Assembly: GCF_007751035.1 (NCBI RefSeq)
Contig: NZ_CP036433.1
Location: forward strand, 5,871,001 to 5,935,000
Direction of reading: 5' to 3'
Length of the DNA stretch: 64,000 nt
Origin: Lignipirellula cremea
GTDB taxonomy: Bacteria; Planctomycetota; Planctomycetia; Pirellulales; Pirellulaceae
The stretch's first letter is position 1; the number at the start of each line of letters is the position of its first letter. The notes below the pieces were generated by a model. It saw only the letters and a list, made by a program, of their open reading frames with translations, did no database searches and had not been told where the DNA came from. Below, piece after piece: positions 1 to 64,000 of the stretch. The position numbers and the translations under genes were made by a program.

Positions 1-792
1 CGACAAGGTTTGAATGGAGCGAAGCCCGCCGGTGTCGGGATCGACCTGATGGAACGTCAGCGACCGACTGGACTCGTTGACGACGTACAGCCAGTCCTTT
101 TCGGGGTGAAACCAAAGGTGCCGCGGCCGGGAGTCCTTGGGAGCCTTGTGCCGGGCCACCGCCTGGGCCGCCAGCCCCTTGCCGTTCTCGTTCCACGCAT
201 ACTGCCAGATATCGCCGGCGCAGGGAACATAGACGAACCTGTCGTGCCGGTCGCTGAGAATGGCGTGCGGTCGGAGGCCGGAATCGAGCACCTGCAATTG
301 ATCGAGCTGCGGACGCCCCTGGCTGTCAAGAGGACACACGATGACCTGTTTCTGATGGTACATTGCGGCCAACAGATATCGGCCGCGGCGATCAAGCGCG
401 AGGTATTCCGGGCGTCCCGGCAATTGGACTTCCGCCAACGATTTCAAGCTCCCGGAGCCTGCATCGATGTCATAGGCATGAATTTTGTCGGGATAGCTGA
501 CCGCGTAGAACCGTCGCTTCTGGGCGTCCACGGCCAGGGGACCGGGGCTTTCCAGCGGCTGCTCGACGACCGGCGTCAGAGCACCATCGTCGGAAGTCAG
601 GCGACAGACACTGATGCCCTGTATTTTGCCCCGCGAGAAATTGCTCCGCGAGAAATACGCGAACGTCACACCGTCCCCCTGGACGGCAGGCTCAGTCCCC
701 ATGGCACGGCCGGGCACGCACTGCAGGGCGATGGCTAGCGCGAGGCCAACCCACACCGCGTTGGCCCGACCACAAAAAATGATTCCTCTCAC
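1..792 (-). CDS. Lactonase-family (6-phosphogluconolactonase-like) beta-propeller protein, 3' end cut by window edge
   Basis: The minus-strand frame is open for 264 codons from a GTG at 792 to base 1. The GTG is preceded by AGGAGG seven bases upstream. An N-terminal signal sequence (a hydrophobic stretch rich in Ala and Leu at about residues 12-30) is followed by propeller-like repeats; visible words include LAVDAQKRRFYAVSYP, PGRPEYLALDRRGRYL and RHLWFHPEKDWLYVVNESS. The last closely matches the repeat signature of the lactonase family (PF10282), whose members are often secreted or periplasmic in planctomycetes. The gene lies 21 bases downstream of the DUF1592 gene and is probably cotranscribed with it. 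The in vivo substrate is unknown. An antisense frame over the same DNA is a shadow. Confidence 0.85.
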   Translation of the reverse strand, partial: MRGIIFCGRANAVWVGLALAIALQCVPGRAMGTEPAVQGDGVTFAYFSRSNFSRGKIQGISVCRLTSDDGALTPVVEQPLESPGPLAVDAQKRRFYAVSYPDKIHAYDIDAGSGSLKSLAEVQLPGRPEYLALDRRGRYLLAAMYHQKQVIVCPLDSQGRPQLDQLQVLDSGLRPHAILSDRHDRFVYVPCAGDIWQYAWNENGKGLAAQAVARHKAPKDSRPRHLWFHPEKDWLYVVNESSRSLTFHQVDPDTGGLRSIQTLS

Positions 793-813
793 CTCGCGAC
801 CTCCTGGCTCCCG

Positions 814-3633
814 TCAGTAGTTTCTAAAGCTGTCGCTGAGCACGATCAGCTCGATGATTTCCCGCAACCGATAGTCGTTCTTCGCCGCCGTGGCGACGAT
901 CTGGTCGATGACCGCCTGGTCCTGATGACGAAGACTGCGGCCCAGCCCGTAAACCATCAACTTGCTCACCAGACAACGCGCGAACACATCGTCCTTGGTC
1001 AGAAGCAACGCGCGCAGCTCCCGTGGACCGTCGACCGGCACGCCCATGACAACGCCCTTCGTATCGATCGGACGCCCCTTCCGCTGAACCTTCTTCGTTT
1101 TTTGAGCCGTTGCTGCCGAACCAACGACCGCGCTCAGCGATGACTCTTCGACGACGAGTGGCTTCATGCCATCCGTTTCGGTCGTGCGCCACTGCCCGAT
1201 CGCACCGTAGTTTTCCAAGGCGAACCCGAGGGGATCGATCTTCTCATGACAGGCGTTGCAGGTCGCGCGGCGGCGATGAATCTCGAGTTGCTCGCGGACG
1301 CTTTTCTGGTCCAGGTCCGCCACGGCATTCGCGATCTCTCCCACGTTCTCCGGCGGCGGCGGCGGATCGTCGAGGATGTTTTCCAGGATGAACATGCCCC
1401 GGCTGACGATCGAAGTGCGGATACTTCCCGAGGTCAACTTGAGGATGCTGGCCTGCCCGAGCAACCCCCCTCGCACGCCGAAATTCGGGACATACTGTCC
1501 GGCGACCGGCATCCTGCGCCAGGACGAAAACGGCCTCCTGGTTTCCTTGCCGGTGAACTTGGTTTTGTAGAACTCTGCCAGCCGACCATTGATCATCACC
1601 CAATCGCTGTCGAGAAACAACCTGATGCTGCCATCGGTTCGCAGAACCTCGTGAAAAAAGCGGAGCGATTCATGAACCATCGCCCGCCTGAGAGACTCGT
1701 CGTAGTTGTATAGATCCTGGTCGGGCTCGTTCAGGCCGATGTTGTATAAGTGCAGCCACTGAGATGCGAAATTGGCACTCAACTCGGAGGCGTAAGGGTG
1801 ATCGAGAAGCCGCTTGACTTGCCGCTGGAGGACGGCGGATTCGCCCAACTCGCCTCGATCCGCCGCGGCGCTCAATTCGGAGTCTGGCGTCGAAGACCAG
1901 AGGAACAGACTCAGACGGGTCGCCAGTTCGTGGGGCGACAGGGGCGTCCCCGGCTTCCGGGCGGTGGCGGCATTCGAGACGAACAAGTGCCTGGGGGAGA
2001 GATAGGCGGCGCAGATCGCGGACCGCAGCGAGCCGCGGAAGTCGCTCGTTCGCGTGAAGTTGCGATCGAAGACGCCCAACAGCAAGTCGAGATCACCTGG
2101 CGCGATTGGCCCGCGATACAGGCGGGGAAGGAGCCTCGTCAGACAGGCCCTGGCCGTCGCACGGGCATCCAATCCATCGGCGGGACGAGTCGGAATCAAC
2201 GCCGACGGCTGATCGACCAGCGAATAAGGGCCTTCGACTTCCAGGTAGTCCACGTCCACGAAGTACGGGTAGTGGGCCTCGACTTCCTCGCGCGGCGGCA
2301 CGACCGCCGGCTTGCCGTTCCTCGCCGGCAACTCCAGCGGGGGCTGTCGCGTTTTGGGTTTGGCGGCACTCTCGAAACGGAAATCGAACGTGAAACCGGC
2401 TTTCGCCGCGGCATAGGCGGCATCCCCGGCCGAACGAAAATCGTCGAACTCGAGAATGGTCCATTCGCCAGGCTTCAGCACGATTGACCGATCAGGACCA
2501 TCGAAACAAAGCCGCGGAGCATCTTCATCCCATTCGAACGAACGGTCGTCATCAAGATCCCGCGCGTCATAACGACCGACGAAAAAATGACTGCGGTTGA
2601 AATACCGGGCGCGCACGAGTTCCGGCTCCACCCCGTCGTTGAATCGCAACCGGCAACGCATCCGCACCTTGTATCGCCCCGTAGCACCGACCATCACCGG
2701 CGCATTTCCCATCACCTTGCCGATGCGATCTGCGATCGTCAAGCTGTCCTCGTTGATGAGCGGCAGCCCTCCACGTCGCTCCAGCTCCAGCCGATCGCGC
2801 TTGTCTTTTTCCATGACCTTTGGAAAGAACGAACGCACGGCCGCCGCGACCTCCGCCGGTGTTCGCCGCGGCGGTTCCGCGCGGCTTTCGAGCTGCCACG
2901 TCAGGTCGAACGCCGCCACAGAATGATCCGCTTGCGGCGACTCATGCAGGAAGACACGTTCGCCAAGCCCCTCGTAGAACGACTGCTCGCTTTCGGCATA
3001 GCGGCGGCCGAACTTGACGCGCCAACGCTGCGGCGAATAGTCGTCCGTGATCAGTGCGAGATGGCGGTCGACGAATTGCTGATATTGCTCGAGCAACAGC
3101 GCCGACTGGCCGAGCCCGGCGCCGACGGTGTCGAAGCCATCGATTCGTCCTTCGTCGGGCAGCAATTCGACAAAAGGAGGCAGGTTGTAGAGAGTGCGAT
3201 CAACGCCCAGCGTGTCCAGCAGATCGTTTTGGAGTTCTTCGCGATTCAATCGCCGGGCAAAGGCCCCCGCGAACCGGGTTCCTCGATCGTCGATCACCTT
3301 GTCGAGCCATGTCTTGAGTTCCGCGAGAACGTGGCGGCGTTCATCCGCCGACGGCTGCGCTGCCTCCTTGGGCGGCATCTTGCCCTTGGAAAGCTGACGA
3401 TAGATGGCCTCGTACATCCGCGTCTCACTCGAGCCAGCGTTCTGATTCGCTGGATTCAAAAGCGATTCGATGCGAAAACCTCCTTCCGCAGCATCACCCG
3501 CGTGACACTCGCCGCAGTGCTTGCGGAGAAACAGCGGCACGTCCTTGGGCAAAGGTTCCGCCGCCGCCATCGCGTTCGCCCACCACAGAGCTATGAACGC
3601 GACGATCATCAGACGATTTTTCCAACTCTTCAT
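814..3633 (-). CDS. Secreted haem c protein with PSCyt1-DUF1587-DUF1592-DUF1588-DUF1585 architecture
   Basis: The product has 939 residues. I chose the ATG at 3633 because it starts a good signal peptide (MKSWKNRLMIVAFIALWW, ending near AMAAA). The frame stays open for 60 more codons upstream, but those run through a repeat and a foreign stub and are not credible protein. A haem c motif CGECH is at about residues 40-44, followed by the GKMPPKE word of planctomycete cytochromes. RRLNREELQNDLLDTLGV fits DUF1587. A second CxxCH (CNACHEKIDPLGFALENY, about 792) marks DUF1588, and the end (SKLMVYGLGR, EIIELIVLSDSF) marks DUF1585. It is probably an exported multi-domain redox protein of unknown substrate. 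Its former DUF1552 partner upstream seems lost: only stubs remain. Confidence 0.88.
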   Translation of the reverse strand: MKSWKNRLMIVAFIALWWANAMAAAEPLPKDVPLFLRKHCGECHAGDAAEGGFRIESLLNPANQNAGSSETRMYEAIYRQLSKGKMPPKEAAQPSADERRHVLAELKTWLDKVIDDRGTRFAGAFARRLNREELQNDLLDTLGVDRTLYNLPPFVELLPDEGRIDGFDTVGAGLGQSALLLEQYQQFVDRHLALITDDYSPQRWRVKFGRRYAESEQSFYEGLGERVFLHESPQADHSVAAFDLTWQLESRAEPPRRTPAEVAAAVRSFFPKVMEKDKRDRLELERRGGLPLINEDSLTIADRIGKVMGNAPVMVGATGRYKVRMRCRLRFNDGVEPELVRARYFNRSHFFVGRYDARDLDDDRSFEWDEDAPRLCFDGPDRSIVLKPGEWTILEFDDFRSAGDAAYAAAKAGFTFDFRFESAAKPKTRQPPLELPARNGKPAVVPPREEVEAHYPYFVDVDYLEVEGPYSLVDQPSALIPTRPADGLDARATARACLTRLLPRLYRGPIAPGDLDLLLGVFDRNFTRTSDFRGSLRSAICAAYLSPRHLFVSNAATARKPGTPLSPHELATRLSLFLWSSTPDSELSAAADRGELGESAVLQRQVKRLLDHPYASELSANFASQWLHLYNIGLNEPDQDLYNYDESLRRAMVHESLRFFHEVLRTDGSIRLFLDSDWVMINGRLAEFYKTKFTGKETRRPFSSWRRMPVAGQYVPNFGVRGGLLGQASILKLTSGSIRTSIVSRGMFILENILDDPPPPPENVGEIANAVADLDQKSVREQLEIHRRRATCNACHEKIDPLGFALENYGAIGQWRTTETDGMKPLVVEESSLSAVVGSAATAQKTKKVQRKGRPIDTKGVVMGVPVDGPRELRALLLTKDDVFARCLVSKLMVYGLGRSLRHQDQAVIDQIVATAAKNDYRLREIIELIVLSDSFRNY

Positions 3634-3674
3634 CAGGGCTTCTCGTTTGGGGCAAACGCGACTCATCGACTCGC

Positions 3675-3785
3675 TTAACCAAGCAACTCTTCCAGCAGGC
3701 CGTGCTGGTTGAAGTCTTTCAGTCCCGGATCGGCCATGCCGAAGCCGTCGCGCGACGAGCCGGCCAGGTGCAACAGCATCACATC
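3675..3785 (-). pseudogene. 3' stub of a DUF1552 gene fused to the start of a lost DUF1588-type gene
   Basis: From 3782 to 3675 the minus strand reads VMLLHLAGSSRDGFGMADP and so on to a stop. This is nearly identical to the last 35 residues of the intact DUF1552 protein at 11779-13164. Immediately upstream (3783-3813) the sequence switches to MKDISVTKTR, which matches the first residues (MKDIPVTKTK) of the DUF1588-type gene at 13228-15543. The two ends of a cassette thus meet with everything between them missing. The parts are not in the same reading frame, so no DUF1552 product can be made. Confidence 0.8.
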
Positions 3786-3890
3786 TCGTCTTGGTCACTG
3801 AAATGTCCTTCATTGGACTCTGTTTCGGATTTGAATATTGTCGCGTGGTGCCACAACCTACTAATTCCCTCGCCCCGCCATTCCTGCCCA
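3786..3890. repeat. Partial copy of the GGATTTCGAATTTCG-type leader repeat plus an adjoining conserved block
   Basis: CTTGGTCACTGAAATGTCC, CATTGGACTCTGTTTCGG and TTTGAATATTGTCGCG match the repeat in front of 13228-15543 and the DNA at 19859-19920. The second match continues as GCCACAACCTACTAATTCCC, present at both places with small differences. Only the outer half of the usual repeat is present, consistent with the deletion scar beside it. Confidence 0.6.
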
Positions 3891-3936
3891 GAATTTCGCT
3901 TCATACATCTGCGCCGCCCAGAAAATCGCCCGGGCG

Positions 3937-4078
3937 ATGAGGAGCAGAGAGCGAAGAGCAGTTTGCATTTCAGGAGTTTGTCTCCTGACCTGCGCCAGGT
4001 TCGCCGCGGCGCAATCGGACCAGCCGCTGAAGGTCGCCATCCTGACGCCCGCGTTCGGCATCCGCGACAGCGCCGTTC
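3937..4078 (+). pseudogene. Possible 5' fragment of a secreted-protein gene on the plus strand
   Basis: The plus frame begins MRSRERRAVCISGVCLLTCA, then RFAAAQSDQPLKVAILTP. This has the shape of a signal peptide with a short mature start. The frame then runs without a break into antisense DUF1552-stub DNA at about 4078 and ends at 4182. I read it as the first roughly 45 codons of a truncated gene, but no family can be named from so little sequence. It could also be a chance open frame. Confidence 0.25.
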
Positions 4079-4079
4079 T

Positions 4080-4127
4080 GGTCGAGATCCTTGAGGTTGG
4101 GGTCGGGCGTTCCGAAGGGTGGTCTCG
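4080..4127 (-). pseudogene. Second DUF1552 3' stub
   Basis: The minus strand reads FGTPDPNLKDLDQNG, matching FGTPDPNLKDLDQHG near the end of the intact DUF1552 protein at 32726-34120. Homology stops on both sides, before the terminal GPLEELLG. It is closer to that gene than to the first stub, so it marks a separate loss event. Confidence 0.6.
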
Positions 4128-4174
4128 TACGCGCGGGTATCAAGTAACACGGGGCGACTCTGACGAGTCAAATG

Positions 4175-5521
4175 TCAAATAAGCAGTTCGTCCAGCACCC
4201 GGACGCTTTCGCCGAAACCTTCAGCCGGAACGCCGCAAACCTCGCTGATCGTCCGCAGCAGGTCGCTGGCGTTTGATTTGGGCAGATGCTTACCATGGGG
4301 ATCTCGGTCGTTGTAACCAATATGTCCCTGGTGTTTGATGCCCAGCGCCGAACCGCCCGCGATCAACAGCGGCAACTGATCGGGCATGTGGTTCCCCCAC
4401 GACATGCCGCTGCCGAACATCACCACGGTGTGATCGAGCAACGTGGCCCCGTCGTGGTCGATGCCGGCCAAGCGGTCGAGGAAGCGGGCCAACTTGCTCA
4501 CCCAATAGCGGTCGATGTTCGCCAGGTATTCGGCGGGGATCGGGGTATCGGCTTCGTTCTTCTGACTGAGGTTATGGCCGCTCCCATGCCAGCCCTGGGC
4601 TACCTTCATGCCTTTGGGGAACAACTCGGGATAATGATCGAAGGCCGAAACCCGCTGACTGAACGGGCTTTCGATCGTGATGACCCGCGTGCGGTCGCTT
4701 TGCAGCGCCAGTGCCGCCAGGTCGTAGAGCGTATCGACGTAGGCTTCGCGGCCAAGGTTGTCGAGTTTGTTGGCGTTCAGCGACAGCCCAGGCGCCGTGG
4801 TGGTGAACTCCTGCGCCTCCTCCTGGTAGTACTTCCGATCGCGAACCAACTGGGCATCGACGCTGGCGATGGCGTCGGCATATTGCGACAGCCGCCGCGC
4901 GTCTTCCCGCCCCAGGTTTTGCGACAATCGTTGCATGTCGCCAGCGACCACGTTCAAGATGCTCTGATGACGCTTGCCCCGGGCCAAGACCTCCGCCGAG
5001 CCGAACAGTTTCTCGTAGATGAGCGGTAGGTCGCACAAGCCGTACATTGCCGTGCCGCGGGCGTCCCATGAGATCGTGTCCGGCCCGCCGGCCATGGAGA
5101 GAACCAGCGACGGGATGCTGGTTTCGCGGCCGCAAGCCGCCGCGATGTGCTGGTCGATCGAGATCGTGTTGCCCGTCAGCGGCAGCTTGCCACCGCTATA
5201 GTTCGGATTGCCGGTGAGGAACAACCCCGATTCGCCGTGGCCGCCGGCGTTCTTATGCCGCAGGCCGGAAAACACCGTCACCTGGTCGGCCCGATGTTGC
5301 AGCGGCGCTAGGGTTGGGCCCAGATCGACACCCGGTCCAAATTCTTTAGGAAACCAGCGCCACATGTTCACTCCGAAGGGAATGTGGATGAAGACGCAGC
5401 GGGCCGCCTTGACATTCGTGCCCCCTTGTCGCTCACCGCCGAATGCCGGTTGGAGCAATTCCAGCCAGGGGAGTGCAAGGCCAGCGCCGGTAAGTTGGAG
5501 AAATTCCCTTTTGTTAAGCAT
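4175..5521 (-). CDS. DUF1552 (HXXSHH family) secreted protein, GNH-type subgroup
   Basis: The product has 448 residues. The ATG at 5521 lies two bases after the stop of the upstream haem gene, with AGGAG inside that gene's last codons as ribosome site. The open frame extends upstream but overlaps that gene. The start MLNKREFLQLTGAGLALPWL is a Tat-like leader (KREFLQ in place of RRxFLK). Typical DUF1552 words follow: HIPFGVNMWRWFP, HGSGHNLSQKNEADTPIP (the His/Ser region that names the family) and VVMFGSGMSWGNHMPDQLP near the C-terminus. It belongs with 40326-41630, also GNH-type and also paired with a DUF1592 protein. It is presumed to share the alkaline-phosphatase-clan fold; the reaction is unknown. 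Confidence 0.88.
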   Translation of the reverse strand: MLNKREFLQLTGAGLALPWLELLQPAFGGERQGGTNVKAARCVFIHIPFGVNMWRWFPKEFGPGVDLGPTLAPLQHRADQVTVFSGLRHKNAGGHGESGLFLTGNPNYSGGKLPLTGNTISIDQHIAAACGRETSIPSLVLSMAGGPDTISWDARGTAMYGLCDLPLIYEKLFGSAEVLARGKRHQSILNVVAGDMQRLSQNLGREDARRLSQYADAIASVDAQLVRDRKYYQEEAQEFTTTAPGLSLNANKLDNLGREAYVDTLYDLAALALQSDRTRVITIESPFSQRVSAFDHYPELFPKGMKVAQGWHGSGHNLSQKNEADTPIPAEYLANIDRYWVSKLARFLDRLAGIDHDGATLLDHTVVMFGSGMSWGNHMPDQLPLLIAGGSALGIKHQGHIGYNDRDPHGKHLPKSNASDLLRTISEVCGVPAEGFGESVRVLDELLI

Positions 5522-5523
5522 CG

Positions 5524-8175
5524 TTAGTCTCCTTGGTGTTGGAATTCGTCGGCGAGGATCGCCGTCAGCAGGTCGGCTAAGCGTGGATTGCCGTCGCCCA
5601 GCAGATGGTCGATTCGTTCGCTGTCCAAGAGGGTCAACTCTCGGCCCCAGGCGTAACTTGCCAGCGCCCGGACGAAAGCCCGCGGAAAAGAACTGTTCCT
5701 CTCGGGATGCTCCAGGAGCACACGGCACATTGAATCGAGGTCAGTGAATGTACGGCCATCGGGTAACTGCCCCGACGCATCGACCGGTCTCGGGCCGTTG
5801 TCGCGGGCCAGCAGCAACTTGCCGTGATGATCAAACTGCTCCCAGACAAAGCCCAATGGATCGATCTTCTGGTGGCAAACGGCACAGGTCCGCTCGACGT
5901 GAATTTGCAGCTTTTCACGCACCGACTTCTTGCGAAAGTTTTGATTGACATTCAACGCTTGCAGCGTGGAAACGTTGGCGGGCGGCGTGCCCACCTCGAC
6001 GCCTAATAGTCGGGTGAGCAGATAGGCGCCGCGGTAAATCTGCGATTCCTTCTCCTCACGCGAGGCCACGAGGATCGGGCCCGACATGCTTAAAAGGCCG
6101 TGCCGTCGAGTAGCAGGCAATTCAACGACGCGCTGCCAGCCATCGGTGATCGGCGCATTGACCCCGTAGAACTCGGCAAGCGTCTTGTTGAGCATTAGTG
6201 AGTCCGGCGCAATCAAGTGGCTCACATGGCGATTGCGGCGTATGGCATCCAACAGAAAGCGCCCCGGCTCGTCCATGAAGGCCTGCTGCAGGGCAAGGTT
6301 CCGCGGATATGCGCTGGCATCAACCTGTGACGACTGCGCCCACTGACCCTCGATGCCTGCGATGTCGTCCACCCCCAACCACTGCCGACAGAATTCTTCG
6401 GCAAACCAAGTAAAACGGTGATCAGCCATCATGCGGGCGATCTCGCCTTGCAGCGTACTGGGTTCGGACAGCTTGCCGGAAGCGGCTAAGGCTCGCAGCC
6501 TTTCGTCAGGCACGCTGCCCCAGAGCGTGATCGCCAGACGCCGGCTGAAATCAATCATCCGCTGCTGCTTTTCGCCGCGCCGATCGGGCAAGTACAGACA
6601 ATCCGGGGCGACCAGAATCCCGGCCAGCGCCTGCCGCAGGGCGGCCGGTTTGCCAAGCGATTCGGCTTCCGCGGCATACAGGTCCAAGTACGGCTTCAAC
6701 TCTTCATCCCGGACCGGTCGCCCCCAGGCCCGCTCCGCGAGGACCCGTATCTGCTCAGGGCGACCGTCGCCAATCACGCGACGCGCTCGGCTGTGCTCGT
6801 CCGGTTCGCGGTGGTTGACGGTCAGCGAGATCCGCTCAACCACCACCCGGGGCCCGTCCTCGATGTCGTTCGGGTAATAGCACCAGCCGGCGGTCCCTTT
6901 TGGCGGTCGAGCGGACTCGGGCCTCCATCTTCCTTCAGCCCCCAGCCGCTTTCGCTCGCCACTTGGAGTGAACAGGGGAACCCGCGCCGGCACCGCTAGG
7001 TTGCGCAACATCAGCCACAGACCAGGATGCGGGCTTTTGTGAATCGAGCCGAAGTCGATCGAAGTGAGTTCCAGCGGAATCTCGACCGTCAGATCCGTCG
7101 CCTCCCGCGGCACGGTCAGCCGGGCCAGTGGCCAGATCTTGTGGTAGGGCAACTGCCCTCCGCTTCCCTCGAGCTTCAAGTTGTTGTTGATGCGGCAGAA
7201 GCCGTCGAGCCAGAGCGTCGGCAGCGCGGTTTCTCCCGCAGGCAGCTCGGCCCGGGCACGGATGACCAAGCGCACGGTACCTTCGCTAATGGGCTGCGGA
7301 TAACGCAGGATGATATGGTCGAAGCCGTTCAGACCCGGACGAGTGCGGTAGACCGGGTTGAGCACCATCCCGTTGCCGTCCTCGTGCGGCCAGCAGCCGG
7401 CGTGGACTTCCAGCAAGGCTTCGGGATTGTCCGGCTTCTCGCCATGTGCCGGGAAACGCAGTGCGGGTGGCCGGTCTACTCCTCCAGCTTGCCGATAAAA
7501 TTTGTCGGCCTGTAAGGGATTGCCGGCGATCGCCTGAGGTTCGATCGTCCAGCTGATGGGCTCGGGACGGTCGGGGTCGGGGAGCACCAGCTTGAGCATC
7601 CGCTCGGCCAGGTCCAGCGAACGGTTCACGTGCTCCTCCTGCATCAACAACCGGTCACCACGGTTGATGAAATGTTCGCTCCGCGGATCCTGCGCCAGGA
7701 ACCGCAGAAAGTCGGGACGATGATTCGCATAGTTCAGATCCAGGACATCCGTCCATACCCGCACCTGCTCGCGCGATGTGAGCCGCCGCAATCCGTTGCC
7801 CCCGCCGCCGTCGCGCCGGGCAAGCGCTTCAGCGATTGCCGTCTGCTCGCGAATCCAGTCGAGCACCGGAATCATTTCCTCACTGCTGGGCGCCGGCTCG
7901 TCCTTCGGTGGCATCTGCCCGGAGGCGACCATCACCCAGACCCGCTCCCAAGTCTTGCGCGTTGCGGCGTCCATGAGGTCCGGCGCTTTGCCGTCAAAAC
8001 GCAGCTCAGCTTCCTGCCTTTTGTCGCCGTGACAGTGAGTGCAATAGCGCTGCAAGAACGGGGCAACGTGCCGCGCGAAATCCGTGGGGCGATTGATTTC
8101 CTCGGCCCATAAGGGCAAAGCCGATGCGAACAACGCGGAACAGAACAGCAGGCAGTACAGTATCTTGGATATCAT
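5524..8175 (-). CDS. Secreted haem c protein with PSCyt1-DUF1592-DUF1588-DUF1585 architecture
   Basis: The product has 883 residues from ATG 8175, with a clear signal peptide (MISKILYCLLFCSALFASAL, cleavage near LWA). The first haem motif CTHCH is at residues 45-49 and GQMPPKDE follows at about 85. The middle carries DUF1592-like words (FSRRLAITLWGSVPDERL, EEFCRQWLGVDDI, DEPGRFLLDAIRRNRHVSHL). The second haem motif CAVCHQKIDPLGFVWEQFD is at about 764, followed by a DUF1585-like end (VRALASYAWGREL, LTAILADEF). It is translationally coupled to the DUF1552 gene at 4175-5521. Predicted role: exported electron-transfer or oxidoreductase partner of that protein; substrate unknown. Confidence 0.88.
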   Translation of the reverse strand: MISKILYCLLFCSALFASALPLWAEEINRPTDFARHVAPFLQRYCTHCHGDKRQEAELRFDGKAPDLMDAATRKTWERVWVMVASGQMPPKDEPAPSSEEMIPVLDWIREQTAIAEALARRDGGGGNGLRRLTSREQVRVWTDVLDLNYANHRPDFLRFLAQDPRSEHFINRGDRLLMQEEHVNRSLDLAERMLKLVLPDPDRPEPISWTIEPQAIAGNPLQADKFYRQAGGVDRPPALRFPAHGEKPDNPEALLEVHAGCWPHEDGNGMVLNPVYRTRPGLNGFDHIILRYPQPISEGTVRLVIRARAELPAGETALPTLWLDGFCRINNNLKLEGSGGQLPYHKIWPLARLTVPREATDLTVEIPLELTSIDFGSIHKSPHPGLWLMLRNLAVPARVPLFTPSGERKRLGAEGRWRPESARPPKGTAGWCYYPNDIEDGPRVVVERISLTVNHREPDEHSRARRVIGDGRPEQIRVLAERAWGRPVRDEELKPYLDLYAAEAESLGKPAALRQALAGILVAPDCLYLPDRRGEKQQRMIDFSRRLAITLWGSVPDERLRALAASGKLSEPSTLQGEIARMMADHRFTWFAEEFCRQWLGVDDIAGIEGQWAQSSQVDASAYPRNLALQQAFMDEPGRFLLDAIRRNRHVSHLIAPDSLMLNKTLAEFYGVNAPITDGWQRVVELPATRRHGLLSMSGPILVASREEKESQIYRGAYLLTRLLGVEVGTPPANVSTLQALNVNQNFRKKSVREKLQIHVERTCAVCHQKIDPLGFVWEQFDHHGKLLLARDNGPRPVDASGQLPDGRTFTDLDSMCRVLLEHPERNSSFPRAFVRALASYAWGRELTLLDSERIDHLLGDGNPRLADLLTAILADEFQHQGD

Positions 8176-8184
8176 TGGTGACGG

Positions 8185-8286
8185 CTATTTCTTTGCTGGC
8201 TCAGCGGAAACTAGGGACGGATTCGCCAGCGCGGCGAGCATCACTCCGAGTCGCAGCGCAAGGGGAATCATCATTGTCTTGGTCAT
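8185..8286 (-). CDS. 33-residue signal-peptide-only ORF (leader peptide or truncated gene)
   Basis: The frame reads MTKTMMIPLALRLGVMLAAL, then ANPSLVSAEPAKK and a TAG stop. This is a complete signal peptide with almost no mature part. The start MTKT is the same repeat-derived start seen in the larger haem genes, and the stop lies 10 bases before the ATG of 5524-8175. It may be the surviving 5' end of a deleted cytochrome gene, or a short leader coupled to the next gene. It is too short for a 60-residue ORF filter. Confidence 0.4.
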   Translation of the reverse strand: MTKTMMIPLALRLGVMLAALANPSLVSAEPAKK

Positions 8287-8331
8287 TGGAAAGTCGGTCT
8301 TTGGATTTGTTTCGTAATTCGTGCTTCCTCG
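8287..8331. repeat. Partial GGATTTCGAATTTCG-type leader repeat
   Basis: GGATTTGTTTCGTAATTCG, then TGCTTCC, is a degenerate outer arm of the repeat family found around other haem-gene starts. It fills the gap between the DUF1501 stop (8332) and the small MTKT ORF. No inner arm is visible, which fits a truncated gene. Confidence 0.55.
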
Positions 8332-9621
8332 TCACCCGGTAATCTCTTCCACCGGCTTTCCGCCCGGCGCGGCGGCGCGGACGGGGCGGTTGCCGGCGTG
8401 CAGTTCGAGGTTGGGGTCGATGCCCAGGAGTTTCAGAACCGTGGCCATGAAGTCCGGGCCGGAGACTGGGCGGTCGGTGACTTCCGCCGCGTGCTCGTCG
8501 GTCTTGCCGACGACCGCGCCGCCCGGCACGCCGCCACCGAAGAAGACGGTGGACCAGGCTTTGTCGTAGTGGTTCCGAGCGCCGCTGGCGTGGTGCGTCT
8601 TGGGCGTGCGACCGAACTCGCCCATCCAGACGATCAGCGTATCGTCGAGCAACCCACGGTCCTTCAGGTCGGTGATCAAAGCGTGCATCGCCTGGTCGCT
8701 GGTCGGCAAACATTCGTTGCGGACCATGTCGGCGCGGCGCTGCTCGTGCGTATCCCAGTCCCCCAAATAGACCTCGATGAACGGCACACCCGCTTCCACC
8801 AGTCGCCGCGCAAGCAGGCAGCCTTGGCCGAAATAATGCTTGCCGTAGCGGTCATGTGCTTCGGCGGGCTCCTGGTTCAGGTCGAACACTTTGCCCTTGG
8901 GCGATCGCATCAGCTCGACCGTGCCCTGATAGGCAGAACGCTGCGCAGCCACGGCGGGGATCGGTGTCGCGCGTTGGAAGCCAGCCGCCAAGGTCAAGCG
9001 GGCAACGAATTCTGAGTCATCGACCGGGGGCACGGAATTCTCCAGCCCCTTCGTCAGGTCTCGCAGGATGAGTCCGCTGTGACGTGGCCCCAAGTAGCCG
9101 CCTCCGGCGATGTACGGAAATCCGCCTCCTTCCATCGTCTTGCCGGTGACAATGAAATTCGGCAGCCCGGTTCCTTGGGGCCGCAGCGACGAGACGATCG
9201 AACCGAACGACGGGTAGCTCAATCCCGCAAAATTCGGCCGGTAGCTGGTGTGCATGTAGATGCGAGCTCGCCGATGCTCGGCGGCTTCGGTAGTGCTCAT
9301 GCCGCGAATCACGCAGGCGTGCTGCATGAGCTGCGAAACTTTGGCGTAGCCCTCGGCAATTTGCAGCCCGGGCACCGAGGTCGCGATCGTCTTAAACGTG
9401 CCGCGATATTCGGCCGGCGCGTCGGGCTTGGGATCGAACGTGTCGGTCTGCGACGGCCCGCCGTCCATCCAGAGCAGGATGCAAGACTTGTGCTTCTTCG
9501 CCGGCGTTTCCGCCGCGTGTGCCGCCAGGGAGCCGAGCCAGCCGGAACAGGAGACAGCCGACACACCCGCTGCGGCAAGACGCAGAGTTTCACGACGTGT
9601 TAGCGGTTGACGGGGATGCAT
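8332..9621 (-). CDS. DUF1501 family secreted protein
   Basis: The product has 429 residues from ATG 9621; the open frame extends further, but into the upstream haem gene. The leader MHPRQPLTRRETLRLAAAG carries a twin-arginine-like TRRETLRL. DUF1501 words follow in order: CILLWMDGGPSQTDTFDPKP (about 47-66), LARRLVEAGVPFIEVYLG, DWDTHEQRR and GEFGRTP (334-340). The usual GRDH after GEFGRTP is ARNH here, so the Asp is Asn. DUF1501 is thought to share the alkaline-phosphatase/sulfatase fold, with the DTH and GEFGRTP regions near the metal site; no reaction is established. It follows and probably pairs with 9654-11657. Confidence 0.88.
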   Translation of the reverse strand: MHPRQPLTRRETLRLAAAGVSAVSCSGWLGSLAAHAAETPAKKHKSCILLWMDGGPSQTDTFDPKPDAPAEYRGTFKTIATSVPGLQIAEGYAKVSQLMQHACVIRGMSTTEAAEHRRARIYMHTSYRPNFAGLSYPSFGSIVSSLRPQGTGLPNFIVTGKTMEGGGFPYIAGGGYLGPRHSGLILRDLTKGLENSVPPVDDSEFVARLTLAAGFQRATPIPAVAAQRSAYQGTVELMRSPKGKVFDLNQEPAEAHDRYGKHYFGQGCLLARRLVEAGVPFIEVYLGDWDTHEQRRADMVRNECLPTSDQAMHALITDLKDRGLLDDTLIVWMGEFGRTPKTHHASGARNHYDKAWSTVFFGGGVPGGAVVGKTDEHAAEVTDRPVSGPDFMATVLKLLGIDPNLELHAGNRPVRAAAPGGKPVEEITG

Positions 9622-9653
9622 GGCAACGAATCCTTGAGTGTGATGTACGGTCT

Positions 9654-11657
9654 CTACGGAATCACGGCGAATTCCGGCGAATTGACGAGCGCCCACCAGA
9701 CCGCCTGGTAGGCATCCATCGTGCCGTTTCTTTCGATGACGAACGGCCGGACGGTTTGGAGCTCGTCTTCCGTGGGACGACGGCTGAGTACGGCCACGTA
9801 CAGCCGAGTAACGATCTCGTCCGGCTCTCCTTTCTCGCGCACGACCTGCTCGATCAACCGGTTCGGCTTGTGCATCGCCGCGTCGTTCAGCAGCGTCAGC
9901 ACTTGAGGAATGCCTTGCGTGTAGTCGCTCGGTGCGCCGTCCATTTCGTCGGTGTCGAACAGCTTCAAGAAACCGCTGCGGCCCCCCAATGTCGTCCCTG
10001 AGGCTCCGCTGATCGCCCCCTTGTCGGGATCGCCGCCAGAGGACAGCACCAGGCACTCCCAAAACGCTTCCGGCGCGACGACTTTACAGGTCGCGTGGCT
10101 GTACAAGGCCTTGTCGGGTTCGTTCTCGGCGAGCGCAACATGCGACCGCTGGTACGCGCGGCTGAGCAGCATGCCGCGGAGCAGGTGCTTGATGTCGAAC
10201 TTCGAGGCCGCCAGCTCACCCGCCAGCGAGTCAAGCAATTCCGGATGCGTCGGCGGGTTTTCCGGGTCGAGCGAATCGACGGGCTCGACCAACCCGCGGC
10301 CGAAGACCTGATGCCACAGGCGATTGACCGTGGCTCGCGCAAACTGGGCATTCTTCGGCGACGTGAGCCACTGGGCCAGCAGCTGACGCGTCGGCGACTT
10401 CGGGTCGAGTTGCGCGGTTTCGCCGCCTAGATACTTCGCGGCGACAACCCCGCCGGCTGCCGGCCCTGCATCAACGGGAATCACGACCGCGCCGCCGTCC
10501 TTTCGCTCCAGCGGTTCCAGCCCGAACCGCGTCTTCCGCGGTCCTTCTACCGTGTCGTAGATGCCCTTGCGATTCTCGCCCTTCTTGGGATTGTGCTCCA
10601 CTTTCGCCGTGCGGCTGAAAAACGCGGCCAGTCCCCAGAACTCGTCTTGCGTCCACGAGGCGAACGGATGGTCGTGGCACTCGGCACATTGAAGCTGAAT
10701 GCCAAGAAAGCGCCGCGAGACCGAAGCCGCCAGCTTGCCGGCCCGCGGCTGCCCGTCGTCCATGCACTGCCGGATGAACGCGATGGGCGGGTCTTCTCCT
10801 TCGGCCGCGATCATCGCGCGGACCAGTTCATCCCAGGGCCGGTTCTTGTTGAACTCCTCCGCCAACCATTTGTAGAAGTTGCCGGTGTATTGGCCCTTGA
10901 GATCCTCCCCAGCGCCAATTGGCACGGCCACACGATCGCGCCACAGCCGCGCCCAGTATTGACCGTACTCTGGCCGGGCAAGCAACTCGTCGATCAGATT
11001 CGCACGTTTGTCCGGCGATGCGTTTCCCAGAAACGCCATCGCTTCGGCCCGCGTCGGAATCCGCCCGATCAGATCGAGCCACACGCGGCGCTGAAATTCG
11101 CCGTCATCCGCCTGCGGCGACGCGGGGATCGCCGCTTCGGCCAAGCGCCGGTCGATCGCGTCGTCGATCAGCTTCGCGATCTCTTCGGCTGTCCGCGGCT
11201 TATCAGAGGCGACCAGCTCACTCGACCGCTGCACCGCCTTGGCCCCCTCGGCGATCCAGCGGCGGATAACTTCTTTGTGCTCGGCTGAGACCTTGATCGG
11301 ATTCTTCGGCATCTCATCCGCCGCGATCTTCTTCCACAAGAGGCTCGCGTCCGGATCGCCCGGCGCCACGGCCTTGCCGCTTTCGCCGCCGGTCATGGCG
11401 GCTGTGATCGAACGCAAGTCCAGCTCGGCCTTGCGATGCAACCCGCCGTGACACTGCAGGCAATGCGAATTGAGAATCGGCAGCACATCACGCTCGAAGG
11501 TCACCGGCTCGGCGGCGCTGGCCGCGCTGAGCAACCCGAGCAGCAGCGCCGTCTTCAAAGAAATCCGAAATCCAAACGTCGAAGTCCGAAACAAATCCAG
11601 AATTCGAAATGCAAATGTTGGAAATGGCCGCGTGCTGGGTGTTTTCGTTTGGGGCAT
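9654..11657 (-). CDS. PSCyt1-DUF1549-DUF1553 haem protein (PSD1 family)
   Basis: The product has 667 residues from ATG 11657, the start that matches the M(T/P)xTK starts of its paralogues. Residues 14-34 (TFAFRILDLFRTSTFGFRIS) are encoded by an inverted-repeat arm; the hydrophobic signal core KTALLLGLLSAASAA comes after. The haem motif CLQCH is at 66-70. DUF1549 includes CAECHDHPFASWTQDEFWGL (324-343), which adds a second CxxCH. DUF1553 is seen in FARATVNRLWHQVFGRGLVE, PTHPELLDSLA and LLRGMLLSRAYQRS. It is shorter than the 836-939-residue paralogues in this window. It is paired with DUF1501 8332-9621. Confidence 0.9.
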   Translation of the reverse strand: MPQTKTPSTRPFPTFAFRILDLFRTSTFGFRISLKTALLLGLLSAASAAEPVTFERDVLPILNSHCLQCHGGLHRKAELDLRSITAAMTGGESGKAVAPGDPDASLLWKKIAADEMPKNPIKVSAEHKEVIRRWIAEGAKAVQRSSELVASDKPRTAEEIAKLIDDAIDRRLAEAAIPASPQADDGEFQRRVWLDLIGRIPTRAEAMAFLGNASPDKRANLIDELLARPEYGQYWARLWRDRVAVPIGAGEDLKGQYTGNFYKWLAEEFNKNRPWDELVRAMIAAEGEDPPIAFIRQCMDDGQPRAGKLAASVSRRFLGIQLQCAECHDHPFASWTQDEFWGLAAFFSRTAKVEHNPKKGENRKGIYDTVEGPRKTRFGLEPLERKDGGAVVIPVDAGPAAGGVVAAKYLGGETAQLDPKSPTRQLLAQWLTSPKNAQFARATVNRLWHQVFGRGLVEPVDSLDPENPPTHPELLDSLAGELAASKFDIKHLLRGMLLSRAYQRSHVALAENEPDKALYSHATCKVVAPEAFWECLVLSSGGDPDKGAISGASGTTLGGRSGFLKLFDTDEMDGAPSDYTQGIPQVLTLLNDAAMHKPNRLIEQVVREKGEPDEIVTRLYVAVLSRRPTEDELQTVRPFVIERNGTMDAYQAVWWALVNSPEFAVIP

Positions 11658-11712
11658 TGAAATTTCGATCCTTTGAATTTGTTTCGTGCTGCGGATTTCG
11701 GATCTCTTGCTT
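11559..11712. repeat. Inverted-repeat leader element spanning the start of 9654-11657
   Basis: The inner arm (11559-11625, inside the coding sequence) has GAAATCCGAAATCC, AAGTCCGAAACAAATCC and AATTCGAAATGC. The outer arm (about 11668-11705, in the leader) is the inverse, with TTTGAATTTGTTTCG and GCGGATTTCGGATC. The loop between them holds CTTGGGTGT-like DNA and the ATG at 11657, so transcript pairing would place the start codon in the loop. Confidence 0.7.
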
Positions 11713-11778
11713 GACAGCACTTCATGGCCGCGCCAGCAAGGGATTTCCTCACTGACGCGGCGGGCTCCGGTTCGTCGG

Positions 11779-13164
11779 TTAACCAAGCAGCTCTTCCAGC
11801 GGGCCGTGCTGGTTGAAATCTTTCAGGCCCGGATCGGCCATGCCGAAGCTGTCGCGCGACGAGCCGGCCAGGTGCAATAGCGTCACGTACATGTTGGCGA
11901 TCGTGCGGTGGCCAGGCTGGCCGTAGCCGGGATAGTCAACGTAGCGGCCCGTCTTGAGCTGGCCGCCGATGTTGCCGATCACCACCATCGGCCATTCCCA
12001 GCAGCGGCTGTGATGCGCTTCGGCGCCGTCGCTGAGGTAGACGATGACCGTGTTGTCGAGCATCGTGCCGTCCCCTTCTTTCACCGCGTCGAGCTTCTTG
12101 CACAGCCCGGCGATCAGGTCGAAGTGGTAGCGGCGGATGTAGTCGTACGTTTGCAGGTAGTCCATGTTGTTCTGGCCGCCGCCGTGGCCCGTATGGTGCT
12201 TGCCCTGCTTCAGCCCCAGGCCCGTGAAGCAGATGTCGAAATCCTGTTCGCCCGCGGCCGAGGAAATCGTCAGCACATTGGTCAACCCGCAGATCAGCGT
12301 CGCCGCGGCGATGTCGAACTGGGCGTCGAGCCGGTCGGTTTCGACGGCGCTGGTGTACTTGTCCGAGGGGACCGGGCCTTTCTCGCGCAGCGTGTACTGG
12401 ATTTCATTCAGCCGGCTCTGACGGTCGCGGAGTGACTCGAACGTTTCCAGGTACGCGCCGAACTGTTCGCGTTCCGGCCCGGCCAGGCTGGCTTCGGCCG
12501 CCTTGATATCGTCCTTGAGAAAGTCGAGCACGTTGTTCTTGGCGACGAACTCTTGCCGGGCCGACCCTTCCGCCACGCTGCCGAACAAGGTGTTGTAGGC
12601 TTGCTGCGGTTGGCAGACGATCGGCATCTTCTTGCCCTTGCCCCAAGCGGAAATGCTGTAGACGACGTTGTTCTCCATGCGCTTCGAGATGCCCAGGCCG
12701 ACGTGCGGGAAGATGCCCGGCAGTGTCCTGGCCAGCGCGGCGTCGATCGTTTCATGAACTTCCGCCGTACCCTTGCGACCGCCGGGGACCGCGCCGAGCG
12801 CCCCGAAATCGTTAGAGTGCCCGCCGCCGCAGATCTGGCCCGACAGGCCGTTGACGATCGTCAGTTTGTTCTTCCACTCGCTGACCGGCTGCAGCGAGAA
12901 AGCCAGGTCCTTATCGGCTAGCGGGACATCGATGAACTCAGCCGGGCCGTTGAGTGCGCTTTGCGGACGCTCCTTGCGCTCGATGCCCGCGGGCGGCATC
13001 TGTTGGGGCTTCACGCCGTTGCTCTCGACGACGAACACAAACCGCTTGGCCGAGATCGGCTGTCCGGCGGCGTGGGCCTTTAATTGCGTCAAGATCGGGT
13101 GCAGGAATGTGGCGCCCGCGGACAGGCCGAGAGTTTTCAGGGCATCGCGGCGATTAAAAAACAT
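11779..13164 (-). CDS. DUF1552 (HXXSHH family) secreted protein, AEAHHSRCWEW subgroup
   Basis: The product has 461 residues. I chose ATG 13164 (GGAG seven bases upstream) over the in-frame TTG at 13170. The leader MFFNRRDALKTLGLSAGATF carries a Tat-like NRRDALK. Family words: FVFVVESNGVKPQQMPP, LSGQICGGGHSNDFGALGAV, KQGKHHTGHGGGQNN and VIVYLSDGAEAHHSRCWEW, ending GLKDFNQHGPLEELLG. It is strikingly similar along its length to 32726-34120, and its tail matches the stub at 3675-3785. Partner: the DUF1588-type haem gene directly upstream. Probably exported folded; reaction unknown. Confidence 0.9.
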   Translation of the reverse strand: MFFNRRDALKTLGLSAGATFLHPILTQLKAHAAGQPISAKRFVFVVESNGVKPQQMPPAGIERKERPQSALNGPAEFIDVPLADKDLAFSLQPVSEWKNKLTIVNGLSGQICGGGHSNDFGALGAVPGGRKGTAEVHETIDAALARTLPGIFPHVGLGISKRMENNVVYSISAWGKGKKMPIVCQPQQAYNTLFGSVAEGSARQEFVAKNNVLDFLKDDIKAAEASLAGPEREQFGAYLETFESLRDRQSRLNEIQYTLREKGPVPSDKYTSAVETDRLDAQFDIAAATLICGLTNVLTISSAAGEQDFDICFTGLGLKQGKHHTGHGGGQNNMDYLQTYDYIRRYHFDLIAGLCKKLDAVKEGDGTMLDNTVIVYLSDGAEAHHSRCWEWPMVVIGNIGGQLKTGRYVDYPGYGQPGHRTIANMYVTLLHLAGSSRDSFGMADPGLKDFNQHGPLEELLG

Positions 13165-13227
13165 GGCCAAATCTCCATCTAAAGGGTTGGGATCGTGGAA
13201 TTCGATATCTGTGAAATCAAAAGGGAT

Positions 13228-15543
13228 TTAGGAATTAGCCTTCTTCGATGCGGCTTTGGGCACCGCGTTCGGTTCCGGGGAAGCAGGGACCCGGTACAAA
13301 AACGATTCGCTGGTCAGCAGCGCGGAGAGGAGCTCCTTCATACTGCCGCCGCTCTCCTGATATGCCTTATGCGCCGCTTGCAGACTGGCCGCATCGCCGG
13401 GCGATTCGTTACGCCCCAGCCAGTAACGAAACGCATGGCGGACAAACACCTGCTCGACGCGCTCGGAAGCGGCCAGCTTGTGCATCAATTCCACCGCGCC
13501 GTCGACCGGACCTTCCAGGCTGGCATCGCCAACGTGCGCGACGAGCCCTGACCTGTTCAACGGGACGTCTTGCATGACCCGCTTGGTCTGATTGCGCCGC
13601 GGACCTTCGAGCTTCGCCGTCGCCTCGATATCAACCACCGAATCCATCGCGCGGTATCGGCCGAAGTGGTCGAATTGCTCGAAGGGGTAGGCCAAATCGT
13701 TCATGAGTTGGTGACACTTCCAGCAGTAAGCCTGCTCGGTGACCGCCATCCGCTCGCGAAGAGTCTTTTCAGGCGTGTTGGGAAGCTGAGCATCCACGGT
13801 GATCGGCACGTCGGGCACGACGTTCCCCAGCAGCCGCTCGCGAATCCATTTGCCGCGGTGGATCGCGTGGTTGTCGAACGTCGTCGAGTTGGCCACCAGC
13901 CACGAGGGCTGCGTGAGGATGCCGGCCCGCTGGTCTTTCGGCAGTTCGACCGGTTGCTGCTCGGGAAAATCGGACAGGCCGTACGCCTCGCACACCATCT
14001 TCACGGGCGGGTTGAACTCTCGGTTCTTGTACTTCTCGGGGTTTGCCTTCTTTTCTGCGTCGAATTTCTTGCGGGCCTCGACCAGCTTCTTCTGCCAGTC
14101 AGCCGCCGTCCTGTACGCCACGAAGGTCTTGTTCGTGGTGAGCAGCTCACGCAGTACGTCGCGGTCCTGCTCCAGGATGTACTCGATCAACCGGTCGGTA
14201 TCGGCAATCAGCGAGCCGGGATCGTGCCCGGGAAAGTCGATCGTCCCCCCGCCGGAATTGGCTTCCTTGAAGACATAGCTGGCCTTGTCGTAGCCAAAGT
14301 ATTCGCGGAAGAATCGCAGGATGCGGGGCTTGTCGGTCTTGGCGTCGTCGAGCAGCCGCCGCACTTGCTGTGTGACCCCCTCGTCGGTACCGAGCCCGCC
14401 GGTGGCCGCGGCCGCCAGAAGCTGCGAGTCCGGCCCTTTGTCGGTCAGGGCGTAGCCGATCGCGAAGGCAATCTCGCGCGGAGCCAGCCGCACGCGCCCC
14501 TTCTCATCGGGCTGGCCGCTGCCGACCTCCATCCGGAACACGGCCTCGGTCAGCATCAGCACCGTCGCCAGAGCATAGCGGGAGCCGACCACTTGCCCCG
14601 CCTCGGCCATGTTCCTTTTGAGCAACGCCACGAACTTTTCCAGTTCGCGGTCGGTCGGCGGGCGTTTGAGAATCTGTTTGAATTGGAAAGTAATCGCCGC
14701 TTCGAGTTGCGCGTCGGTCGGCGCGACCTGCGGATCGAACAGCGGCTGGAGTTCCCGGGCGCCGTTCCATTTGACGATCTTGCCATTCTCGACCGTATGC
14801 ACCGTCTGCCCCTCGACGATGATCAGGGCATTCCGAAACAGCGTGGCGGTGACCGGTTCGTCGATCGTCGGATCTCCCATGTCCTTGAACGTCGTGCCGC
14901 CCAGCGGTGAGAACGGCTGATTGGTACCGGGCCGCTTGGCGGCGTCCTTAAGAAACGTCTCATAGATTTCCGGGCTGACGCGACGGACGCGGCTCTCGCC
15001 GTCGAACGGCGGAATGTTTTTCGGATCAAACAGCACGGAGTGCGGTGTGATGTTGCCGTTTTCGTACGCAGCGCGGCGAGTGAAATTCCGGTTGGCGCGC
15101 TTCGACTCGGCGTGCGCCCAATCGATGGTCGCCGCCAAGCCCGCCGCATCCGGCCGCGGCTTCTCCTCCGGCGGCATCTCACCTTTGGTGAGCTTCTCGA
15201 CGAGCGTTGCCCACCGCGCCCCGCTGGTGCTGGACTTCATGTCGGGGTCGAGCGTCGTCAGGTCCAATTCTCCCTCGGGCTCTTTCGCGCCGTGGCACCC
15301 GACGCAGTGTTTGGTGAGAAACGGCTTGACCGACCGTTCGAACTCCGCCCGACTCTCGTCAGCGTTGGTGAACTTCAACTCGGCCGCCGATGCCAAGCTG
15401 AAGGGAAGGGAGAGCAGAAACAAGCATCCCGAACTCCGAAACACAAAACCCAAAAGTTGAAACAAATCCGAAATGCGAGTTACAAATGCTCGAAACGCAC
15501 TTGCGCCAGATGGCTTCGTCTTGGTCACTGGAATATCCTTCAT
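13228..15543 (-). CDS. Secreted haem c protein, PSCyt1-DUF1592-DUF1588 type
   Basis: The product has 771 residues from ATG 15543. A GTG at 15528 (VTKTK, with AAGGA seven bases before) is an equally good start and matches the MTKT starts of paralogues. Residues about 22-40 (TRISDLFQLLGFVFRSS) come from a repeat arm; the signal core LFLLSLPFSLASAA follows. The first haem motif CVGCH is at 80-84 and GEMPPEEKP comes later. FSPLGGTTFKDMGDP, LAPREIAFAIGYALTDKGPD and RILRFFREYFGYDKAS are conserved with 36373-38562. The second motif CWKCH is at about 607-611. A lysine-rich stretch near 480-505 is extra relative to that paralogue. It pairs with DUF1552 11779-13164. Confidence 0.9.
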   Translation of the reverse strand: MKDIPVTKTKPSGASAFRAFVTRISDLFQLLGFVFRSSGCLFLLSLPFSLASAAELKFTNADESRAEFERSVKPFLTKHCVGCHGAKEPEGELDLTTLDPDMKSSTSGARWATLVEKLTKGEMPPEEKPRPDAAGLAATIDWAHAESKRANRNFTRRAAYENGNITPHSVLFDPKNIPPFDGESRVRRVSPEIYETFLKDAAKRPGTNQPFSPLGGTTFKDMGDPTIDEPVTATLFRNALIIVEGQTVHTVENGKIVKWNGARELQPLFDPQVAPTDAQLEAAITFQFKQILKRPPTDRELEKFVALLKRNMAEAGQVVGSRYALATVLMLTEAVFRMEVGSGQPDEKGRVRLAPREIAFAIGYALTDKGPDSQLLAAAATGGLGTDEGVTQQVRRLLDDAKTDKPRILRFFREYFGYDKASYVFKEANSGGGTIDFPGHDPGSLIADTDRLIEYILEQDRDVLRELLTTNKTFVAYRTAADWQKKLVEARKKFDAEKKANPEKYKNREFNPPVKMVCEAYGLSDFPEQQPVELPKDQRAGILTQPSWLVANSTTFDNHAIHRGKWIRERLLGNVVPDVPITVDAQLPNTPEKTLRERMAVTEQAYCWKCHQLMNDLAYPFEQFDHFGRYRAMDSVVDIEATAKLEGPRRNQTKRVMQDVPLNRSGLVAHVGDASLEGPVDGAVELMHKLAASERVEQVFVRHAFRYWLGRNESPGDAASLQAAHKAYQESGGSMKELLSALLTSESFLYRVPASPEPNAVPKAASKKANS

Positions 15544-15590
15544 TGGAATCTGTTTCGGATTTCGATATGCGGGTTCCGGATTTACCGCCG
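15425..15590. repeat. Inverted-repeat leader element spanning the start of 13228-15543
   Basis: The inner arm contains CCGAACTCCGAAACAC, TTGAAACAAATCCGAAATGC and ACAAATGCTCGAAAC. The outer arm contains GGAATCTGTTTCGG, ATTTCGATATGCGG and TTCCGGATTTA. The loop holds the conserved CGTCTTGGTCACTGG, which encodes the start VTKT. Both possible start codons lie between the arms. Confidence 0.65.
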
Positions 15591-15615
15591 GCTGTTCCTC
15601 GCCTGCGGCTGCGGG

Positions 15616-17007
15616 TCAAACGAGGATGTCGCGGATCACCTCGCCGTGCACGTCGGTCAGTCGAAAGTCTCGGCCGCCGTAGCGGTAGGTGAGGCGTTCG
15701 TGGTCGAGGCCCATCAAGTGCAGCATGGTGGCGTGCAGGTCGTGTGGGTGAACTCGCTTTTCCACCGCCTTGAAACCGAATTCGTCGGTCGCTCCGTAGG
15801 CCAAGCCACCGCGCACACCCCCACCGGCAAGCCACACGGAAAAACCCCAGTGATTGTGATCGCGTCCATCGTTGCCTTGCGACGCCGGCGTGCGGCCGAA
15901 TTCGCCGCCCCACAGAACCAGCGTTTCTTCCAGCAGTCCGCGCTGTTTCAGATCGGTCAGCAGGCCAGCGATCGAACGATCGGACGCGGCCGCCAATTGC
16001 TTGTGCTGGCCATCGTTGTTGCCGTGCGTGTCCCACGGTTGCCCCGCGCCCGAATAAATCTGCACGACCCGGACACCCCGTTCGACCAACCGCCGGGCCA
16101 GCAGGCAGCTTGCGCCGAAACCGTTCATCTTCCCATCCGTGCCGTGATAGAGTTTTTGCACGGACTCGGGTTCCGTCCGCCACGCGAACGCTTCCGGTGC
16201 GGCAGCTTGCATCCGGAACGCGAGTTCAAACGAAGCGATGCGGGCGTCGAGCGGATCTTCTTTTGCGCGTGTGGCGTGATGCCGAGCGTTCAGTTGCTGG
16301 ATGAAGTCGAGCTGCCGTCGTTGCGAACTGGCCGAGAGCTGACCGTTTTCCAAATGCGGCAGCACTTGCTGTGGACGAAAGTCGACCGGCAAGTTCAAGT
16401 GGCAACCTTGATATACGCCAGGCAAAAACCGATTGCTCCAATTCGCCGCGCCGTTTACAGGCAGACCGGGGCTGAGCACCACGTAGCCGGGGAGGCTTTC
16501 ATTCTCCGTGCCCAAGCCATACAGCAGCCACGAACCATATGACGGGCGAATCGCCTGCACGTGGCCGCTGTTCATCATGAACATGGACGGTTCGTGGTTG
16601 GGGATGTCGGTGTACATTGAGCGGATGACGCAGAGATCGTCGGCGAAGCGGCCGGTTTCGGCGTACAGTTCACTGATCTCCAAACCGGAGTCGCCCCGTT
16701 TCGGAAACTTGAAGGGCGACGGCCGCAACCCGCCGGTGCCGTTTTCCGTTTTCAATTCGGCGGTGCTCGCCGGTCGCTGGCCCGCGTGAGTCGCCAGCGC
16801 GGGTTTGGGATCGAACGTGTCCACCTGCGACGGGCCGCCGTTCATGTAGAGGTGAATGATGTGTTTCGCTCGCGGCCGAAAATGCGGCGGCTTGAGCGAC
16901 AGCGGATTGGCCGCCACTGCTTCACGATCACCGCACAGACCGGCGAGTCCGAGGATGCCAAGGCCCGTTCCCATGCGCTGCAATGCTTCGCGTCGCGTGA
17001 AAATCAT
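15616..17007 (-). CDS. DUF1501 family secreted protein, YRYGGRDF-type subgroup
   Basis: The product has 463 residues. ATG 17007 is preferred because GGAG sits six bases upstream; ATG 17019 is also in frame. The leader MIFTRREALQRMGTGLGILG has the Tat-like TRREALQ. Motifs: HIIHLYMNGGPSQVDTFDPK, LARRLVERGVRVVQIYSGAG, PWDTHGNNDG, GEFGRTP (368-374) and NDGRDHNHWGFSVWLAGGGV, ending YRYGGRDFRLTDVHGEVIRD. Closest relatives in the window are 25743-27191 and 21701-23119. It lies 61 bases downstream of PSD1 gene 17069-19858 and is presumably its partner. The fold is presumed to be of the alkaline-phosphatase clan; substrate unknown. Confidence 0.9.
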   Translation of the reverse strand: MIFTRREALQRMGTGLGILGLAGLCGDREAVAANPLSLKPPHFRPRAKHIIHLYMNGGPSQVDTFDPKPALATHAGQRPASTAELKTENGTGGLRPSPFKFPKRGDSGLEISELYAETGRFADDLCVIRSMYTDIPNHEPSMFMMNSGHVQAIRPSYGSWLLYGLGTENESLPGYVVLSPGLPVNGAANWSNRFLPGVYQGCHLNLPVDFRPQQVLPHLENGQLSASSQRRQLDFIQQLNARHHATRAKEDPLDARIASFELAFRMQAAAPEAFAWRTEPESVQKLYHGTDGKMNGFGASCLLARRLVERGVRVVQIYSGAGQPWDTHGNNDGQHKQLAAASDRSIAGLLTDLKQRGLLEETLVLWGGEFGRTPASQGNDGRDHNHWGFSVWLAGGGVRGGLAYGATDEFGFKAVEKRVHPHDLHATMLHLMGLDHERLTYRYGGRDFRLTDVHGEVIRDILV

Positions 17008-17068
17008 TGGGATCTCCATTTAGGGTTTGACGAGCGGCGGCGCCGCGCCGGAAACCACATGAAAATTG

Positions 17069-19858
17069 TCATTCGATCCACGTAAACTCATTCGCCGCCA
17101 ATAAGGCGTGGGCCAATTGTTGCCAAGCCTTCTGTTTGTCATCAGTCGCCAAGATCGAACGGACAAACGCCAACGCCGCCGCCGCTTCATCCGCTGTGGG
17201 GGAACGGCCGAACGCTTCGCGGTAACTCCACGCGATGCGAGCCTCCTCGTCCGGACTGGAACGTTCGATCCGCGCGGCGAATTCGCGGGCACTCGTCAGC
17301 ATGAACTCGCTATTCAACACGAACAATTGCTGCTGCGGGACAATGGTGGTGTGCCGCTGTTCGCTCGACACGTTCGCGTCCGGAAAGTCGAACGCCACCA
17401 GTAGTTTGTCCGGTTCCCGGCGACTGATTTTGCCATACAAGGTGCGGCGCACGTGCGCCGGTTCGGCGAGGCTCGTCGAAGGTCCGCCGAGCGATCGGTC
17501 GAGCCGCCCAGAAGTTGCCAACACGGCATCTCGCCAACTTTCGATCTCCAATCGCCGCGGTGCGAATCGCCACAGCCAGTGGTTGTCCGGATCGACGGCG
17601 GCGGATTGGCCGTCGTAATCGGCCGCCAGTTGGTACGTCGCAGAATTGAGAATCTCGCGGTGCAACCACTTCAACGACCAGCCGGCGTCCATGAAACGCA
17701 CGGCCAGCGTGTCGAGCAACTGGGGGTGCGTCGGCCGTTCGCCTAGTTGTCCGAAGTTGCTGGGAGTGGCGATGAGCCCACGGCCGAAATGGTGCTGCCA
17801 CACTCGGTTGACGATCACGCGTGCCGTCAGTGGGTTGTCACGGGAAGCGATCGCGTCCGCCAAATCGAGCCGCGTGAATTTTTCCGGCGAACGGGGCGTG
17901 GCCGAAACGGAACTGAGGATTTGCAAGAAGCCGGGCGGAGCCACGTCGCCGGGCCGCAACACATTGCCGCGAATGAAAACCTTCATCGGTTCGCCGCCAC
18001 CGGTCACGCCATGCGCTCGGGGAGGCTGCGGCGGCGCGAGCTTCGCGTGGGCGGCGATCGCCGCTTGCTGCGACGCGTGTTCCTGCTTCTGTTCCGATGA
18101 AAGCAGATCGGCCGTCTCCTTCGCACTCACCGCAAACGGCGCTTTGCCTTCGAGCCAAATGGCTTTCAACAGTGCGTCTTGCGCCGCGTTGAGCATTTCT
18201 GATTTGTCGCGAACCACCAGCGCCTCGTTGATTTCGCGAACCAGTGTGGCGGTGGCTTCGCGCAGACGATCGGGGATGAACACATTGGTTCCATCGATCT
18301 GCGGCTGCTTTGACTCCTCGGCGACCACGCCTGCCCATTCGGCGAACGGCGCGGGTGGCTTGCCGCTACTGATCGTTTCCACAAACTTGCGGCAGCGGCT
18401 CAAGAACAACGGCGGCAACTTCTCTTGGTCGGCGAGTTTCGTTTCGTCGAACGCAACTTTGTGGAGCTGCAGGATTCGCATTTGCCACGCCACCAACAGC
18501 AGCCGTTCCGCGTCTTTCAATGCGACGCGGCCAATGTCGCGGCCGCGAGCTTCCAACCACTGATTCAGTTGCGATTGCTTTTCTTTCGCTGCTTTGTCCC
18601 ATGCTTGATAGCGCGCGATTTCCTCGTGCGAGGCGAGTTGCACTTCCTCCCAGCGGGCGCCGTTGTACGCGGAGGCAAGGGAATAGTAATCGCGCGTCGG
18701 AATCGGATCGTACTTGTGATCGTGGCAGCGGGCGCACGCGACGGTCAGGCCGAGCAACCCGCGAGTGAGCGTGTCGACTCGGTCGTCGATCTCGTCCGCT
18801 TTCACCTGCTCACCCACATTGCCTTTGTGATAGACGGCTCCCAATCCTTGGAAGCCCAGCCCGGTGAGCCGCCGCGTGTAATCGTCCACAGGACCGGATA
18901 GCAGATCGCCCGCCAATTGCAACCGCAGGAATTCATCGTACGGCAGATCCTCGGACAACGCGCGGACGACCCAATCACGATATCGATACGAATGCGGCCA
19001 CGGGTTCGGGAAGGCGAGCGCTTTGTCGTCCGCATAACGCGCCACGTCGAGCCAGTGCCGCGCCCAGCGTTCGCCGTAATGTGGCGAAGCGAACAGCCGA
19101 TCGATCGCTTTCGCCGTCGCGTGTGGCGAGTTGTCTTGTTCGAAGTCGTACAGTTCCTCGGCGGTCGGCGGCAGGCCGATCAAGTCGAACGTCACTCGCC
19201 GCAACCAGGTTCGTTTCGCGGCGGGCGGCACCGGGCTTAGCCCTTTCGCTTCGAGCGCCGCGAGCACGAAATAGTCGATCTCTGTTTTCGGCCATGCCTT
19301 ATTTTTCACAGCCGGCGCGGCATGTCGCTGCGGCGGTTGAAAAGCCCAGTGACGTTTAGCGGCTTCCCAGTCGATCTCGGCGGTTTCCGCAGTGGAACCG
19401 TCGCGCGGATCGGGCGATCCCATCTCGATCCACTTCACGAAGTCGGCGATCACCTGCTCGGGCAATTTCCCCTTGGGGGGCATCTCGAACGACTCGTGCC
19501 GGATCGCCGCGATCAGCATGCTCTCCTTGACCTTGCCGGGAACAACCGCGGGCCCGCTCTCGCCCCCTTTGCGGATCCCGTCCCGCGTGTCGAGCAGCAA
19601 TTCCCCCTTGAGCTTCTTCGCCCGGGCGGCATCGGCCGAATGGCAGGCGTAGCAATGTTCTACCAGCACCGGGCGAATCTTCGCTTCGAAGAAGTCGGTT
19701 CCCTCATCGGCCGCGGCAAATGAAGACGGCAAGATCGCCAGGGCCAAGATGCGAAGCGCGAAATTCAAAATCCGAGACAACTTCGATGTTCGAACGTCAA
19801 TCGGCCGAATGGCGCTCGGGCCTCGTTGCTTCGTTTGGGTCATGGGGATTTTCGCCAT
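17069..19858 (-). CDS. PSCyt1-DUF1549-DUF1553 haem protein (PSD1 family)
   Basis: The product has 929 residues from ATG 19858 (MAKIPMTQTK; the second Met is a possible start). The signal core ALRILALAILPSSFAAA is partly repeat-derived. The haem motif CYACH is at 69-73, with EMPPKGKLPEQVIADFVKWI after it. DUF1549: RRVTFDLIGLPPTAEELYDF, SPHYGERWARHWLDVARYAD and the second CxxCH in VACARCHDHKYDPIPT. DUF1553: RVIVNRVWQHHFGRGLIATP, RPTHPQLLDTLAVRF and PQQQLFVLNSEFM. A long charged insert of no clear domain separates the two. Residues 1-154 are almost the same as in 23157-25667, after which the two proteins diverge sharply. Partner: DUF1501 15616-17007. Confidence 0.92.
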   Translation of the reverse strand: MAKIPMTQTKQRGPSAIRPIDVRTSKLSRILNFALRILALAILPSSFAAADEGTDFFEAKIRPVLVEHCYACHSADAARAKKLKGELLLDTRDGIRKGGESGPAVVPGKVKESMLIAAIRHESFEMPPKGKLPEQVIADFVKWIEMGSPDPRDGSTAETAEIDWEAAKRHWAFQPPQRHAAPAVKNKAWPKTEIDYFVLAALEAKGLSPVPPAAKRTWLRRVTFDLIGLPPTAEELYDFEQDNSPHATAKAIDRLFASPHYGERWARHWLDVARYADDKALAFPNPWPHSYRYRDWVVRALSEDLPYDEFLRLQLAGDLLSGPVDDYTRRLTGLGFQGLGAVYHKGNVGEQVKADEIDDRVDTLTRGLLGLTVACARCHDHKYDPIPTRDYYSLASAYNGARWEEVQLASHEEIARYQAWDKAAKEKQSQLNQWLEARGRDIGRVALKDAERLLLVAWQMRILQLHKVAFDETKLADQEKLPPLFLSRCRKFVETISSGKPPAPFAEWAGVVAEESKQPQIDGTNVFIPDRLREATATLVREINEALVVRDKSEMLNAAQDALLKAIWLEGKAPFAVSAKETADLLSSEQKQEHASQQAAIAAHAKLAPPQPPRAHGVTGGGEPMKVFIRGNVLRPGDVAPPGFLQILSSVSATPRSPEKFTRLDLADAIASRDNPLTARVIVNRVWQHHFGRGLIATPSNFGQLGERPTHPQLLDTLAVRFMDAGWSLKWLHREILNSATYQLAADYDGQSAAVDPDNHWLWRFAPRRLEIESWRDAVLATSGRLDRSLGGPSTSLAEPAHVRRTLYGKISRREPDKLLVAFDFPDANVSSEQRHTTIVPQQQLFVLNSEFMLTSAREFAARIERSSPDEEARIAWSYREAFGRSPTADEAAAALAFVRSILATDDKQKAWQQLAHALLAANEFTWIE

Positions 19859-19973
19859 TGGAATCTATTTCAGATTTGAATATTGTCGCGTGCTGCCACA
19901 ACCTCACTACTAATTCCCTCGTCCGGCCATTTTCGTACGACGGACTTGGGTTGCGGCTTTGCCGCGCTACGGA
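19745..19973. repeat. Leader repeat and conserved block between 17069-19858 and 19974-21311
   Basis: Inside the coding sequence CGCGAAATTCAAAATCCG and CTTCGATGTTCGAACG form a degenerate inner arm; outside, TGGAATCTATTTCAG and ATTTGAATATTGTCGCG form the outer arm. This is followed by GCTGCCACAACCTCACTAC and TAATTCCCTCG, which recurs at 3840-3890. A further piece, GGTTGCGGCTTTGCCGCGC, is a small hairpin word also seen near 21600 and 56825. Confidence 0.6.
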
Positions 19974-21311
19974 TCAAACCAACTCGCGGATCTTTTCGCG
20001 ATTGTCCAGTACGTACAATGGGCGGCCATTGTGGTTCAAATACGTTTGTGCCGGGTCGATGCCCAATACGTTGTCGTAAAGCGTCGCCAACATGTTCGAG
20101 GGGACGTAGGGAGTGCCGACCGAGCGCTCCCCGTTTTGCGTCGTCTGTCCGATCACCTGGCCCATCTTCAATCCACCGCCGGAAACCAGTCCGAACCCCA
20201 CCTCGTTCCAGTGATCGCGACCGCCGGCGCCGTTAATTCGTGGCGTGCGGCCCATCTCACCCCAGACCACCACGGCCACCTCCTGATCCATTCCACGTTG
20301 ATGCAGATCGCTGATCAGGGCGAAAAGGCTTTGGTCGAGTTCCGGCAAGAGACTCCGCAACTTTTTGAAATTGCCACCGTGCGTGTCCCATGGGCCCGCC
20401 AGGTACCAAGTCTTCGACTCCTTGTTCGCGGTGAGGGTGACCGCTTGCACGCCTGCTTCCACCAAGCGGCGTGCCTGAAGAAATTGGGTCCCTGCCGTGC
20501 CATACAGGGAGCGGACGTGCTCGGGTTCCTGGCTAATGTCGAAGGCTTCCCGCGCTTTGGGCGACGTAACAATCTCCAATGCGCGCTCCTGGAAAGAGTC
20601 TATCGCCGCCAGGCTGCCCTGCGCGTCATTCGCGTGCCGTAGCACGTTTAACGAACGCAAAAGTCCCTTGCGATCGGTGGTGCGGTCGAGCGTCATACCT
20701 CCCTGGGGGCCAAGGGAATTCAGTTGACTGTCCGGAACGAAAGGACGATGGGCCATGCCCAGGAAGTCGACCGAACTGCCGCCGTTGTAGATGCCGTCAA
20801 AGGCAACGTACGGGGGCATACCACGGACGGCGTCGCCACGAATTTTGCTGACCACGGAGCCAAACGTCGGACGATGGTTCGGATTTGAATCGGTGTTGGG
20901 ACTGACATCGCTGGTCGGGTAGCCGGTGTAGACCAGTGGCGCGTTGTGGCCAACCAAATATTCACGGAAACTCATGTTGCGGATTACGGCCATCTTGTCC
21001 GCGACCGTGGCCAACTTCGGCATCAACTCGCAGATTTCCAGCCCCGGCACGTTCGTTCGAATGGGATCGAACTCGCCCCGAAATTCCATAGGGGCGTCCG
21101 GCTTCATGTCGAACATATCCATATGCGATGGCCCGCCGTGCAGATAGACCATAATCACGGACTTCTGCGAGCGAGTCCGTGGCGCCCCTTGAGCCTGCAG
21201 CTGCAGCAAGTTGGCCAACGTCAGCCCGCCGAGGCCGAGCGCCCCGACCTTCAGAAATCCACGGCGGCCCAGACGATGGCTGGACGTGCTTGATTCGGCA
21301 ACGGTGAACAT
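19974..21311 (-). CDS. DUF1501 family secreted protein, GEMGRTP variant
   Basis: The product has 445 residues from ATG 21311 with GGAG six bases upstream. The leader MFTVAESSTSSHRLGRRGFL has a twin-arginine motif GRRGFLK, then a hydrophobic VGALGLGGLTLANLL. Motifs: SVIMVYLHGGPSHMDMFDMK, WDTHGGNFKKL, GEMGRTP (351-357), GGRDHWNEVGFG and a C-terminal GIDPAQTYLNHNGRP. It is not adjacent to its own PSD1 gene: it sits between the end of cassette 21701-25667 and the start of cassette 17069-19858, as an extra copy. It resembles 61937-63337 and 57529-58971 more than its neighbours. The 390 bases in front suggest its own promoter. Confidence 0.9.
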   Translation of the reverse strand: MFTVAESSTSSHRLGRRGFLKVGALGLGGLTLANLLQLQAQGAPRTRSQKSVIMVYLHGGPSHMDMFDMKPDAPMEFRGEFDPIRTNVPGLEICELMPKLATVADKMAVIRNMSFREYLVGHNAPLVYTGYPTSDVSPNTDSNPNHRPTFGSVVSKIRGDAVRGMPPYVAFDGIYNGGSSVDFLGMAHRPFVPDSQLNSLGPQGGMTLDRTTDRKGLLRSLNVLRHANDAQGSLAAIDSFQERALEIVTSPKAREAFDISQEPEHVRSLYGTAGTQFLQARRLVEAGVQAVTLTANKESKTWYLAGPWDTHGGNFKKLRSLLPELDQSLFALISDLHQRGMDQEVAVVVWGEMGRTPRINGAGGRDHWNEVGFGLVSGGGLKMGQVIGQTTQNGERSVGTPYVPSNMLATLYDNVLGIDPAQTYLNHNGRPLYVLDNREKIRELV

Positions 21312-21700
21312 GACAATCTCCTTAGTTAAGTTCGGAACTCACAGCCCTAGATTTATTGACTCGAAACAGCCTGCCCCAGCGGCTGGAAGCTCCAACCACG
21401 TGTGGGCGAACATCAGGCGACCCCAGCCTCTACTTGTTCTAATGGCGTGGCGACCGAGGAACTTAGCAGCGATTTCGCGAACACTCTTACTTTTTCTTTT
21501 ACGTCCGTTGGCGCGGCAAATTGCCCAGGCAAATAGCGGCGTGAGCCGTCCGGTATCGCGTGGCGTAAGCCACGGGGCGGCTTGCGCCGCTCCGCTACTT
21601 CTTGGTTGCGGCTTCTCCGCGTTAATCATTTGGAGTTTCAGGGTGGTCTGGTCAAGTCGGAGGGACGGCATTCACAATCTCCCGAATCTCGTACGCAAGA
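21312..21700. other. Gene-free spacer with a large inverted repeat and a conserved box
   Basis: No credible coding frame is seen. An inverted repeat with 17-base arms at 21535-21551 and 21575-21591 (arm AGCGGCGTGAGCCGTCC) encloses a second hairpin, GTGGC-GTAA-GCCAC. It belongs to the family seen at 48743-48816 and 32530-32600, and could act as a terminator for 21701-23119. The box at 21454-21480 is listed separately. GGTTGCGGCTTCTCCGCG at about 21603 is another repeat word. Confidence 0.6.
21454..21480 (-). promoter_or_regulatory. Conserved box shared with the ECF sigma gene upstream region
   Basis: Read on the minus strand, TCGCGAAATCGCTGC then TAAGTTCCTCGG closely matches TTCGAAAAATCGTTGC then TAAGTTTTCGG at 32434-32460, just before an ECF sigma gene. 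Here it lies about 143 bases before the ATG of DUF1501 19974-21311. It could be a shared promoter or operator, or a piece of another repeat. Confidence 0.3.
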
Positions 21701-23119
21701 TCACGCCAGGATGTCGCGAACCACTTCGCCATCGACGTCGGTCAACGTGTAGTCTCGGCCGCCGTAGCGGTAGGTCAGCTTCTGGTGGTCCAGGCCGAGC
21801 AGGTGCAGCACCGTGGCGTGCAGGTCGTGGACCTTCACTTTATTCTCCGCTGCGAAATAGCCCAGTTCGTCGGTCGCCCCGTAACGCAGGCCGCCTTTCA
21901 CGCCGCCGCCGGCCAGCCAGTAGGTGAAACCGGCCCCGTTGTGGTCGCGGCCGTGATTGTTGTTCGGCTTTTGCTCGAGCACCGGCGTGCGGCCGAATTC
22001 ACCGCCCCACACGAGCAGCGTGTCGTTCCACAGACCTCGCTGCTTCAAGTCGGTAATCAGCCCGGCGATCGGTTGATCGATGCCGCGGCACGCATTGGGG
22101 ATGCCCGTAGCGATGCCGGCGTGATGATCCCAACCCCCTTGCGAGATCTCGATGAACCGTACTCCGGCCTCGGCCATCCGCCGCGCCAACAGGCACTGCA
22201 CTGCGAAAGCGTTGCCGCTGCCATCGGATTTCAAGCCGTACAGTTCAAGGGTCTCCTTAGTCTCACTTCCTACTTCCAACAGCCCCGGCACGGCCGATTG
22301 CATGCGATAGGCCCGCTCGAACGACTCAATGACCGCGTCGATTTGGCTGTCGGACTGCTTCTGTTGCTGGTAGCGGACGTTGAGCCGCTGGACGAAGTCC
22401 AACTGCCGGCGCTGCTCGCTGGTGGAGAGAATCGGGTTGTTGACGTTGCGGATCGGCGGCGACTTCTGGACGCCGAGCTTCGACACGCCGCGCATGATCG
22501 TTGCGTGATGAACGGCGGGCAGGAAGGCGTTCGAGTAGCAGCCGCTCGACTCGTTGCGGTCGCGAGGATTGACCGAAACGTAGGCCGGCAGATTCTCCGA
22601 TTCGCTCCCTAGACCGTAGGTGATCCACGAACCGATCGACGGCCGCGTGAAACGAAACTCGCCAGTGTGCATCATCACGCAGCCCGCCTCGTGCAGGCCC
22701 GTGTCGTGGAACATGCCGTTGATCAAGCACAGGTCGTCGGCATGCCGGGCCAGATGCGGCAGCACTTCGGAAATCCAGAGTCCGCTTTCCCCGTGCTGAG
22801 CGAACTTGAATGGCGGCTTCATCAACTTCGGCTCTTTGCCGACCGTGCCGGCCTTCGGCTGCTCGTAGGGGAGAGCCTTGCCGTCCGCCTTATAGAGTTC
22901 GGGCTTGTAGTCGAATGTATCGACGTGCGACGGTCCGCCTTCCATGAACATAAAGATCACCCGCTTCACCTTGGCGGGAAAGTGCGGCTGGCGCGCCGCG
23001 AGCGGACTGACGTAGCCGTCAGCGGCCTGGGCTTGCCGGCACAGAGCCGCCAGCGCGAGAGAACCGAAACCGGCGGCGCTGGTGCGCAGCGCGTCGCGGC
23101 GTGTCATGGAGGGGTTCAT
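21701..23119 (-). CDS. DUF1501 family secreted protein, YRYGGRDY-type subgroup
   Basis: The product has 472 residues from ATG 23119 (MNPSMTRRDALRTSAAGFGS; the fifth-residue Met is an alternative). TRRDALR is the Tat-like motif. Motifs: RVIFMFMEGGPSHVDTFDYK, LARRMAEAGVRFIEISQGG, WDHHAGIATGIP (in place of the usual DTHGNN), GEFGRTP (373-379) and HGRDHNGAGFTYWLAGGGVK, ending YRYGGRDYTLTDVDGEVVRD. It lies 37 bases downstream of PSD1 gene 23157-25667, clearly the same transcription unit. Confidence 0.9.
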   Translation of the reverse strand: MNPSMTRRDALRTSAAGFGSLALAALCRQAQAADGYVSPLAARQPHFPAKVKRVIFMFMEGGPSHVDTFDYKPELYKADGKALPYEQPKAGTVGKEPKLMKPPFKFAQHGESGLWISEVLPHLARHADDLCLINGMFHDTGLHEAGCVMMHTGEFRFTRPSIGSWITYGLGSESENLPAYVSVNPRDRNESSGCYSNAFLPAVHHATIMRGVSKLGVQKSPPIRNVNNPILSTSEQRRQLDFVQRLNVRYQQQKQSDSQIDAVIESFERAYRMQSAVPGLLEVGSETKETLELYGLKSDGSGNAFAVQCLLARRMAEAGVRFIEISQGGWDHHAGIATGIPNACRGIDQPIAGLITDLKQRGLWNDTLLVWGGEFGRTPVLEQKPNNNHGRDHNGAGFTYWLAGGGVKGGLRYGATDELGYFAAENKVKVHDLHATVLHLLGLDHQKLTYRYGGRDYTLTDVDGEVVRDILA

Positions 23120-23156
23120 GGTGTATTTCCTGATTATCTTCTTCCCGTTTGACGTA

Positions 23157-25667
23157 CTACCTCAAGAATCGAAACTCGGCCGAACAAAACAGTGCCTGAC
23201 AGAACTCCGCCCAAACCTGCCGTTGAGCGAGTCGTCCATCTCCCGCCGCCGAGGTCTGGCCCAAAAATACCAGCCCTTCCTGTTGTTCGTCGGCCGTGGC
23301 TGAGCGGCCAAAGAACAGCGAGTATGCGAGCTGCACGCGCTCTTCGTCCGTCGCTGCCGAGTTCAACAGCCGCAGCGCCGCCCGGTTGGCATGCTCGAGC
23401 ACCAGCGGGCTGTTCATCAGAAACAGCGATTGCGTCGGCACCGAGGGCGTTTCGCGCCGACCGATCACCAAGTCCGACGGCGGAAAGTTGAACGCCGCCA
23501 ACAGGTCGATCCTCGCGCCCCGATGCACGGGCAGAAAGACGGTGCGAAAATCGAGCCGGTCGAGCGTCCGCGCGTCGGTCATGCGGAAAGCGTGCAGGTC
23601 ATTTTCGAAGCGCGTGGGCGGTCGGCGGATCAGACTGCCGCTGACGCACAGAATGCTGTCGCGCAGGGCCTCGCCGTCGAGTCGACGCGGACTGTGCCGC
23701 CACAGCAGCGCGTTGTCCGAATCCACTTGCCGATAGCGATCGCTCGGCGGGTCGGCCGCCGTCAATTGATATGCCCGGCTGAGCACGATCCGCCGCACGG
23801 TTTGCTTGAGCGAATAACCGTCGGCCACAAAGCGGCCGGCCAACCACTCCAGCAATTCGGGATGGGTCGGCCGTTCGCCCATCGTGCCGAAATCGTCCAC
23901 GGTCCGCACCAGGCCGCGGCCAAACAAGTGGTGCCACACACGATTGACCATCACGCGGGCAGCAAGCGGATGGTGCTCCAGCACTTCGGCCAGTTGCAGC
24001 CGGCCGCTCGACTTGGCCGGAATCTCCGGCGCGTCACCCGTGTACAGCACCTGCATGATCCCGCGCGGCACAACATCACCGAGATTGTCTTCGTTGCCGC
24101 GGATGCGAACTTGCAGGTCCTGCTTGTTGCCGGGCGCCAGACGATCGGTCGCCGACATCGTGTCGACGATCTCGGCGGGGGGCGATGCCAGCAGCTTCTC
24201 CAGTTCCGCTTCGGCCTTGGCCAGATCGGCCAACAGCGGCTCCAGCTTGGCCCGCTGGCCGGCATTCGGATAACGCTGCAGCGAGTCCTGCCACGATTCG
24301 TCGGGCAGCTTCATCAAGCCGGCTTCGGCCAGCGCGTCTTCGAGTTTCGTCGTCACGCTGTGCATCGTGGCGAATGCCGCGCCTTCGATGGCCAGCCGCT
24401 TTTTCCCCTCGGGGCTCCGCCCGCGCGTGGCTGGCACGATCGGCGCGTCGTCGTTGACGCCCGTGTTGTTGAAGATCCCCGCCATCGCGTAGAAGTCGTG
24501 GGTCGTCACCGGATCAAACTTGTGATCGTGGCAGCGGGCACAGCCGATGGCGATCCCCAGCAGCGAACGACCGACCGTGTCGAGCTGCTCCGCGAGCACA
24601 TCCATCCGCACGTTGCCGTCGGGTTTGCTGCCCAATGCCAGGAACGCCGTGGCCATCAGTTGCTCGTCGCGCTGCGCGTCGTTGTCGTAGGGCAACAGGT
24701 CGCCGGCAATCTGTTCGCGCAGGAATTGGTCGTACGGCTTGTCGGCGTTGAACGAGGCGATGACGTAATCGCGATAACGCCAAGCGGCGAACCATTGATT
24801 GTTGTTCTTGGGCGCGCCGTTCGATTCGCCGTACCGGGCCACGTCGAGCCAGTGCCGGCCCCATCGTTCGCCGAAATGCGGCGACTTGAGCAACTCATCC
24901 ACCAGCGCCGCGACGGCCCCCTCGCGGTCGCGCTGGGCGGCGGCGAGGAACCGGTCGATCTCCTCCAATGTCGGCGGCAGCCCGAGCAAGTCGAAATACA
25001 ACCGCCGCACCAGGTCGCGCGGCTCGGCGACGGCCAGCGGCGCCAGCGAGTTCTCCTCCAGCTTGCTCAGCACAAACCGATCGATCTCGCCGCGCGGCCA
25101 CTTCGCATCGCGCACCTGCGGGACGGCGACCTCGGCCAGCGGGCGGAACGACCAGAACTTGCGCCCGGCTTCGATGTCGATCTCGTACTTCTTCACAACC
25201 GACGTACCGTCTCGCGGATCGGCCGCTCCCATCTCGATCCACTTCACGAAGTCGGCGATCACCGCCTCGGGCAATTTGCCCTTGGGGGGCATCTCAAACG
25301 ACTCGTGCCGGATCGCCGAAATCAGCACGCTCTCCTTGACCTTGCCGGGAACAACCGCCGGACCGCTCTCGCCCCCTTTGCGGATCCCGTCCCGCGTGTC
25401 GAGCAGCAAGTCTCCCTTGAGCTTCTTCGCCCGGGCGGCATCGGCCGAATGGCAGGCGTAGCAATGCTCGACCAGCACCGGGCGAATCTTCGCCTCGAAG
25501 AAGTCGGTTCCCTCGTCGGCCGCGGCAAATGAAGACGGCAAGATCACCAGGGCCAAGATGCGAAGCACGAAATTCAAAGTCAGAAACAACTTCGATGTTC
25601 GAACGTCCATCGGCCGAATGGCGCTCGGGCCGCGTTGCTTCGTTTGGGGCATGGGGATTTTCGCCAT
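23157..25667 (-). CDS. PSCyt1-DUF1549-DUF1553 haem protein (PSD1 family)
   Basis: The product has 836 residues from ATG 25667. The N-terminus (MAKIPMPQTK, signal core LRILALVILPSSFAAA) and the haem domain (CYACH 69-73) match 17069-19858 with only about a dozen differences over 154 residues. DUF1549 follows: RRLYFDLLGLPPTLEEIDRF, PHFGERWGRHWLDVARYGES and the second CxxCH in IGCARCHDHKFDPVTTHDFY. DUF1553: RVMVNRVWHHLFGRGLVRTV, RPTHPELLEWLAGRF and the end ALFCSAEFRFLR. The spacer between the two domains is shorter than in the 929- and 939-residue paralogues. Partner: DUF1501 21701-23119. Confidence 0.92.
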   Translation of the reverse strand: MAKIPMPQTKQRGPSAIRPMDVRTSKLFLTLNFVLRILALVILPSSFAAADEGTDFFEAKIRPVLVEHCYACHSADAARAKKLKGDLLLDTRDGIRKGGESGPAVVPGKVKESVLISAIRHESFEMPPKGKLPEAVIADFVKWIEMGAADPRDGTSVVKKYEIDIEAGRKFWSFRPLAEVAVPQVRDAKWPRGEIDRFVLSKLEENSLAPLAVAEPRDLVRRLYFDLLGLPPTLEEIDRFLAAAQRDREGAVAALVDELLKSPHFGERWGRHWLDVARYGESNGAPKNNNQWFAAWRYRDYVIASFNADKPYDQFLREQIAGDLLPYDNDAQRDEQLMATAFLALGSKPDGNVRMDVLAEQLDTVGRSLLGIAIGCARCHDHKFDPVTTHDFYAMAGIFNNTGVNDDAPIVPATRGRSPEGKKRLAIEGAAFATMHSVTTKLEDALAEAGLMKLPDESWQDSLQRYPNAGQRAKLEPLLADLAKAEAELEKLLASPPAEIVDTMSATDRLAPGNKQDLQVRIRGNEDNLGDVVPRGIMQVLYTGDAPEIPAKSSGRLQLAEVLEHHPLAARVMVNRVWHHLFGRGLVRTVDDFGTMGERPTHPELLEWLAGRFVADGYSLKQTVRRIVLSRAYQLTAADPPSDRYRQVDSDNALLWRHSPRRLDGEALRDSILCVSGSLIRRPPTRFENDLHAFRMTDARTLDRLDFRTVFLPVHRGARIDLLAAFNFPPSDLVIGRRETPSVPTQSLFLMNSPLVLEHANRAALRLLNSAATDEERVQLAYSLFFGRSATADEQQEGLVFLGQTSAAGDGRLAQRQVWAEFCQALFCSAEFRFLR

Positions 25668-25735
25668 TGGAATCTATTTTGGATGGATTTCGATCTGCGG
25701 GTTACGGATTTAATGCCGGCTGTTCATCGCCTGCG
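25550..25735. repeat. Leader repeat of 23157-25667, near-identical to that of 17069-19858
   Basis: The inner arm (GATGCGAAGCACGAAATTC, ACTTCGATGTTCGAACG) and loop (TGCTTCGTTTGGGGCATGG) match 19745-19858 almost base for base. The outer part (TGGAATCTATTTTGG, GATTTCGATCTGCGG) is closer to the copy before 13228-15543. It is therefore a mosaic of two copies. Confidence 0.6.
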
Positions 25736-25742
25736 CTGCGGA

Positions 25743-27191
25743 TTAAACGAGGATGTCGCGGATCACCTCGCCATGCACGTCGGTCAGGCGATAGTCGCGG
25801 CTGCTGTAGCGGTAGGTGAGCTTTTCGTGGTCGAGTCCCATGAGGTGCAGCATGGTTGCATGCAGATCGTGAACGTGGACTCGCTTCTCCACCGCCTTAA
25901 AGCCGAACTCATCGGTGGCCCCGTAGGCCAGACCGCCACGCACCCCGCCACCCGCCAGCCACATCGAGAAACCGTAGTGGTTGTGGTCGCGGCCATTACT
26001 TCCTTGCGTCGTCGGGGTGCGGCCGAATTCGCCGCCCCAGACAACCAGCGTGTCCTCGAGCAAGCCGCGCTGCTTGAGATCCGTGAGCAACCCCGCGATG
26101 GGTTGATCGACGTTCCGCGCAAGGCTTTGATGGGCCGAGGAGTTGTTGCCGTGCGTGTCCCAGGGCTGCTGATTGCCGTAGTAGATCTGGATGACGCGAA
26201 CACCTCGCTCCGCAAGCCGACGTGCGAGCAGGCAGTTGCGGGCAAAGGTCGTTCGGCGAGGGTCGCTCTTAGCGTTGGGGGGCGCGCCGGCGTTGAGCCC
26301 CGTCAAGCCGTAGAGATCGAAAATCTGCTGGGATTCGCCGCGGATGTCGAACGCCTCGGCCGCCGAAATTTGCATGCGATACGCCAATTCCATCGAATCC
26401 ATGCGTGCCCCAAAGGCGTTCTCGGCGCCCACTCGCTCGCGATGTAGGTCGTTGAGCCGTTGCGTGAAGTCGAGTTCCCGACGCTGCCCTTGCAGGGATA
26501 GGCTTGCGTTGTGCAGATTCGCGAGCGCATTTTCCGGTCGATAATCGCTGGGAAGCACGACCTGGCAACCTTGATAAATTCCCGGCAGAAATCGGCTGCT
26601 CCAGTTGGACGGCCCATTGACCGGCTGACCTTCGCCCAAAACGATGAAGCCGGGAAGGTTCTCGTTTTCCGTCCCCAGACCATACAGCAGCCAGGAACCA
26701 TACGCAGGCCGAATCGGCTGTACGTTACCGGTGAACATCAACCAATTGGATGCCTCGTGAACCGGCGTGTTCGTGTGCATCGAGCGGATTACACACAGGT
26801 CGTCGGCATGGCGGGCGACGTGCGGAAAGAGTTCGCTGATTTCCAGGCCCGATTGTCCATGCCGGGTGAACCGAAACGGCGACGGCATCAGTCCGCCCGT
26901 CCCGTTCTGCGTGGTGAGCCCGATGGTGCTTTCGGGACGCTGGCCGGCGTATTTCTGGAGAGCCGGCTTGGGGTCGAACGTGTCGACCTGCGATGGGCCG
27001 CCGTTCATCCAGAGATGGATGATGCGTTTGGCTCGCGCGGGGAAGTGCGGCGGCCGAGCCGCCAACGGGGTCACGCTGGCCTCCGAGTGGCCGGCCAGTA
27101 CCGACGCAAGGCCAATCATGCCGACTCCATAGGTCGTCTGGGCCAACAAATCGCGGCGAGAAAGGCGGAAACGATTTTCAAACGTCGACAT
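25743..27191 (-). CDS. DUF1501 family secreted protein, YRYSSRDY-type subgroup
   Basis: The product has 482 residues. ATG 27191 is chosen because GGGGAG lies six bases before it; the frame is open a little further, towards the end of the haem gene. The leader MSTFENRFRLSRRDLLAQTT has the Tat-like SRRDLLA. Motifs: RIIHLWMNGGPSQVDTFDPK, LARRLAERGVRVIQIYYGNQ, PWDTHGNNSS, GEFGRTP (387-393) and GSNGRDHNHYGFSMWLAGGG, ending YRYSSRDYRLTDVHGEVIRD. It is very similar to 15616-17007, also at the DNA level. Partner: PSD1 gene 27208-30027, 16 bases upstream. Confidence 0.9.
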   Translation of the reverse strand: MSTFENRFRLSRRDLLAQTTYGVGMIGLASVLAGHSEASVTPLAARPPHFPARAKRIIHLWMNGGPSQVDTFDPKPALQKYAGQRPESTIGLTTQNGTGGLMPSPFRFTRHGQSGLEISELFPHVARHADDLCVIRSMHTNTPVHEASNWLMFTGNVQPIRPAYGSWLLYGLGTENENLPGFIVLGEGQPVNGPSNWSSRFLPGIYQGCQVVLPSDYRPENALANLHNASLSLQGQRRELDFTQRLNDLHRERVGAENAFGARMDSMELAYRMQISAAEAFDIRGESQQIFDLYGLTGLNAGAPPNAKSDPRRTTFARNCLLARRLAERGVRVIQIYYGNQQPWDTHGNNSSAHQSLARNVDQPIAGLLTDLKQRGLLEDTLVVWGGEFGRTPTTQGSNGRDHNHYGFSMWLAGGGVRGGLAYGATDEFGFKAVEKRVHVHDLHATMLHLMGLDHEKLTYRYSSRDYRLTDVHGEVIRDILV

Positions 27192-27207
27192 TATCCACTC
27201 CCCAGTG

Positions 27208-30027
27208 TCATGGCACAAACGTGAACTCGTTCGTCGTCAGAAGCGAATGACAGAGACGTTCCCACGGCCCGAGTTTTTCCTCCGAGGCAGCGGCTTCGCG
27301 CAAGAATTCTTGGGCTACAACCATCTCTCGCTCGGTCGGCAGCCGCCCGAACGCCAGTTGCCACGCCAAAAGCAAGCGACGCTCCTCCGATTGTTCCGAC
27401 GCGTTGAGACGTTCCGCGAACGATCGGGCCATCGCCAAAACGAACGGGCTATTGATGGCAAACAACTGCTGTTGCGGGATCGTCGTTACCGTCCGTTGAT
27501 CGCTTGTCACGTTCGGCTCGGGGAAATCGAAAAGCGTCAATGTCGGATTCGGCTTGAAGCGACTGATGAAGCCATAGATCGTCCGCCGCCGATTCTCGGG
27601 ATCCTCGGGATGCAACTGCACTTTCCCTTGCGGATCGCGGTAAGGCTGTCCACCAATTTCGGGATCGAGCTTTCCAGCGACCGCCAGCATGGAGTCGCGC
27701 CAGGCTTCGAAATCGAGCCGCCGCGGCGACACGCGCCAGAGGTAATGGTTGTCGGCATCCTTGGCGAGATTCTTCGCCTCGGGGACGCTGCTGAGCCCAT
27801 ACGTGGCCGACAGCATGATCTCGCGATGGAGCCATTTGGTGGACCAGCCGTTTTCCATGAAGCGAACCGCGAGCGTGTCGAGCAATTCCGGGTGCGTGGG
27901 CCGATCCCCCAGTTGACCGAAGTTGCTGGTCGTGCCCACGATGCCCCGGCCAAAATGATAATGCCAGACGCGATTGACGAAGACGCGGGCCGTCAGCGGG
28001 TTGTTCCGATCCACGATGGCGTCGGCCAATTCGAGTCGCGACAACGATGTCGCGGAGGCGCTTGAATCGCGCCGCAAGATGGTGAGGAATCCAGGAGTCG
28101 CCACCGGGCCGAGCATGTCGGCATTTCCGCGAACATTGATCTGCAACGGTTGCCCTCCCCCGATCACCGCTGGCGCCCTCGCGACTGCGGCGGGGGCTGA
28201 CGCCTGAAGCCGCTGCAACTTCGCGTCCCACTCGTCGTACTGGAGGCGGTCGGCGGCCGAGAGATATGCGATCGCATCCTTGCCGCGAAGCTGAAACGCG
28301 GCCCCGTCGTTCGACAAATGCGCCTTAATGAACGATTCGGCCGCGGGGGGCAGCTTCGACTTGGCCCCCTCGGATTCGGACAAGGCACGCAGCGCGTCGT
28401 CAGCTCTAGATTTCGCTTTCGCCGAAGCGTCGCGCAGTTCCTGAGGTGGTTCCACGGGGTCGTTCATCGCGGCCGTCTCGCTTGCTTTCAGCGCGGCGGC
28501 GTGCCACGCTTCGAGCAACGGTATGCCCTTTGGATTCGCCAGCGCCTTGGTCCAGCGAACGAGGAAGAAGGAATTGAGGTTCGACTCGCGGGCAACGGCC
28601 TCGGCGTCGGCGGGCTGTTTGCGCTCGGCACGCACGTGCAACTTCCAGGCCGCTAGTAAGTATTCATCCAGCCGGGCAAGTTCCTGTCGGCCTAGTCGAC
28701 GACCTTCGTCGGCGGTGAGCTTGTTCATTTTTGCCTGTAATTCGGCGGCCTCCTTTTTCCGTTGCGACTCAGCCGCCACCTGGGCCGGAGACGCCAGAGC
28801 AATTTCAGCGCTCAGATTGGCTCCGTTGTAAGCCGCCGCCAGCGAGTAGTAGTCGACGGTCGGAATCGGATCGAACTTGTGGTCGTGACAGCGGGCACAC
28901 GACACCGTTAGCCCGAGCAGGGCCCGCGTGACCGTGTCGACGCGATCGTCGAGTTCGTCGGCGATCTTTTTCTTGACCATGCCGACGGCATTGCCGCTGA
29001 AGCGTTGGCCGAGACCTTGAAAACCGAGCCCGCCGAGCCGTTCCGTAAAATCCTTGGCAGGCTCCCGAATCAGATTGCCTGCCAGTTGAAGGCGAACGAA
29101 CTGATCGTACGGCATATCACGGTTGAACGCTTGGACGACCCAATCGCGATACCGAAACGCCGTCGGCGCAAGCACGGGCCCCACGGTTCCGCCGAGATCG
29201 TCCGTGTAGCGAGCGAGATCGAGCCAATAGCGTCCCCAGCGTTCTCCATAATGGGGCGATTCGAGCAAGCGATCTACCACCTTGGCGAGGGCTTCGGGAG
29301 ATTCGTCCTTTTCGAACGCGTCAACTTCTTCGGGCGTGGGCGGCAAACCGATCAGGTCAAAGGTTGCCCGGCGAATCCACTCATGCTTCGTGGCGGCCCG
29401 AACCGGCGTCAGTCCGCGTTTCTCCAGTTCCGCCAGAACGAAGTGATCCATCTCCTTCCGCGGCCACGCGGCGTTCTTGACCCGTGGAGGAGCGTGGGTC
29501 TTCGGCGGCTGAAACGCCCAGAATTCGCGAGCCTTTTGCCAGTCGATCTTCGCCGTTTGAACCACCGACGCACCGTCTCGCGGATCGGCCGCTCCCATCT
29601 CGATCCACTTCACAAAGTCGGCGATCACCTGCTCGGGCAATTTGCCCTTGGGGGGCATCTCAAACGACTCGTGCCGGATCGCCGAAATCAGCACGCTCTC
29701 CTTGACCTTGCCAGGAACAACCGCCGGCCCACTGTCGCCGCCCGTGCGGATTCCGGCGCGCGTATCGAGTTGCAGTCCACCCTTGAGCTTGCCTTCGTTG
29801 GCCGCTTTGGCCGAGTGGCATTGGTAACAGTGTTCGACCAGCACTGAGCGAATCTTCGCCTCGAAGAAGTCGGTTCCCTCGTCGGCGCTGACCACCGATG
29901 CGGTGAAAACCAAGACTGAAATCCGAAGCACGAAATCCCAAAGCCGTAACAAACGCGAAATCCGAAGGTCGGATGTTCGAAACGGTTTCGCGCCGGGTTT
30001 CTTCGTTTTGGTCATTTCGAATCTCAT
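27208..30027 (-). CDS. PSCyt1-DUF1549-DUF1553 haem protein (PSD1 family)
   Basis: The product has 939 residues from ATG 30027 (MRFEMTKTKK; MTKTKK at 30015 matches the starts of paralogues). Residues 18-37 (TSDLRISRLLRLWDFVLRIS) are repeat-derived and run into the signal core VLVFTASVVSA. The haem motif CYQCH is at 67-71. DUF1549: RRATFDLIGLPPTPEEVDAF, HYGERWGRYWLDLARYTDD and VSCARCHDHKFDPIPTVDYY. A charged middle region rich in Glu, Lys and Ala is probably helical. DUF1553: RVFVNRVWHYHFGRGIVGTT, RPTHPELLDTLAVRF and PQQQLFAINSPFVLAMARSF. It is the first cassette gene after the ECF/FecR pair at 30069-32413. Confidence 0.92.
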   Translation of the reverse strand: MRFEMTKTKKPGAKPFRTSDLRISRLLRLWDFVLRISVLVFTASVVSADEGTDFFEAKIRSVLVEHCYQCHSAKAANEGKLKGGLQLDTRAGIRTGGDSGPAVVPGKVKESVLISAIRHESFEMPPKGKLPEQVIADFVKWIEMGAADPRDGASVVQTAKIDWQKAREFWAFQPPKTHAPPRVKNAAWPRKEMDHFVLAELEKRGLTPVRAATKHEWIRRATFDLIGLPPTPEEVDAFEKDESPEALAKVVDRLLESPHYGERWGRYWLDLARYTDDLGGTVGPVLAPTAFRYRDWVVQAFNRDMPYDQFVRLQLAGNLIREPAKDFTERLGGLGFQGLGQRFSGNAVGMVKKKIADELDDRVDTVTRALLGLTVSCARCHDHKFDPIPTVDYYSLAAAYNGANLSAEIALASPAQVAAESQRKKEAAELQAKMNKLTADEGRRLGRQELARLDEYLLAAWKLHVRAERKQPADAEAVARESNLNSFFLVRWTKALANPKGIPLLEAWHAAALKASETAAMNDPVEPPQELRDASAKAKSRADDALRALSESEGAKSKLPPAAESFIKAHLSNDGAAFQLRGKDAIAYLSAADRLQYDEWDAKLQRLQASAPAAVARAPAVIGGGQPLQINVRGNADMLGPVATPGFLTILRRDSSASATSLSRLELADAIVDRNNPLTARVFVNRVWHYHFGRGIVGTTSNFGQLGDRPTHPELLDTLAVRFMENGWSTKWLHREIMLSATYGLSSVPEAKNLAKDADNHYLWRVSPRRLDFEAWRDSMLAVAGKLDPEIGGQPYRDPQGKVQLHPEDPENRRRTIYGFISRFKPNPTLTLFDFPEPNVTSDQRTVTTIPQQQLFAINSPFVLAMARSFAERLNASEQSEERRLLLAWQLAFGRLPTEREMVVAQEFLREAAASEEKLGPWERLCHSLLTTNEFTFVP

Positions 30028-30068
30028 TATTCGAATTTGTTTCGAATTTCGAGTTTAGGATTTCGGAC
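29915..30068. repeat. Inverted-repeat leader element spanning the start of 27208-30027
   Basis: The inner arm inside the coding sequence has GACTGAAATCCGAAGCACG, AAATCCC and AACGCGAAATCCGAAGG. The outer arm has ATTCGAATTTGTTTCG, AATTTCGAGTTTAGG and ATTTCGGACTT. The loop holds TTCTTCGTTTTGGTCATTTC with the start codons. It fills the 41-base gap to the FecR gene. Confidence 0.7.
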
Positions 30069-31883
30069 TTACTCTTCGCGCTGCCAGAGCTTGACGATTC
30101 CTTTGTCGCCGACCGTCGCCAGACTGCGGCCATCGTTAGAAATCGCCAACGATATGCTTCGCGCATCGCCCGTCGGCAACACGAAGGTCGCTTCGCCGGT
30201 TTCGGTCGACCAACCGCGGACCAAACCGTCCGCCATCGCGGCAATCAGCTCGCGACCATCGCGCGAGAACCGCAGGCAGGTCACCGCCGCGCTACCGCTC
30301 GGCCACAAGATGCTTTGTTCGCCGGATTCCGTGTCCAGAATCAACAGGCCGGTTGCGTTGCCGTAGCCGCACAACTGTCGGCCCTCATCGGACAACGCCA
30401 GGACGTGCAATTGCGAGCGAAATCGGTAACGAGCCAGTTCGCTGCCCGATTCGGCATCCCAGATAACAGTCGTGCCGTTCCAGTTGCCGGCGACGACTCG
30501 TGGGCCATTCGATGTCGCGGCGATTGCCACGCTGCCCATTTTCATGGGGATCGACCGGACCAGCGAGGTCTCCCCCGCGTCATCCACTTGCCAGATGGGC
30601 AAATAGCCCGCGTCAATGTTGGATGTTTGAGCGAGCCACCGACCGTCGTGCGTCACGGCGCAACTTCGCACCCTCCCGGCTTCGATCTTCAGTTCCGTGG
30701 AGCGGGGCGACTCCGCGTCGAGCGGCCAATACAAGACCTTGCCGCTTATGCCCAGCGCCACGAGCGCTGCGTTGGTTGGCGCAAATGCGAGACAGTCGAA
30801 CCCTCCCACCTTGTCAACCATCTGTTGCGGTTCGCCCGTGGCGGCATCCCACAGCTTGACCCGATCACCGCTGGCCGTCGCCAGTTTCGCTCCGTCATGC
30901 GAAAACGCGACTCGCGACCCCGCTCGGTGCAGCGTGTGTCGTAACCGCCAAGCGGATGATAGAGCTTCGGCCTCCAACGGCCTGGCGGATTCGGCGTCGG
31001 CGACGGCGTACTGTCCCTCGGCGACCAACACAGTCTGGCCGTCCGACTGCCGCTCGAATTGCACCTTGCCTTCTTCCAACTCAACGCGGGAATCAGAGTC
31101 GCTGGCGTACAGCCGAAACTGCGTCCCCAGCACCGTCAGCCGCGCTTGCTCGGTGATGATAACCAGTGGCCGGTCGGGCGACTGTGGGGCGGCTTCCACA
31201 TCCGCCGATCCGCGTTCGAGCCGCAAGGTCCTGGCGAACGCGTCAAATTGCTGAATATGAAGCACCGAGTCGGCGTTCAACACGACACGTGTGCCATCGA
31301 TGAGCGTCACCTCCGCAGCGCTCGCTTCACCCACATGCAGACGGTCTCCCGCGTAGAACGCCTGGGCTGAGGCGACTTTGACCAACTTCTGCCGTGCATC
31401 GGTGAGCCACACTTCACCCGCGAGCGAACTTAACGTCGCGGTTGGTTCTCCCGTCTTAGCGGATTCGTGCCTTAAAGATGGCGTCTGGAAGAAGTTGCCC
31501 ACCAGGAAAAGACCTAACGCCAGCAGTATGGCAGCCGCTGCCAGCCCGCGACCGAGAGGCCAGGCTGCTTTCGACGTTCGGATTGCAGCCGGTGTCGCCG
31601 ATGACTGACCAACAGATGACTGACCAACAGATGACTGACCAACAGATGACTGGCCAAGTGGCTGGCCAATCGATAAATCGTTCGCGGCCATGCGGGCCAG
31701 GTCCCGACCGGCCGACTCGCACACGACGTCTTGCAGCAGCGCGTCCTGCTCAACCAGTTTCCAGTAGAGGCGACGTGCCTCAGCCGACGAGCGGAACTGG
31801 GCGACCAGTTCGGCCTGGTCGGACGCCGAGAGCCGTTCGTCCAGCAACGCCTCGATCAGACTTTGCAATCGTTCGTCGTTCAT
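30069..31883 (-). CDS. FecR-like membrane regulator with C-terminal WD40-type propeller (putative anti-sigma factor)
   Basis: The product has 604 residues. Its ATG overlaps the ECF sigma stop by ATGA. Residues 1-70 resemble planctomycete anti-sigma N-termini (LIEALLDERLSASDQAELVA). Residues about 77-95 are VGQSS repeats, followed by one membrane segment at about 112-130 (LAAAAILLALGLFLVGNFF). A FecR domain follows (GDRLHVGEASAAEVTLIDGT, VLGTQFRLYASDSDSRVELE), then WD40-like blades (VAFSHDGAKLATASGDRVKL, LRFSRDGRELIAAMADGLVR, AISNDGRSLATVGDKGIVKL). Topology: N-terminus in the cytoplasm, propeller outside. Likely role: hold or release the ECF sigma factor in response to a signal in the cell envelope. 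The signal is unknown. Confidence 0.8.
   Translation of the reverse strand: MNDERLQSLIEALLDERLSASDQAELVAQFRSSAEARRLYWKLVEQDALLQDVVCESAGRDLARMAANDLSIGQPLGQSSVGQSSVGQSSVGQSSATPAAIRTSKAAWPLGRGLAAAAILLALGLFLVGNFFQTPSLRHESAKTGEPTATLSSLAGEVWLTDARQKLVKVASAQAFYAGDRLHVGEASAAEVTLIDGTRVVLNADSVLHIQQFDAFARTLRLERGSADVEAAPQSPDRPLVIITEQARLTVLGTQFRLYASDSDSRVELEEGKVQFERQSDGQTVLVAEGQYAVADAESARPLEAEALSSAWRLRHTLHRAGSRVAFSHDGAKLATASGDRVKLWDAATGEPQQMVDKVGGFDCLAFAPTNAALVALGISGKVLYWPLDAESPRSTELKIEAGRVRSCAVTHDGRWLAQTSNIDAGYLPIWQVDDAGETSLVRSIPMKMGSVAIAATSNGPRVVAGNWNGTTVIWDAESGSELARYRFRSQLHVLALSDEGRQLCGYGNATGLLILDTESGEQSILWPSGSAAVTCLRFSRDGRELIAAMADGLVRGWSTETGEATFVLPTGDARSISLAISNDGRSLATVGDKGIVKLWQREE
31601..31660. repeat. 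15-bp in-frame tandem repeat in the FecR-WD40 gene
   Basis: Three exact copies of ATGACTGACCAACAG (31601-31645) are followed by an imperfect fourth (31646-31660). On the coding strand they give GQSSV repeats in the juxtamembrane linker. As 15 bases is a whole number of codons, copy-number changes would lengthen or shorten the linker without a frameshift. Confidence 0.95.
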
Positions 31884-32413
31884 GACACTTCACCACTTGC
31901 CAGCACTTGTTGAGTACATTCACGCAAAAAAGCCCGCGCACGGGCCAGAGCAACGTGGACTGCGTTGGTCGTCCAGGCGAGCCGTTCGGCGATTTCCGGC
32001 GGACTCAGAGGCTGCTCCGCATAACGCAGATCAACAATCTCCCGGGCCCGCGGCGCTAACCGCTCGAGGCACTTCGTCAAAGCCTCCCGCCGCTGCTCCA
32101 GGAGTTGGTCGGAACCTTCCGCGGAGTCCGCCAGCAGATTGAGCAACTCCTCGTCGAACGGCAGGGGCGTCCTGCGTTGCCGCCGGTAATGCTCGAGCAC
32201 CTTGTTGCGAGCAATGCCGCGCACCCAGGCAAGAAAGTCCCCGTCCCGCCGGAAATCCGCCCCCCGTTGCTTTACCGTAAGAAAGACCTCCTGAAACACG
32301 TCATCCGCCGCCGCCCGATCCGGCACCAGTCCTCTCACAAACCCGCGCACCGCCGCTGCTTGTTGCAAAAACAACGCTTCGATGGTCGGCTGGGGTGGGT
32401 TGTTCGTGGTCAT
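31880..32413 (-). CDS. ECF RNA polymerase sigma factor
   Basis: The product has 177 residues. I use ATG 32413; a TTG immediately before is also in frame. Region 2: RGLVPDRAAADDVFQEVFLT and DFLAWVRGIARNKVLEHYRR. Region 4: LERLAPRAREIVDLRYAEQP, then PPEIAERLAWTTNAVHVALA, a helix-turn-helix. It lacks extra C-terminal domains, so it is a short ECF factor of the planctomycete/verrucomicrobial kind. Its stop overlaps the start of the FecR-WD40 gene by ATGA, the usual arrangement for a sigma/anti-sigma pair. It heads the run of PSD1-DUF1501 cassettes downstream, which makes them candidate targets. Confidence 0.9.
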   Translation of the reverse strand: MTTNNPPQPTIEALFLQQAAAVRGFVRGLVPDRAAADDVFQEVFLTVKQRGADFRRDGDFLAWVRGIARNKVLEHYRRQRRTPLPFDEELLNLLADSAEGSDQLLEQRREALTKCLERLAPRAREIVDLRYAEQPLSPPEIAERLAWTTNAVHVALARARAFLRECTQQVLASGEVS

Positions 32414-32725
32414 CAATAATCATTGACGTAAACGACCGAAAACTTAGCAACGATTTTTCGAATGCCCGCCGATCGCGACGCAGCTCAGCAGCGGCCGCAC
32501 CGTGCTTTCGAACGGTCTGGAGTCATCAGCCGACAAAGCATTCGCGCAGGCCGCGAGCCGCCCGGTGGCCCGCGCCACGCGACATCGGACGGCCCGCGCC
32601 CTGCCGCTAACAGCCGCTCTCGCGTTGTGATCCGTGACGCGTAAGCGGCCAGGCTTTGAAAACTCCAGGTTTCGTGGAACGGCCCGGTGCCTTACGGCCC
32701 ACGGCTCACGAGTTTTGAAAAGAGC
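32414..32725. other. Intergenic region: ECF promoter zone, conserved box and two inverted repeats
   Basis: No gene is seen. About 20 bases before the ECF ATG, 32434-32460 carries the box shared with 21454-21480. At about 32530-32600, GAGCCGCCCGGTGGCCCGC and ATCGGACGGCCCGCGCC form a degenerate copy of the 48743-48816 repeat. At 32651-32725, GCTTTGAAAACTCC and GAGTTTTGAAAAGAGC form the ends of an imperfect inverted repeat directly after the DUF1552 stop, a plausible terminator for 32726-34120. Confidence 0.5.
32434..32460 (-). promoter_or_regulatory. Candidate ECF-operon promoter or operator box
   Basis: On the minus strand the box reads TTCGAAAAATCGTTGC then TAAGTTTTCGG, ending about 20 bases before ATG 32413. 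A close copy lies upstream of DUF1501 19974-21311, and a shorter match (GCTAAGTATAG then TAGTCGG) lies at 59594-59611 upstream of another ECF gene. Position and recurrence suggest autoregulation, but no promoter elements can be assigned with confidence. Confidence 0.3.
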
Positions 32726-34120
32726 CTATCCAAGCAGCTCTTCCAGCGGGCCGTGCTGGTCGAGATCCTTCAGGTTGGGGTCGGGCGTGCCGAAGCTGGT
32801 TCGCTGCGAGCCGGCCAGTTGCAGCAACGTGACGTACATGTTGGACGTGGTGCGGTGGCCTTTGTGGCCGTAGCCGGGGTAATCGACGTAGCGGCCGGTC
32901 TTCAGCTTTCCGCCCATGTTGCCGATCACCAGCATCGGCCATTCCCAGCAGCGGCTGTGGTGGGCTTCCGCCCCGTCGCTCAGATAAACAATCACCGTGT
33001 TGTCCAGCATCGTGCCGTCGCCCTCGGGCACGGCCTGGAGTTTACGGACCAGGCCTGCGATCAGGTCCATGTGGTAGCGGCGAATGATGTTGTACAACTC
33101 GTCCCACTTCTTGTCCTTGAAGCTCTTGCCGTGGCCGATCGAGTGTTTGTCGAGGTTGATGCCCAGACCGTTAAACGTCACGTCGAAGTCGCGGATGCCG
33201 GCGGCGGACGACAGCGTCAGCACATTGGTCAAGCCGCAGATCAACGCCGCCGCGCCGATGTCGAACTGGGCGTCGAGCCGATCGGTTTCGACTTCCGACG
33301 TGTACTTGTCGGTCGGGGTCGGGCCTTTCTCGCGCAGCGTGTGCTCGATCTCGTTCAACCGGCTCTGGCGGTTGCGGAGTGTCTCGAACGATTCGAGATA
33401 CGCGTCGAATTGGTCGCGCTCCTGGCCGACCAGTTCGCCTTGCACTTTCTTGATGTCGCGGCGGAGGAAGTCGAGCAGGTTGTTGCGGGCGGCGAATTCT
33501 TCCTTGGCCGCCCCGTTGGCGACGCTGCCGAACAGGGCCGCGTAAGCCTGGTCCGGTTTGCAGATCGTCGGCAGCGGGCGATCCTTTTCCAGCGCCGAGA
33601 TGTTGTAGATAACGTTGTTTTCCAGCCGCTTCGACATGCCCAGGCCGAGATGCGGGAAGATGCCCGGCAGCGTCTTGGCCAGCGCCCCGTCGATGGTTTC
33701 GTCCAGCACGGCCATGCTCTCGCCGCCGGTCCCGCGGCCACCGCCGAATGCACCCAGCGCCATAAAGTTGTTCGAGTGCCCGCCGCCGCAGACTCGACCC
33801 GACAAGCCTTCGACGATCGTCAACTTATCTTTCCACGGCTTGAGTGGTTCGAGTGAGAATTGCAGCTCTTTGTCGGCCAGCGGGATATCGACGAATTCCG
33901 TCGGCCCGCCCGGCCGCTGGTCGCGGGGTTTACGTTCGATGCCGACCGGTGAAATCTGTTCCGGCCGAACGCCATTGCTTTCCACGACGAACACAAACCG
34001 CTTGGGCATCGTTGCCGTTCCGGCCGCTTGGGCTTCCAGCCGAGAAAGGATCGGCGAAAGGACCAGCGTTCCGGCGCCGAGTGAAAGGCCTTTGAGTGCG
34101 TCGCGTCGATGAATCGTCAT
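32726..34120 (-). CDS. DUF1552 (HXXSHH family) secreted protein, AEAHHSRCWEW subgroup
   Basis: The product has 464 residues from ATG 34120 with AAGGAG seven bases upstream. The leader MTIHRRDALKGLSLGAGTLV carries Tat-like HRRDALK. Family words: FVFVVESNGVRPEQISPVGI, SGRVCGGGHSNNFMALGAFG, DKHSIGHGKS and VIVYLSDGAEAHHSRCWEW, ending NLKDLDQHGPLEELLG. It is a close paralogue of 11779-13164. Both are partners of DUF1588-type haem genes, but here a PQQ-type propeller gene has been placed between the partners. A short stub of a similar gene lies at 4080-4127. Confidence 0.9.
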   Translation of the reverse strand: MTIHRRDALKGLSLGAGTLVLSPILSRLEAQAAGTATMPKRFVFVVESNGVRPEQISPVGIERKPRDQRPGGPTEFVDIPLADKELQFSLEPLKPWKDKLTIVEGLSGRVCGGGHSNNFMALGAFGGGRGTGGESMAVLDETIDGALAKTLPGIFPHLGLGMSKRLENNVIYNISALEKDRPLPTICKPDQAYAALFGSVANGAAKEEFAARNNLLDFLRRDIKKVQGELVGQERDQFDAYLESFETLRNRQSRLNEIEHTLREKGPTPTDKYTSEVETDRLDAQFDIGAAALICGLTNVLTLSSAAGIRDFDVTFNGLGINLDKHSIGHGKSFKDKKWDELYNIIRRYHMDLIAGLVRKLQAVPEGDGTMLDNTVIVYLSDGAEAHHSRCWEWPMLVIGNMGGKLKTGRYVDYPGYGHKGHRTTSNMYVTLLQLAGSQRTSFGTPDPNLKDLDQHGPLEELLG

Positions 34121-34137
34121 GTTTATGCTCCTTGAGG

Positions 34138-34214
34138 TAGGACAGGCTTCCAGCCTGTCTCGGAATTTGAAAATACTTGTTGGTTTTCAATGGCAGGCCG
34201 GAAGCCTGTCCTAC
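34138..34214. repeat. GTAGGACAGGCTTCC inverted repeat that supplies a stop codon
   Basis: The left arm (34138-34158, GTAGGACAGGCTTCCAGCC) and right arm (34192-34214, GCCGGAAGCCTGTCCTAC) are inverse copies around a 33-base AT-richer loop. The right arm runs into 34211-34213, which is the TAG stop of the propeller gene. A degenerate copy is seen at about 40290-40310 and a related element inside 38563-40206. Confidence 0.85.
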
Positions 34215-36334
34215 GGTTTTTGCTTCCTTAAGTCGTAGCAGTAGATCGCGTCCTGGCCCCGGACGAACAGCCGGCCATCGACCAGCGGGTAGACGATCGG
34301 CTGATTGGCGTAGGCCGTGGTCCACGTGTGCGGCGGTCGCCATTGGAATTCGGCGCCGACGTGGTGGCCAATCGAACCCTCGGTCTGAACTGCCGGGAAA
34401 GCTCGAAAGTTTCCGGGGTTGGCGTCCAGCATCAGGAACGACTGGCTGCCGTGGCGTCCTTCTGGCTGGATGATGAATCGGCCGGCTGCGAGGAACGCCG
34501 TCTGTGTGCGCGCTCCGCCGACGTTTTCCACTCGCGCCACAGTCTCGCCCGTCGCGAGCTTCAAACAAATCGCTTCGCGGGCTGCCGAGACGTAGAGGTT
34601 CTCGCCGTCGCTGGCCATGCCGATCGTGTCGATGATCGGCGCCAGCGGTTTGGTCGTCCACGCCGGTTTCAATCCGTCGGCCGCGATGTGGTAGGCGTGC
34701 AGGACGGCCAGCCCGTCGTTCTCGCCAGGTTTGACGTTCTCCAGATGCAGCGAATAGCCGACCAGCAAATCGCCGACCAGCAGCGGAAACGCGTAATCGA
34801 TCAGGTACGAAACCGGCTGCCGCCAAATGATCTCGCCACTTGCCGCGTCGAGCGCCACCGCGAAGTTCTGTTTCTTCTCGTGGTCGCGATCGCTGGCGAT
34901 GACCAGCGACTTGTCACCACCGGTCCACGGCAACAGCGACGTGCGATGCCACAACGGACGCTCCCACCTTTTCGTTCCCGTTTTCGCGTCCACGCCATGC
35001 ACGCGGCCCGATGCGGCGAACACGACGACGCCGTCGACCAGCACGGGGCTCGGTGCGTGGCAGTCGATGCCGCCCTGCGTAGTGACGTGCGCTTCCGGTT
35101 GAGCATCGGGGTATTCCCACAACACTTTTCCGGTCTCCTCATCGACGGCGTACATCCGGCCGGTCGTGCCGGGCTGATAGACGACTCCTCCGGCCACCAG
35201 CGCTACGGGAAAATGTCCGCGGTGTTTGTGCGTCTGAAAGTTGTTGCCGCGCTGCGGGAACGTCGTCCGCCACAGTGTCCGGCCGGTCGCGGCGTCCATG
35301 CACACGAGCACCTCATCGGCCTCGGTGCGGAAGTGATTGAGCACTGCGTCCTGCTGGTACGATCGTTGAGGAAAAAGTTCGCGGGCTTTGGCCAGCAACT
35401 CGGCTTCACCCGTGAAAGGCTTCCCGATGAAGTTTTCGAGGTACGGCTTGGACTGCCCAACTGGACCGCGCGGCGTATAGAAAAACTGATAGACACAGCC
35501 ATCGGCCACGACGGGCGACGCTGACCCACCGCCATTGCCGGCTCGTCCAGCCCGGTCGGGATAGCGGTTGTCGGGCGCCGAACCGTATCCGGTGGGAATG
35601 GTCGCTTCGCTTTTCCAGACGGGCCGCGCGAGCGAGAGGTCGTCTATCAACTTCGCATCGCCGGCAGGCCCGGCAAAAAGAAAACCATCGCCGTAGTAGT
35701 GCGGCCAGTCTTCTCCCTTGGCGAGCGTGTCGCCTGCCGTTTCATCTGCGGTGAGAATGCGGCCGGTGAGCTTGCCGCCGAACCGGATCCGCTCGCCGGC
35801 ATCGTCTACGAACCCGACGGAAAACGTGCCGTTGATGTCATTGAGAGCGGGGCGCGAGCCGACTGGCGCGTCGGGATCGCGCGGTCGCTCCGTGACCGCG
35901 GAAGTCGTGGTTTTGCGAGCATCGTTATCGCCAACCACGGCATCGATCGAGTAACTGAAGTAGTGGACGTTTTTGTCTCCCCAGTGCCGATTGGTTCGGC
36001 CGTCCAGTCCGCCGCGGAGTTTATCGCCCTCGAGCTTCAGCGAAGCCGCGTCGAGCCATACCACTCGCCCGCCCGCCAGCGCCGGATGCACAAACCAGGC
36101 AACGACCACTTTACCGTCCCGCAAGCCGAGAAATAACGGCAAGTCGAAACGATCTTTCTTCTTACTGCCGAAATCGGTGCCCCCTTGTTCGAGTTGCAGC
36201 CAGAGCGTCCAGTACTCGCCAGACAACGACGTGGTGGCGACCGGCTCCGCCTCAGCAGCCGTCAGCGCTGTAACGCCGACGCACCAGACCGACAAAGCAA
36301 CGGCGCATACGAAGACTGTATTTCGATAATTCAT
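34211..36334 (-). CDS. Secreted PQQ-binding-like beta-propeller protein
   Basis: The product has 707 residues from ATG 36334 with a signal peptide (VFVCAVALSVWCVGVTALTA, cleavage near AEA). The first 210 residues resemble an uncharacterised beta-sandwich leader (SGEYWTLWLQLEQGGTDFG). The rest shows PQQ-type blades: VCMDAATGRTLWRTTFPQRG, YAVDEETGKVLWEYPDAQPE, VHGVDAKTGTKRWERPLW and ALDAASGEIIWRQPVSYLI. Whether it binds PQQ or is only a scaffold cannot be told. It is placed between the DUF1588 haem gene (36373-38562) and its DUF1552 partner (32726-34120), suggesting a third component in this cassette. Its stop codon lies inside a repeat. Confidence 0.82.
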   Translation of the reverse strand: MNYRNTVFVCAVALSVWCVGVTALTAAEAEPVATTSLSGEYWTLWLQLEQGGTDFGSKKKDRFDLPLFLGLRDGKVVVAWFVHPALAGGRVVWLDAASLKLEGDKLRGGLDGRTNRHWGDKNVHYFSYSIDAVVGDNDARKTTTSAVTERPRDPDAPVGSRPALNDINGTFSVGFVDDAGERIRFGGKLTGRILTADETAGDTLAKGEDWPHYYGDGFLFAGPAGDAKLIDDLSLARPVWKSEATIPTGYGSAPDNRYPDRAGRAGNGGGSASPVVADGCVYQFFYTPRGPVGQSKPYLENFIGKPFTGEAELLAKARELFPQRSYQQDAVLNHFRTEADEVLVCMDAATGRTLWRTTFPQRGNNFQTHKHRGHFPVALVAGGVVYQPGTTGRMYAVDEETGKVLWEYPDAQPEAHVTTQGGIDCHAPSPVLVDGVVVFAASGRVHGVDAKTGTKRWERPLWHRTSLLPWTGGDKSLVIASDRDHEKKQNFAVALDAASGEIIWRQPVSYLIDYAFPLLVGDLLVGYSLHLENVKPGENDGLAVLHAYHIAADGLKPAWTTKPLAPIIDTIGMASDGENLYVSAAREAICLKLATGETVARVENVGGARTQTAFLAAGRFIIQPEGRHGSQSFLMLDANPGNFRAFPAVQTEGSIGHHVGAEFQWRPPHTWTTAYANQPIVYPLVDGRLFVRGQDAIYCYDLRKQKP

Positions 36335-36372
36335 GGACTGTTTGTCTTGTTGGAATCAGGAATTGCGGTGAC

Positions 36373-38562
36373 TTAATTCGCGGTCTTGACCCGATACAAG
36401 AACGACTCACTGGTCACCAGCGCCGCGATCAGCGCCTTCATGCTGCCGCCACTGTCGCGATAGGCCCGGTGGGCCGCTTGCAGGGACGCGGCGTCGCCCG
36501 GAGTTTCGTTGCGGCCGAGCCAGTAGCGGAAAGCGTGTCGGATGAAGACCTGCTCGACCCGCTCCGACGCCGCCAGCTTGTGCATGAGCTCGACCGCGCC
36601 GCTGACGTCGCCGTCCACGCGAGTGTCGCCAACAAACTCGACGCCGCCCGAAATGTCAGCCGGAACCTTTCGCACGACCGGTCCCAGCGGTTTGCCTTTG
36701 GGATCGACATTTTTCGCCGTGGCTTCGGGGTCCAGCACCCGTTCCGTCACGCGGAAGCGGCCGAAGTGGTCGTACATCTCCAGCGGATAGCCGACGCGGT
36801 TCATCAGCCTGTGACACTGCCAGCAGTACTGTTCCTGCGTGACCGCCATCCGCTCGCGTAATGTCTTTTCCGGCGCAATCGGGAGTTGGGCATCGACCGT
36901 GATGGGAATATCAGGAACGACGTTGCCCAGCAGCCGCTCGCGGACCCACTTGCCGCGATGGATCACGTCGTTGTCGTCGCTCTTGGACACGGCGACCAGC
37001 CACGCGGGCTGAGTCAAAATGCCGGCCCGTTGATTCTTGGGCAGTTCGATCGGCTGGTCCGCCGTCCATTTCCAGTCCGGCGGCAGACCGTATGCCAGAT
37101 GAACCGCCTCATTGCGCGCCTTGAACCCCTGTTGTTTGTTACGGTCCCAGCGGAAGTTGACGAAGGCCTTGTTGGTGGTTAGCAGTTCGCGGAACACTTC
37201 TTTGTCTTGCTCGACGATCCCCTCGATCAGACGATCGGTGTCGGCGACCAATTCGCGCGGATAATGCTCGACCGGCTCGTCGGGGTTTTTGAAGATCTCC
37301 GTCGCCTGCTCGTACCCGAAATACTCGCGGAAGAACCGCAGGATGCGCGGCTTCTCGAATTTGGGGTCGTCGAGCAACTTACGCACAGCGGCCTCGACCC
37401 CGTCGCGCGAATCGAGCTTGCCCGCATCGGCATCGGCCAGCAGCCACGATTCCGGCCGCCGGTCGGTCAGCGCGTAGGTGACGGCGAAAGCGATCTCGCG
37501 CGGGGCCAGCCGCACGAGTCCGCGATCGTCGGGCGGTCCCGCGCCGCGTTCGCTGCGCAGCACGGCTTCGGGCAAGAGCAGCACGGCGGCCAGCGTGAAG
37601 CGGACGCCCGTCGCGCGTCCAGCGTCCTTGATGTTCTGATTCATCAGCGCTTTGAAGTTTGCCAATTCCTCGTCCGTCGGCTGGCGGCGGATGATGTAGT
37701 CGAACAGGTATTTGATCGCCGTTTCGACATCGGTTTCACTGGCCGGGTCCATTTCATCGTACAGCCTCACAAGCTGATTCGGCGCGCCGCGTTCCGATTT
37801 GGCGACGCCGCCTTCCATCTTATGCCACGTCAGCCGGTCGACGATCAGCAGCGCGTTGCCGATTAGCTGGCTGGTCGTCGGTTCGTCGAGCTTCGGGGCA
37901 CCCATGTCCTTGAACGTCGCGCCTCCGGCCGGCGAGAACGACTGGCCCACGTCGGCCCCGCGGCCGACGTCGCGGGTGAACGCTTCATAAATCTCCGGGC
38001 TGAGCCGCCGGACACGCGTCGGCGTCTCGAGCGAACCGGTCGGCTTGCCGCCGAACAGCAGGGCGTGATCGACAACGTTGCCGTTGTGATATTCCTCGCG
38101 CACGGCGACGTGCTTGCCCGACCGTTTCATCTCGGCCTTAATCCATTCAATCGCGGCGGCCTTGGCTTCACCGCCGGGCTGAGGTTCGTCTTTGGGAGGC
38201 ATCTTGCCCAGCGAAAGCTGAGTCAGCACCACCGCCCAGCGAGCGGCACTGGTCGTGCCTTTCATGTCCGGCGGCAGCGTCTGCAGGTTAAGTTCCTTCT
38301 CGGCCAAGTCCGCCCCGTGGCACTGCCCACAGTATTTAGCCAACATGGGTTTTACTGAGCGGTCGAACTCGGCCTGGCTTTCGTCGAACGAAGCGAACTT
38401 CAGTTCAGCGGCGGGGCAGGAAGTCACAAATGACAAACAACAAATCCCAAACAAGCACCAAGTACCAATGCTTAAGGCTCGATACAGCAGACCGCCATAT
38501 GTTGTCATCTTTGGAGTTTTACGCATTGTGATTCGTTTGAGATTGATGTTTGCAATATGCAT
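36373..38562 (-). CDS. Haem c protein, PSCyt1-DUF1592-DUF1588 type, possible lipoprotein
   Basis: The product has 729 residues from ATG 38562, which directly follows the TAG of the caspase/FGE gene; ATG 38526 (MRKTPKM) is an alternative. The signal region LFGICCLSFVTSC ends in a lipobox-like VTSC, so it may be lipid-anchored, unlike its paralogue. The haem motifs are CGQCH (78-82) and CWQCH near 560-570. Shared with 13228-15543: FSPAGGATFKDMGAP, VRLAPREIAFAVTYALTDRR, RILRFFREYFGYEQA and RVEQVFIRHAFRYWLGRNET. The DNA just inside the signal region has AAATGACAAACAACAAATCCC, a different repeat from the GGATTTCG family. Partner DUF1552: 32726-34120, beyond the propeller gene. Confidence 0.88.
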   Translation of the reverse strand: MHIANINLKRITMRKTPKMTTYGGLLYRALSIGTWCLFGICCLSFVTSCPAAELKFASFDESQAEFDRSVKPMLAKYCGQCHGADLAEKELNLQTLPPDMKGTTSAARWAVVLTQLSLGKMPPKDEPQPGGEAKAAAIEWIKAEMKRSGKHVAVREEYHNGNVVDHALLFGGKPTGSLETPTRVRRLSPEIYEAFTRDVGRGADVGQSFSPAGGATFKDMGAPKLDEPTTSQLIGNALLIVDRLTWHKMEGGVAKSERGAPNQLVRLYDEMDPASETDVETAIKYLFDYIIRRQPTDEELANFKALMNQNIKDAGRATGVRFTLAAVLLLPEAVLRSERGAGPPDDRGLVRLAPREIAFAVTYALTDRRPESWLLADADAGKLDSRDGVEAAVRKLLDDPKFEKPRILRFFREYFGYEQATEIFKNPDEPVEHYPRELVADTDRLIEGIVEQDKEVFRELLTTNKAFVNFRWDRNKQQGFKARNEAVHLAYGLPPDWKWTADQPIELPKNQRAGILTQPAWLVAVSKSDDNDVIHRGKWVRERLLGNVVPDIPITVDAQLPIAPEKTLRERMAVTQEQYCWQCHRLMNRVGYPLEMYDHFGRFRVTERVLDPEATAKNVDPKGKPLGPVVRKVPADISGGVEFVGDTRVDGDVSGAVELMHKLAASERVEQVFIRHAFRYWLGRNETPGDAASLQAAHRAYRDSGGSMKALIAALVTSESFLYRVKTAN

Positions 38563-40206
38563 CTACTCTTTCCTCAGCACCAACCGGAACCCGATATAGT
38601 CCCGTTGCTTGCCGGCGAATTCGGAGTTGCGGAACGCCGACGCGCAATACTCCGCCGTGCTGCACCACGCTCCGCCGCGGATGACGCCGTCGGCGGAGGC
38701 CTCTTTGATCTGCTGATCGACCAGCGGGTTGACTCCGCCCACCAACCGCGGCAGGTAACGGTCCGCGCACCATTCGGCGACATTGCCGTGCATGTCGTGC
38801 AAGCCCCACGCGTTCGGCTGATAACTGCCAACCGGAGCCAGAGATTTGCCCATACCGTCGTCGAAGCGTCCGTCGGCAAACTGCATCGCGCCGTCATCGG
38901 CCAGCAGACTTTTGTCCGCGTAGTTGGCAAAGCAATGAAGCTGCTCGGCGTCGTCGCCGAACGAAAACCGCGTCGTTGATCCGGCCCGGCAGGCGTACTC
39001 CCATTCGGCTTCGGTCGGCAGGGCGTATTCCCAGTCGCCCGGCAAGCGGCCCGCTTTCTGCTCGGCCTTGGTGAGCATGTCGATGAACTTCTTCGGATTC
39101 TCGTGCGAAAGGTTGTGCATTGGAGCGAGCTTGGCCTTGGTGATCGACGGGTACGGTCCCCAACCGGCTCGTTGACCCTCGATCTGAGCGGCTTCGTACT
39201 TGGCCATCCAGAAGCCCTTCGGCAACGTCACCTCGACCGGTTTGGCATCGCCGAACTCCGTCTGGTCCGCGCCGCGGCTGCCCATCGTGAATTTGCCGGG
39301 CGGGCACCAGCAAAAGACCATGCCGCTGGCGTTGATCCACTGCTGGCCGGGATGCGAGCCCTCGCGCGGCTGCTCGGAATCGAGGAACGTGCGGTTGTCA
39401 AAAGCCGGCCACGAGGCAATCGTGGGACGGGCATTCTTGCCCGTCCCGGAGTCGACAGCCAAGGATGCCTGTCCTACGACAAACCACGGCTTCTGTTTGC
39501 CGCCGCTTTGCTGTTCGACGTCGTTGCCGACCGCTTGTAGCATTTTTCCAATCGACTCGCGGCCTTGCGAAAGATGTTTTGCCAACGCCGCGGCCAGTTT
39601 CGACGGTTCATTTAACTCGCCGGCCGTGCTTCCCGGCTGGGCGGCCATCAGCACCAGCATGTCGTCCGCCAACTCCGTCGCTTCGACCGCCGCCAACCCG
39701 CCGGGTTCATTCTCCCGCTCCGCGAGAAACGGATTGGGCCGGGCGGCGTCGACGACGAGAAAATTCGCACCGGCCGACGAGTGATCGGCCAGCAGCTTGA
39801 CGACGTCCGCCAAAGCTAGCGATTCCCGTTCGGGGCTGCGGGGATCGGCCGGCTTTCCCGCTCCCTGTAGGTGATTCCACCATGCGCCCTTCGAGTTGTA
39901 CGTCTGATACTGCCCGCCGAGCCCGGCAAAGTACAGAACCGCAACGCCGCGGGTGACCGTGCTGCGGGCGAACTGTTCGACGGTGTTCTTCAATTCCTTT
40001 ACCGGTACGTTCTCGGCCAGCGTCACCCGAAAGCCTTCCCGCCGCAGCGCCTCGCTCACCGCCGCTGCATCCGCCTTCACGTGTGAAAGCTGATGTTCGC
40101 CATAGTCAAAATTGGCCACGACCAGCGCCGTCCGGTCCTGCGCCGACGCAACAGCAGCGAACAGTGCGATCAATGTTGAAATGCTAATTCGTTTCAATCC
40201 AGTCAT
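38563..40206 (-). CDS. Catalytically incomplete caspase-like domain fused to an FGE-sulfatase (SUMF1) domain
   Basis: The product has 547 residues from ATG 40206; a TTG two codons upstream has a better-spaced AAGGA. A signal peptide (STLIALFAAVASA) precedes a caspase-type domain: TALVVANFDYGEHQLSHVKA, ADAAAVSEALRREGFRVTLA, VAVLYFAGLGGQYQ and ANFLVVDAARPNP. In active family members these last two read YFxGHG and DACRxNP, so both the catalytic His and Cys are replaced (Leu and Ala). From about residue 285 an FGE-sulfatase domain follows: FCWCPPGKFTMGS, LPTEAEWEYACRAG, WGLHDMHGNVAEWC and VIRGGAWCSTAEYCASAFRN. An in-frame hairpin repeat codes for the linker. It probably acts as an envelope binding or scaffold protein. 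Confidence 0.8.
   Translation of the reverse strand: MTGLKRISISTLIALFAAVASAQDRTALVVANFDYGEHQLSHVKADAAAVSEALRREGFRVTLAENVPVKELKNTVEQFARSTVTRGVAVLYFAGLGGQYQTYNSKGAWWNHLQGAGKPADPRSPERESLALADVVKLLADHSSAGANFLVVDAARPNPFLAERENEPGGLAAVEATELADDMLVLMAAQPGSTAGELNEPSKLAAALAKHLSQGRESIGKMLQAVGNDVEQQSGGKQKPWFVVGQASLAVDSGTGKNARPTIASWPAFDNRTFLDSEQPREGSHPGQQWINASGMVFCWCPPGKFTMGSRGADQTEFGDAKPVEVTLPKGFWMAKYEAAQIEGQRAGWGPYPSITKAKLAPMHNLSHENPKKFIDMLTKAEQKAGRLPGDWEYALPTEAEWEYACRAGSTTRFSFGDDAEQLHCFANYADKSLLADDGAMQFADGRFDDGMGKSLAPVGSYQPNAWGLHDMHGNVAEWCADRYLPRLVGGVNPLVDQQIKEASADGVIRGGAWCSTAEYCASAFRNSEFAGKQRDYIGFRLVLRKE
39424..39477. repeat. In-frame hairpin repeat within the caspase/FGE gene
   Basis: GGGACGGGCA-TTCT-TGCCCGTCCC is a perfect 10-base-stem hairpin (39424-39447). 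Next to it, GACAGCCAAGGATGCC and TGTCCTAC (39454-39475) resemble the GTAGGACAGG repeat at 34138-34214. The coding strand gives VGQASLAVDSGTGKNARPT between the two domains, so the linker was made, or lengthened, by repeat DNA. Confidence 0.75.
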
Positions 40207-40325
40207 GACCAAACGGTTTTCCTTGCTGGCGGCGATTCATCCCACTACTAATCCCGTACGGCTGCCAAACCTGCCTGCAATATTTGGAAAATGTGGGATA
40301 GGCTTCCAGCAGCCCTTTTCATGTT

Positions 40326-41630
40326 CTACACCTCCGACAGCGGTTCTTTGGCGTCGCCAAATTGATCGAGCCGCACGTTCATCTTGTCCATCATGCTGAG
40401 GTACAGCCGGCACATCTGCCGGTCTGGTTTGCCGAGATAGTCGAGGTTTTGCCCGCCCTTAATTCGCCCGCCGCCACCGCCCAACATGACGACCGGCAGT
40501 TGGTTTGCATCGTGATTGCCGTGGAGCATGCTTGAGCACAACATCAGCATCGAATTGTCGAGCAGCGTGCGATCACCTTCCTGGATCGAATCCATTCTGC
40601 GGGCGATGTAGGCCACCTGTTCCAGGAAGAACTGGTTGACCTTCAACCAGTCGGCCGAATCGCTGTGCGACAGCAGATGGTGGATCATGTAGTCCACGTT
40701 CAAGTGCGGAAACCGCAGCGTGCCGTGGTCATTGTTCAGCTTGAGCGTACAGACGCGAGTGGTGTCGGTTTGGAACGCCAGCACGAGGATGTCGCACATG
40801 AGTCTCATGTGTTCGACAATGTCTTGCGGATAACCGTCCTTGGGCCGCGGGATGTTGGGCTCGGTCAACGTCGGCCGCCAGCCCTGCAGTTCCCCGCGCT
40901 GGCCCGCGTTCTTGATCCGCTGCTCGACTTCGCGAACCGAATTCAGATACTCGTCGAGCTTTTGCTGGTCGCGGCGGCTGATGTCGCGGCGGAAGTCGTT
41001 GGCGTCCTCCAGCACGGCATCGAGGACGCTTTTGTCGCCACGCTGGGCGCGGTCTTTGAACAACTGATCGAAAGCGAGAGCCGGGTAGACTTCCAGCGGA
41101 GTCGGCGTCGTCGGGCTGCTCCACGAGATGTGCGAGCTGTAGAGCATCGAGTAATTCTTGTGAACCGACGGGTTCGCCTTTTCACAGCCCAATACCATGC
41201 TCGGCACTTTCGTCTGGTGCCCGATCCGCTGCGCGACGATCTGGTCGACGCTGGTGCCGCTGCGGATCGTGCCTCCGGCCGCCAACGGCGCACCGGAGAG
41301 CAGGTTGCCGGTTTGCGAACTGTGAATGTTGCCCTTCAGCGCTTCGGCGTTGTAGAGCCCGCGGATGAAAACCATCTGTTCGCGGAAGTCGTTCAGCGGT
41401 GCTAGGACCTTGCCGAGTTCCATCGACTTACCTTCACCCTTGGCCCACCACTCGTGTTTGTGGAAGCCGCAACCAGCGAAGAGGATTGCCAGCCGCGTCG
41501 GAGCCTGGCTGGCTGTGTTCGTGGTAGCGCTGTCATCGCCCCACACACGCAGCGATTCCATCCAAGGCAGCGCCATGCTGACGCCGATTCCGCGGAGCAT
41601 CGTGCGACGGGAGAGTTGATAGGTGGTCAT
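40326..41630 (-). CDS. DUF1552 (HXXSHH family) secreted protein, GNH-type subgroup
   Basis: The product has 434 residues. ATG 41630 is chosen (GGAG eight bases before, leader MTTYQLSRRTMLRGIGVSMA with Tat-like SRRTMLR); the frame extends 13 codons further without support. Motifs: LAILFAGCGFHKHEWWAKGE, IHHLLSHSDSADWL (an HxxSH word as in the family name), LMLCSSMLHGNHDANQLPVV and MLGGGGGRIKGG. The GNH word and overall plan match 4175-5521. It follows the 1383-residue DUF1592 gene, with an inverted repeat in the gap, and precedes the caspase/FGE gene. Probably exported folded; reaction unknown. Confidence 0.9.
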   Translation of the reverse strand: MTTYQLSRRTMLRGIGVSMALPWMESLRVWGDDSATTNTASQAPTRLAILFAGCGFHKHEWWAKGEGKSMELGKVLAPLNDFREQMVFIRGLYNAEALKGNIHSSQTGNLLSGAPLAAGGTIRSGTSVDQIVAQRIGHQTKVPSMVLGCEKANPSVHKNYSMLYSSHISWSSPTTPTPLEVYPALAFDQLFKDRAQRGDKSVLDAVLEDANDFRRDISRRDQQKLDEYLNSVREVEQRIKNAGQRGELQGWRPTLTEPNIPRPKDGYPQDIVEHMRLMCDILVLAFQTDTTRVCTLKLNNDHGTLRFPHLNVDYMIHHLLSHSDSADWLKVNQFFLEQVAYIARRMDSIQEGDRTLLDNSMLMLCSSMLHGNHDANQLPVVMLGGGGGRIKGGQNLDYLGKPDRQMCRLYLSMMDKMNVRLDQFGDAKEPLSEV

Positions 41631-41666
41631 CCTTTTTTCTCCGGTAGTGGTTGTGTGTGTAGGGCA

Positions 41667-41740
41667 CACTAGCCCGACGCGCGAGCGCGCGAGCGAGGGA
41701 CGATGCGAGGCAATTCTCTCGCTGGCGCGTCGGGCTGGTG
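41667..41740. repeat. GCCCGACGCGCCAGCGAGGG-family inverted repeat
   Basis: The left arm (from CACTAGCCCGACGCGCGAGC to GCGAGGGA, 41667-41700) and right arm (TCTCTCGCTGGCGCGTCGGG to GCTGGTG, 41715-41740) are inverse copies. The left arm has an internal duplication of GCGCGAGC. It lies between the DUF1592 stop and the DUF1552 start. Other copies: 60428-60505, 61817-61899, 63348-63425, and a worn one near 11735-11776. Confidence 0.85.
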
Positions 41741-41745
41741 TTCAA

Positions 41746-44700
41746 TCAGTCATCCGTATTTTGCCTTCCTCTTATCTCGCGAAATTGCCGACTGCTGACG
41801 ATCATTTCGACAGCCACGCTGAAGCGGTAATCATTCTCCGCGAGCTTGGCCATAGTGTTATCAATCAACGGCTCATCCGAGAGCTGAATCTCACGCCCCA
41901 GGGAATAGCCGAGCAGCTTGCGGCAAAACTGCCGTACGACATCATCGCGGCGGTCCTTCCGGAGATAGTCGCGCAAACCCTGGATGCCCTCGATTTCCTG
42001 GCCGTCGGGGAGTTTTGTTTTGGTGTCTACCGCCTGGGGTCGCAGACGGCCGATGGCATCGTATTGCTCCAGAGCGAAACCGTATGGGTCAATCCGGGCG
42101 TGGCACTTGGCGCAGGCCGCAACCGAACTGTGCTTTTCGATCAACTGCCGGGCCGTCAGCCCGCTGGGCACTTCATCCGGCAAATCAGGGACGTTGGCGG
42201 GCGGTCGTGGCAATCGTTCGCCGAGCAGCGTTTCGAACACCCAATTGCCGCGCAGAATCGGACTGGTGCGCGACGCCCCGGATTGGCTGGCCAATACGGT
42301 CGCCATGCCCAGAACGCCGCCGCGCCCTTTTTCACGGACGCCGTCAACTCGTCGCCACTGCGGTCCACCCACGCCGCCGATGCCGTAGTGACTCGCCAGC
42401 GCTTCGTTCAGGAACGTGTGATCGGCGTCGAGCAACGCCAGAATCGAACCGTCGTTGCGAAACATGTCTTCAAAGAACTGCACGGTCTCCTCGTACATAT
42501 CGCCGCGCAGCTTTGCGAATTCGGGATAGAGTTTTTCGTTCTTGTCATCGTTCTGGTCGAAATCGCGAACGTGCAGCCATTGGCAGGCAAACTGAATCGC
42601 CAGCCGCCGCGTGCGAGGGTCGTCCAACATGCGGCGAGTCTGTTCGACGAGCGTCCGATCCTCGGTTAGCGTCCCGGCCAGCGCCACGCGCCGCAGCTCT
42701 TCATCCGGCATCGACGACCACAGGAAATAGCTCAGCCGGTTCGCCAATTCCCGGCCCGAAACCGGCGCGGCCTCCTCGCCCGGTGCGGGCTGTTCTTTGC
42801 GATAGAGAAACGCTGGCGACGTCAGCACCCGCGCGATCGTCAAGCGGATCGCTTCCTCGTGCGGAATCTCACTGTCGCGCAGTTGTTGATACAGACCGCG
42901 GAGGCCCTGCTGTTCGGAATCGGTTAGCGGACGACGCCAGGCGCGATCGGCAAACTCCACCACCGCTTTGACATGCACCGGTTCGATCGTGACGAGCCGC
43001 CGTCGAAAAGCGTCCGCTCGATCGTTCACCGGTTTTACGTACGGCGCCCAAGCCTTGACCAGGTCCGGGCGATCCTGAGTGGCGAATTCCCGAATTTGCT
43101 CGAAAGCGACTTGATACTTCAGCGGTTCGCGAGCCACGTAAAACAATTCGTCCCACAGCCGATCGAGCTCGGCGGCCTGCCGATCGTCCAGCATCAACCG
43201 TCTCAGATAATCGTCCTCGCGGTGAAACAGCGTCAGCGTGACAACCTGATCGACCGGCACGATGCGGGCGTAACACAGGGCCGGTGGAAACAGGTTGCAG
43301 AACTGACTGACCGGCCCCTCGATCCGCTCGTGTGCCGCGCTCCCCTCGCGAACCAGGATCGGCTCGCTGGCCGAGACGTTCAAGGCGGCCGGCCTGGACG
43401 CCAGTACTCGCACCTGAACCGTGCCGTCGAAGCCGTGTTTGGCGTCCAACTCGGCCGTGCCGACCAGTTCGCGGTCCTTGGCCAGCTCCGCCGGAACCCG
43501 AAATTCGATGACCTCGGGCGCCCGAACGACAAGATCCGCCGCATCGACGGCGTGTCCCAGCGGGTGACGGCCAAAGCGATCGCCTGGTTCCAAATCCTTG
43601 ACGAAGCTCGGCAGATCGACGGGCACGGAAAGTGTACGAAGCTGTCGCTGCAGCAAAGCGTCGGGCGAGTTTGCATCGTCCGGCGTTGCGCCCGTGGCCA
43701 AGGCCTGAACCCGCCGCGCTAATTCTTTTCGCATTTCCGTATCCTGTTCGGCGAGCCATTGTGCGAGTACCGAACCCGGCGGCACGGTGACAATGGGCGC
43801 ACCACCTTGGTGAACTTTCGCCATTTCGCCCTGGTAGAAATGCCAGGTGGTCTGATTGCCGTGGCTGTCCTCGTGTGGATTGCCGGCGTGTAGATTGGGT
43901 GAAACGTCCTTTGCCAGATCCCAGACCCGTTTTGCGCCGCTGGCCTCGCTGATGACGAGCGTGATGGATGTCAGGTCACAGGTATGTTCGCGGTTTCTCG
44001 GCCCAATCAGAAATGACAACAATTCTCCATTGCGAACTGCAACGGTTGTCGGCGTCATCGTGGCCGAACCGCGCACTTCGTACTCGCCGTTCCACAGCGT
44101 TCCCGTCTTGCCGGCTGTGCGATGCTGCAGCAGCCATTCTGCTCCGTTGCCACACGTGAAATGAGCGTCGGCGATACTTGCCTCGACACGCACGACACCG
44201 TCAATCGGACTTTGCCAACCGACCGCCGCATAATGGGTCGGAGTTGGATGAACCACCACTGAGTGCGCCTTCGCCAGGCCTGGAATGTTCTCATTTTTAT
44301 CCGACGAGTTTGCGACCACCGTCGGGAGCGAATCCGGCGTGTCTGGTGCCCAGCCGGTGATCCCCTGCCGGCTGTTGGTCTTCTTGGTGAGGTGCCCGTC
44401 AACCTTCACGGCACTGCTGCGGCCGATGGCCAGATAGTCCAGCCACACCTTGAGCGTTTCCGCATCGACGTTGTGTGCCGTGGCAACTCGCTGGAGTACA
44501 GGGTTCAGCCGCTCCTGGTCGCCTAAAGGCTGGACTCCAACTTCGGCAGCGGCTGCGAGGTAGCTGGCGGTTTGGCCAAGCATCTTGAGCCGCTGCTGGT
44601 CGATACGCTGCTGCAATCCCGCCACATCCCGCAATGGCAACGGGGGGTGCCCGCCACCTTCTAAACGCAGATTCTTCCACACGACGTAGTCGCCGTCGTT

Positions 44701-45897
44701 CCCGTCACCCGCATCACCCGTGGCGAGATAGAAAACGACGTCCTTGCCGTCCGTCCCAGTGGGCAGCTTCCATTTGAAATCCTGCCGCGTTGCGACGAGT
44801 TTCTGAACGCCAACCGCTTCCATCCACCGGGGCGGACCGCCTTCACGGCCAATGTGCCCGATCGAATTGAACTTCCACAGCTTCTCTTGTACCTGGCCGA
44901 TTTCAGCCACCAGCTTCGACGGGTCGTTCGATTCCGTATTACGCCATCGCTCCCGCAGACCGCCGAGCAGCGTGCCATCATCCGGCTTGTCCGCTGACAG
45001 AGTTTGCCACAGCGTACGCAAGTATTTGGCATTCAAGCCGCGCTCTTTCGCCAGGGCTTCGATAGTTTTCGTGCCGCTCGTCAGCGCCTCACGTTCAGCA
45101 AGCGTTGCCGCCAAATACCTGGCCAGCGGAAGCCGGCCGCCTTGGTTCGTAGTGAACTGGATGTCTTGCAGGTTCACGGCCGTACCGCCGCTGTCATCCG
45201 TGAATTGGCGATAGAACGCCTGAATGCGGGCCAACAGCTCATCGGTCTGATCCCGCTCTGTCGTGTAAGGGGAAAAGCGGATTCCTTCTGGCGTGAGCAC
45301 TGCGTGAGCCGCGACTTCTTTCGCGGCGTCGAGGTACTTCGTCACCAATGCGGGCGACATTCCCTGAGCCGCGCCGGAGTTTGTGAATCCTTCGCCCGCC
45401 GCGCCATCCACGGGAAACTCGCGCGTCGGATCAAGCGACGACACCCCGTTCAGATCGCGCACCGTGTAGTTGTATTCGGCGTTGTTCAGTCGCCGCAGCA
45501 CCAGCGGACCGGGATCGCCCGCGCGCGCCTGAGCCTCGCTTTTCAGAAAGCCGCGTACCCACGTCTCTAACCGACTTCGCTCGTCATCCGTCGGTTGCTT
45601 CGCATCCTTGGGCGGCATCTGACGACTGCGGAGCATCTCGCGGACTTTCAGCCAAACCTTCGGCTGCCGCCGCACGTCCGCCATCGTCTTCAGTCCGGCC
45701 AAATCAATCTCGGCTTCAGCCTCCTCGCCCGAGTGACACTCGTGACAGTAGGCTTTCAACAGGGGCACGATAACGGGTTTATATCGCTGCTCGATTTCTT
45801 TCGCTTGCGTTGTGCCCTCGTCGGCACGGAGTGACGCTGCGGCAAGCATCATTGCGAGAGCAACTAAGAAGCAATGCAGTCGGTAGGAGTGGATCAT
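41746..45897 (-). CDS. Giant secreted haem c protein, PSCyt1-DUF1587-insert-DUF1595-DUF1592-DUF1588-DUF1585
   Basis: The product has 1383 residues from ATG 45897 with signal peptide FLVALAMMLAAASLRA. The haem motif CHECH is at 51-55, then RQMPPKDAKQP. DUF1587: VLRRLNNAEYNYTVRDLNGV. An insert of roughly 500 residues (about 230-760) follows, with beta-rich stretches such as DVVFYLATGDAGDGNDGDYV and WYHFYQGEM-like DNA around TTWHFYQGEMAKVHQGG; it looks like sugar-binding or sandwich folds but is not recognised. Then AWRRPLTDSEQQGLRGLYQQ (DUF1595), RLSYFLWSSMPDEELRRVAL (DUF1592), CAKCHARIDPYGFALEQYDA (about 1262, DUF1588) and CRKLLGYSLGREIQLSDEPL (DUF1585). Partner DUF1552: 40326-41630. It is the longest gene in the window. 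Confidence 0.88.
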   Translation of the reverse strand: MIHSYRLHCFLVALAMMLAAASLRADEGTTQAKEIEQRYKPVIVPLLKAYCHECHSGEEAEAEIDLAGLKTMADVRRQPKVWLKVREMLRSRQMPPKDAKQPTDDERSRLETWVRGFLKSEAQARAGDPGPLVLRRLNNAEYNYTVRDLNGVSSLDPTREFPVDGAAGEGFTNSGAAQGMSPALVTKYLDAAKEVAAHAVLTPEGIRFSPYTTERDQTDELLARIQAFYRQFTDDSGGTAVNLQDIQFTTNQGGRLPLARYLAATLAEREALTSGTKTIEALAKERGLNAKYLRTLWQTLSADKPDDGTLLGGLRERWRNTESNDPSKLVAEIGQVQEKLWKFNSIGHIGREGGPPRWMEAVGVQKLVATRQDFKWKLPTGTDGKDVVFYLATGDAGDGNDGDYVVWKNLRLEGGGHPPLPLRDVAGLQQRIDQQRLKMLGQTASYLAAAAEVGVQPLGDQERLNPVLQRVATAHNVDAETLKVWLDYLAIGRSSAVKVDGHLTKKTNSRQGITGWAPDTPDSLPTVVANSSDKNENIPGLAKAHSVVVHPTPTHYAAVGWQSPIDGVVRVEASIADAHFTCGNGAEWLLQHRTAGKTGTLWNGEYEVRGSATMTPTTVAVRNGELLSFLIGPRNREHTCDLTSITLVISEASGAKRVWDLAKDVSPNLHAGNPHEDSHGNQTTWHFYQGEMAKVHQGGAPIVTVPPGSVLAQWLAEQDTEMRKELARRVQALATGATPDDANSPDALLQRQLRTLSVPVDLPSFVKDLEPGDRFGRHPLGHAVDAADLVVRAPEVIEFRVPAELAKDRELVGTAELDAKHGFDGTVQVRVLASRPAALNVSASEPILVREGSAAHERIEGPVSQFCNLFPPALCYARIVPVDQVVTLTLFHREDDYLRRLMLDDRQAAELDRLWDELFYVAREPLKYQVAFEQIREFATQDRPDLVKAWAPYVKPVNDRADAFRRRLVTIEPVHVKAVVEFADRAWRRPLTDSEQQGLRGLYQQLRDSEIPHEEAIRLTIARVLTSPAFLYRKEQPAPGEEAAPVSGRELANRLSYFLWSSMPDEELRRVALAGTLTEDRTLVEQTRRMLDDPRTRRLAIQFACQWLHVRDFDQNDDKNEKLYPEFAKLRGDMYEETVQFFEDMFRNDGSILALLDADHTFLNEALASHYGIGGVGGPQWRRVDGVREKGRGGVLGMATVLASQSGASRTSPILRGNWVFETLLGERLPRPPANVPDLPDEVPSGLTARQLIEKHSSVAACAKCHARIDPYGFALEQYDAIGRLRPQAVDTKTKLPDGQEIEGIQGLRDYLRKDRRDDVVRQFCRKLLGYSLGREIQLSDEPLIDNTMAKLAENDYRFSVAVEMIVSSRQFREIRGRQNTDD

Positions 45898-45916
45898 GAA
45901 AAGACCACGTGTCCTG

Positions 45917-47644
45917 TCAATGGTTAAATCGGAACTCGCTGCTGCACAGCAGCGACCAGACCAGTTCCGTGCATGTTTGGCGCCGTTGCTGCTCCTCGAC
46001 TGTGAGAAACTCAGCGGCGCGGGTCAGTTCATCGTCGGTCGGCGGGCGGGACAGGATCGTCAGGAATGCGTCCCGCGCCGCGGCGGCGTTGTCGTTTTGT
46101 TTCATCATCCGTTCGGTCAGGTTGCCCTGCGACGGATTGAGCTGCCGCTGCATGAGGTTGTTGTACGACAGGAACAACGCCTGGCCGGCGTTGGCTTCGA
46201 AGCCTTCGCCACCGGTGCGGAAGCGGGCGGCGAATTCCTGCACGTCACGCTCGCGCGAGTACAACGCGCGGGCGATTGACGGAGTGATCTCGTCGATCTT
46301 GCGGTTTTTCTTTTCGCGTTCGAACTTGGCGCGAAGCTGGTCGAAGTGCCCGGTCGCTAGGCCGATGCTGGTGGCGAGTTGATCCGGCGTCAGCGGCTTC
46401 ATAATCGCGGTGGCGTAGTCGGCGTCGCGCGGGCGTTCGCCGCCGCCTGACCAGCGCGTACTGCGCAGGTAGGCGTCGCTGTGCAGGATACCCGCCATCA
46501 AGCGACGCAGGTCGAAGCCGCCTGCAAAATCGTTCGCCAAACGCTCCAGCAACTCGGGATGCGACGCCGGATTCGCTTCGTGCATCTGATCGACCGGCTC
46601 GACCAGCCCGCGGCCCATCAACTGCTTCCACATGCGGTTGACGATCGCGCGTTTGAAGAACGGCGAGTCGGCCGAGATCGCATAATCGGCCAGCACCGCG
46701 CGGCGGCTGAAGTACGGTGTTTCGGGCAAGCCTCCGTCGGCTTTCGCGTACCACTTGCCGCGGTCCTCGGGGGGCGGCGGCTCGTCGAACACGCGGCTGT
46801 CGAGGAACATCAGCTTGGCCGTTTTCTCTTCTTGCTCGGTCGTGACGAATTTCACTTCGCCCTCGGCTCGCTCTTTGATGGCGGGCGTGCTTTCGAGGCG
46901 ATGTTCTTGCGTGCGGCCGAGAAACGCGGCCAGGCCGTAGTAGTGATCCTGTTTCCACTGATCGACGAACGGATGGTCATGGCACTTTGCACATTGAAGC
47001 TGGACGCCGAACAGCCCGCTCGCCACGCCCGCGGTCAGTGCGTCGATCTTGGCGTCGTTGTCGCCGCCGCGGACCCGCAGTGCGAGAAAGTACGCCGCCC
47101 GCCGCTGGTTCTCGTCCTTCAAATCGGGAGTGAGCAACTCGCGAGCGATGCGATCCCACGGCTTGCTCGACTTCAGCGCGTCTTCCAGGTAAGTGAGAAA
47201 TCCGTCCTGTCCAAAGTCGCGTCCCATCTGGTTGCCGTTGAGCCACTCGTCGAGCACCGTCCGCCAGTAGGCCGGCATCTCTTCTTGGGCAAGCAGTTCG
47301 TCGATCAGGCGATCGTGTTTGTCGGTGCTCGCATCATCCAGATAACGGGTCGCTTCGTCCGCCGTCGGAATGCGGCCCAGCACGTCGAGATAGATGCGGC
47401 GGAGCAACTCGGCGTCGGCGGCGCGCGGGGCCGGCGTGAGTTTTTTCTCCTGCAGCGCGGCGTTGATTTCCGCGTCGATGAACTGGCTGACGGGGTCGGC
47501 GGCCTGGCAAAGCGACGCGGCAACAAATATCAGGCAACAAACTCGAAATCCGAATGTCGAAATCCGAAACAAATCCGAATTCCAAAATGCGAATGACCAA
47601 GACGAAACACCGCTGTCCGCGTTTTGTATTTGGAATTTCGACAT
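45917..47644 (-). CDS. DUF1549-DUF1553 protein lacking the N-terminal PSCyt1 haem domain
   Basis: The product has 575 residues from ATG 47644 (MSKFQIQNADSGVSSWSFAF). Residues about 16-35 (WSFAFWNSDLFRISTFGFR) are repeat-derived; the signal core VCCLIFVAASLCQA follows. The ATG at 47695 is also in frame, but then the start would be made entirely of repeat and would overlap the WD40 gene. There is no PSCyt1 domain. DUF1549 has RRIYLDVLGRIPTADEATRY and one CxxCH in QLQCAKCHDHPFVDQWKQDH. DUF1553: RAIVNRMWKQLMGRGLVEPV, NPASHPELLERLANDF and SLLCSSEFRFNH. Its DUF1501 partner is upstream (48826-50142) with a WD40 gene between, the reverse of the usual order. Confidence 0.87.
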   Translation of the reverse strand: MSKFQIQNADSGVSSWSFAFWNSDLFRISTFGFRVCCLIFVAASLCQAADPVSQFIDAEINAALQEKKLTPAPRAADAELLRRIYLDVLGRIPTADEATRYLDDASTDKHDRLIDELLAQEEMPAYWRTVLDEWLNGNQMGRDFGQDGFLTYLEDALKSSKPWDRIARELLTPDLKDENQRRAAYFLALRVRGGDNDAKIDALTAGVASGLFGVQLQCAKCHDHPFVDQWKQDHYYGLAAFLGRTQEHRLESTPAIKERAEGEVKFVTTEQEEKTAKLMFLDSRVFDEPPPPEDRGKWYAKADGGLPETPYFSRRAVLADYAISADSPFFKRAIVNRMWKQLMGRGLVEPVDQMHEANPASHPELLERLANDFAGGFDLRRLMAGILHSDAYLRSTRWSGGGERPRDADYATAIMKPLTPDQLATSIGLATGHFDQLRAKFEREKKNRKIDEITPSIARALYSRERDVQEFAARFRTGGEGFEANAGQALFLSYNNLMQRQLNPSQGNLTERMMKQNDNAAAARDAFLTILSRPPTDDELTRAAEFLTVEEQQRRQTCTELVWSLLCSSEFRFNH

Positions 47645-47690
47645 TTGAATTTGTTTCGGATTTCGTGCTTCGGATTTCGGGTTTCTAAGC
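47525..47690. repeat. Inverted-repeat leader element spanning the start of 45917-47644, with inverted loop
   Basis: Inner arm: AACTCGAAATCCGAATGTCG, AAATCCGAAACAAATCCG and AATTCCAAAATGCG. Outer arm: GAATTTGTTTCGGATTTCG, TGCTTCGGATTTCGGGTTTC. About 37 bases of each pair with few mismatches, the best-kept copy here. The loop word ATGACCAAGACGAAAC appears on the plus strand, opposite to all the other copies. Confidence 0.8.
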
Positions 47691-48719
47691 CACATCGTAC
47701 ACCTCCACCGTGCCATCCGCTTTGCCCAACGCTACCTGCCGGCCGTCTTGTGAAAAACTCAAACCAAGCGACCAGTCGCCACGTTTGACCAACGCGAACG
47801 ATTTGCCGGGAATGCCTTTGGGAGTCTGCGGCTTGCCGTTCTTGTCCTTTTCGGGCGGAGCGAACTTGCCGGTTTCGTACGTCCAACATTTGACTTCGCC
47901 TTCGCCGCCGGCCAGCACGTCGGCCGCCGGATGAAAGGCGACTTCCATGTTCAGCCGCTCGCTAGCCACGACCTCGCCCGACGCGAGTTCGTACACGTCC
48001 AGCTTCTCGCCGCCGGCCACGCCCAGCCAGCGATTGTCGTGACTGACAGCCAAGCGGTGTACGCCGCTGTGCCGCGGTAGCTGGCCGGACTGATCATTCG
48101 CACTGCCGAACTCGATGCGTCGGACTTCGGCGTAGTTCGTCGCGTCGCGGACGATCGCGAGGCCGTCGTCGGCGCCGCTGATCAGCAGCTTGCCGTCGGG
48201 GCTGTATGTCAGGTCACTTGCATACTTCGAGTGCCCCGTGAGCGATTGAATCGGCTTCAAGCTGGCGGCATCCCAGACTTTGACAAGCCGGTCCGCTCCG
48301 GCCGTAGCGATCGTTTGGCCGTCCGGCGAGAACGCGACCGCCTCGACCCAACCGTCATGCGCGGCGACTTGCTGCACGGGCTGTTCCGACGGCCGGCCAT
48401 CTGTCCACTTCCACAACCGCAGCGTCCGGTCCGACCCACCGGTCGCGACGAACTCGCCGCGCGGATGAATGTCGAAACCGCGGATCCAGCCGATCTCGTG
48501 CGGGCACAGCAGCTCGCCGACGACGACCTTGTCCTTTTTCCCTTTCACTTCCTGCGGTTGGCCGTTCAGATCCCAGAACGCCACGCGGCGATCGACGCAC
48601 AAGGCCAGCAGTTTCGGTTCCGTCGGATGAAACCGCACGCGGAACATCGTCATCGGCCCGCGTTTGGCGCCGTCATCGACGAAGTAGGTCTTTTCCGTTT
48701 TGGTCAGTTTGTCGGGCAT
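47685..48719 (-). CDS. Cytoplasmic WD40 repeat protein
   Basis: The product has 344 residues from ATG 48719 with no signal peptide or membrane segment, so it is probably cytoplasmic although its neighbours are exported. Blades: FDIHPRGEFVATGGSDRTLR, VAFSPDGQTIATAGADRLVK, LTYSPDGKLLISGADDGLAI, LAVSHDNRWLGVAGGEKLDV and LSFSQDGRQVALGKADGTVE; roughly six or seven in total, enough for one propeller. It sits between DUF1501 48826-50142 and DUF1549 45917-47644. In related planctomycete operons similar WD40 proteins accompany PSD1 genes; the role, perhaps a docking platform, is inference. Its last codons lie in the repeat element at 47525-47690. Confidence 0.85.
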   Translation of the reverse strand: MPDKLTKTEKTYFVDDGAKRGPMTMFRVRFHPTEPKLLALCVDRRVAFWDLNGQPQEVKGKKDKVVVGELLCPHEIGWIRGFDIHPRGEFVATGGSDRTLRLWKWTDGRPSEQPVQQVAAHDGWVEAVAFSPDGQTIATAGADRLVKVWDAASLKPIQSLTGHSKYASDLTYSPDGKLLISGADDGLAIVRDATNYAEVRRIEFGSANDQSGQLPRHSGVHRLAVSHDNRWLGVAGGEKLDVYELASGEVVASERLNMEVAFHPAADVLAGGEGEVKCWTYETGKFAPPEKDKNGKPQTPKGIPGKSFALVKRGDWSLGLSFSQDGRQVALGKADGTVEVYDVA

Positions 48720-48742
48720 GGTTGATTTGTCCGTTCAACTTA

Positions 48743-48816
48743 TAGCGGAGCGGCGCAAGCCGCCCGGTTTCTGCGAGCACACAGCGACATACCGGACGGC
48801 TTGCGCCGTGCCGCTA
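48743..48816. repeat. TAGCGGAGCGGCGCAAGCCG inverted repeat
   Basis: The 26-base arms at 48743-48768 and 48791-48816 are inverse copies with few mismatches (right arm begins ACCGGACGGCTTGCGCC). It lies between the DUF1501 stop and the WD40 start and could end or attenuate transcription. Related copies are at 21535-21591 and, worn, at about 32530-32600. Confidence 0.85.
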
Positions 48817-48825
48817 CAATTCTCA

Positions 48826-50142
48826 TCAAAACACCTCTTCCATCGGTTTGCCGAGTTTGTCTTCGACAAACGGGATCGGGCGGTTTTCGAATTCCAGTTC
48901 CTTGTGCGGGTTGATGCCGAGCGTCTTGTAAAAGGTGCAGAACAGGTCGTGGATCGTCACCGGGCGATCTTTTAAATCCGTGCCGTTTTCATTGGTCGAG
49001 CCGATCACCAGTCCTTCCTTCAAGCCGCAGCCGCCGAACGCCAGCGACCAGCATTTTGTCCAGTGGTTGCGCCCCGGCTGGCCCTGCCCGAGAATCTCCG
49101 GCGTGCGGCCGAACTCGCCCATCAGCACCAGCAGCGTGCTCGTCCACAGGCCGCGGTCGATCAGGTCGTCGATCAGCGCCCCGACTGCCGTGTCGAATTC
49201 GCTGGTAATCCACCGTTGGCTTTGGAATGCGCGGCGATGCTTGTCCCAGGCCAGTCCGCCTTGATGATGCACGCGCACAAACGGCACGCCGCGTTCGATC
49301 AACCGCCGAGCCAAAATGCAGTCGCGACCGAGCCTGCTCTCGCCATAACGGTCGAAGTCGGACGGCGATTCCTGCTCGACATCGAACAGGTCGCCCGACC
49401 GCAGCAGGTTGCCGACTTGCGCGAACGAACCGTCGTGCGATTCGACCAGCCGAGCATCGCGGCCGTCGGCAAACGAGTCGCTGAACGAGCGCCGCAATTT
49501 CTCACGCCGGTCGAACGCTGCAACTTCTTCAGCGGACGTTCTGGGTAAATCCCGCGGTCCCGCGCCGCCGCCGGGGCAATGCAGTGCCTGGTAGCTTGCC
49601 CCCAGAAACCCTGGCCCTGGCACGTGCAGTCCTCCGGAACTGTCCCCGTTGAGATTAGCGTACGACGGCATCCCCGGCTGCGCGGCAGGCTTTTCATGCG
49701 CGCAAATCGACAACCAATGCGGTGCGGGCGCGACCAGCGTGCTGGGGTTGTACGCCGTCTGGGCAATGTAACCGGCTTGGTCGTGGTCTCCGTTGCTGCT
49801 AGTCATGCTGCGGACAGTGATCATCCGATTGGCCAGCCGCGCGACGTTCGGCAGATACTCGTCGAAATGCACGCCGCTGATCGACGTCGGGATCGAGATG
49901 TGCGGCCCGCCCGTCGGCTGGCCGGGCTTCGGGTCCCACGTTTCAAACTGGCTCGGCCCGCCGCTCATGAAGACCAGAATCACCCGCTTGTCGTTCTGCT
50001 TCGCCACTGCCGCCTGATCCGCGGCGAACAACCGTCCGAAGCCGCCGAATGCCGCTCCGCCCGCCAGCGCGCCGTGTAATAAGGCCCGCCGGGAGAATGC
50101 GTGTTCGTGGCTTGGGCAGCAGTCTGTTGAAGGAGATTTCAT
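48826..50142 (-). CDS. DUF1501 family secreted protein, GRNH variant
   Basis: The product has 438 residues from ATG 50142, overlapping the small 59-residue ORF by ATGA. The leader MKSPSTDCCPSHEHAFSRRA has Tat-like SRRALLH, then GALAGGAAFGGFGRLFAA. Motifs: RVILVFMSGGPSQFETWDPK, LARRLIERGVPFVRVHHQGG, WDKHRRAFQSQR (Lys in place of the usual Thr of DTH), GEFGRTP (342-348) and QPGRNHWTKCWSLAFGG. The GRDH Asp is Asn, as in 8332-9621. It belongs to the operon headed by the ECF/FecR pair at 50691-53107 and is followed by the WD40 and DUF1549 genes. Confidence 0.88.
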   Translation of the reverse strand: MKSPSTDCCPSHEHAFSRRALLHGALAGGAAFGGFGRLFAADQAAVAKQNDKRVILVFMSGGPSQFETWDPKPGQPTGGPHISIPTSISGVHFDEYLPNVARLANRMITVRSMTSSNGDHDQAGYIAQTAYNPSTLVAPAPHWLSICAHEKPAAQPGMPSYANLNGDSSGGLHVPGPGFLGASYQALHCPGGGAGPRDLPRTSAEEVAAFDRREKLRRSFSDSFADGRDARLVESHDGSFAQVGNLLRSGDLFDVEQESPSDFDRYGESRLGRDCILARRLIERGVPFVRVHHQGGLAWDKHRRAFQSQRWITSEFDTAVGALIDDLIDRGLWTSTLLVLMGEFGRTPEILGQGQPGRNHWTKCWSLAFGGCGLKEGLVIGSTNENGTDLKDRPVTIHDLFCTFYKTLGINPHKELEFENRPIPFVEDKLGKPMEEVF

Positions 50143-50318
50143 CGTTGTGTTTCCTGTTGAACTACGTTTTCAACGGTTCCGTTCGTGAATGTAACGGTGA
50201 AACGCACGTTCCAACTCGTCGTACCTGGCGGCCATGGTTGCCCGTCGCAGGCCCATCCGACCACCATGCCTACAACCACTCCGCCGACCAGCGAGCCGAT
50301 GCACGCATAAAGCATCAT
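50139..50318 (-). CDS. Small putative membrane protein, 59 residues
   Basis: From ATG 50318 the frame reads MMLYACIGSLVGGVVVGMVV, then GWACDGQPWPPG and a polar C-terminus ending VQQETQR. The first half is a glycine-rich membrane segment. Its TGA overlaps the ATG of DUF1501 by four bases (ATGA), the same coupling as in other genes of this operon. Just below the usual 60-residue filter. A second frame over the same DNA gives MGLRRATMAARYDELERAF, then HRYIHERNR and a stop at about 50156, which also looks protein-like, so the true product is uncertain. No family recognised. Confidence 0.45.
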   Translation of the reverse strand: MMLYACIGSLVGGVVVGMVVGWACDGQPWPPGTTSWNVRFTVTFTNGTVENVVQQETQR

Positions 50319-50388
50319 GTAATTCCCGGTTTCTGCGCGACCTGCCGCCGTGCGGTCACGATTGTGCTCATTCTGTCCCAGCAGTCCT

Positions 50389-50694
50389 TCAGGCTGAGTG
50401 TTTACTTCGGTTTCTAAACTCGTAATCCAATATCACTTCGATCGGGTCACTGTCTTCATCCAGCATCACGCCGTAGTCGATGATCAAGCAGGCCAGGCGC
50501 AGCCCCGAAAACCGCATCAACTCGCGGCGACGCATCGCGCGGCGCAATAGCAAGCGACGGTCCGCAATTCCCAACCCGGCAAGGTTGAACGCCCGGCTAG
50601 CGTTCCTCACTTTCCGCATGTCAGAAACTTCAGCGTCTGAACTTCGACGTGTTTCGTGTGAGGAGTTTCGGAATTCGGTTTGTTCGCTACTCAT
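50389..50694 (-). CDS. Hypothetical 101-residue protein, coupled to the FecR-WD40 gene
   Basis: ATG 50694 overlaps the TGA of the FecR-WD40 gene (ATGA), strong support for translation. The first part (MSSEQTEFRNSSHETRRSSD) is polar; a basic middle (RRLLLRRAMRRRELMRFSGL) leads to RLACLIIDYGVMLDEDSDPI and EVILDYEFRN. No signal peptide or clear membrane segment. The run of arginines followed by an acidic stretch could bind nucleic acid or a partner protein; this is a guess. No family recognised. It is followed by the small ORF and DUF1501. Confidence 0.6.
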   Translation of the reverse strand: MSSEQTEFRNSSHETRRSSDAEVSDMRKVRNASRAFNLAGLGIADRRLLLRRAMRRRELMRFSGLRLACLIIDYGVMLDEDSDPIEVILDYEFRNRSKHSA

Positions 50695-52571
50695 GGCAGA
50701 TCGCACTCCCACACTTTCACGCTGTCGCCGGCGGTGATCAGCAACCGGCGCTGGGGCACCGACAGCATTCCCTGAGGCACGTGTTCGGTATTGATGACCA
50801 GCAGCGGCTTGCCGTCGGGAATCGACCAAAGCCGCGCGGTGCGGTCGCTGCCACCGGCCATCAGCCAGCGGTCGTCGCGAGAAAAAATCATGCTGAAGGC
50901 GCTCGCCCCCGGCGACTCCCACAGCGTCTGCTGCTCGCCGGTCGCGGTGTTGATCAGTTGCAGTTCCGCCTTGTTCGTGAAGGCAGCCAGGTAACGGCCG
51001 TCCGCCGTGATCGCTACGCGAATAACAACTCCCGCCAGCCGGTATTCGTGCGCGATCGTGTAGAGTGGCTTGCCAGACGGTCGGTCTTCTTCCGTTGCAT
51101 CGCTGGGAGAGACGTTGCTTGGAGCGGCAACCGCGGGCAGATTGGCAATCCGTCCTACGTCCAGACTGTAAACCCGCACCGTGCCGTCCCAGAAACCGGC
51201 GGCCAGGCGCTGACCATCGGCGGAAAATGCCAGACTCCACGCTTTGCCGCTCTTGCCGTTGCGGTTGGGCAGCACGGCGACGGGGTTCAATTCGCCCGCC
51301 GCAAAGTCGATCGACGACAACTCGATCCCCTCCTCCGACGACATGACCACGAACCGGCCATCCGGCGAAAGCGCCCGGCTGCGGGCGGGCCGCTGGGCAA
51401 GTGGCAATTTGCGGGCTTCGCTTTCACTCGGTTTCCACAGCAGCACGTGGTCGTGGCTCAGCCGCACGACAGTTTGTCCATCCGGCCCGAAGGCCAGTCC
51501 AAAACTGCGGCTCACGTCGCGCTTGTACTCGGACTGGACCTCAAAATCTTCGGCGCGGCACAGCCGGAGTCCTCGGCCGAAGTCATTCACCGCGATCACA
51601 TCGCCTGCGGGCGACAAAGCGACATGCTGACCCGTCACGGCGAGCGTCTTCTGAAGCGTCGCCCGCCCCTGAGCCAGCGGCACGACCTCGACGGGCTTCG
51701 CATCGGCGGAAGCGACGGCTACGTGGCCCGCTTCGACCTCGACTGACTCGACGACATGATCGTTTTCCTGCCGCTCCAGCCGCACCGTGCCTTCGTTCAA
51801 CTCCAGCCGAGTGGCATCCTCATTGCGATACAGTCGAAACCGCGTTCCCAGCACCACGTACCGCGCATGATCGGTGGCAAAAACCAAAGGACGGTCATCC
51901 GGTTGCGGCGCGGCGTCCACTTCGATCGAACCGGCCAGCAGCCGCAGCCGCACATCGCCGTCGGCGGGGACCTGAACCACCGAACCGAAATGTACTTGGA
52001 CCGTAGTTCCGTCCGGGTATTCGAGCACCGCGCGAGCGTTCTGCTCCGCCGTACGCAGCCGCTGACCCGGCCGCAGCGCATCGCCGATCCGTGCCGCCGA
52101 CGTGTCCGACGCACCGATGATCGTGACCTCGCCTTCCAGATCGCGGACCTGTGCCAGCGTGTCCTGCGCTGCTGAGTCTTGCGACGAGCGTTTGTTCCAG
52201 ACAAAGAGGCCGGCCAACACCAACGCGGCGATCGTTGCCAGCGCAAAGAATTGCTTCAACGTCGAACGACGCGACGCTCGCTGCATCGACTCGGTGGACA
52301 ACGTGCGGCGAAAATCGGCCAGCTCCCCTTCGCGCAACTCTCTTTCCAACTCCGCCTCGAGCCCGACGATGTCACCTTCAACGGCGAACCTGGAGCCCAA
52401 CTCGCAGTGCAGGTTCATGTACGTGGCGTACGTGTCCCGTGCCGCCGCGTCGTTCTGCAGCCGCCGTTCCAGTTCGGCGAATTGCGCATCGTCCGCCTGA
52501 ACGTTGAGCACGGCTTCGATCAACGCCGGCAGCTCGGCGTCTTTGTGCGGATTTGTGTGTGATTGGTTCAT
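50691..52571 (-). CDS. FecR-like membrane regulator with C-terminal WD40-type propeller (putative anti-sigma factor)
   Basis: The product has 626 residues. ATG 52571 overlaps the ECF stop by ATGA; the open frame continues upstream only as a shadow of the sigma gene. The N-terminus (ELPALIEAVLNVQADDAQFA) is the anti-sigma-like region, then a membrane segment at about 106-125 (LKQFFALATIAALVLAGLFV). FecR: GDALRPGQRLRTAEQNARAV, VVLGTRFRLYRNEDATRLEL. Propeller: SLAFSADGQRLAAGFWDGTV, VAITADGRYLAAFTNKAELQ and MIFSRDDRWLMAGGSDRTAR. A linker around VGRIANLPAVAAPS then DRPSGKPL may be repeat-derived (about 51060-51165). Same plan as 30069-31883 but clearly diverged. Likely senses an envelope signal and controls ECF 52568-53107. 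Confidence 0.8.
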   Translation of the reverse strand: MNQSHTNPHKDAELPALIEAVLNVQADDAQFAELERRLQNDAAARDTYATYMNLHCELGSRFAVEGDIVGLEAELERELREGELADFRRTLSTESMQRASRRSTLKQFFALATIAALVLAGLFVWNKRSSQDSAAQDTLAQVRDLEGEVTIIGASDTSAARIGDALRPGQRLRTAEQNARAVLEYPDGTTVQVHFGSVVQVPADGDVRLRLLAGSIEVDAAPQPDDRPLVFATDHARYVVLGTRFRLYRNEDATRLELNEGTVRLERQENDHVVESVEVEAGHVAVASADAKPVEVVPLAQGRATLQKTLAVTGQHVALSPAGDVIAVNDFGRGLRLCRAEDFEVQSEYKRDVSRSFGLAFGPDGQTVVRLSHDHVLLWKPSESEARKLPLAQRPARSRALSPDGRFVVMSSEEGIELSSIDFAAGELNPVAVLPNRNGKSGKAWSLAFSADGQRLAAGFWDGTVRVYSLDVGRIANLPAVAAPSNVSPSDATEEDRPSGKPLYTIAHEYRLAGVVIRVAITADGRYLAAFTNKAELQLINTATGEQQTLWESPGASAFSMIFSRDDRWLMAGGSDRTARLWSIPDGKPLLVINTEHVPQGMLSVPQRRLLITAGDSVKVWECDLP

Positions 52572-53107
52572 GCGATTCCCTCCGCTTGCAGTCTTCGCTG
52601 GACGCAATCGACCAGCGCCGCCCGGATCCTTCCGAGCTGCTTGTACAGGGCGTTGGGCGTGCGTCCCAACTGGGAGGCGAATTCCTTCAGCGTCACGCCC
52701 GTCGAATAGCAAACGGCCAGCACCTGCCGGTCGTCGCCTCCGAGCTGCTCGACGCAGTGTTCCAGCGCCCGCCGCTGACCGGCCAATCGTTCGTCTTGTT
52801 GTTCCACGTGCTCAGCCAACATTTTGATGGTCGCTTCCGAAAACCGATGCCGATCGCGGGCCTTGCGGGCGACGTGCTTCATGGCGATGAACTTGGCCAC
52901 CTGAAAGGCCCAATTACGGAAACTGGTCCCCGGCTGAAATTGCTCGAACCGCCGCCACATGGTCAAGCTGGCCGTCTGCATCACGTCCTCCGCATCCACC
53001 GGATCCGGCAGCAGCGTGCGCACAAACGACCGAATGGCCACCTGATGCTCGACATACAGCGCCACAAACTCTTCATGTAAGTCAGGTTGGGGTAAATCGT
53101 CCGTCAT
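52568..53107 (-). CDS. ECF RNA polymerase sigma factor
   Basis: The product has 179 residues from ATG 53107, with AGGAG four bases upstream. Region 2: FVRTLLPDPVDAEDVMQTAS and FRNWAFQVAKFIAMKHVARK. Region 4: VEQLGGDDRQVLAVCYSTGV, LKEFASQLGRTPNALYKQLG, a helix-turn-helix. It resembles planctomycete short ECF factors and is close to the pseudogene at 58987-59190. It is coupled to FecR-WD40 50691-52571, so the two probably form a sigma/anti-sigma pair controlling the genes to 45917. It lies 67 bases downstream of the TIGR02604 gene and may have its own promoter there. Confidence 0.92.
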   Translation of the reverse strand: MTDDLPQPDLHEEFVALYVEHQVAIRSFVRTLLPDPVDAEDVMQTASLTMWRRFEQFQPGTSFRNWAFQVAKFIAMKHVARKARDRHRFSEATIKMLAEHVEQQDERLAGQRRALEHCVEQLGGDDRQVLAVCYSTGVTLKEFASQLGRTPNALYKQLGRIRAALVDCVQRRLQAEGIA

Positions 53108-53174
53108 CTTTCTCCTACTCAGCTAATCCCGTTTAGACCTCCGATCTGCCGCGCAATCCCAAAAAATTCCGCGG

Positions 53175-56100
53175 CTACTTCAGTGATAGCAGATACGCGA
53201 TCAAATCCACGAACTCCTGCCGGCTCCATTGCTGCTCCTGGCCTTCCGACATCAGGCTAACTCGCGTCACCGACCGCTCGTCGATCTTCGACTTGGATAA
53301 CACCGTTTCTCGGTCCGCCTCGAAGACCCGTAGATGATCCCCTTCGTCCCGCACCAGGCCGCTCAGCGTCTTGCCATCCACCGTCACAATCGTCTCCGTC
53401 TCGAAACCGGTTTTGATGATCTTCGACGGGTGCAGCACGGATTCCAACAAGTAGTCGAGCTTCTGCGTGCGGCCGATCCCCGCCAGCGATGGCGCTCGCG
53501 GCGTGTTCGCCGAAACCGTCGTGTGACACTTGATGCACGCGGATCGCTCGAAGACCCGCCGCCCCAGCAAGTGAGCCGTCTTTTGTCGCTCCGGCGGTAA
53601 GGCCGACAGCGCCGCCGTCGCGAACTCGGCCAGCTTCTGCTTGTCCGCAGCGGCCGCCGGGCGGTCGCCGCCAAGCTGGCTCTGCACCGTGGCCAGGTCG
53701 TCTTTCAACTGCGGCTCGGCGGCCAGCCTCGCCGCTTCCCCGCGCAAGAGTTCTGCCAACGGACCATTGCCCGCGAAGGCCCGCCACGAACGGACCGCGT
53801 CGGTGCGAACGGCTGCATCGGGATCGGCCAGCAGCTTGCCCCAGTGCTCCGCCCGCGGCTGCGGCTCGATCGCCGTCAGGGTGCCGATCATGTCCAGCCG
53901 CCGATCCACGGGATGCTTCACGTCGAGCAACCGCGGCCAGAGCACGTAGGCCAGCGGCGCGGCGTCGCGGCCAAAGCGGCGAGCCAACGACAACGCCGCC
54001 GTGCGGATTTGCTGGTCGTTGTGGTTGCTGAGCGACGCGAGTTGGTGCAACGCGAAGTCGCTGGGCCCCGACGTTTCGAGCAGCTCGAGCAACAGCAGCC
54101 AATCGCTGCCGGCTTTCAGTTGCACCTCGCCCGCTTCCACAGCCTCCAGCAAATGCCGGCCGGCCGCCCGCAGCAACTCGCCGGACAACCCGTCTGGCCG
54201 CGATCGCAACACAAGCAGCGCTTGAGCCTTGGCCGCCACCGGTGCATTGGGCCGGGCGAGCAGCCCGCGCAATCCGTCCGCCGTCTCGGCGCCGGGGTTG
54301 CTCGTGACGATGTCCAGCAGCAGTGACAAGTCCAATTCGCCCGGGTCGGCCAGTCGCTGGTTCAACACGGCGACCGCCGCCGCCTTACTGTCGAAGTTTT
54401 CGTAACAGGCCACGTCGATCGCGATCAACCCGGCCAGCCGGATGTTTTCATCGCCGTCCGAAAGCAGCCGCGCAAACGTCGCATCGTCCGCCGTGCGAGC
54501 CAGGTGCCAGGCGGTTTCGTAACGCAAGTGCGGGTCGTCGGCGGCGCCGGCTGGCAAGGCTTCCAGCAACGCCGCTCGCACGCCTGCCGGTTCGCGGTGA
54601 GCCAGCGCCGCGGCGACGCGGACCGCCGGATCTGCGTCATGCGCGAGCGAGAGGGCGACGTCGTCGGCTTCGGACAGATCGTACCGGCGGACGAGGCCGG
54701 CGGTGAGCCGGCGGATGCGCCAGTCACTGTGTTTGGCTCCGCGCGAGATCGCACGCTGCGACGCCGGCGTGCCGATGCGGACCAGCGTCCACAGCGCGTT
54801 GGCCGCACCGAGAGGTTCGGTTGCCGTGGCGGCATGCGCGGCCAGCTTATCGACTGCGGCGTCGCCCCGCGCGGCAAGACGTTCAATCGCCGTGTCCCGC
54901 ACGCGATGGTGCGGCGAACCGAGCGCGGTCAACGCGTAGGCATCGTCCTTCCACCGCGGCGAGTCGAGCGCGTGGCCGACCACCGGTCGCGGTGCGTCGC
55001 CCGTGTACTTCACGCGCCAGATGCGGCCGGTCAGATCGCTTTCGTCGTCCCGTCCATACCAGTCAGCCACCAGCAGGTTGCCGTCGTGGTCCAGCAGGAT
55101 GTGGCTGCAGCGGAACCGCGGGTCGGAGCAGCTTACCAAGGCGTCCTTCTCCACGATGTTGTTTCGCTCGTCGGTCGTGTAACGGAAGACGCTGCGGTTG
55201 CCGCCCCCAAACCCGTGCTGGCCCCAGTTGTCCAGCAGCAGCATCCCTTGGCATTCCTGCGGGTAGGCCGCGCCGTAATATCGCATCAGTTGCGTGCGGG
55301 CGCCGGCCGGCAGCTCGAAACAGGGCGGGGCCAGCGGATGGTTTCCTTTCAGCCAATCCTGCGAAACGTTGCGGCTGTAGCAGTGGTAGTCGACGCCGTC
55401 GATCACGCGCACGAAGCGGTTCGGATTGCCTTCGCCGTTGGAGAGCACCCAGAGCTGGCCGAACGGGTCGTACTCGAACGAATACGGCACGCGCAGCCCG
55501 TGGACGAGACGCTCCATCCCACTGCCGTCGGCGTTCATCCGCATCACGATGCCCGAGCTGCCGCGGCCGCTCAGCGACGGGCCATCAGCCAGCTTGCCGT
55601 CCGGTCCCGGCGGCCGGATGTCGATATTGTGGTTGCCGACGCTCAGGTACAGCAGCCCGTCCGGTCCCCATTCCAGCACGAACATGCCGAACGGATTCCA
55701 GGCTTTGTTTTTGTCGATCAGCAGCGTGCGGCAATTGACGGCCGTCCCGTCGGCTTGCAGATCGAACTGGTACAGATAATTGCAGGCGGTACACCACAGC
55801 GTGTCGCCGCGGACCGCCAGTCCCATCACCGGTTCGTCGAAGCCGTCGGCGACCGGCACGCGGCGATAGCCTTTGCCGTCGGGCAGCGGATCAAGCCGGA
55901 TGATCGGGTTGCGAAACGGTTTGATTGGCGAGCCGCTCGGCCCGAAGCGATACGTGTGGCTTTCGCTGACATAGATGCGTCCGGCGTCGTCGATGGTCAT
56001 GGTGATCGGGTTGATCAGCAGCGGCTCGGCGGCGACCAGTTCGATCTCGTAGCCGTCCGACAAGATGAATCGCTCGCGCTCTTCGGCGGGCGACAGCGGA

Positions 56101-56711
56101 TTCTGGATGCTCTTGTCGGCGACGTGGGACGTTCCCGGTTGGCCCGACGGAGCTGAGCTTCCGCCGCCGAGGATATTCCACGGCCCGATGTCGGCGTGGC
56201 CGAGCAGCGTGGCTTTGGCCCATTTGCTGTCGTCGAAATCGGCACCGGTCCAACCGTCCGGCGCGGCCAGCGAGATGCGGGTCTGGTGATCGGTCGCGGC
56301 GAGATACTCCTTCCCATCGGCCACCGCGCGGAGCCAGGCGATCGCGCCGCCGGGTCCGCCTTGATTCGTAGCGGCGATGGCCAACACGTTCGTGCCTTGC
56401 CGCAAATGCTCGGCGACCTGATACGTTTCGACGCTGTTCCAATTGCCGTCCTCGCCGATCTTCTGGCCGTTGAGATACACGGTATAGAGGTTGTCGGCCG
56501 TGATCCGCAACTCGGCCGACGACGGTTTGGCCGGCAGCTCGAACGTCCGGCGGAGATACCGCGGCTCGGCCGCCGGATCGTCCTGGGCAGCGCCTGCGTT
56601 GTTCCAGACCCACCACGCTTGGCTGAATGGTTTGGCTTGAGCAGCAGCATGCGTGTCGTTCGGTACCGCCAGTGCGACGGTTGCAAAGACAACGGCGAGC
56701 ATTCGAGTCAT
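53175..56711 (-). CDS. TIGR02604-type secreted dehydrogenase-like propeller with HEAT repeats and C-terminal haem c
   Basis: The product has 1178 residues from ATG 56711 with AAGGAA seven bases upstream; signal peptide MLAVVFATVALAVPNDTHAA. Residues about 30-180 form a galactose-binding-like sandwich (AWWVWNNAGAAQ, LYTVYLNGQKIGEDGNWNS). A sorbosone-dehydrogenase-like propeller follows from about 210: EIELVAAEPLLINPITMTID, GRIYVSESHTYRFGPSG, FGMFVLEWGPDGLLYLSVGN and LLVADWYGRDDESDLTGRIW. From about 590 to 1000 there are HEAT-like helical repeats. The C-terminal haem c domain has CIKCH (1059-1063). The whole matches PVC haem-binding membrane-bound dehydrogenases. Substrate unknown, but sugars are plausible given the DUF1080 neighbour upstream. 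Confidence 0.88.
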   Translation of the reverse strand: MTRMLAVVFATVALAVPNDTHAAAQAKPFSQAWWVWNNAGAAQDDPAAEPRYLRRTFELPAKPSSAELRITADNLYTVYLNGQKIGEDGNWNSVETYQVAEHLRQGTNVLAIAATNQGGPGGAIAWLRAVADGKEYLAATDHQTRISLAAPDGWTGADFDDSKWAKATLLGHADIGPWNILGGGSSAPSGQPGTSHVADKSIQNPLSPAEERERFILSDGYEIELVAAEPLLINPITMTIDDAGRIYVSESHTYRFGPSGSPIKPFRNPIIRLDPLPDGKGYRRVPVADGFDEPVMGLAVRGDTLWCTACNYLYQFDLQADGTAVNCRTLLIDKNKAWNPFGMFVLEWGPDGLLYLSVGNHNIDIRPPGPDGKLADGPSLSGRGSSGIVMRMNADGSGMERLVHGLRVPYSFEYDPFGQLWVLSNGEGNPNRFVRVIDGVDYHCYSRNVSQDWLKGNHPLAPPCFELPAGARTQLMRYYGAAYPQECQGMLLLDNWGQHGFGGGNRSVFRYTTDERNNIVEKDALVSCSDPRFRCSHILLDHDGNLLVADWYGRDDESDLTGRIWRVKYTGDAPRPVVGHALDSPRWKDDAYALTALGSPHHRVRDTAIERLAARGDAAVDKLAAHAATATEPLGAANALWTLVRIGTPASQRAISRGAKHSDWRIRRLTAGLVRRYDLSEADDVALSLAHDADPAVRVAAALAHREPAGVRAALLEALPAGAADDPHLRYETAWHLARTADDATFARLLSDGDENIRLAGLIAIDVACYENFDSKAAAVAVLNQRLADPGELDLSLLLDIVTSNPGAETADGLRGLLARPNAPVAAKAQALLVLRSRPDGLSGELLRAAGRHLLEAVEAGEVQLKAGSDWLLLLELLETSGPSDFALHQLASLSNHNDQQIRTAALSLARRFGRDAAPLAYVLWPRLLDVKHPVDRRLDMIGTLTAIEPQPRAEHWGKLLADPDAAVRTDAVRSWRAFAGNGPLAELLRGEAARLAAEPQLKDDLATVQSQLGGDRPAAAADKQKLAEFATAALSALPPERQKTAHLLGRRVFERSACIKCHTTVSANTPRAPSLAGIGRTQKLDYLLESVLHPSKIIKTGFETETIVTVDGKTLSGLVRDEGDHLRVFEADRETVLSKSKIDERSVTRVSLMSEGQEQQWSRQEFVDLIAYLLSLK

Positions 56712-56734
56712 TTCGGGTTCCTTTCTGCCGATCG

Positions 56735-56850
56735 TTAGTGCCTGGTAGCTGGACTCACGGCATTGGTAGCTAGACTCGCCAGAGTTCAGCCGCCCGGCAT
56801 CTGAAGTCTTGCGACTTCAGCTACGTGGTTGCGGCGCGGCCGCGCTGGAC
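56735..56850. repeat. Repeat cluster with perfect hairpin between the DUF1080 and dehydrogenase genes
   Basis: GGTAGCTGGACTCACGG and GGTAGCTAGACTCGCCAG are two near-copies in tandem (56749-56783). CTGAAGTC-TTGC-GACTTCAG (56801-56820) is a perfect 8-base-stem hairpin. GGTTGCGGCGCGGCCGCGC (56826-56844) is another repeat word. The hairpin could act as a terminator or attenuator after the DUF1080 gene. Confidence 0.7.
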
Positions 56851-56860
56851 AAGCCTGCCG

Positions 56861-57490
56861 TCACTCGCTCGTTTTGATATACATGTTCTTGAACCACAAC
56901 GGTGTGCCGTGATTCTGGAACCCGACCGAGCCGCTGGTCCGGTCCTTCCAGTCTTTCTTGAAGCCGTCGACGGTTTTGACGCCGTTGGTCAGCACGGTGA
57001 TGACGCCGTTCTCCACGATGATTTCGAAGTGGTTCCACTCGCCGGCCGGTTTCGCCGCGCGGACGACCGGCGGCAGGTCGGGATACAGGCCGCCGGTGGT
57101 TCCGACCCAGATGTTGCCGGTGGGCGAATCGGCGTCGTTGATCTCGACCTGGGGATTGCCGCCGCGCAGGTACACGCCGCTGTTGCCGTTTTTCTCGACC
57201 TTCCAGTCGACCAGCAGCACATAGTTGGAGAATTTCTCGTCGGTAAACAGATCGCCCCCCTTACCGCTGAAGACGAGCATGCCTTCCTGGACGGTCCAGT
57301 TCACGGGCGGCTTGCCCCGTTCGTTCCAGCCTGCGAGGTCCTTGCCGTTGAACAGCGCGCGAAAACCTTTCGGCGCGACGTTGTCTTTCGCCCCTTCGGC
57401 GGCAGGCTCTGCGGCGAAACTGGGCGTGGCTTGAAACGGTTGCCCGGCGATCAGGCAAATCGCCGCCAGCAGAATATAGTGAATTCTCAT
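56861..57490 (-). CDS. DUF1080 (3-keto-disaccharide hydrolase-like) secreted protein
   Basis: The product has 209 residues from ATG 57490. The frame is open far upstream, but only as a shadow of the DUF1501 gene. Signal peptide MRIHYILLAAICLIAGQPFQ. Family words in order: FRALFNGKDLAGWNERG, VQEGMLVFSGKGGDLFTDEK, FSNYVLLVDWKVEKNGNSGV, YLRGGNPQVEINDAD, VVRAAKPAGEWNHFEIIVEN and GSVGFQNHGTPLWFKNMYIK. This is a lectin-like jelly-roll family; some members act on 3-keto-glycosides. It sits between a DUF1501 gene and the large dehydrogenase, a setting that fits oxidative sugar breakdown outside the cytoplasm. Confidence 0.88.
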   Translation of the reverse strand: MRIHYILLAAICLIAGQPFQATPSFAAEPAAEGAKDNVAPKGFRALFNGKDLAGWNERGKPPVNWTVQEGMLVFSGKGGDLFTDEKFSNYVLLVDWKVEKNGNSGVYLRGGNPQVEINDADSPTGNIWVGTTGGLYPDLPPVVRAAKPAGEWNHFEIIVENGVITVLTNGVKTVDGFKKDWKDRTSGSVGFQNHGTPLWFKNMYIKTSE

Positions 57491-57528
57491 CTCTTCGATT
57501 CCTCTCTTTTGGTTGTCGGTAACATTCG

Positions 57529-58971
57529 TCAGGATAGGCCTGGAATCGGTGTCCCCTGTTCGATGCGACGAAGCATGTCCGCCCGGATGTTCGGGAACAG
57601 CCGCAACTTCGTTGGATCGAGGAGCGTCTGCAACACGGTCGAGACGAGGTCGGCGGTCGTCACGGGGGGCGTCGTCGGACGGCTCGCCTGGGCGTCCGAC
57701 TTGCCGATCACCTGGCCCATCTTGAACCCGCCGCCGGCGAGCAGCAACGGGGCCAGCGTCGGCCAGTGGTCGCGACCGCCTTTTGGGTTGATCTTTGGCG
57801 TCCGCCCCATCTCGCCACATACCACCAGTAGAATGCGGTCCTCCAACCCGCGGTCCTGCACGTCGTCGAGGAACGCGGACACGGCCCGATCGAGTTGCGG
57901 GCCGAAGCCTTCCAGCCCAGCCTGCATCCCTGGGTTCAGTCCTTCGTTGTGGAAGTCCCAGCCGCAATTCTCGACCATCACCAGCCCGGCCCCGGCCTCG
58001 CACAGCCGCCGCGCCAGGAGCATCTGCCGGCCGAGCATCGACGGGCGTCGCGGGAAGTCCGGCAGATTCAGGAAGTTCGGGCAGGTGAGCGTGATGTCGC
58101 TGGTATCGTACCGCTCGACCGTTTTGGCGTCCTCGCGGTCGAGTTGAAAAGCCTCGGCCACGCTCCCCTTGAGCACACGATAGGCCTGCTCGCGGAAAGC
58201 GTCGTGGCGAGCGTATGCCGGGTCGGTTTCCAGGCTGCGGGCGGCGGCGTCCAGCCCTTTGAGCAGTTCCCTTCGTTCTGCCCAACGCTCGGCCGGGAGT
58301 CGCAACTCCATGTTTCGCAGGAGCGGTGAGAAGGTGGCTTCGTCGTCCACCTTCCGCTGTGGGCCGGTGGGCTTCGGCCGTGGTGTGATGACACCGGCCG
58401 GGTTGAATGGGGCATAGGCATCGGACAGGTCGCCGGGTGTGTTGCCGCGGAGAAAGTGCTCCTGGAGAAATTCTCCGTTATTGCCGCTGTCCAGGAGGAT
58501 ATAGCTTGGAACACCGGTCGTCGGGTGGTTGGTCCCGCGGAGGAAGGAATAGACCGACCCGGCGCTGGGCGGGGACGGCTTCGCCTCAGTACCGGTGAGC
58601 ATCGTGCGCACCCAGTTCTCTTGATGGTCTTTGCAGGGCGTCTGGAAAGAGCGGACCACCACCAGTCGGTTTGCTCGCTCGGCCAGCTTCGGGAAGTGGC
58701 TGCCGAAGGCGATGCCGGGCAGAGATGTGTTTACTGTCCCGAACATCGTGCGGACGCCGTCCGGGGCGTCGGGCTTGGGGTCCCACGTCTCGGTCTGGGG
58801 CGGCCCGCCGCCGAGCCACAGCCAAACCACGGATTTACCACGCACCCACGGTTTATCGACAGATGGGTTGCCGTGAAGCAAACCCGGTAGCCCGAGCGCG
58901 CCAAGGCCGAACGCCCCCACCCGCAAGAACGCTCGCCGTGAAGGGGTACGGTCCTCTCGAATGCTGAACAT
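57529..58971 (-). CDS. DUF1501 family secreted protein, GEMGRTP variant
   Basis: The product has 480 residues from ATG 58971 with AAAGGA six bases upstream. Leader MFSIREDRTPSRRAFLRVGA with Tat motif SRRAFLRVGAFGLGALGLPG. Motifs: SVVWLWLGGGPPQTETWDPK, LARRLCEAGAGLVMVENCGW, DFHNEGLNPGM (Phe in place of Thr in DTH), GEMGRTP (386-392) and GGRDHWPTLAPLLLAGGGFK. It is the first intact gene of the minus-strand array and follows an ECF pseudogene, so it may have lost its sigma switch. It is followed by the DUF1080 gene, not by a PSD1 gene. Confidence 0.9.
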   Translation of the reverse strand: MFSIREDRTPSRRAFLRVGAFGLGALGLPGLLHGNPSVDKPWVRGKSVVWLWLGGGPPQTETWDPKPDAPDGVRTMFGTVNTSLPGIAFGSHFPKLAERANRLVVVRSFQTPCKDHQENWVRTMLTGTEAKPSPPSAGSVYSFLRGTNHPTTGVPSYILLDSGNNGEFLQEHFLRGNTPGDLSDAYAPFNPAGVITPRPKPTGPQRKVDDEATFSPLLRNMELRLPAERWAERRELLKGLDAAARSLETDPAYARHDAFREQAYRVLKGSVAEAFQLDREDAKTVERYDTSDITLTCPNFLNLPDFPRRPSMLGRQMLLARRLCEAGAGLVMVENCGWDFHNEGLNPGMQAGLEGFGPQLDRAVSAFLDDVQDRGLEDRILLVVCGEMGRTPKINPKGGRDHWPTLAPLLLAGGGFKMGQVIGKSDAQASRPTTPPVTTADLVSTVLQTLLDPTKLRLFPNIRADMLRRIEQGTPIPGLS

Positions 58972-58986
58972 CGTCGGTCCTTTCGC

Positions 58987-59190
58987 TCACTTCGCCTGAT
59001 CGATCGGCAGGAGCACGAGGTTGCGATACTCGGCCGCCACTTCGTCAAACTGGCCGTCTGCATCAGAACCGTCCGCATCTGCCGGGTCCGGCAGCAGCGT
59101 GCGCACGACCGACTGGATGGCCACCTGGTGCTGAACATACAGAGCCACACACTCCTCCGGGGACTGGGGTTATAGAAAATCGTCGGTCAT
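58987..59190 (-). pseudogene. ECF sigma factor pseudogene (5' part only)
   Basis: From ATG 59190 the frame reads MTDDFL, a stop codon, then PQSPEECVALYVQHQVAIQS and VVRTLLPDPADAD. The intact ECF at 52568-53107 reads MTDDLPQPDLHEEFVALYVE and so on, so the match is plain. After DPADAD the homologous MQTASLT continues only in another frame, and homology ends soon after; the original frame instead ends QFDEVAAEYRNLVLLPIDQAK and a stop. With a nonsense codon, a frameshift and no region 4, it cannot be a working sigma factor. Confidence 0.8.
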
Positions 59191-59698
59191 CGGCAATCAG
59201 GCCGGAGTTCATTCCACATAAGCTAATCTCAACGCAGAGCCAGATCTGCCTATGAATCTGATTCGCTCCGCCAACTAACATTGGATCGCGGAGTGATCCA
59301 CGACTACGGGATGCGGGCAAAGCCTTGTGGCTTTCGATGTGCTTTCGCAACTCGGCCGTGGCCGAAACGACATCGCCTCTCGCCAGGTGATCGACCACCG
59401 CGTCTTCGCCGGCGCCCCTGCCGCGCGCCGGCTACAACGACTCGCGGAAAGGATCCAGGACTCCGGGCGCATTCTTAGTGTCTGTCCATGTCACCCGAGC
59501 CGTCGTAGGTAGGTAATCCGGGAGCATGCAATAGGGAAAAGAGGCGGCGATACGCAGCGTTTCTAAAACGAACGCGGGATTTGATGGAGTTCGGCTAAGT
59601 ATAGTAGTCGGTTATGGCGCTGGCTTGCGACCTGGCGCACAATACCGGCTGACGTTCCATAAGAAGTTATTCTAAAACGACTTACGAGATGCACAGAC
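59191..59698. other. Divergent intergenic region between the minus-strand array and the plus-strand ECF operon
   Basis: About 500 bases without an intact gene. Besides the possible FCD stub (59310-59480) it has two near-copies of TTCTAAAACGA, at about 59560 and 59670, roughly 110 bases apart, and the GCTAAGTATAG word at 59594-59604 that resembles the box before the ECF gene at 32413. Promoters for both directions should lie here; none can be fixed with confidence. Confidence 0.5.
59310..59480 (-). pseudogene. Possible C-terminal stub of a GntR/FCD-type regulator
   Basis: On the minus strand one frame reads VLDPFRESL, a stop, then GEDAVVDHLARGDVVSATAE and LRKHIESHKAL. The pattern (a helix ending in a small acidic turn, then A-x-L-R-x-H-I) resembles the last helices of FCD domains in GntR regulators. 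There is a stop inside and no DNA-binding part. The call is by eye on about 45 residues and is tentative. Confidence 0.3.
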
Positions 59699-60223
59699 AT
59701 GGCGGAATCCGCTGAATTTGTGACCCAGATCACGCGTTCGCAACGACAGTTGCACGCCTTTATCTTGTCGATGGTCTGGAATCCGGCCGAGGCGGACGAT
59801 GTCCTGCAGCAAACAAATTTGGTGCTGTGGGAGAAAGCGGCGGAGTTTGATGTCAGCCGCCCGTTTCTGCCATGGGCGATGCGGTTCGCTCAGTTGCAGG
59901 CGTTGGCATGGCTCAAGCAGCGTCAGCGGCAACAGCAGCGACTCGTGTTTGACGACGATCTCGTCAGGCTGCTCGCCGAAGAGGCCGCAGCGGATGAGCC
60001 GGCTTTTGACGCTCGGCGGCATGCGCTGCCGGCCTGCTTACAGAAACTGCGGCCGGAGCAACGTGAACTCATCGCTCGGCGCTATGAACCGGATGCTTCG
60101 GTTAAGGCAATGGCCGAGGCAGTCGGGACCACTCCCAAAGCGGTTTCCGACAAGCTGCGACGAATCCGGCGTGCGCTTCTCGACTGCATCGAACAGACTC
60201 TCAGGGAAGAGGCCTTCGCATGA
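59699..60223 (+). CDS. ECF RNA polymerase sigma factor
   Basis: The product has 174 residues from ATG 59699. Region 2: FILSMVWNPAEADDVLQQTN and FLPWAMRFAQLQALAWLKQR. Region 4: LQKLRPEQRELIARRYEPDA, VKAMAEAVGTTPKAVSDKLR, a helix-turn-helix. It is of the planctomycete/Verrucomicrobium ECF type, distinct from the other two in the window. Its stop overlaps the FecR gene by ATGA. It is the first gene of the plus-strand operon of FecR, DUF1501 and DUF1552 genes. Confidence 0.92.
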   Translation: MAESAEFVTQITRSQRQLHAFILSMVWNPAEADDVLQQTNLVLWEKAAEFDVSRPFLPWAMRFAQLQALAWLKQRQRQQQRLVFDDDLVRLLAEEAAADEPAFDARRHALPACLQKLRPEQRELIARRYEPDASVKAMAEAVGTTPKAVSDKLRRIRRALLDCIEQTLREEAFA

Positions 60224-61809
60224 ACCCGCTGCATTCAGATCTCGAAGCGCTCTTTAATCGCGTGGCCGACGGTATTGCATCGGAAGTGGACGAACAGCAG
60301 TTGGGCGAACTGCTGCGTTCCAGCCCAGAGGCTCGGTTCGCTTATCGGCAATTCATGGCGCTGCACTCGGCGCTGCATTGGGATTACGTTGCGGCCGCCG
60401 CGCCGGAGAGTTCGGGAATGACGGTGACACCAGCCCGACGCGCCAGCGAGGGACGTGAGACCACGGGAAACGGTGGTCTTCCCTCGCTGGCGCGTCGGGT
60501 TGGTGTGGCGCTCGCCGGTGCCTTGACGCTGACATTGTTGATCGCGTGGGGATGGTTTGCGGTCACGCAGACAGGATCGAAGCCGGAAGCGGTCGCCCTG
60601 TTGCACTCGGCTGATGGGGTTCGGTGGCAAGCCAAACCGCTGGCGGCCGGCGACGAGTTGCGGGCTGGTCAAGTGGTCCGGATCAAGGAAGGCGTCGCTG
60701 AACTACGGTTCGCTTGCGGAGCAACCGTGGTGTTGCAGGGACCCGCCTCATTGCAACTCGATTCAGCGCGTCAGGTCAGCTTGCCGGACGGTGCGATCAG
60801 CGCAGTTGTGCCTCCGGAGGCGGTCGGCTTTACCGTCGTCACGCCGGGGCTCAAGGTGGTCGATTTGGGAACCCGCTTTGGCCTGAAAGCCAAGGCAGGC
60901 CGCGGGGCTGAATTGCATGTATTTCAAGGCCGCGTGCAGGCGTCGCTGGTTGATGTCGAAGGCAAGTCGATACAAACCGTGACGGTAAACGAATCCGAGG
61001 CGGTCATTGCTGAGCCCGCTGCGGCTGCGCTCTCGACTACCGCGGCGGAACTGGATGCGTTCGCTTTTGATGCCTCTTTGCAACGGGACGTGGGCGGTCT
61101 GATCGCCCCGGCCATCAACGGTGGAAGCTCGTGGGAAGGCTGGACCTTGCAGGGCGTTTCCAATCAGCTTGGCATCTATGGCTCCGGCTCAACCACGGAC
61201 GTCTATAAGGTCTACACGACCGTCTTCCGCTTCGACAATCACACGGTGTCTGGCAGCGCGGTGGGGAGCGACGGATTCGCCCCTGGAAAATTTTCGGGCG
61301 GTGCGTTTGCCAACGGCAACACCATCCTTGGCATCGGCGTCGAAAGAGTATCCGGCAGCCCCATCGCCGTGCCGACCGTCAAGTTCGACTTGGACAACGA
61401 CAGTTACAAGGCAGCTTCAACGGCCGGTGGCGAAGACGGCCAAACCGATATTTCCCAGGCGCACGCCGGCGACTTCAACACGCAATTCCATTACAGCAAG
61501 AGCTGGACGCCGGAGACGCTGGCGGTCTTTGACGGGCACGGCAACGTCGATCAACTCACGGGCAACCGGGTTGGCTACGACTATGCGTTCCGCTCCTTCG
61601 CGGTGTTCAACGCCGAGTCCAATCAGACCACGGCCTACCAATTGTTTTTCGATCTGGATGCGATGCAGGCGCTGTATGGTCCTGGAAATCCCGGCGTGGG
61701 CATCGGCCGTTTCGGCAGCGAACTGACCTTTGCGATCAACGGACTGGGCTCGAATCACGCGGTCGTGCAGAATCTTTCCATCGTTCCAACAAAGGCGAGC
61801 GGCAGATGA
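60220..61809 (+). CDS. FecR-like membrane regulator with an unrecognised C-terminal domain
   Basis: The product has 529 residues from the ATG that overlaps the ECF stop. Anti-sigma-like N-terminus: LEALFNRVADGIASEVDEQQ, LLRSSPEARFAYRQFMALHS. Residues about 70-95 (PARRASEGRETTGNGGLPSL) are encoded by an in-frame inverted repeat, directly before the membrane segment at 95-114 (VALAGALTLTLLIAWGWFAV). FecR: LRAGQVVRIKEGVAELRFAC, TVVTPGLKVVDLGTRFGLKA. From about 285 to the end a Gly/Ser-rich, beta-type domain follows (VYTTVFRFDNHTVSGSAVGS, YAFRSFAVFNAESNQTTAYQ), in the place where relatives often carry LamG or WD40. No family recognised for this part. Confidence 0.75.
   Translation: MNPLHSDLEALFNRVADGIASEVDEQQLGELLRSSPEARFAYRQFMALHSALHWDYVAAAAPESSGMTVTPARRASEGRETTGNGGLPSLARRVGVALAGALTLTLLIAWGWFAVTQTGSKPEAVALLHSADGVRWQAKPLAAGDELRAGQVVRIKEGVAELRFACGATVVLQGPASLQLDSARQVSLPDGAISAVVPPEAVGFTVVTPGLKVVDLGTRFGLKAKAGRGAELHVFQGRVQASLVDVEGKSIQTVTVNESEAVIAEPAAAALSTTAAELDAFAFDASLQRDVGGLIAPAINGGSSWEGWTLQGVSNQLGIYGSGSTTDVYKVYTTVFRFDNHTVSGSAVGSDGFAPGKFSGGAFANGNTILGIGVERVSGSPIAVPTVKFDLDNDSYKAASTAGGEDGQTDISQAHAGDFNTQFHYSKSWTPETLAVFDGHGNVDQLTGNRVGYDYAFRSFAVFNAESNQTTAYQLFFDLDAMQALYGPGNPGVGIGRFGSELTFAINGLGSNHAVVQNLSIVPTKASGR
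60428..60505. repeat. GCCCGACGCGCCAGCGAGGG inverted repeat inserted in frame in a coding sequence
   Basis: Arms at 60428-60453 and 60480-60505 (26 bases each) are inverse copies with one mismatch. An inner stem AGACCAC/GTGGTCT lies in the loop. The element adds about 26 codons between the anti-sigma part and the membrane segment of the FecR-like protein without breaking the frame. Confidence 0.9.
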
Positions 61810-61816
61810 GAACTTA

Positions 61817-61899
61817 CCACACTAGCCCGCAGCGCAAACAAGGGATTCCCTCGCTCCCTCATTCGCTTGCTCCCTCGCTGGCGCGTCGGGCTAGCGTGG
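61817..61899. repeat. GCCCGACGCGCCAGCGAGGG-family inverted repeat
   Basis: The left arm (CCACACTAGCCCGCAGCGC, 61817 on) and right arm (CTCGCTGGCGCGTCGGGC to CTAGCGTGG, ending 61899) pair as inverse copies; the left one is worn. TCCCTCGCTCCCTCATTCGC in the middle is a partial extra copy of the right arm. It fills the gap between the FecR and DUF1501 genes. Confidence 0.8.
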
Positions 61900-61936
61900 A
61901 AGACTCGTCCTACCAAACCATTAACCGGAGATGACG

Positions 61937-63337
61937 ATGAACAAAATGAAAACATGCTACGGCCCGGCTTCTCGCCGGTCGTTTCTCAAGATGGGCGTCT
62001 TGGGAGTGAGTGGCCTCAGTTTGGCGGAAGTCATGCGCATGCAGGCCGCGGCCGGCACCACCAGCGCCGCTCCTGATACGTCCGTCATCTTCGTCTGGCT
62101 GGCCGGCGGGCCTCCGCACATGGAGACGTACGACATGAAGCCGGACGCTCCGGAGGATTACCGCGGGCAGTTCCGGCCGATTTCCACCAACGTGCCGGGG
62201 ATCGAAGTCTGCGAACACCTGCCGCTGCATGCCAAATGCGCCGACAAGTACACGCTGATTCGTAGCATCGCCCACACGTTCAACGACCACGGCGGCGGCA
62301 GCAAGCGATTCATGACCGGACGCATACCCGCTACGCCGACGGGCACGTTGAACGATTCGCCCTCCGTCATCTCGATAGTCAACAAGATGCGGGAGCACGT
62401 CGACGCTGGTGTGCCCAACTGTGTGACGATGGCCAACGGCGGCCGGTCCAACGTCGACACGTATGCCCAAGGCGCGGCATATCTGGGGATGAAATACAAC
62501 TACTTCCCGATTGGGGACGATCCGAGTTCGCCCAATTTCGCGGTGCGAAACATGTTCCTCGGCAAGACCGCCGAGGAGCGTCTCGGTGACCGCAGACAAC
62601 TACTCAGCAGCCTCGACCAGTTGAAGAGCGAAGTCGATTCCAGCGGCACGATGGAGGCGATGGACGAATTCAGCCGGAAGGCTTTCGGTCTGTTGACCAG
62701 CGCGCGGATGCACGAGGCGTTTGATCTGTCGCGTGAACCGCAAGCACTTCGCGAGCGATACGGGATGCACGCCTGGGGACAGCGGGCGCTGATGGCTCGG
62801 CGGCTGGTCGAAGCGGGTTGCAGTTTCGTCACCGTGGCCATGGAAAACCCATATATCTCCGGCGTAAAGTATCCCAAGAACGGTTTTTACAACTGGGATT
62901 CGCACGCCGTGAACTGCGATCTGTGGACCGACGCCCGCCACCGTTTTCCGATCTACGACAAAGCGATCACGGCGCTGATCGAAGACCTTCACGCCCGGAG
63001 TCTGACGAAAAAGGTGCTGCTCGTCGTCACCGGCGAGTTTGGACGTTCGCCGAAAATCAGCGTGTCTCAACAGGCGGACGGCACCCGCTACGGCCGAGAG
63101 CACTGGCCGCAAGCGATGTCCGTGCTGGTCTGCGGTGGCGGCATGCGGCATGGTCAGGTGATCGGCTCGACCAACGACAAAGGCGAACATCCGCACGACC
63201 GCCCGCTCACTCCGAACGACCTGTGGGCAACGGTCTACAAGCATCTGGGTATCGACCAGGACGCGACGATCACCGACTACACCGGCCGTCCGCAGATGTT
63301 ACTGCCGTTTGGAGAACCGATCCGGGAGCTGATTTGA
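61937..63337 (+). CDS. DUF1501 family secreted protein, GEFGRSP / GREH variant
   Basis: The product has 466 residues. ATG 61937 has GGAG six bases before it; ATG 61931 is also in frame. The leader MNKMKTCYGPASRRSFLKMG has the classic Tat motif SRRSFLK. Motifs: SVIFVWLAGGPPHMETYDMK, LMARRLVEAGCSFVTVAMEN, WDSHAVNCDLW, GEFGRSP (366-372; Thr replaced by Ser) and YGREHWPQAMSVLVCGGGMR (GRDH Asp replaced by Glu). It resembles 19974-21311 most. It is downstream of the ECF/FecR pair and upstream of a DUF1552 gene, an unusual pairing without a cytochrome gene between them. Confidence 0.9.
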   Translation: MNKMKTCYGPASRRSFLKMGVLGVSGLSLAEVMRMQAAAGTTSAAPDTSVIFVWLAGGPPHMETYDMKPDAPEDYRGQFRPISTNVPGIEVCEHLPLHAKCADKYTLIRSIAHTFNDHGGGSKRFMTGRIPATPTGTLNDSPSVISIVNKMREHVDAGVPNCVTMANGGRSNVDTYAQGAAYLGMKYNYFPIGDDPSSPNFAVRNMFLGKTAEERLGDRRQLLSSLDQLKSEVDSSGTMEAMDEFSRKAFGLLTSARMHEAFDLSREPQALRERYGMHAWGQRALMARRLVEAGCSFVTVAMENPYISGVKYPKNGFYNWDSHAVNCDLWTDARHRFPIYDKAITALIEDLHARSLTKKVLLVVTGEFGRSPKISVSQQADGTRYGREHWPQAMSVLVCGGGMRHGQVIGSTNDKGEHPHDRPLTPNDLWATVYKHLGIDQDATITDYTGRPQMLLPFGEPIRELI

Positions 63338-63347
63338 AAATGGACGT

Positions 63348-63425
63348 CACTCGCCCGACGCGCCAGCGAGAGAACGCAGAACGTCGCCGACGAGGAATCC
63401 CTCTCTGGCGCGTCGGGCTCGTGTG
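63348..63425. repeat. GCCCGACGCGCCAGCGAGAG-family inverted repeat
   Basis: Left arm CACTCGCCCGACGCGCCAGC to GAGA (63348-63371) and right arm TCCCTCTCTGGCGCGTCGGG to CTCGTGTG (63398-63425) are inverse copies. It lies between the DUF1501 stop and the DUF1552 start, so it could attenuate read-through within the operon. Confidence 0.85.
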
Positions 63426-63466
63426 ACAAACGTCATCCGTGGCGAAAGGCAAAAGGAGAAACCCGC

Positions 63467-64000
63467 ATGAATACGAATGTGTTGAACATGTTGACCCCCG
63501 ATGATCTTGACCGTCGCACGTGCCTGAAAGGCATCTCGCTCGGCGCGGGGGCAGTCGTGTTGCAGCCGTTCGTCAACGCCCTGGCGGCCGAGGCGGCCGG
63601 CGAGGCTCCACCGCTGCGGGTCGTCTTCTTGATGCAAGGCAACGGGCTTTGGCCACACCACGTGCAGCCCAAAGGAGTCGACCGGCAGCAGGCAGATCGT
63701 CTGATCGACCTGCCGCTGGCCGAGTTGGAATTGCCGGAACCGATTGCGGCACTCGAGCCGTTTAAGAATCGGCTGGGGATCATCCAGAAGCTGTCGCACA
63801 AGATTTCCGGCGGCGGCGACCACGGCAAGCATTATGGTGCCCTCGGCTGTTTCAATTGGCGGCGCGGTCCGCTCGCGCAGACGATCGACCACGCGATCGC
63901 GGGGGCGCAGCCGAGCGTCATACCGGTCGTTGGCCTGGGCGTGGAGGGATCGCCGGAGGCAGTTGTCGTCAACACGGTGTCGGCCATCGGCCCCAAACGC
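63467..64000 (+). CDS. DUF1552 (HXXSHH family) secreted protein, 3' end cut by window edge
   Basis: 178 codons are present from ATG 63467 (AAGGAG eight bases before) to the window end, all open. The leader MNTNVLNMLTPDDLDRRTCL carries a DRRTCLKG motif in place of the usual RRDALKG, then ISLGAGAVVLQPFVNALAAE. LRVVFLMQGNGLWPHHVQPK and ISGGGDHGKHYGALGCFNWR match the N-terminal half of DUF1552 proteins. It starts the same way as 11779-13164 and 32726-34120 (RRxxLKGxSLGAG) but differs afterwards. The C-terminal subgroup motif is not in the window. Confidence 0.82.
   Translation, partial: MNTNVLNMLTPDDLDRRTCLKGISLGAGAVVLQPFVNALAAEAAGEAPPLRVVFLMQGNGLWPHHVQPKGVDRQQADRLIDLPLAELELPEPIAALEPFKNRLGIIQKLSHKISGGGDHGKHYGALGCFNWRRGPLAQTIDHAIAGAQPSVIPVVGLGVEGSPEAVVVNTVSAIGPKR

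Follow-up and report, generated by a model that had tools for sequence, protein, structure and literature searches.

A pseudo-caspase–FGE fusion linked to PSD-cytochrome/DUF1552 gene cassettes in Planctomycetota and Verrucomicrobiota

Bacterial proteins with a p20 caspase fold and a substituted His-Cys dyad have been described as pseudo-orthocaspases (Klemencic 2019, PMC6426788; for SyOC, PMC7889975); they account for 858 of 9,994 orthocaspases, occur mostly in Alphaproteobacteria and Cyanobacteria, and have Tyr-Ser as their commonest dyad (PMC6426788). Fusions of a metacaspase with an FGE-sulfatase domain are also on record, with 33 cases in the survey by Asplund-Samuelsson (2012, PMC3501461); the survey also mentions one such fusion from Trichodesmium without an intact dyad, and gives the dyad as conserved in only 64% of Planctomycetes metacaspases. 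PorK/GldK, secreted components of the type IX secretion ring, have an FGE fold that lacks both catalytic Cys residues, and in PorK this fold acts as a docking hub through the old substrate groove (PMC12421860). For the PSCyt/PSD families of Planctomycetes and Verrucomicrobia, the accessible part of PMC5615132 describes a PSCyt3-type gene beside a conserved family of unknown genes, and reports that nothing is known of the role of the PSD/PSCyt and DUF1552 proteins.

The locus described here, in a window of 64,000 nucleotides from Lignipirellula cremea (the whole stretch that was analysed), resembles each of these in turn: its central gene encodes a p20 caspase fold with a substituted dyad, joined to an FGE-sulfatase domain in the architecture of the metacaspase fusions, lacking the catalytic Cys pair of FGE as PorK does, and lying beside a PSCyt3-type gene (Table 1). 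Pseudo-orthocaspases, caspase-FGE fusions, frequent loss of the dyad in Planctomycetes and the placement of PSCyt/PSD genes beside unknown genes are thus already known. No mention was found in the pseudo-orthocaspase literature (PMC6426788, PMC7889975) of a clade that carries an FGE fusion and is associated with PSD/DUF1552 genes; the accessible part of PMC3501461 does not mention a PSD/DUF1552 cassette for the metacaspase-FGE fusions, nor does that of PMC5615132 mention a caspase-FGE protein as a third gene. No publication joining DUF1552, DUF1588 or PSCyt with a caspase was found in a search that covered mostly open-access literature. The sequence-only reading had called its proposal new; within the literature searched this holds for the tie between the pseudo-caspase–FGE fusion and the PSD/DUF1552b cassette, but not for the two kinds of protein, which had been described before (PMC6426788, PMC3501461).

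Table 1. Features of the fusion locus, in positions of the window.
Feature	Position	Strand	Basis or remark
Pseudo-caspase–FGE fusion gene	38563..40206	minus	start ATG at 40206
Peptidase_C14 (caspase-like) domain, residues 27-245, without Cys	39478..40134	minus	Pfam
Catalytic His position, codon reads Leu98	39919..39921	minus	alignment to GHG motif
Catalytic Cys position, codon reads Ala157	39742..39744	minus	alignment to DACR motif
FGE/C-type-lectin-fold domain, residues 284-548	38569..39363	minus	Pfam and fold comparison
CSTAEYC of the WCSTAEYC motif: C517, S518 (first FGE copper Cys position), C523 (second)	38644..38664	minus	alignment
PSD/PSCyt protein (PSCyt1-PSD5-PSD4-PSCyt3/DUF1588-PSD2), two CxxCH haem motifs, core partner	36373..38562	minus	Pfam; ORF abuts fusion gene
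PQQ/BamB-like beta-propeller gene, between PSD and DUF1552b	34211..36334	minus	present at some, not all, related loci
DUF1552b protein, RR near start (Tat-like), alkaline-phosphatase-like fold, core partner	32726..34120	minus	Pfam and model
DUF1552a gene of neighbouring PSD/DUF1552 pair, upstream of fusion	40326..41669	minus	Pfam
Large PSD/PSCyt protein of 1383 aa, forming a pair with DUF1552a	41746..45897	minus	Pfam

The fusion protein and its two active sites

The fusion is encoded by an intact reading frame of 549 codons on the minus strand (38563 to 40212, with a TTG start, in the mechanical ORF call). Pfam identifies Peptidase_C14 (E 3e-21; 76.5 bits against a cut-off of 21.4) and, at residues 352-545, FGE-sulfatase (E 1e-31; 111 bits against a cut-off of 23.3); the N-terminus, judged by eye, is Sec-like, suggesting that the protein is secreted and would reside in the periplasm. 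The region had been read from the sequence as a secreted fusion of a caspase-like with an FGE-type domain at 38563-40206, embedded between a DUF1552 and a DUF1588 gene, and this agrees with the Pfam matches, with DUF1552 upstream and PSCyt3/DUF1588 directly downstream. The AlphaFold2 model of the protein, built on a 22-sequence alignment, has a mean pLDDT of 82.6.

The N-terminal half is a caspase homologue both by its profile score, which lies above the curated cut-off, and by its predicted fold, which superposes on caspase-7 and on MALT1 with Z 21.9 each (matches to caspases and MALT1 lie at about 21-22). Its active-site geometry was assessed by sequence alignment, in which YFAGLGGQ corresponds to GHG and VVDAARPNP to DACR; Leu98 and Ala157 take the places of the catalytic His and Cys, as had been claimed from the hallmark positions AGLGG and VDAARPNP. 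The half thus lacks the dyad of an active peptidase and falls within the definition of a pseudo-orthocaspase, a p20 domain with at least one dyad residue substituted (PMC6426788). Since residues 1-250 contain no Cys at all, cysteine-peptidase chemistry is impossible in this caspase half. A shifted His-Cys pair, the alternative raised in the sequence-only reading, is excluded by this lack of Cys together with the absence, across the family alignment, of any other conserved His or Cys column in the caspase half.

The C-terminal half has the FGE-sulfatase fold by profile and by the predicted model, which matches FGE structures with Z about 23-24, TvpA of Treponema denticola with Z 28.3 (2y3c; rmsd 2.3 over 220 residues, the closest solved fold), PvdO with 27.0 and PorK with 24.2. 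PorK also gives the best PDB sequence matches to the protein, but has ring-forming insertions of its own and other partners. True FGE carries its active site at Cys336/Cys341, or Cys272/Cys277 in the S. coelicolor enzyme (PMC4505483); here the copper-binding Cys pair five residues apart is incomplete, with only the second (C523) present and Ser518, invariant in 25 aligned relatives, as the equivalent of the first. The two Cys of the WCSTAEYC motif (C517, C523) are indeed spaced as CX5C, one residue further apart than in FGE, as had been noticed. In the partners searched, which were the DUF1552b and PSD proteins from 25 cassettes, neither CXPXR nor SXPXR is present as a conserved motif. This absence, together with the incomplete copper pair, leaves FGly maturation of the neighbours unsupported; of the earlier suggestion of a binding or maturation factor, binding stays plausible.

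A family of pseudo-fusions beside one cassette type

Relatives were collected by a protein search of the same genome (three further fusions, L002, L003 and L004, and many FGE-only loci), by searches of relatives and of the class (adding G019, G034, G420 and G343), by scanning GTDB with aligned N-terminal halves (23 loci, from Planctomycetota and Verrucomicrobiota), and by a phylum-wide profile search (adding two from G535 and one each from G680 and G614); a search of a plasmid collection gave only weak full-length relatives, at 26%. With duplicates removed, 30 distinct pseudo-fusions from Planctomycetota and Verrucomicrobiota have a readable active site. As to whether the dyad is lost each time, none of the 30 keeps both residues; the Cys is retained in nine, all of which lack the His, and the His in one (L155 of G535; L162:18207-19622), which reads GHA and has Pro at the Cys position. 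Ala occupies the Cys position in the fusion of the window and in the two relatives closest to it. In a group with a shortened domain (L004, L021a, L060-L062, L146, L155 and L157), gaps in the Cys column make the alignment there uncertain. The contig of L155 carries a second cassette with a Leu/Ala member; the fusions L054, L055 and L056 have an additional C-terminal region of about 200 residues beyond the FGE domain; and L049, from a contig titled Klebsiella pneumoniae that looks like mislabelled Verrucomicrobiota, is nearly identical to the fusion of the Verrucomicrobia locus L051.

The ordinary caspase-FGE fusions examined behave differently: they keep the dyad, and no PSD/DUF1552 cassette was found in their flanks. 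In 17 of 17 caspase-type controls outside the cassette clade (four from the pattern scan, L063a-c and L064; six from the same order, taken as best Pfam matches, a selection that favours active members; and seven from the phylum search), both His and Cys are present; most of these are FGE fusions, the FGE domain not being established for L147, L149 and L151. No DUF1552b/PSD cassette is found near any of the 17 within the flanking sequence covered, which for some of them is short; the flank of L129 shows a PSD-like match that is both short and weak (34.8%, E 5e-11).

A PSD gene, a DUF1552b gene or both adjoin the fusion in all 28 members with enough flank, so that the link with DUF1552/DUF1588 cassettes, raised as a question from the sequence, recurs at every informative locus; in the remaining two of the 30 (L048, L157) the contig breaks off on the side expected to carry the cassette. 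The genes occur in three orders (fusion-PSD-DUF1552b, DUF1552b-fusion-PSD and PSD-DUF1552b-fusion), with four-base overlaps of predicted ORFs at L042, L044, L045, L047, L055 and L056. Every complete PSD partner has two CxxCH motifs, and the DUF1552b partners have an invariant RR at the start. The DUF1552b model (mean pLDDT 70.8) indicates an alkaline-phosphatase-like fold, with its best match to PafA (Z 15.0, rmsd 3.9 over 269 residues) and many sulfatases and NPPs at Z 13-15, in line with the earlier assignment of a neighbour to the alkaline-phosphatase clan; Foldseek alone gave zero matches for this model at E <= 0.001. Beside the cassette, at 30069-32416 of the window, a gene for an ECF-type sigma factor precedes an anti-sigma-like gene of FecR/WD40 type, and related pairs are found near the cassettes in L023 and L040.

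The genome (9.57 Mb) contains 87 matches to DUF1552 (PF07586), a very large paralogue expansion. Of its 27 FGE loci, eight have a DUF1552 gene no more than 2.5 kb away, against 1.6 expected, a number reached in 3 of 4000 shifts; these shifts, together with the recurrence in distant taxa, rule out chance adjacency to an abundant gene family. About twenty other DUF1552b-type genes of the genome, most of them beside a PSD gene, are without a fusion, and the fusion is thus accessory rather than an essential subunit of such pairs. FGE-fold genes without a caspase half also occur beside PSD/DUF1552 pairs (L030, L031, L136, L137, L133, L134 and L059), the pairs being of both the DUF1552a and the DUF1552b type.

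In a tree built from the caspase half without the two columns of the dyad, one branch (support 100/99) separates the pseudo-fusions from the controls; as a single clade, their cassette linkage and dyad loss count as one old event, not as 28. On the 35-row tree the His state needs one change and the Cys state four, and L155, found later, adds a further His change. In the tree of the FGE half, L133 and L134, which are FGE-only genes of cassettes, form the sister group of the pseudo-fusions (joint group 99/95), and the FGE-only L059 groups inside the clade with the shortened members (100/99). The FGE half is thus the constant part and the caspase half the one that erodes; to judge from these trees, the latter has probably been lost at least once. 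Distances in the fusion correlate with those in DUF1552b (r 0.87) and in PSD (r 0.92), with none of 5000 permutations as high for the two pairs tested; across the three proteins r is 0.87-0.93, to which shared organismal ancestry contributes. Between the fusion in the window and its 65% paralogue L002, dN/dS values are 0.195/1.25 for the caspase half and 0.264/1.105 for the FGE half, with dS near saturation; dN is thus well below dS in both, and the caspase half is constrained though catalytically dead. A pseudogene is ruled out by the intact reading frame together with dN below dS.

A putative accessory subunit

We consider it about an even chance (roughly 0.5) that the fusion serves a single type of PSD-cytochrome/DUF1552b pair as its dedicated accessory subunit, secreted and non-catalytic, and acts by docking or ligand binding. 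The FGE-fold (C-type-lectin-like) half would be the constant module of this subunit, most likely docking onto the PSD cytochrome, the DUF1552b protein or both in the periplasm, or else presenting a ligand; the old substrate groove of FGE may provide the contact surface, as in PorK, the type IX secretion ring component. The caspase half, a descendant of a peptidase that would no longer catalyse, would be at most a second binding module or a spacer, shortened or absent in some lineages.

The main rival is that the FGE fold works as an enzyme of another kind, in which case a PvdO- or EgtB-like oxidation or a metal-dependent modification would act on PSD, on DUF1552b or on their substrate, with the caspase half as a passenger. 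FGE folds can host such other chemistry, as in PvdO and EgtB; PvdO is the second closest solved fold, NCBIfam returns PvdO, EgtB and SenA, and most columns conserved across the clade lie in the FGE half, including C303, S518 and C523. The NCBIfam scores are, however, all far below the curated cut-offs, and both the Ser at the first copper position throughout and the lack of a conserved CXPXR/SXPXR in the partners speak against this role, so that we regard it as unlikely. That the caspase half is instead an inert remnant, slowly disappearing while only the FGE half matters, would fit its few clade-wide conserved columns, its shortening in the group of L004, L021a and L060-L062, and the FGE-only L059 nested in that group; its fold is nevertheless predicted with high confidence, and within the group of the fusion in the window its dN (against L002) is far below dS and lower than that of the FGE half, which makes this rather improbable.

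Three further readings are less likely still. The fusion might regulate or decoy an active caspase of the same cell, as cFLIP does for caspase-8, or belong to a death programme as proposed for SyOC, a pseudo-orthocaspase that affects survival of oxidative stress (PMC7889975), and three other Peptidase_C14 genes are present in the genome; these lie outside the cassette, though, the Sec-like N-terminus suggests a location outside the cytoplasm, and it is cytochrome and phosphatase-fold genes that are linked at every informative locus, so that such a role is very unlikely. Residual or altered peptidase activity, conceivable for the nine members with a Cys at the catalytic position, is harder still to credit, since the His is missing in all of them, the fusion in the window shares Ala at that position with the two members closest to it, and its own caspase half is free of Cys. 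The least probable reading is that of a DGR target, or of an immune sensor with a lectin-type variable domain: the closest solved fold, TvpA, is a DGR variable protein and, within conflict systems, FGE-type domains figure among the known targets of DGRs (PMC10907252), but, unlike for TvpA, no template repeat is seen in the genome for the last 638 bases of the fusion gene, where the sole long near-copy of the 3' end is a 72% paralogue and other matches are short.

If the accessory subunit is taken one step further, the fusion might be a dedicated assembly or ligand-recognition subunit of a hitherto unrecognised periplasmic complex between the diheme PSD cytochrome and the Tat-exported DUF1552 enzyme of alkaline-phosphatase fold, so that in Planctomycetota and Verrucomicrobiota a dead peptidase and a dead FGE would together form the scaffold on which hydrolysis is linked to redox chemistry; this we advance tentatively, as a possible but rather doubtful extension. 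The PSD/PSCyt and DUF1552 families have undergone huge expansion in Planctomycetota, and a fusion that keeps to one PSD/DUF1552 subtype and co-varies with it would offer pull-down work a soluble bait and would limit which pairs may form a complex. It would also be a clean example of a protein whose protease domain and FGE fold have both been retained after their chemistry was lost.
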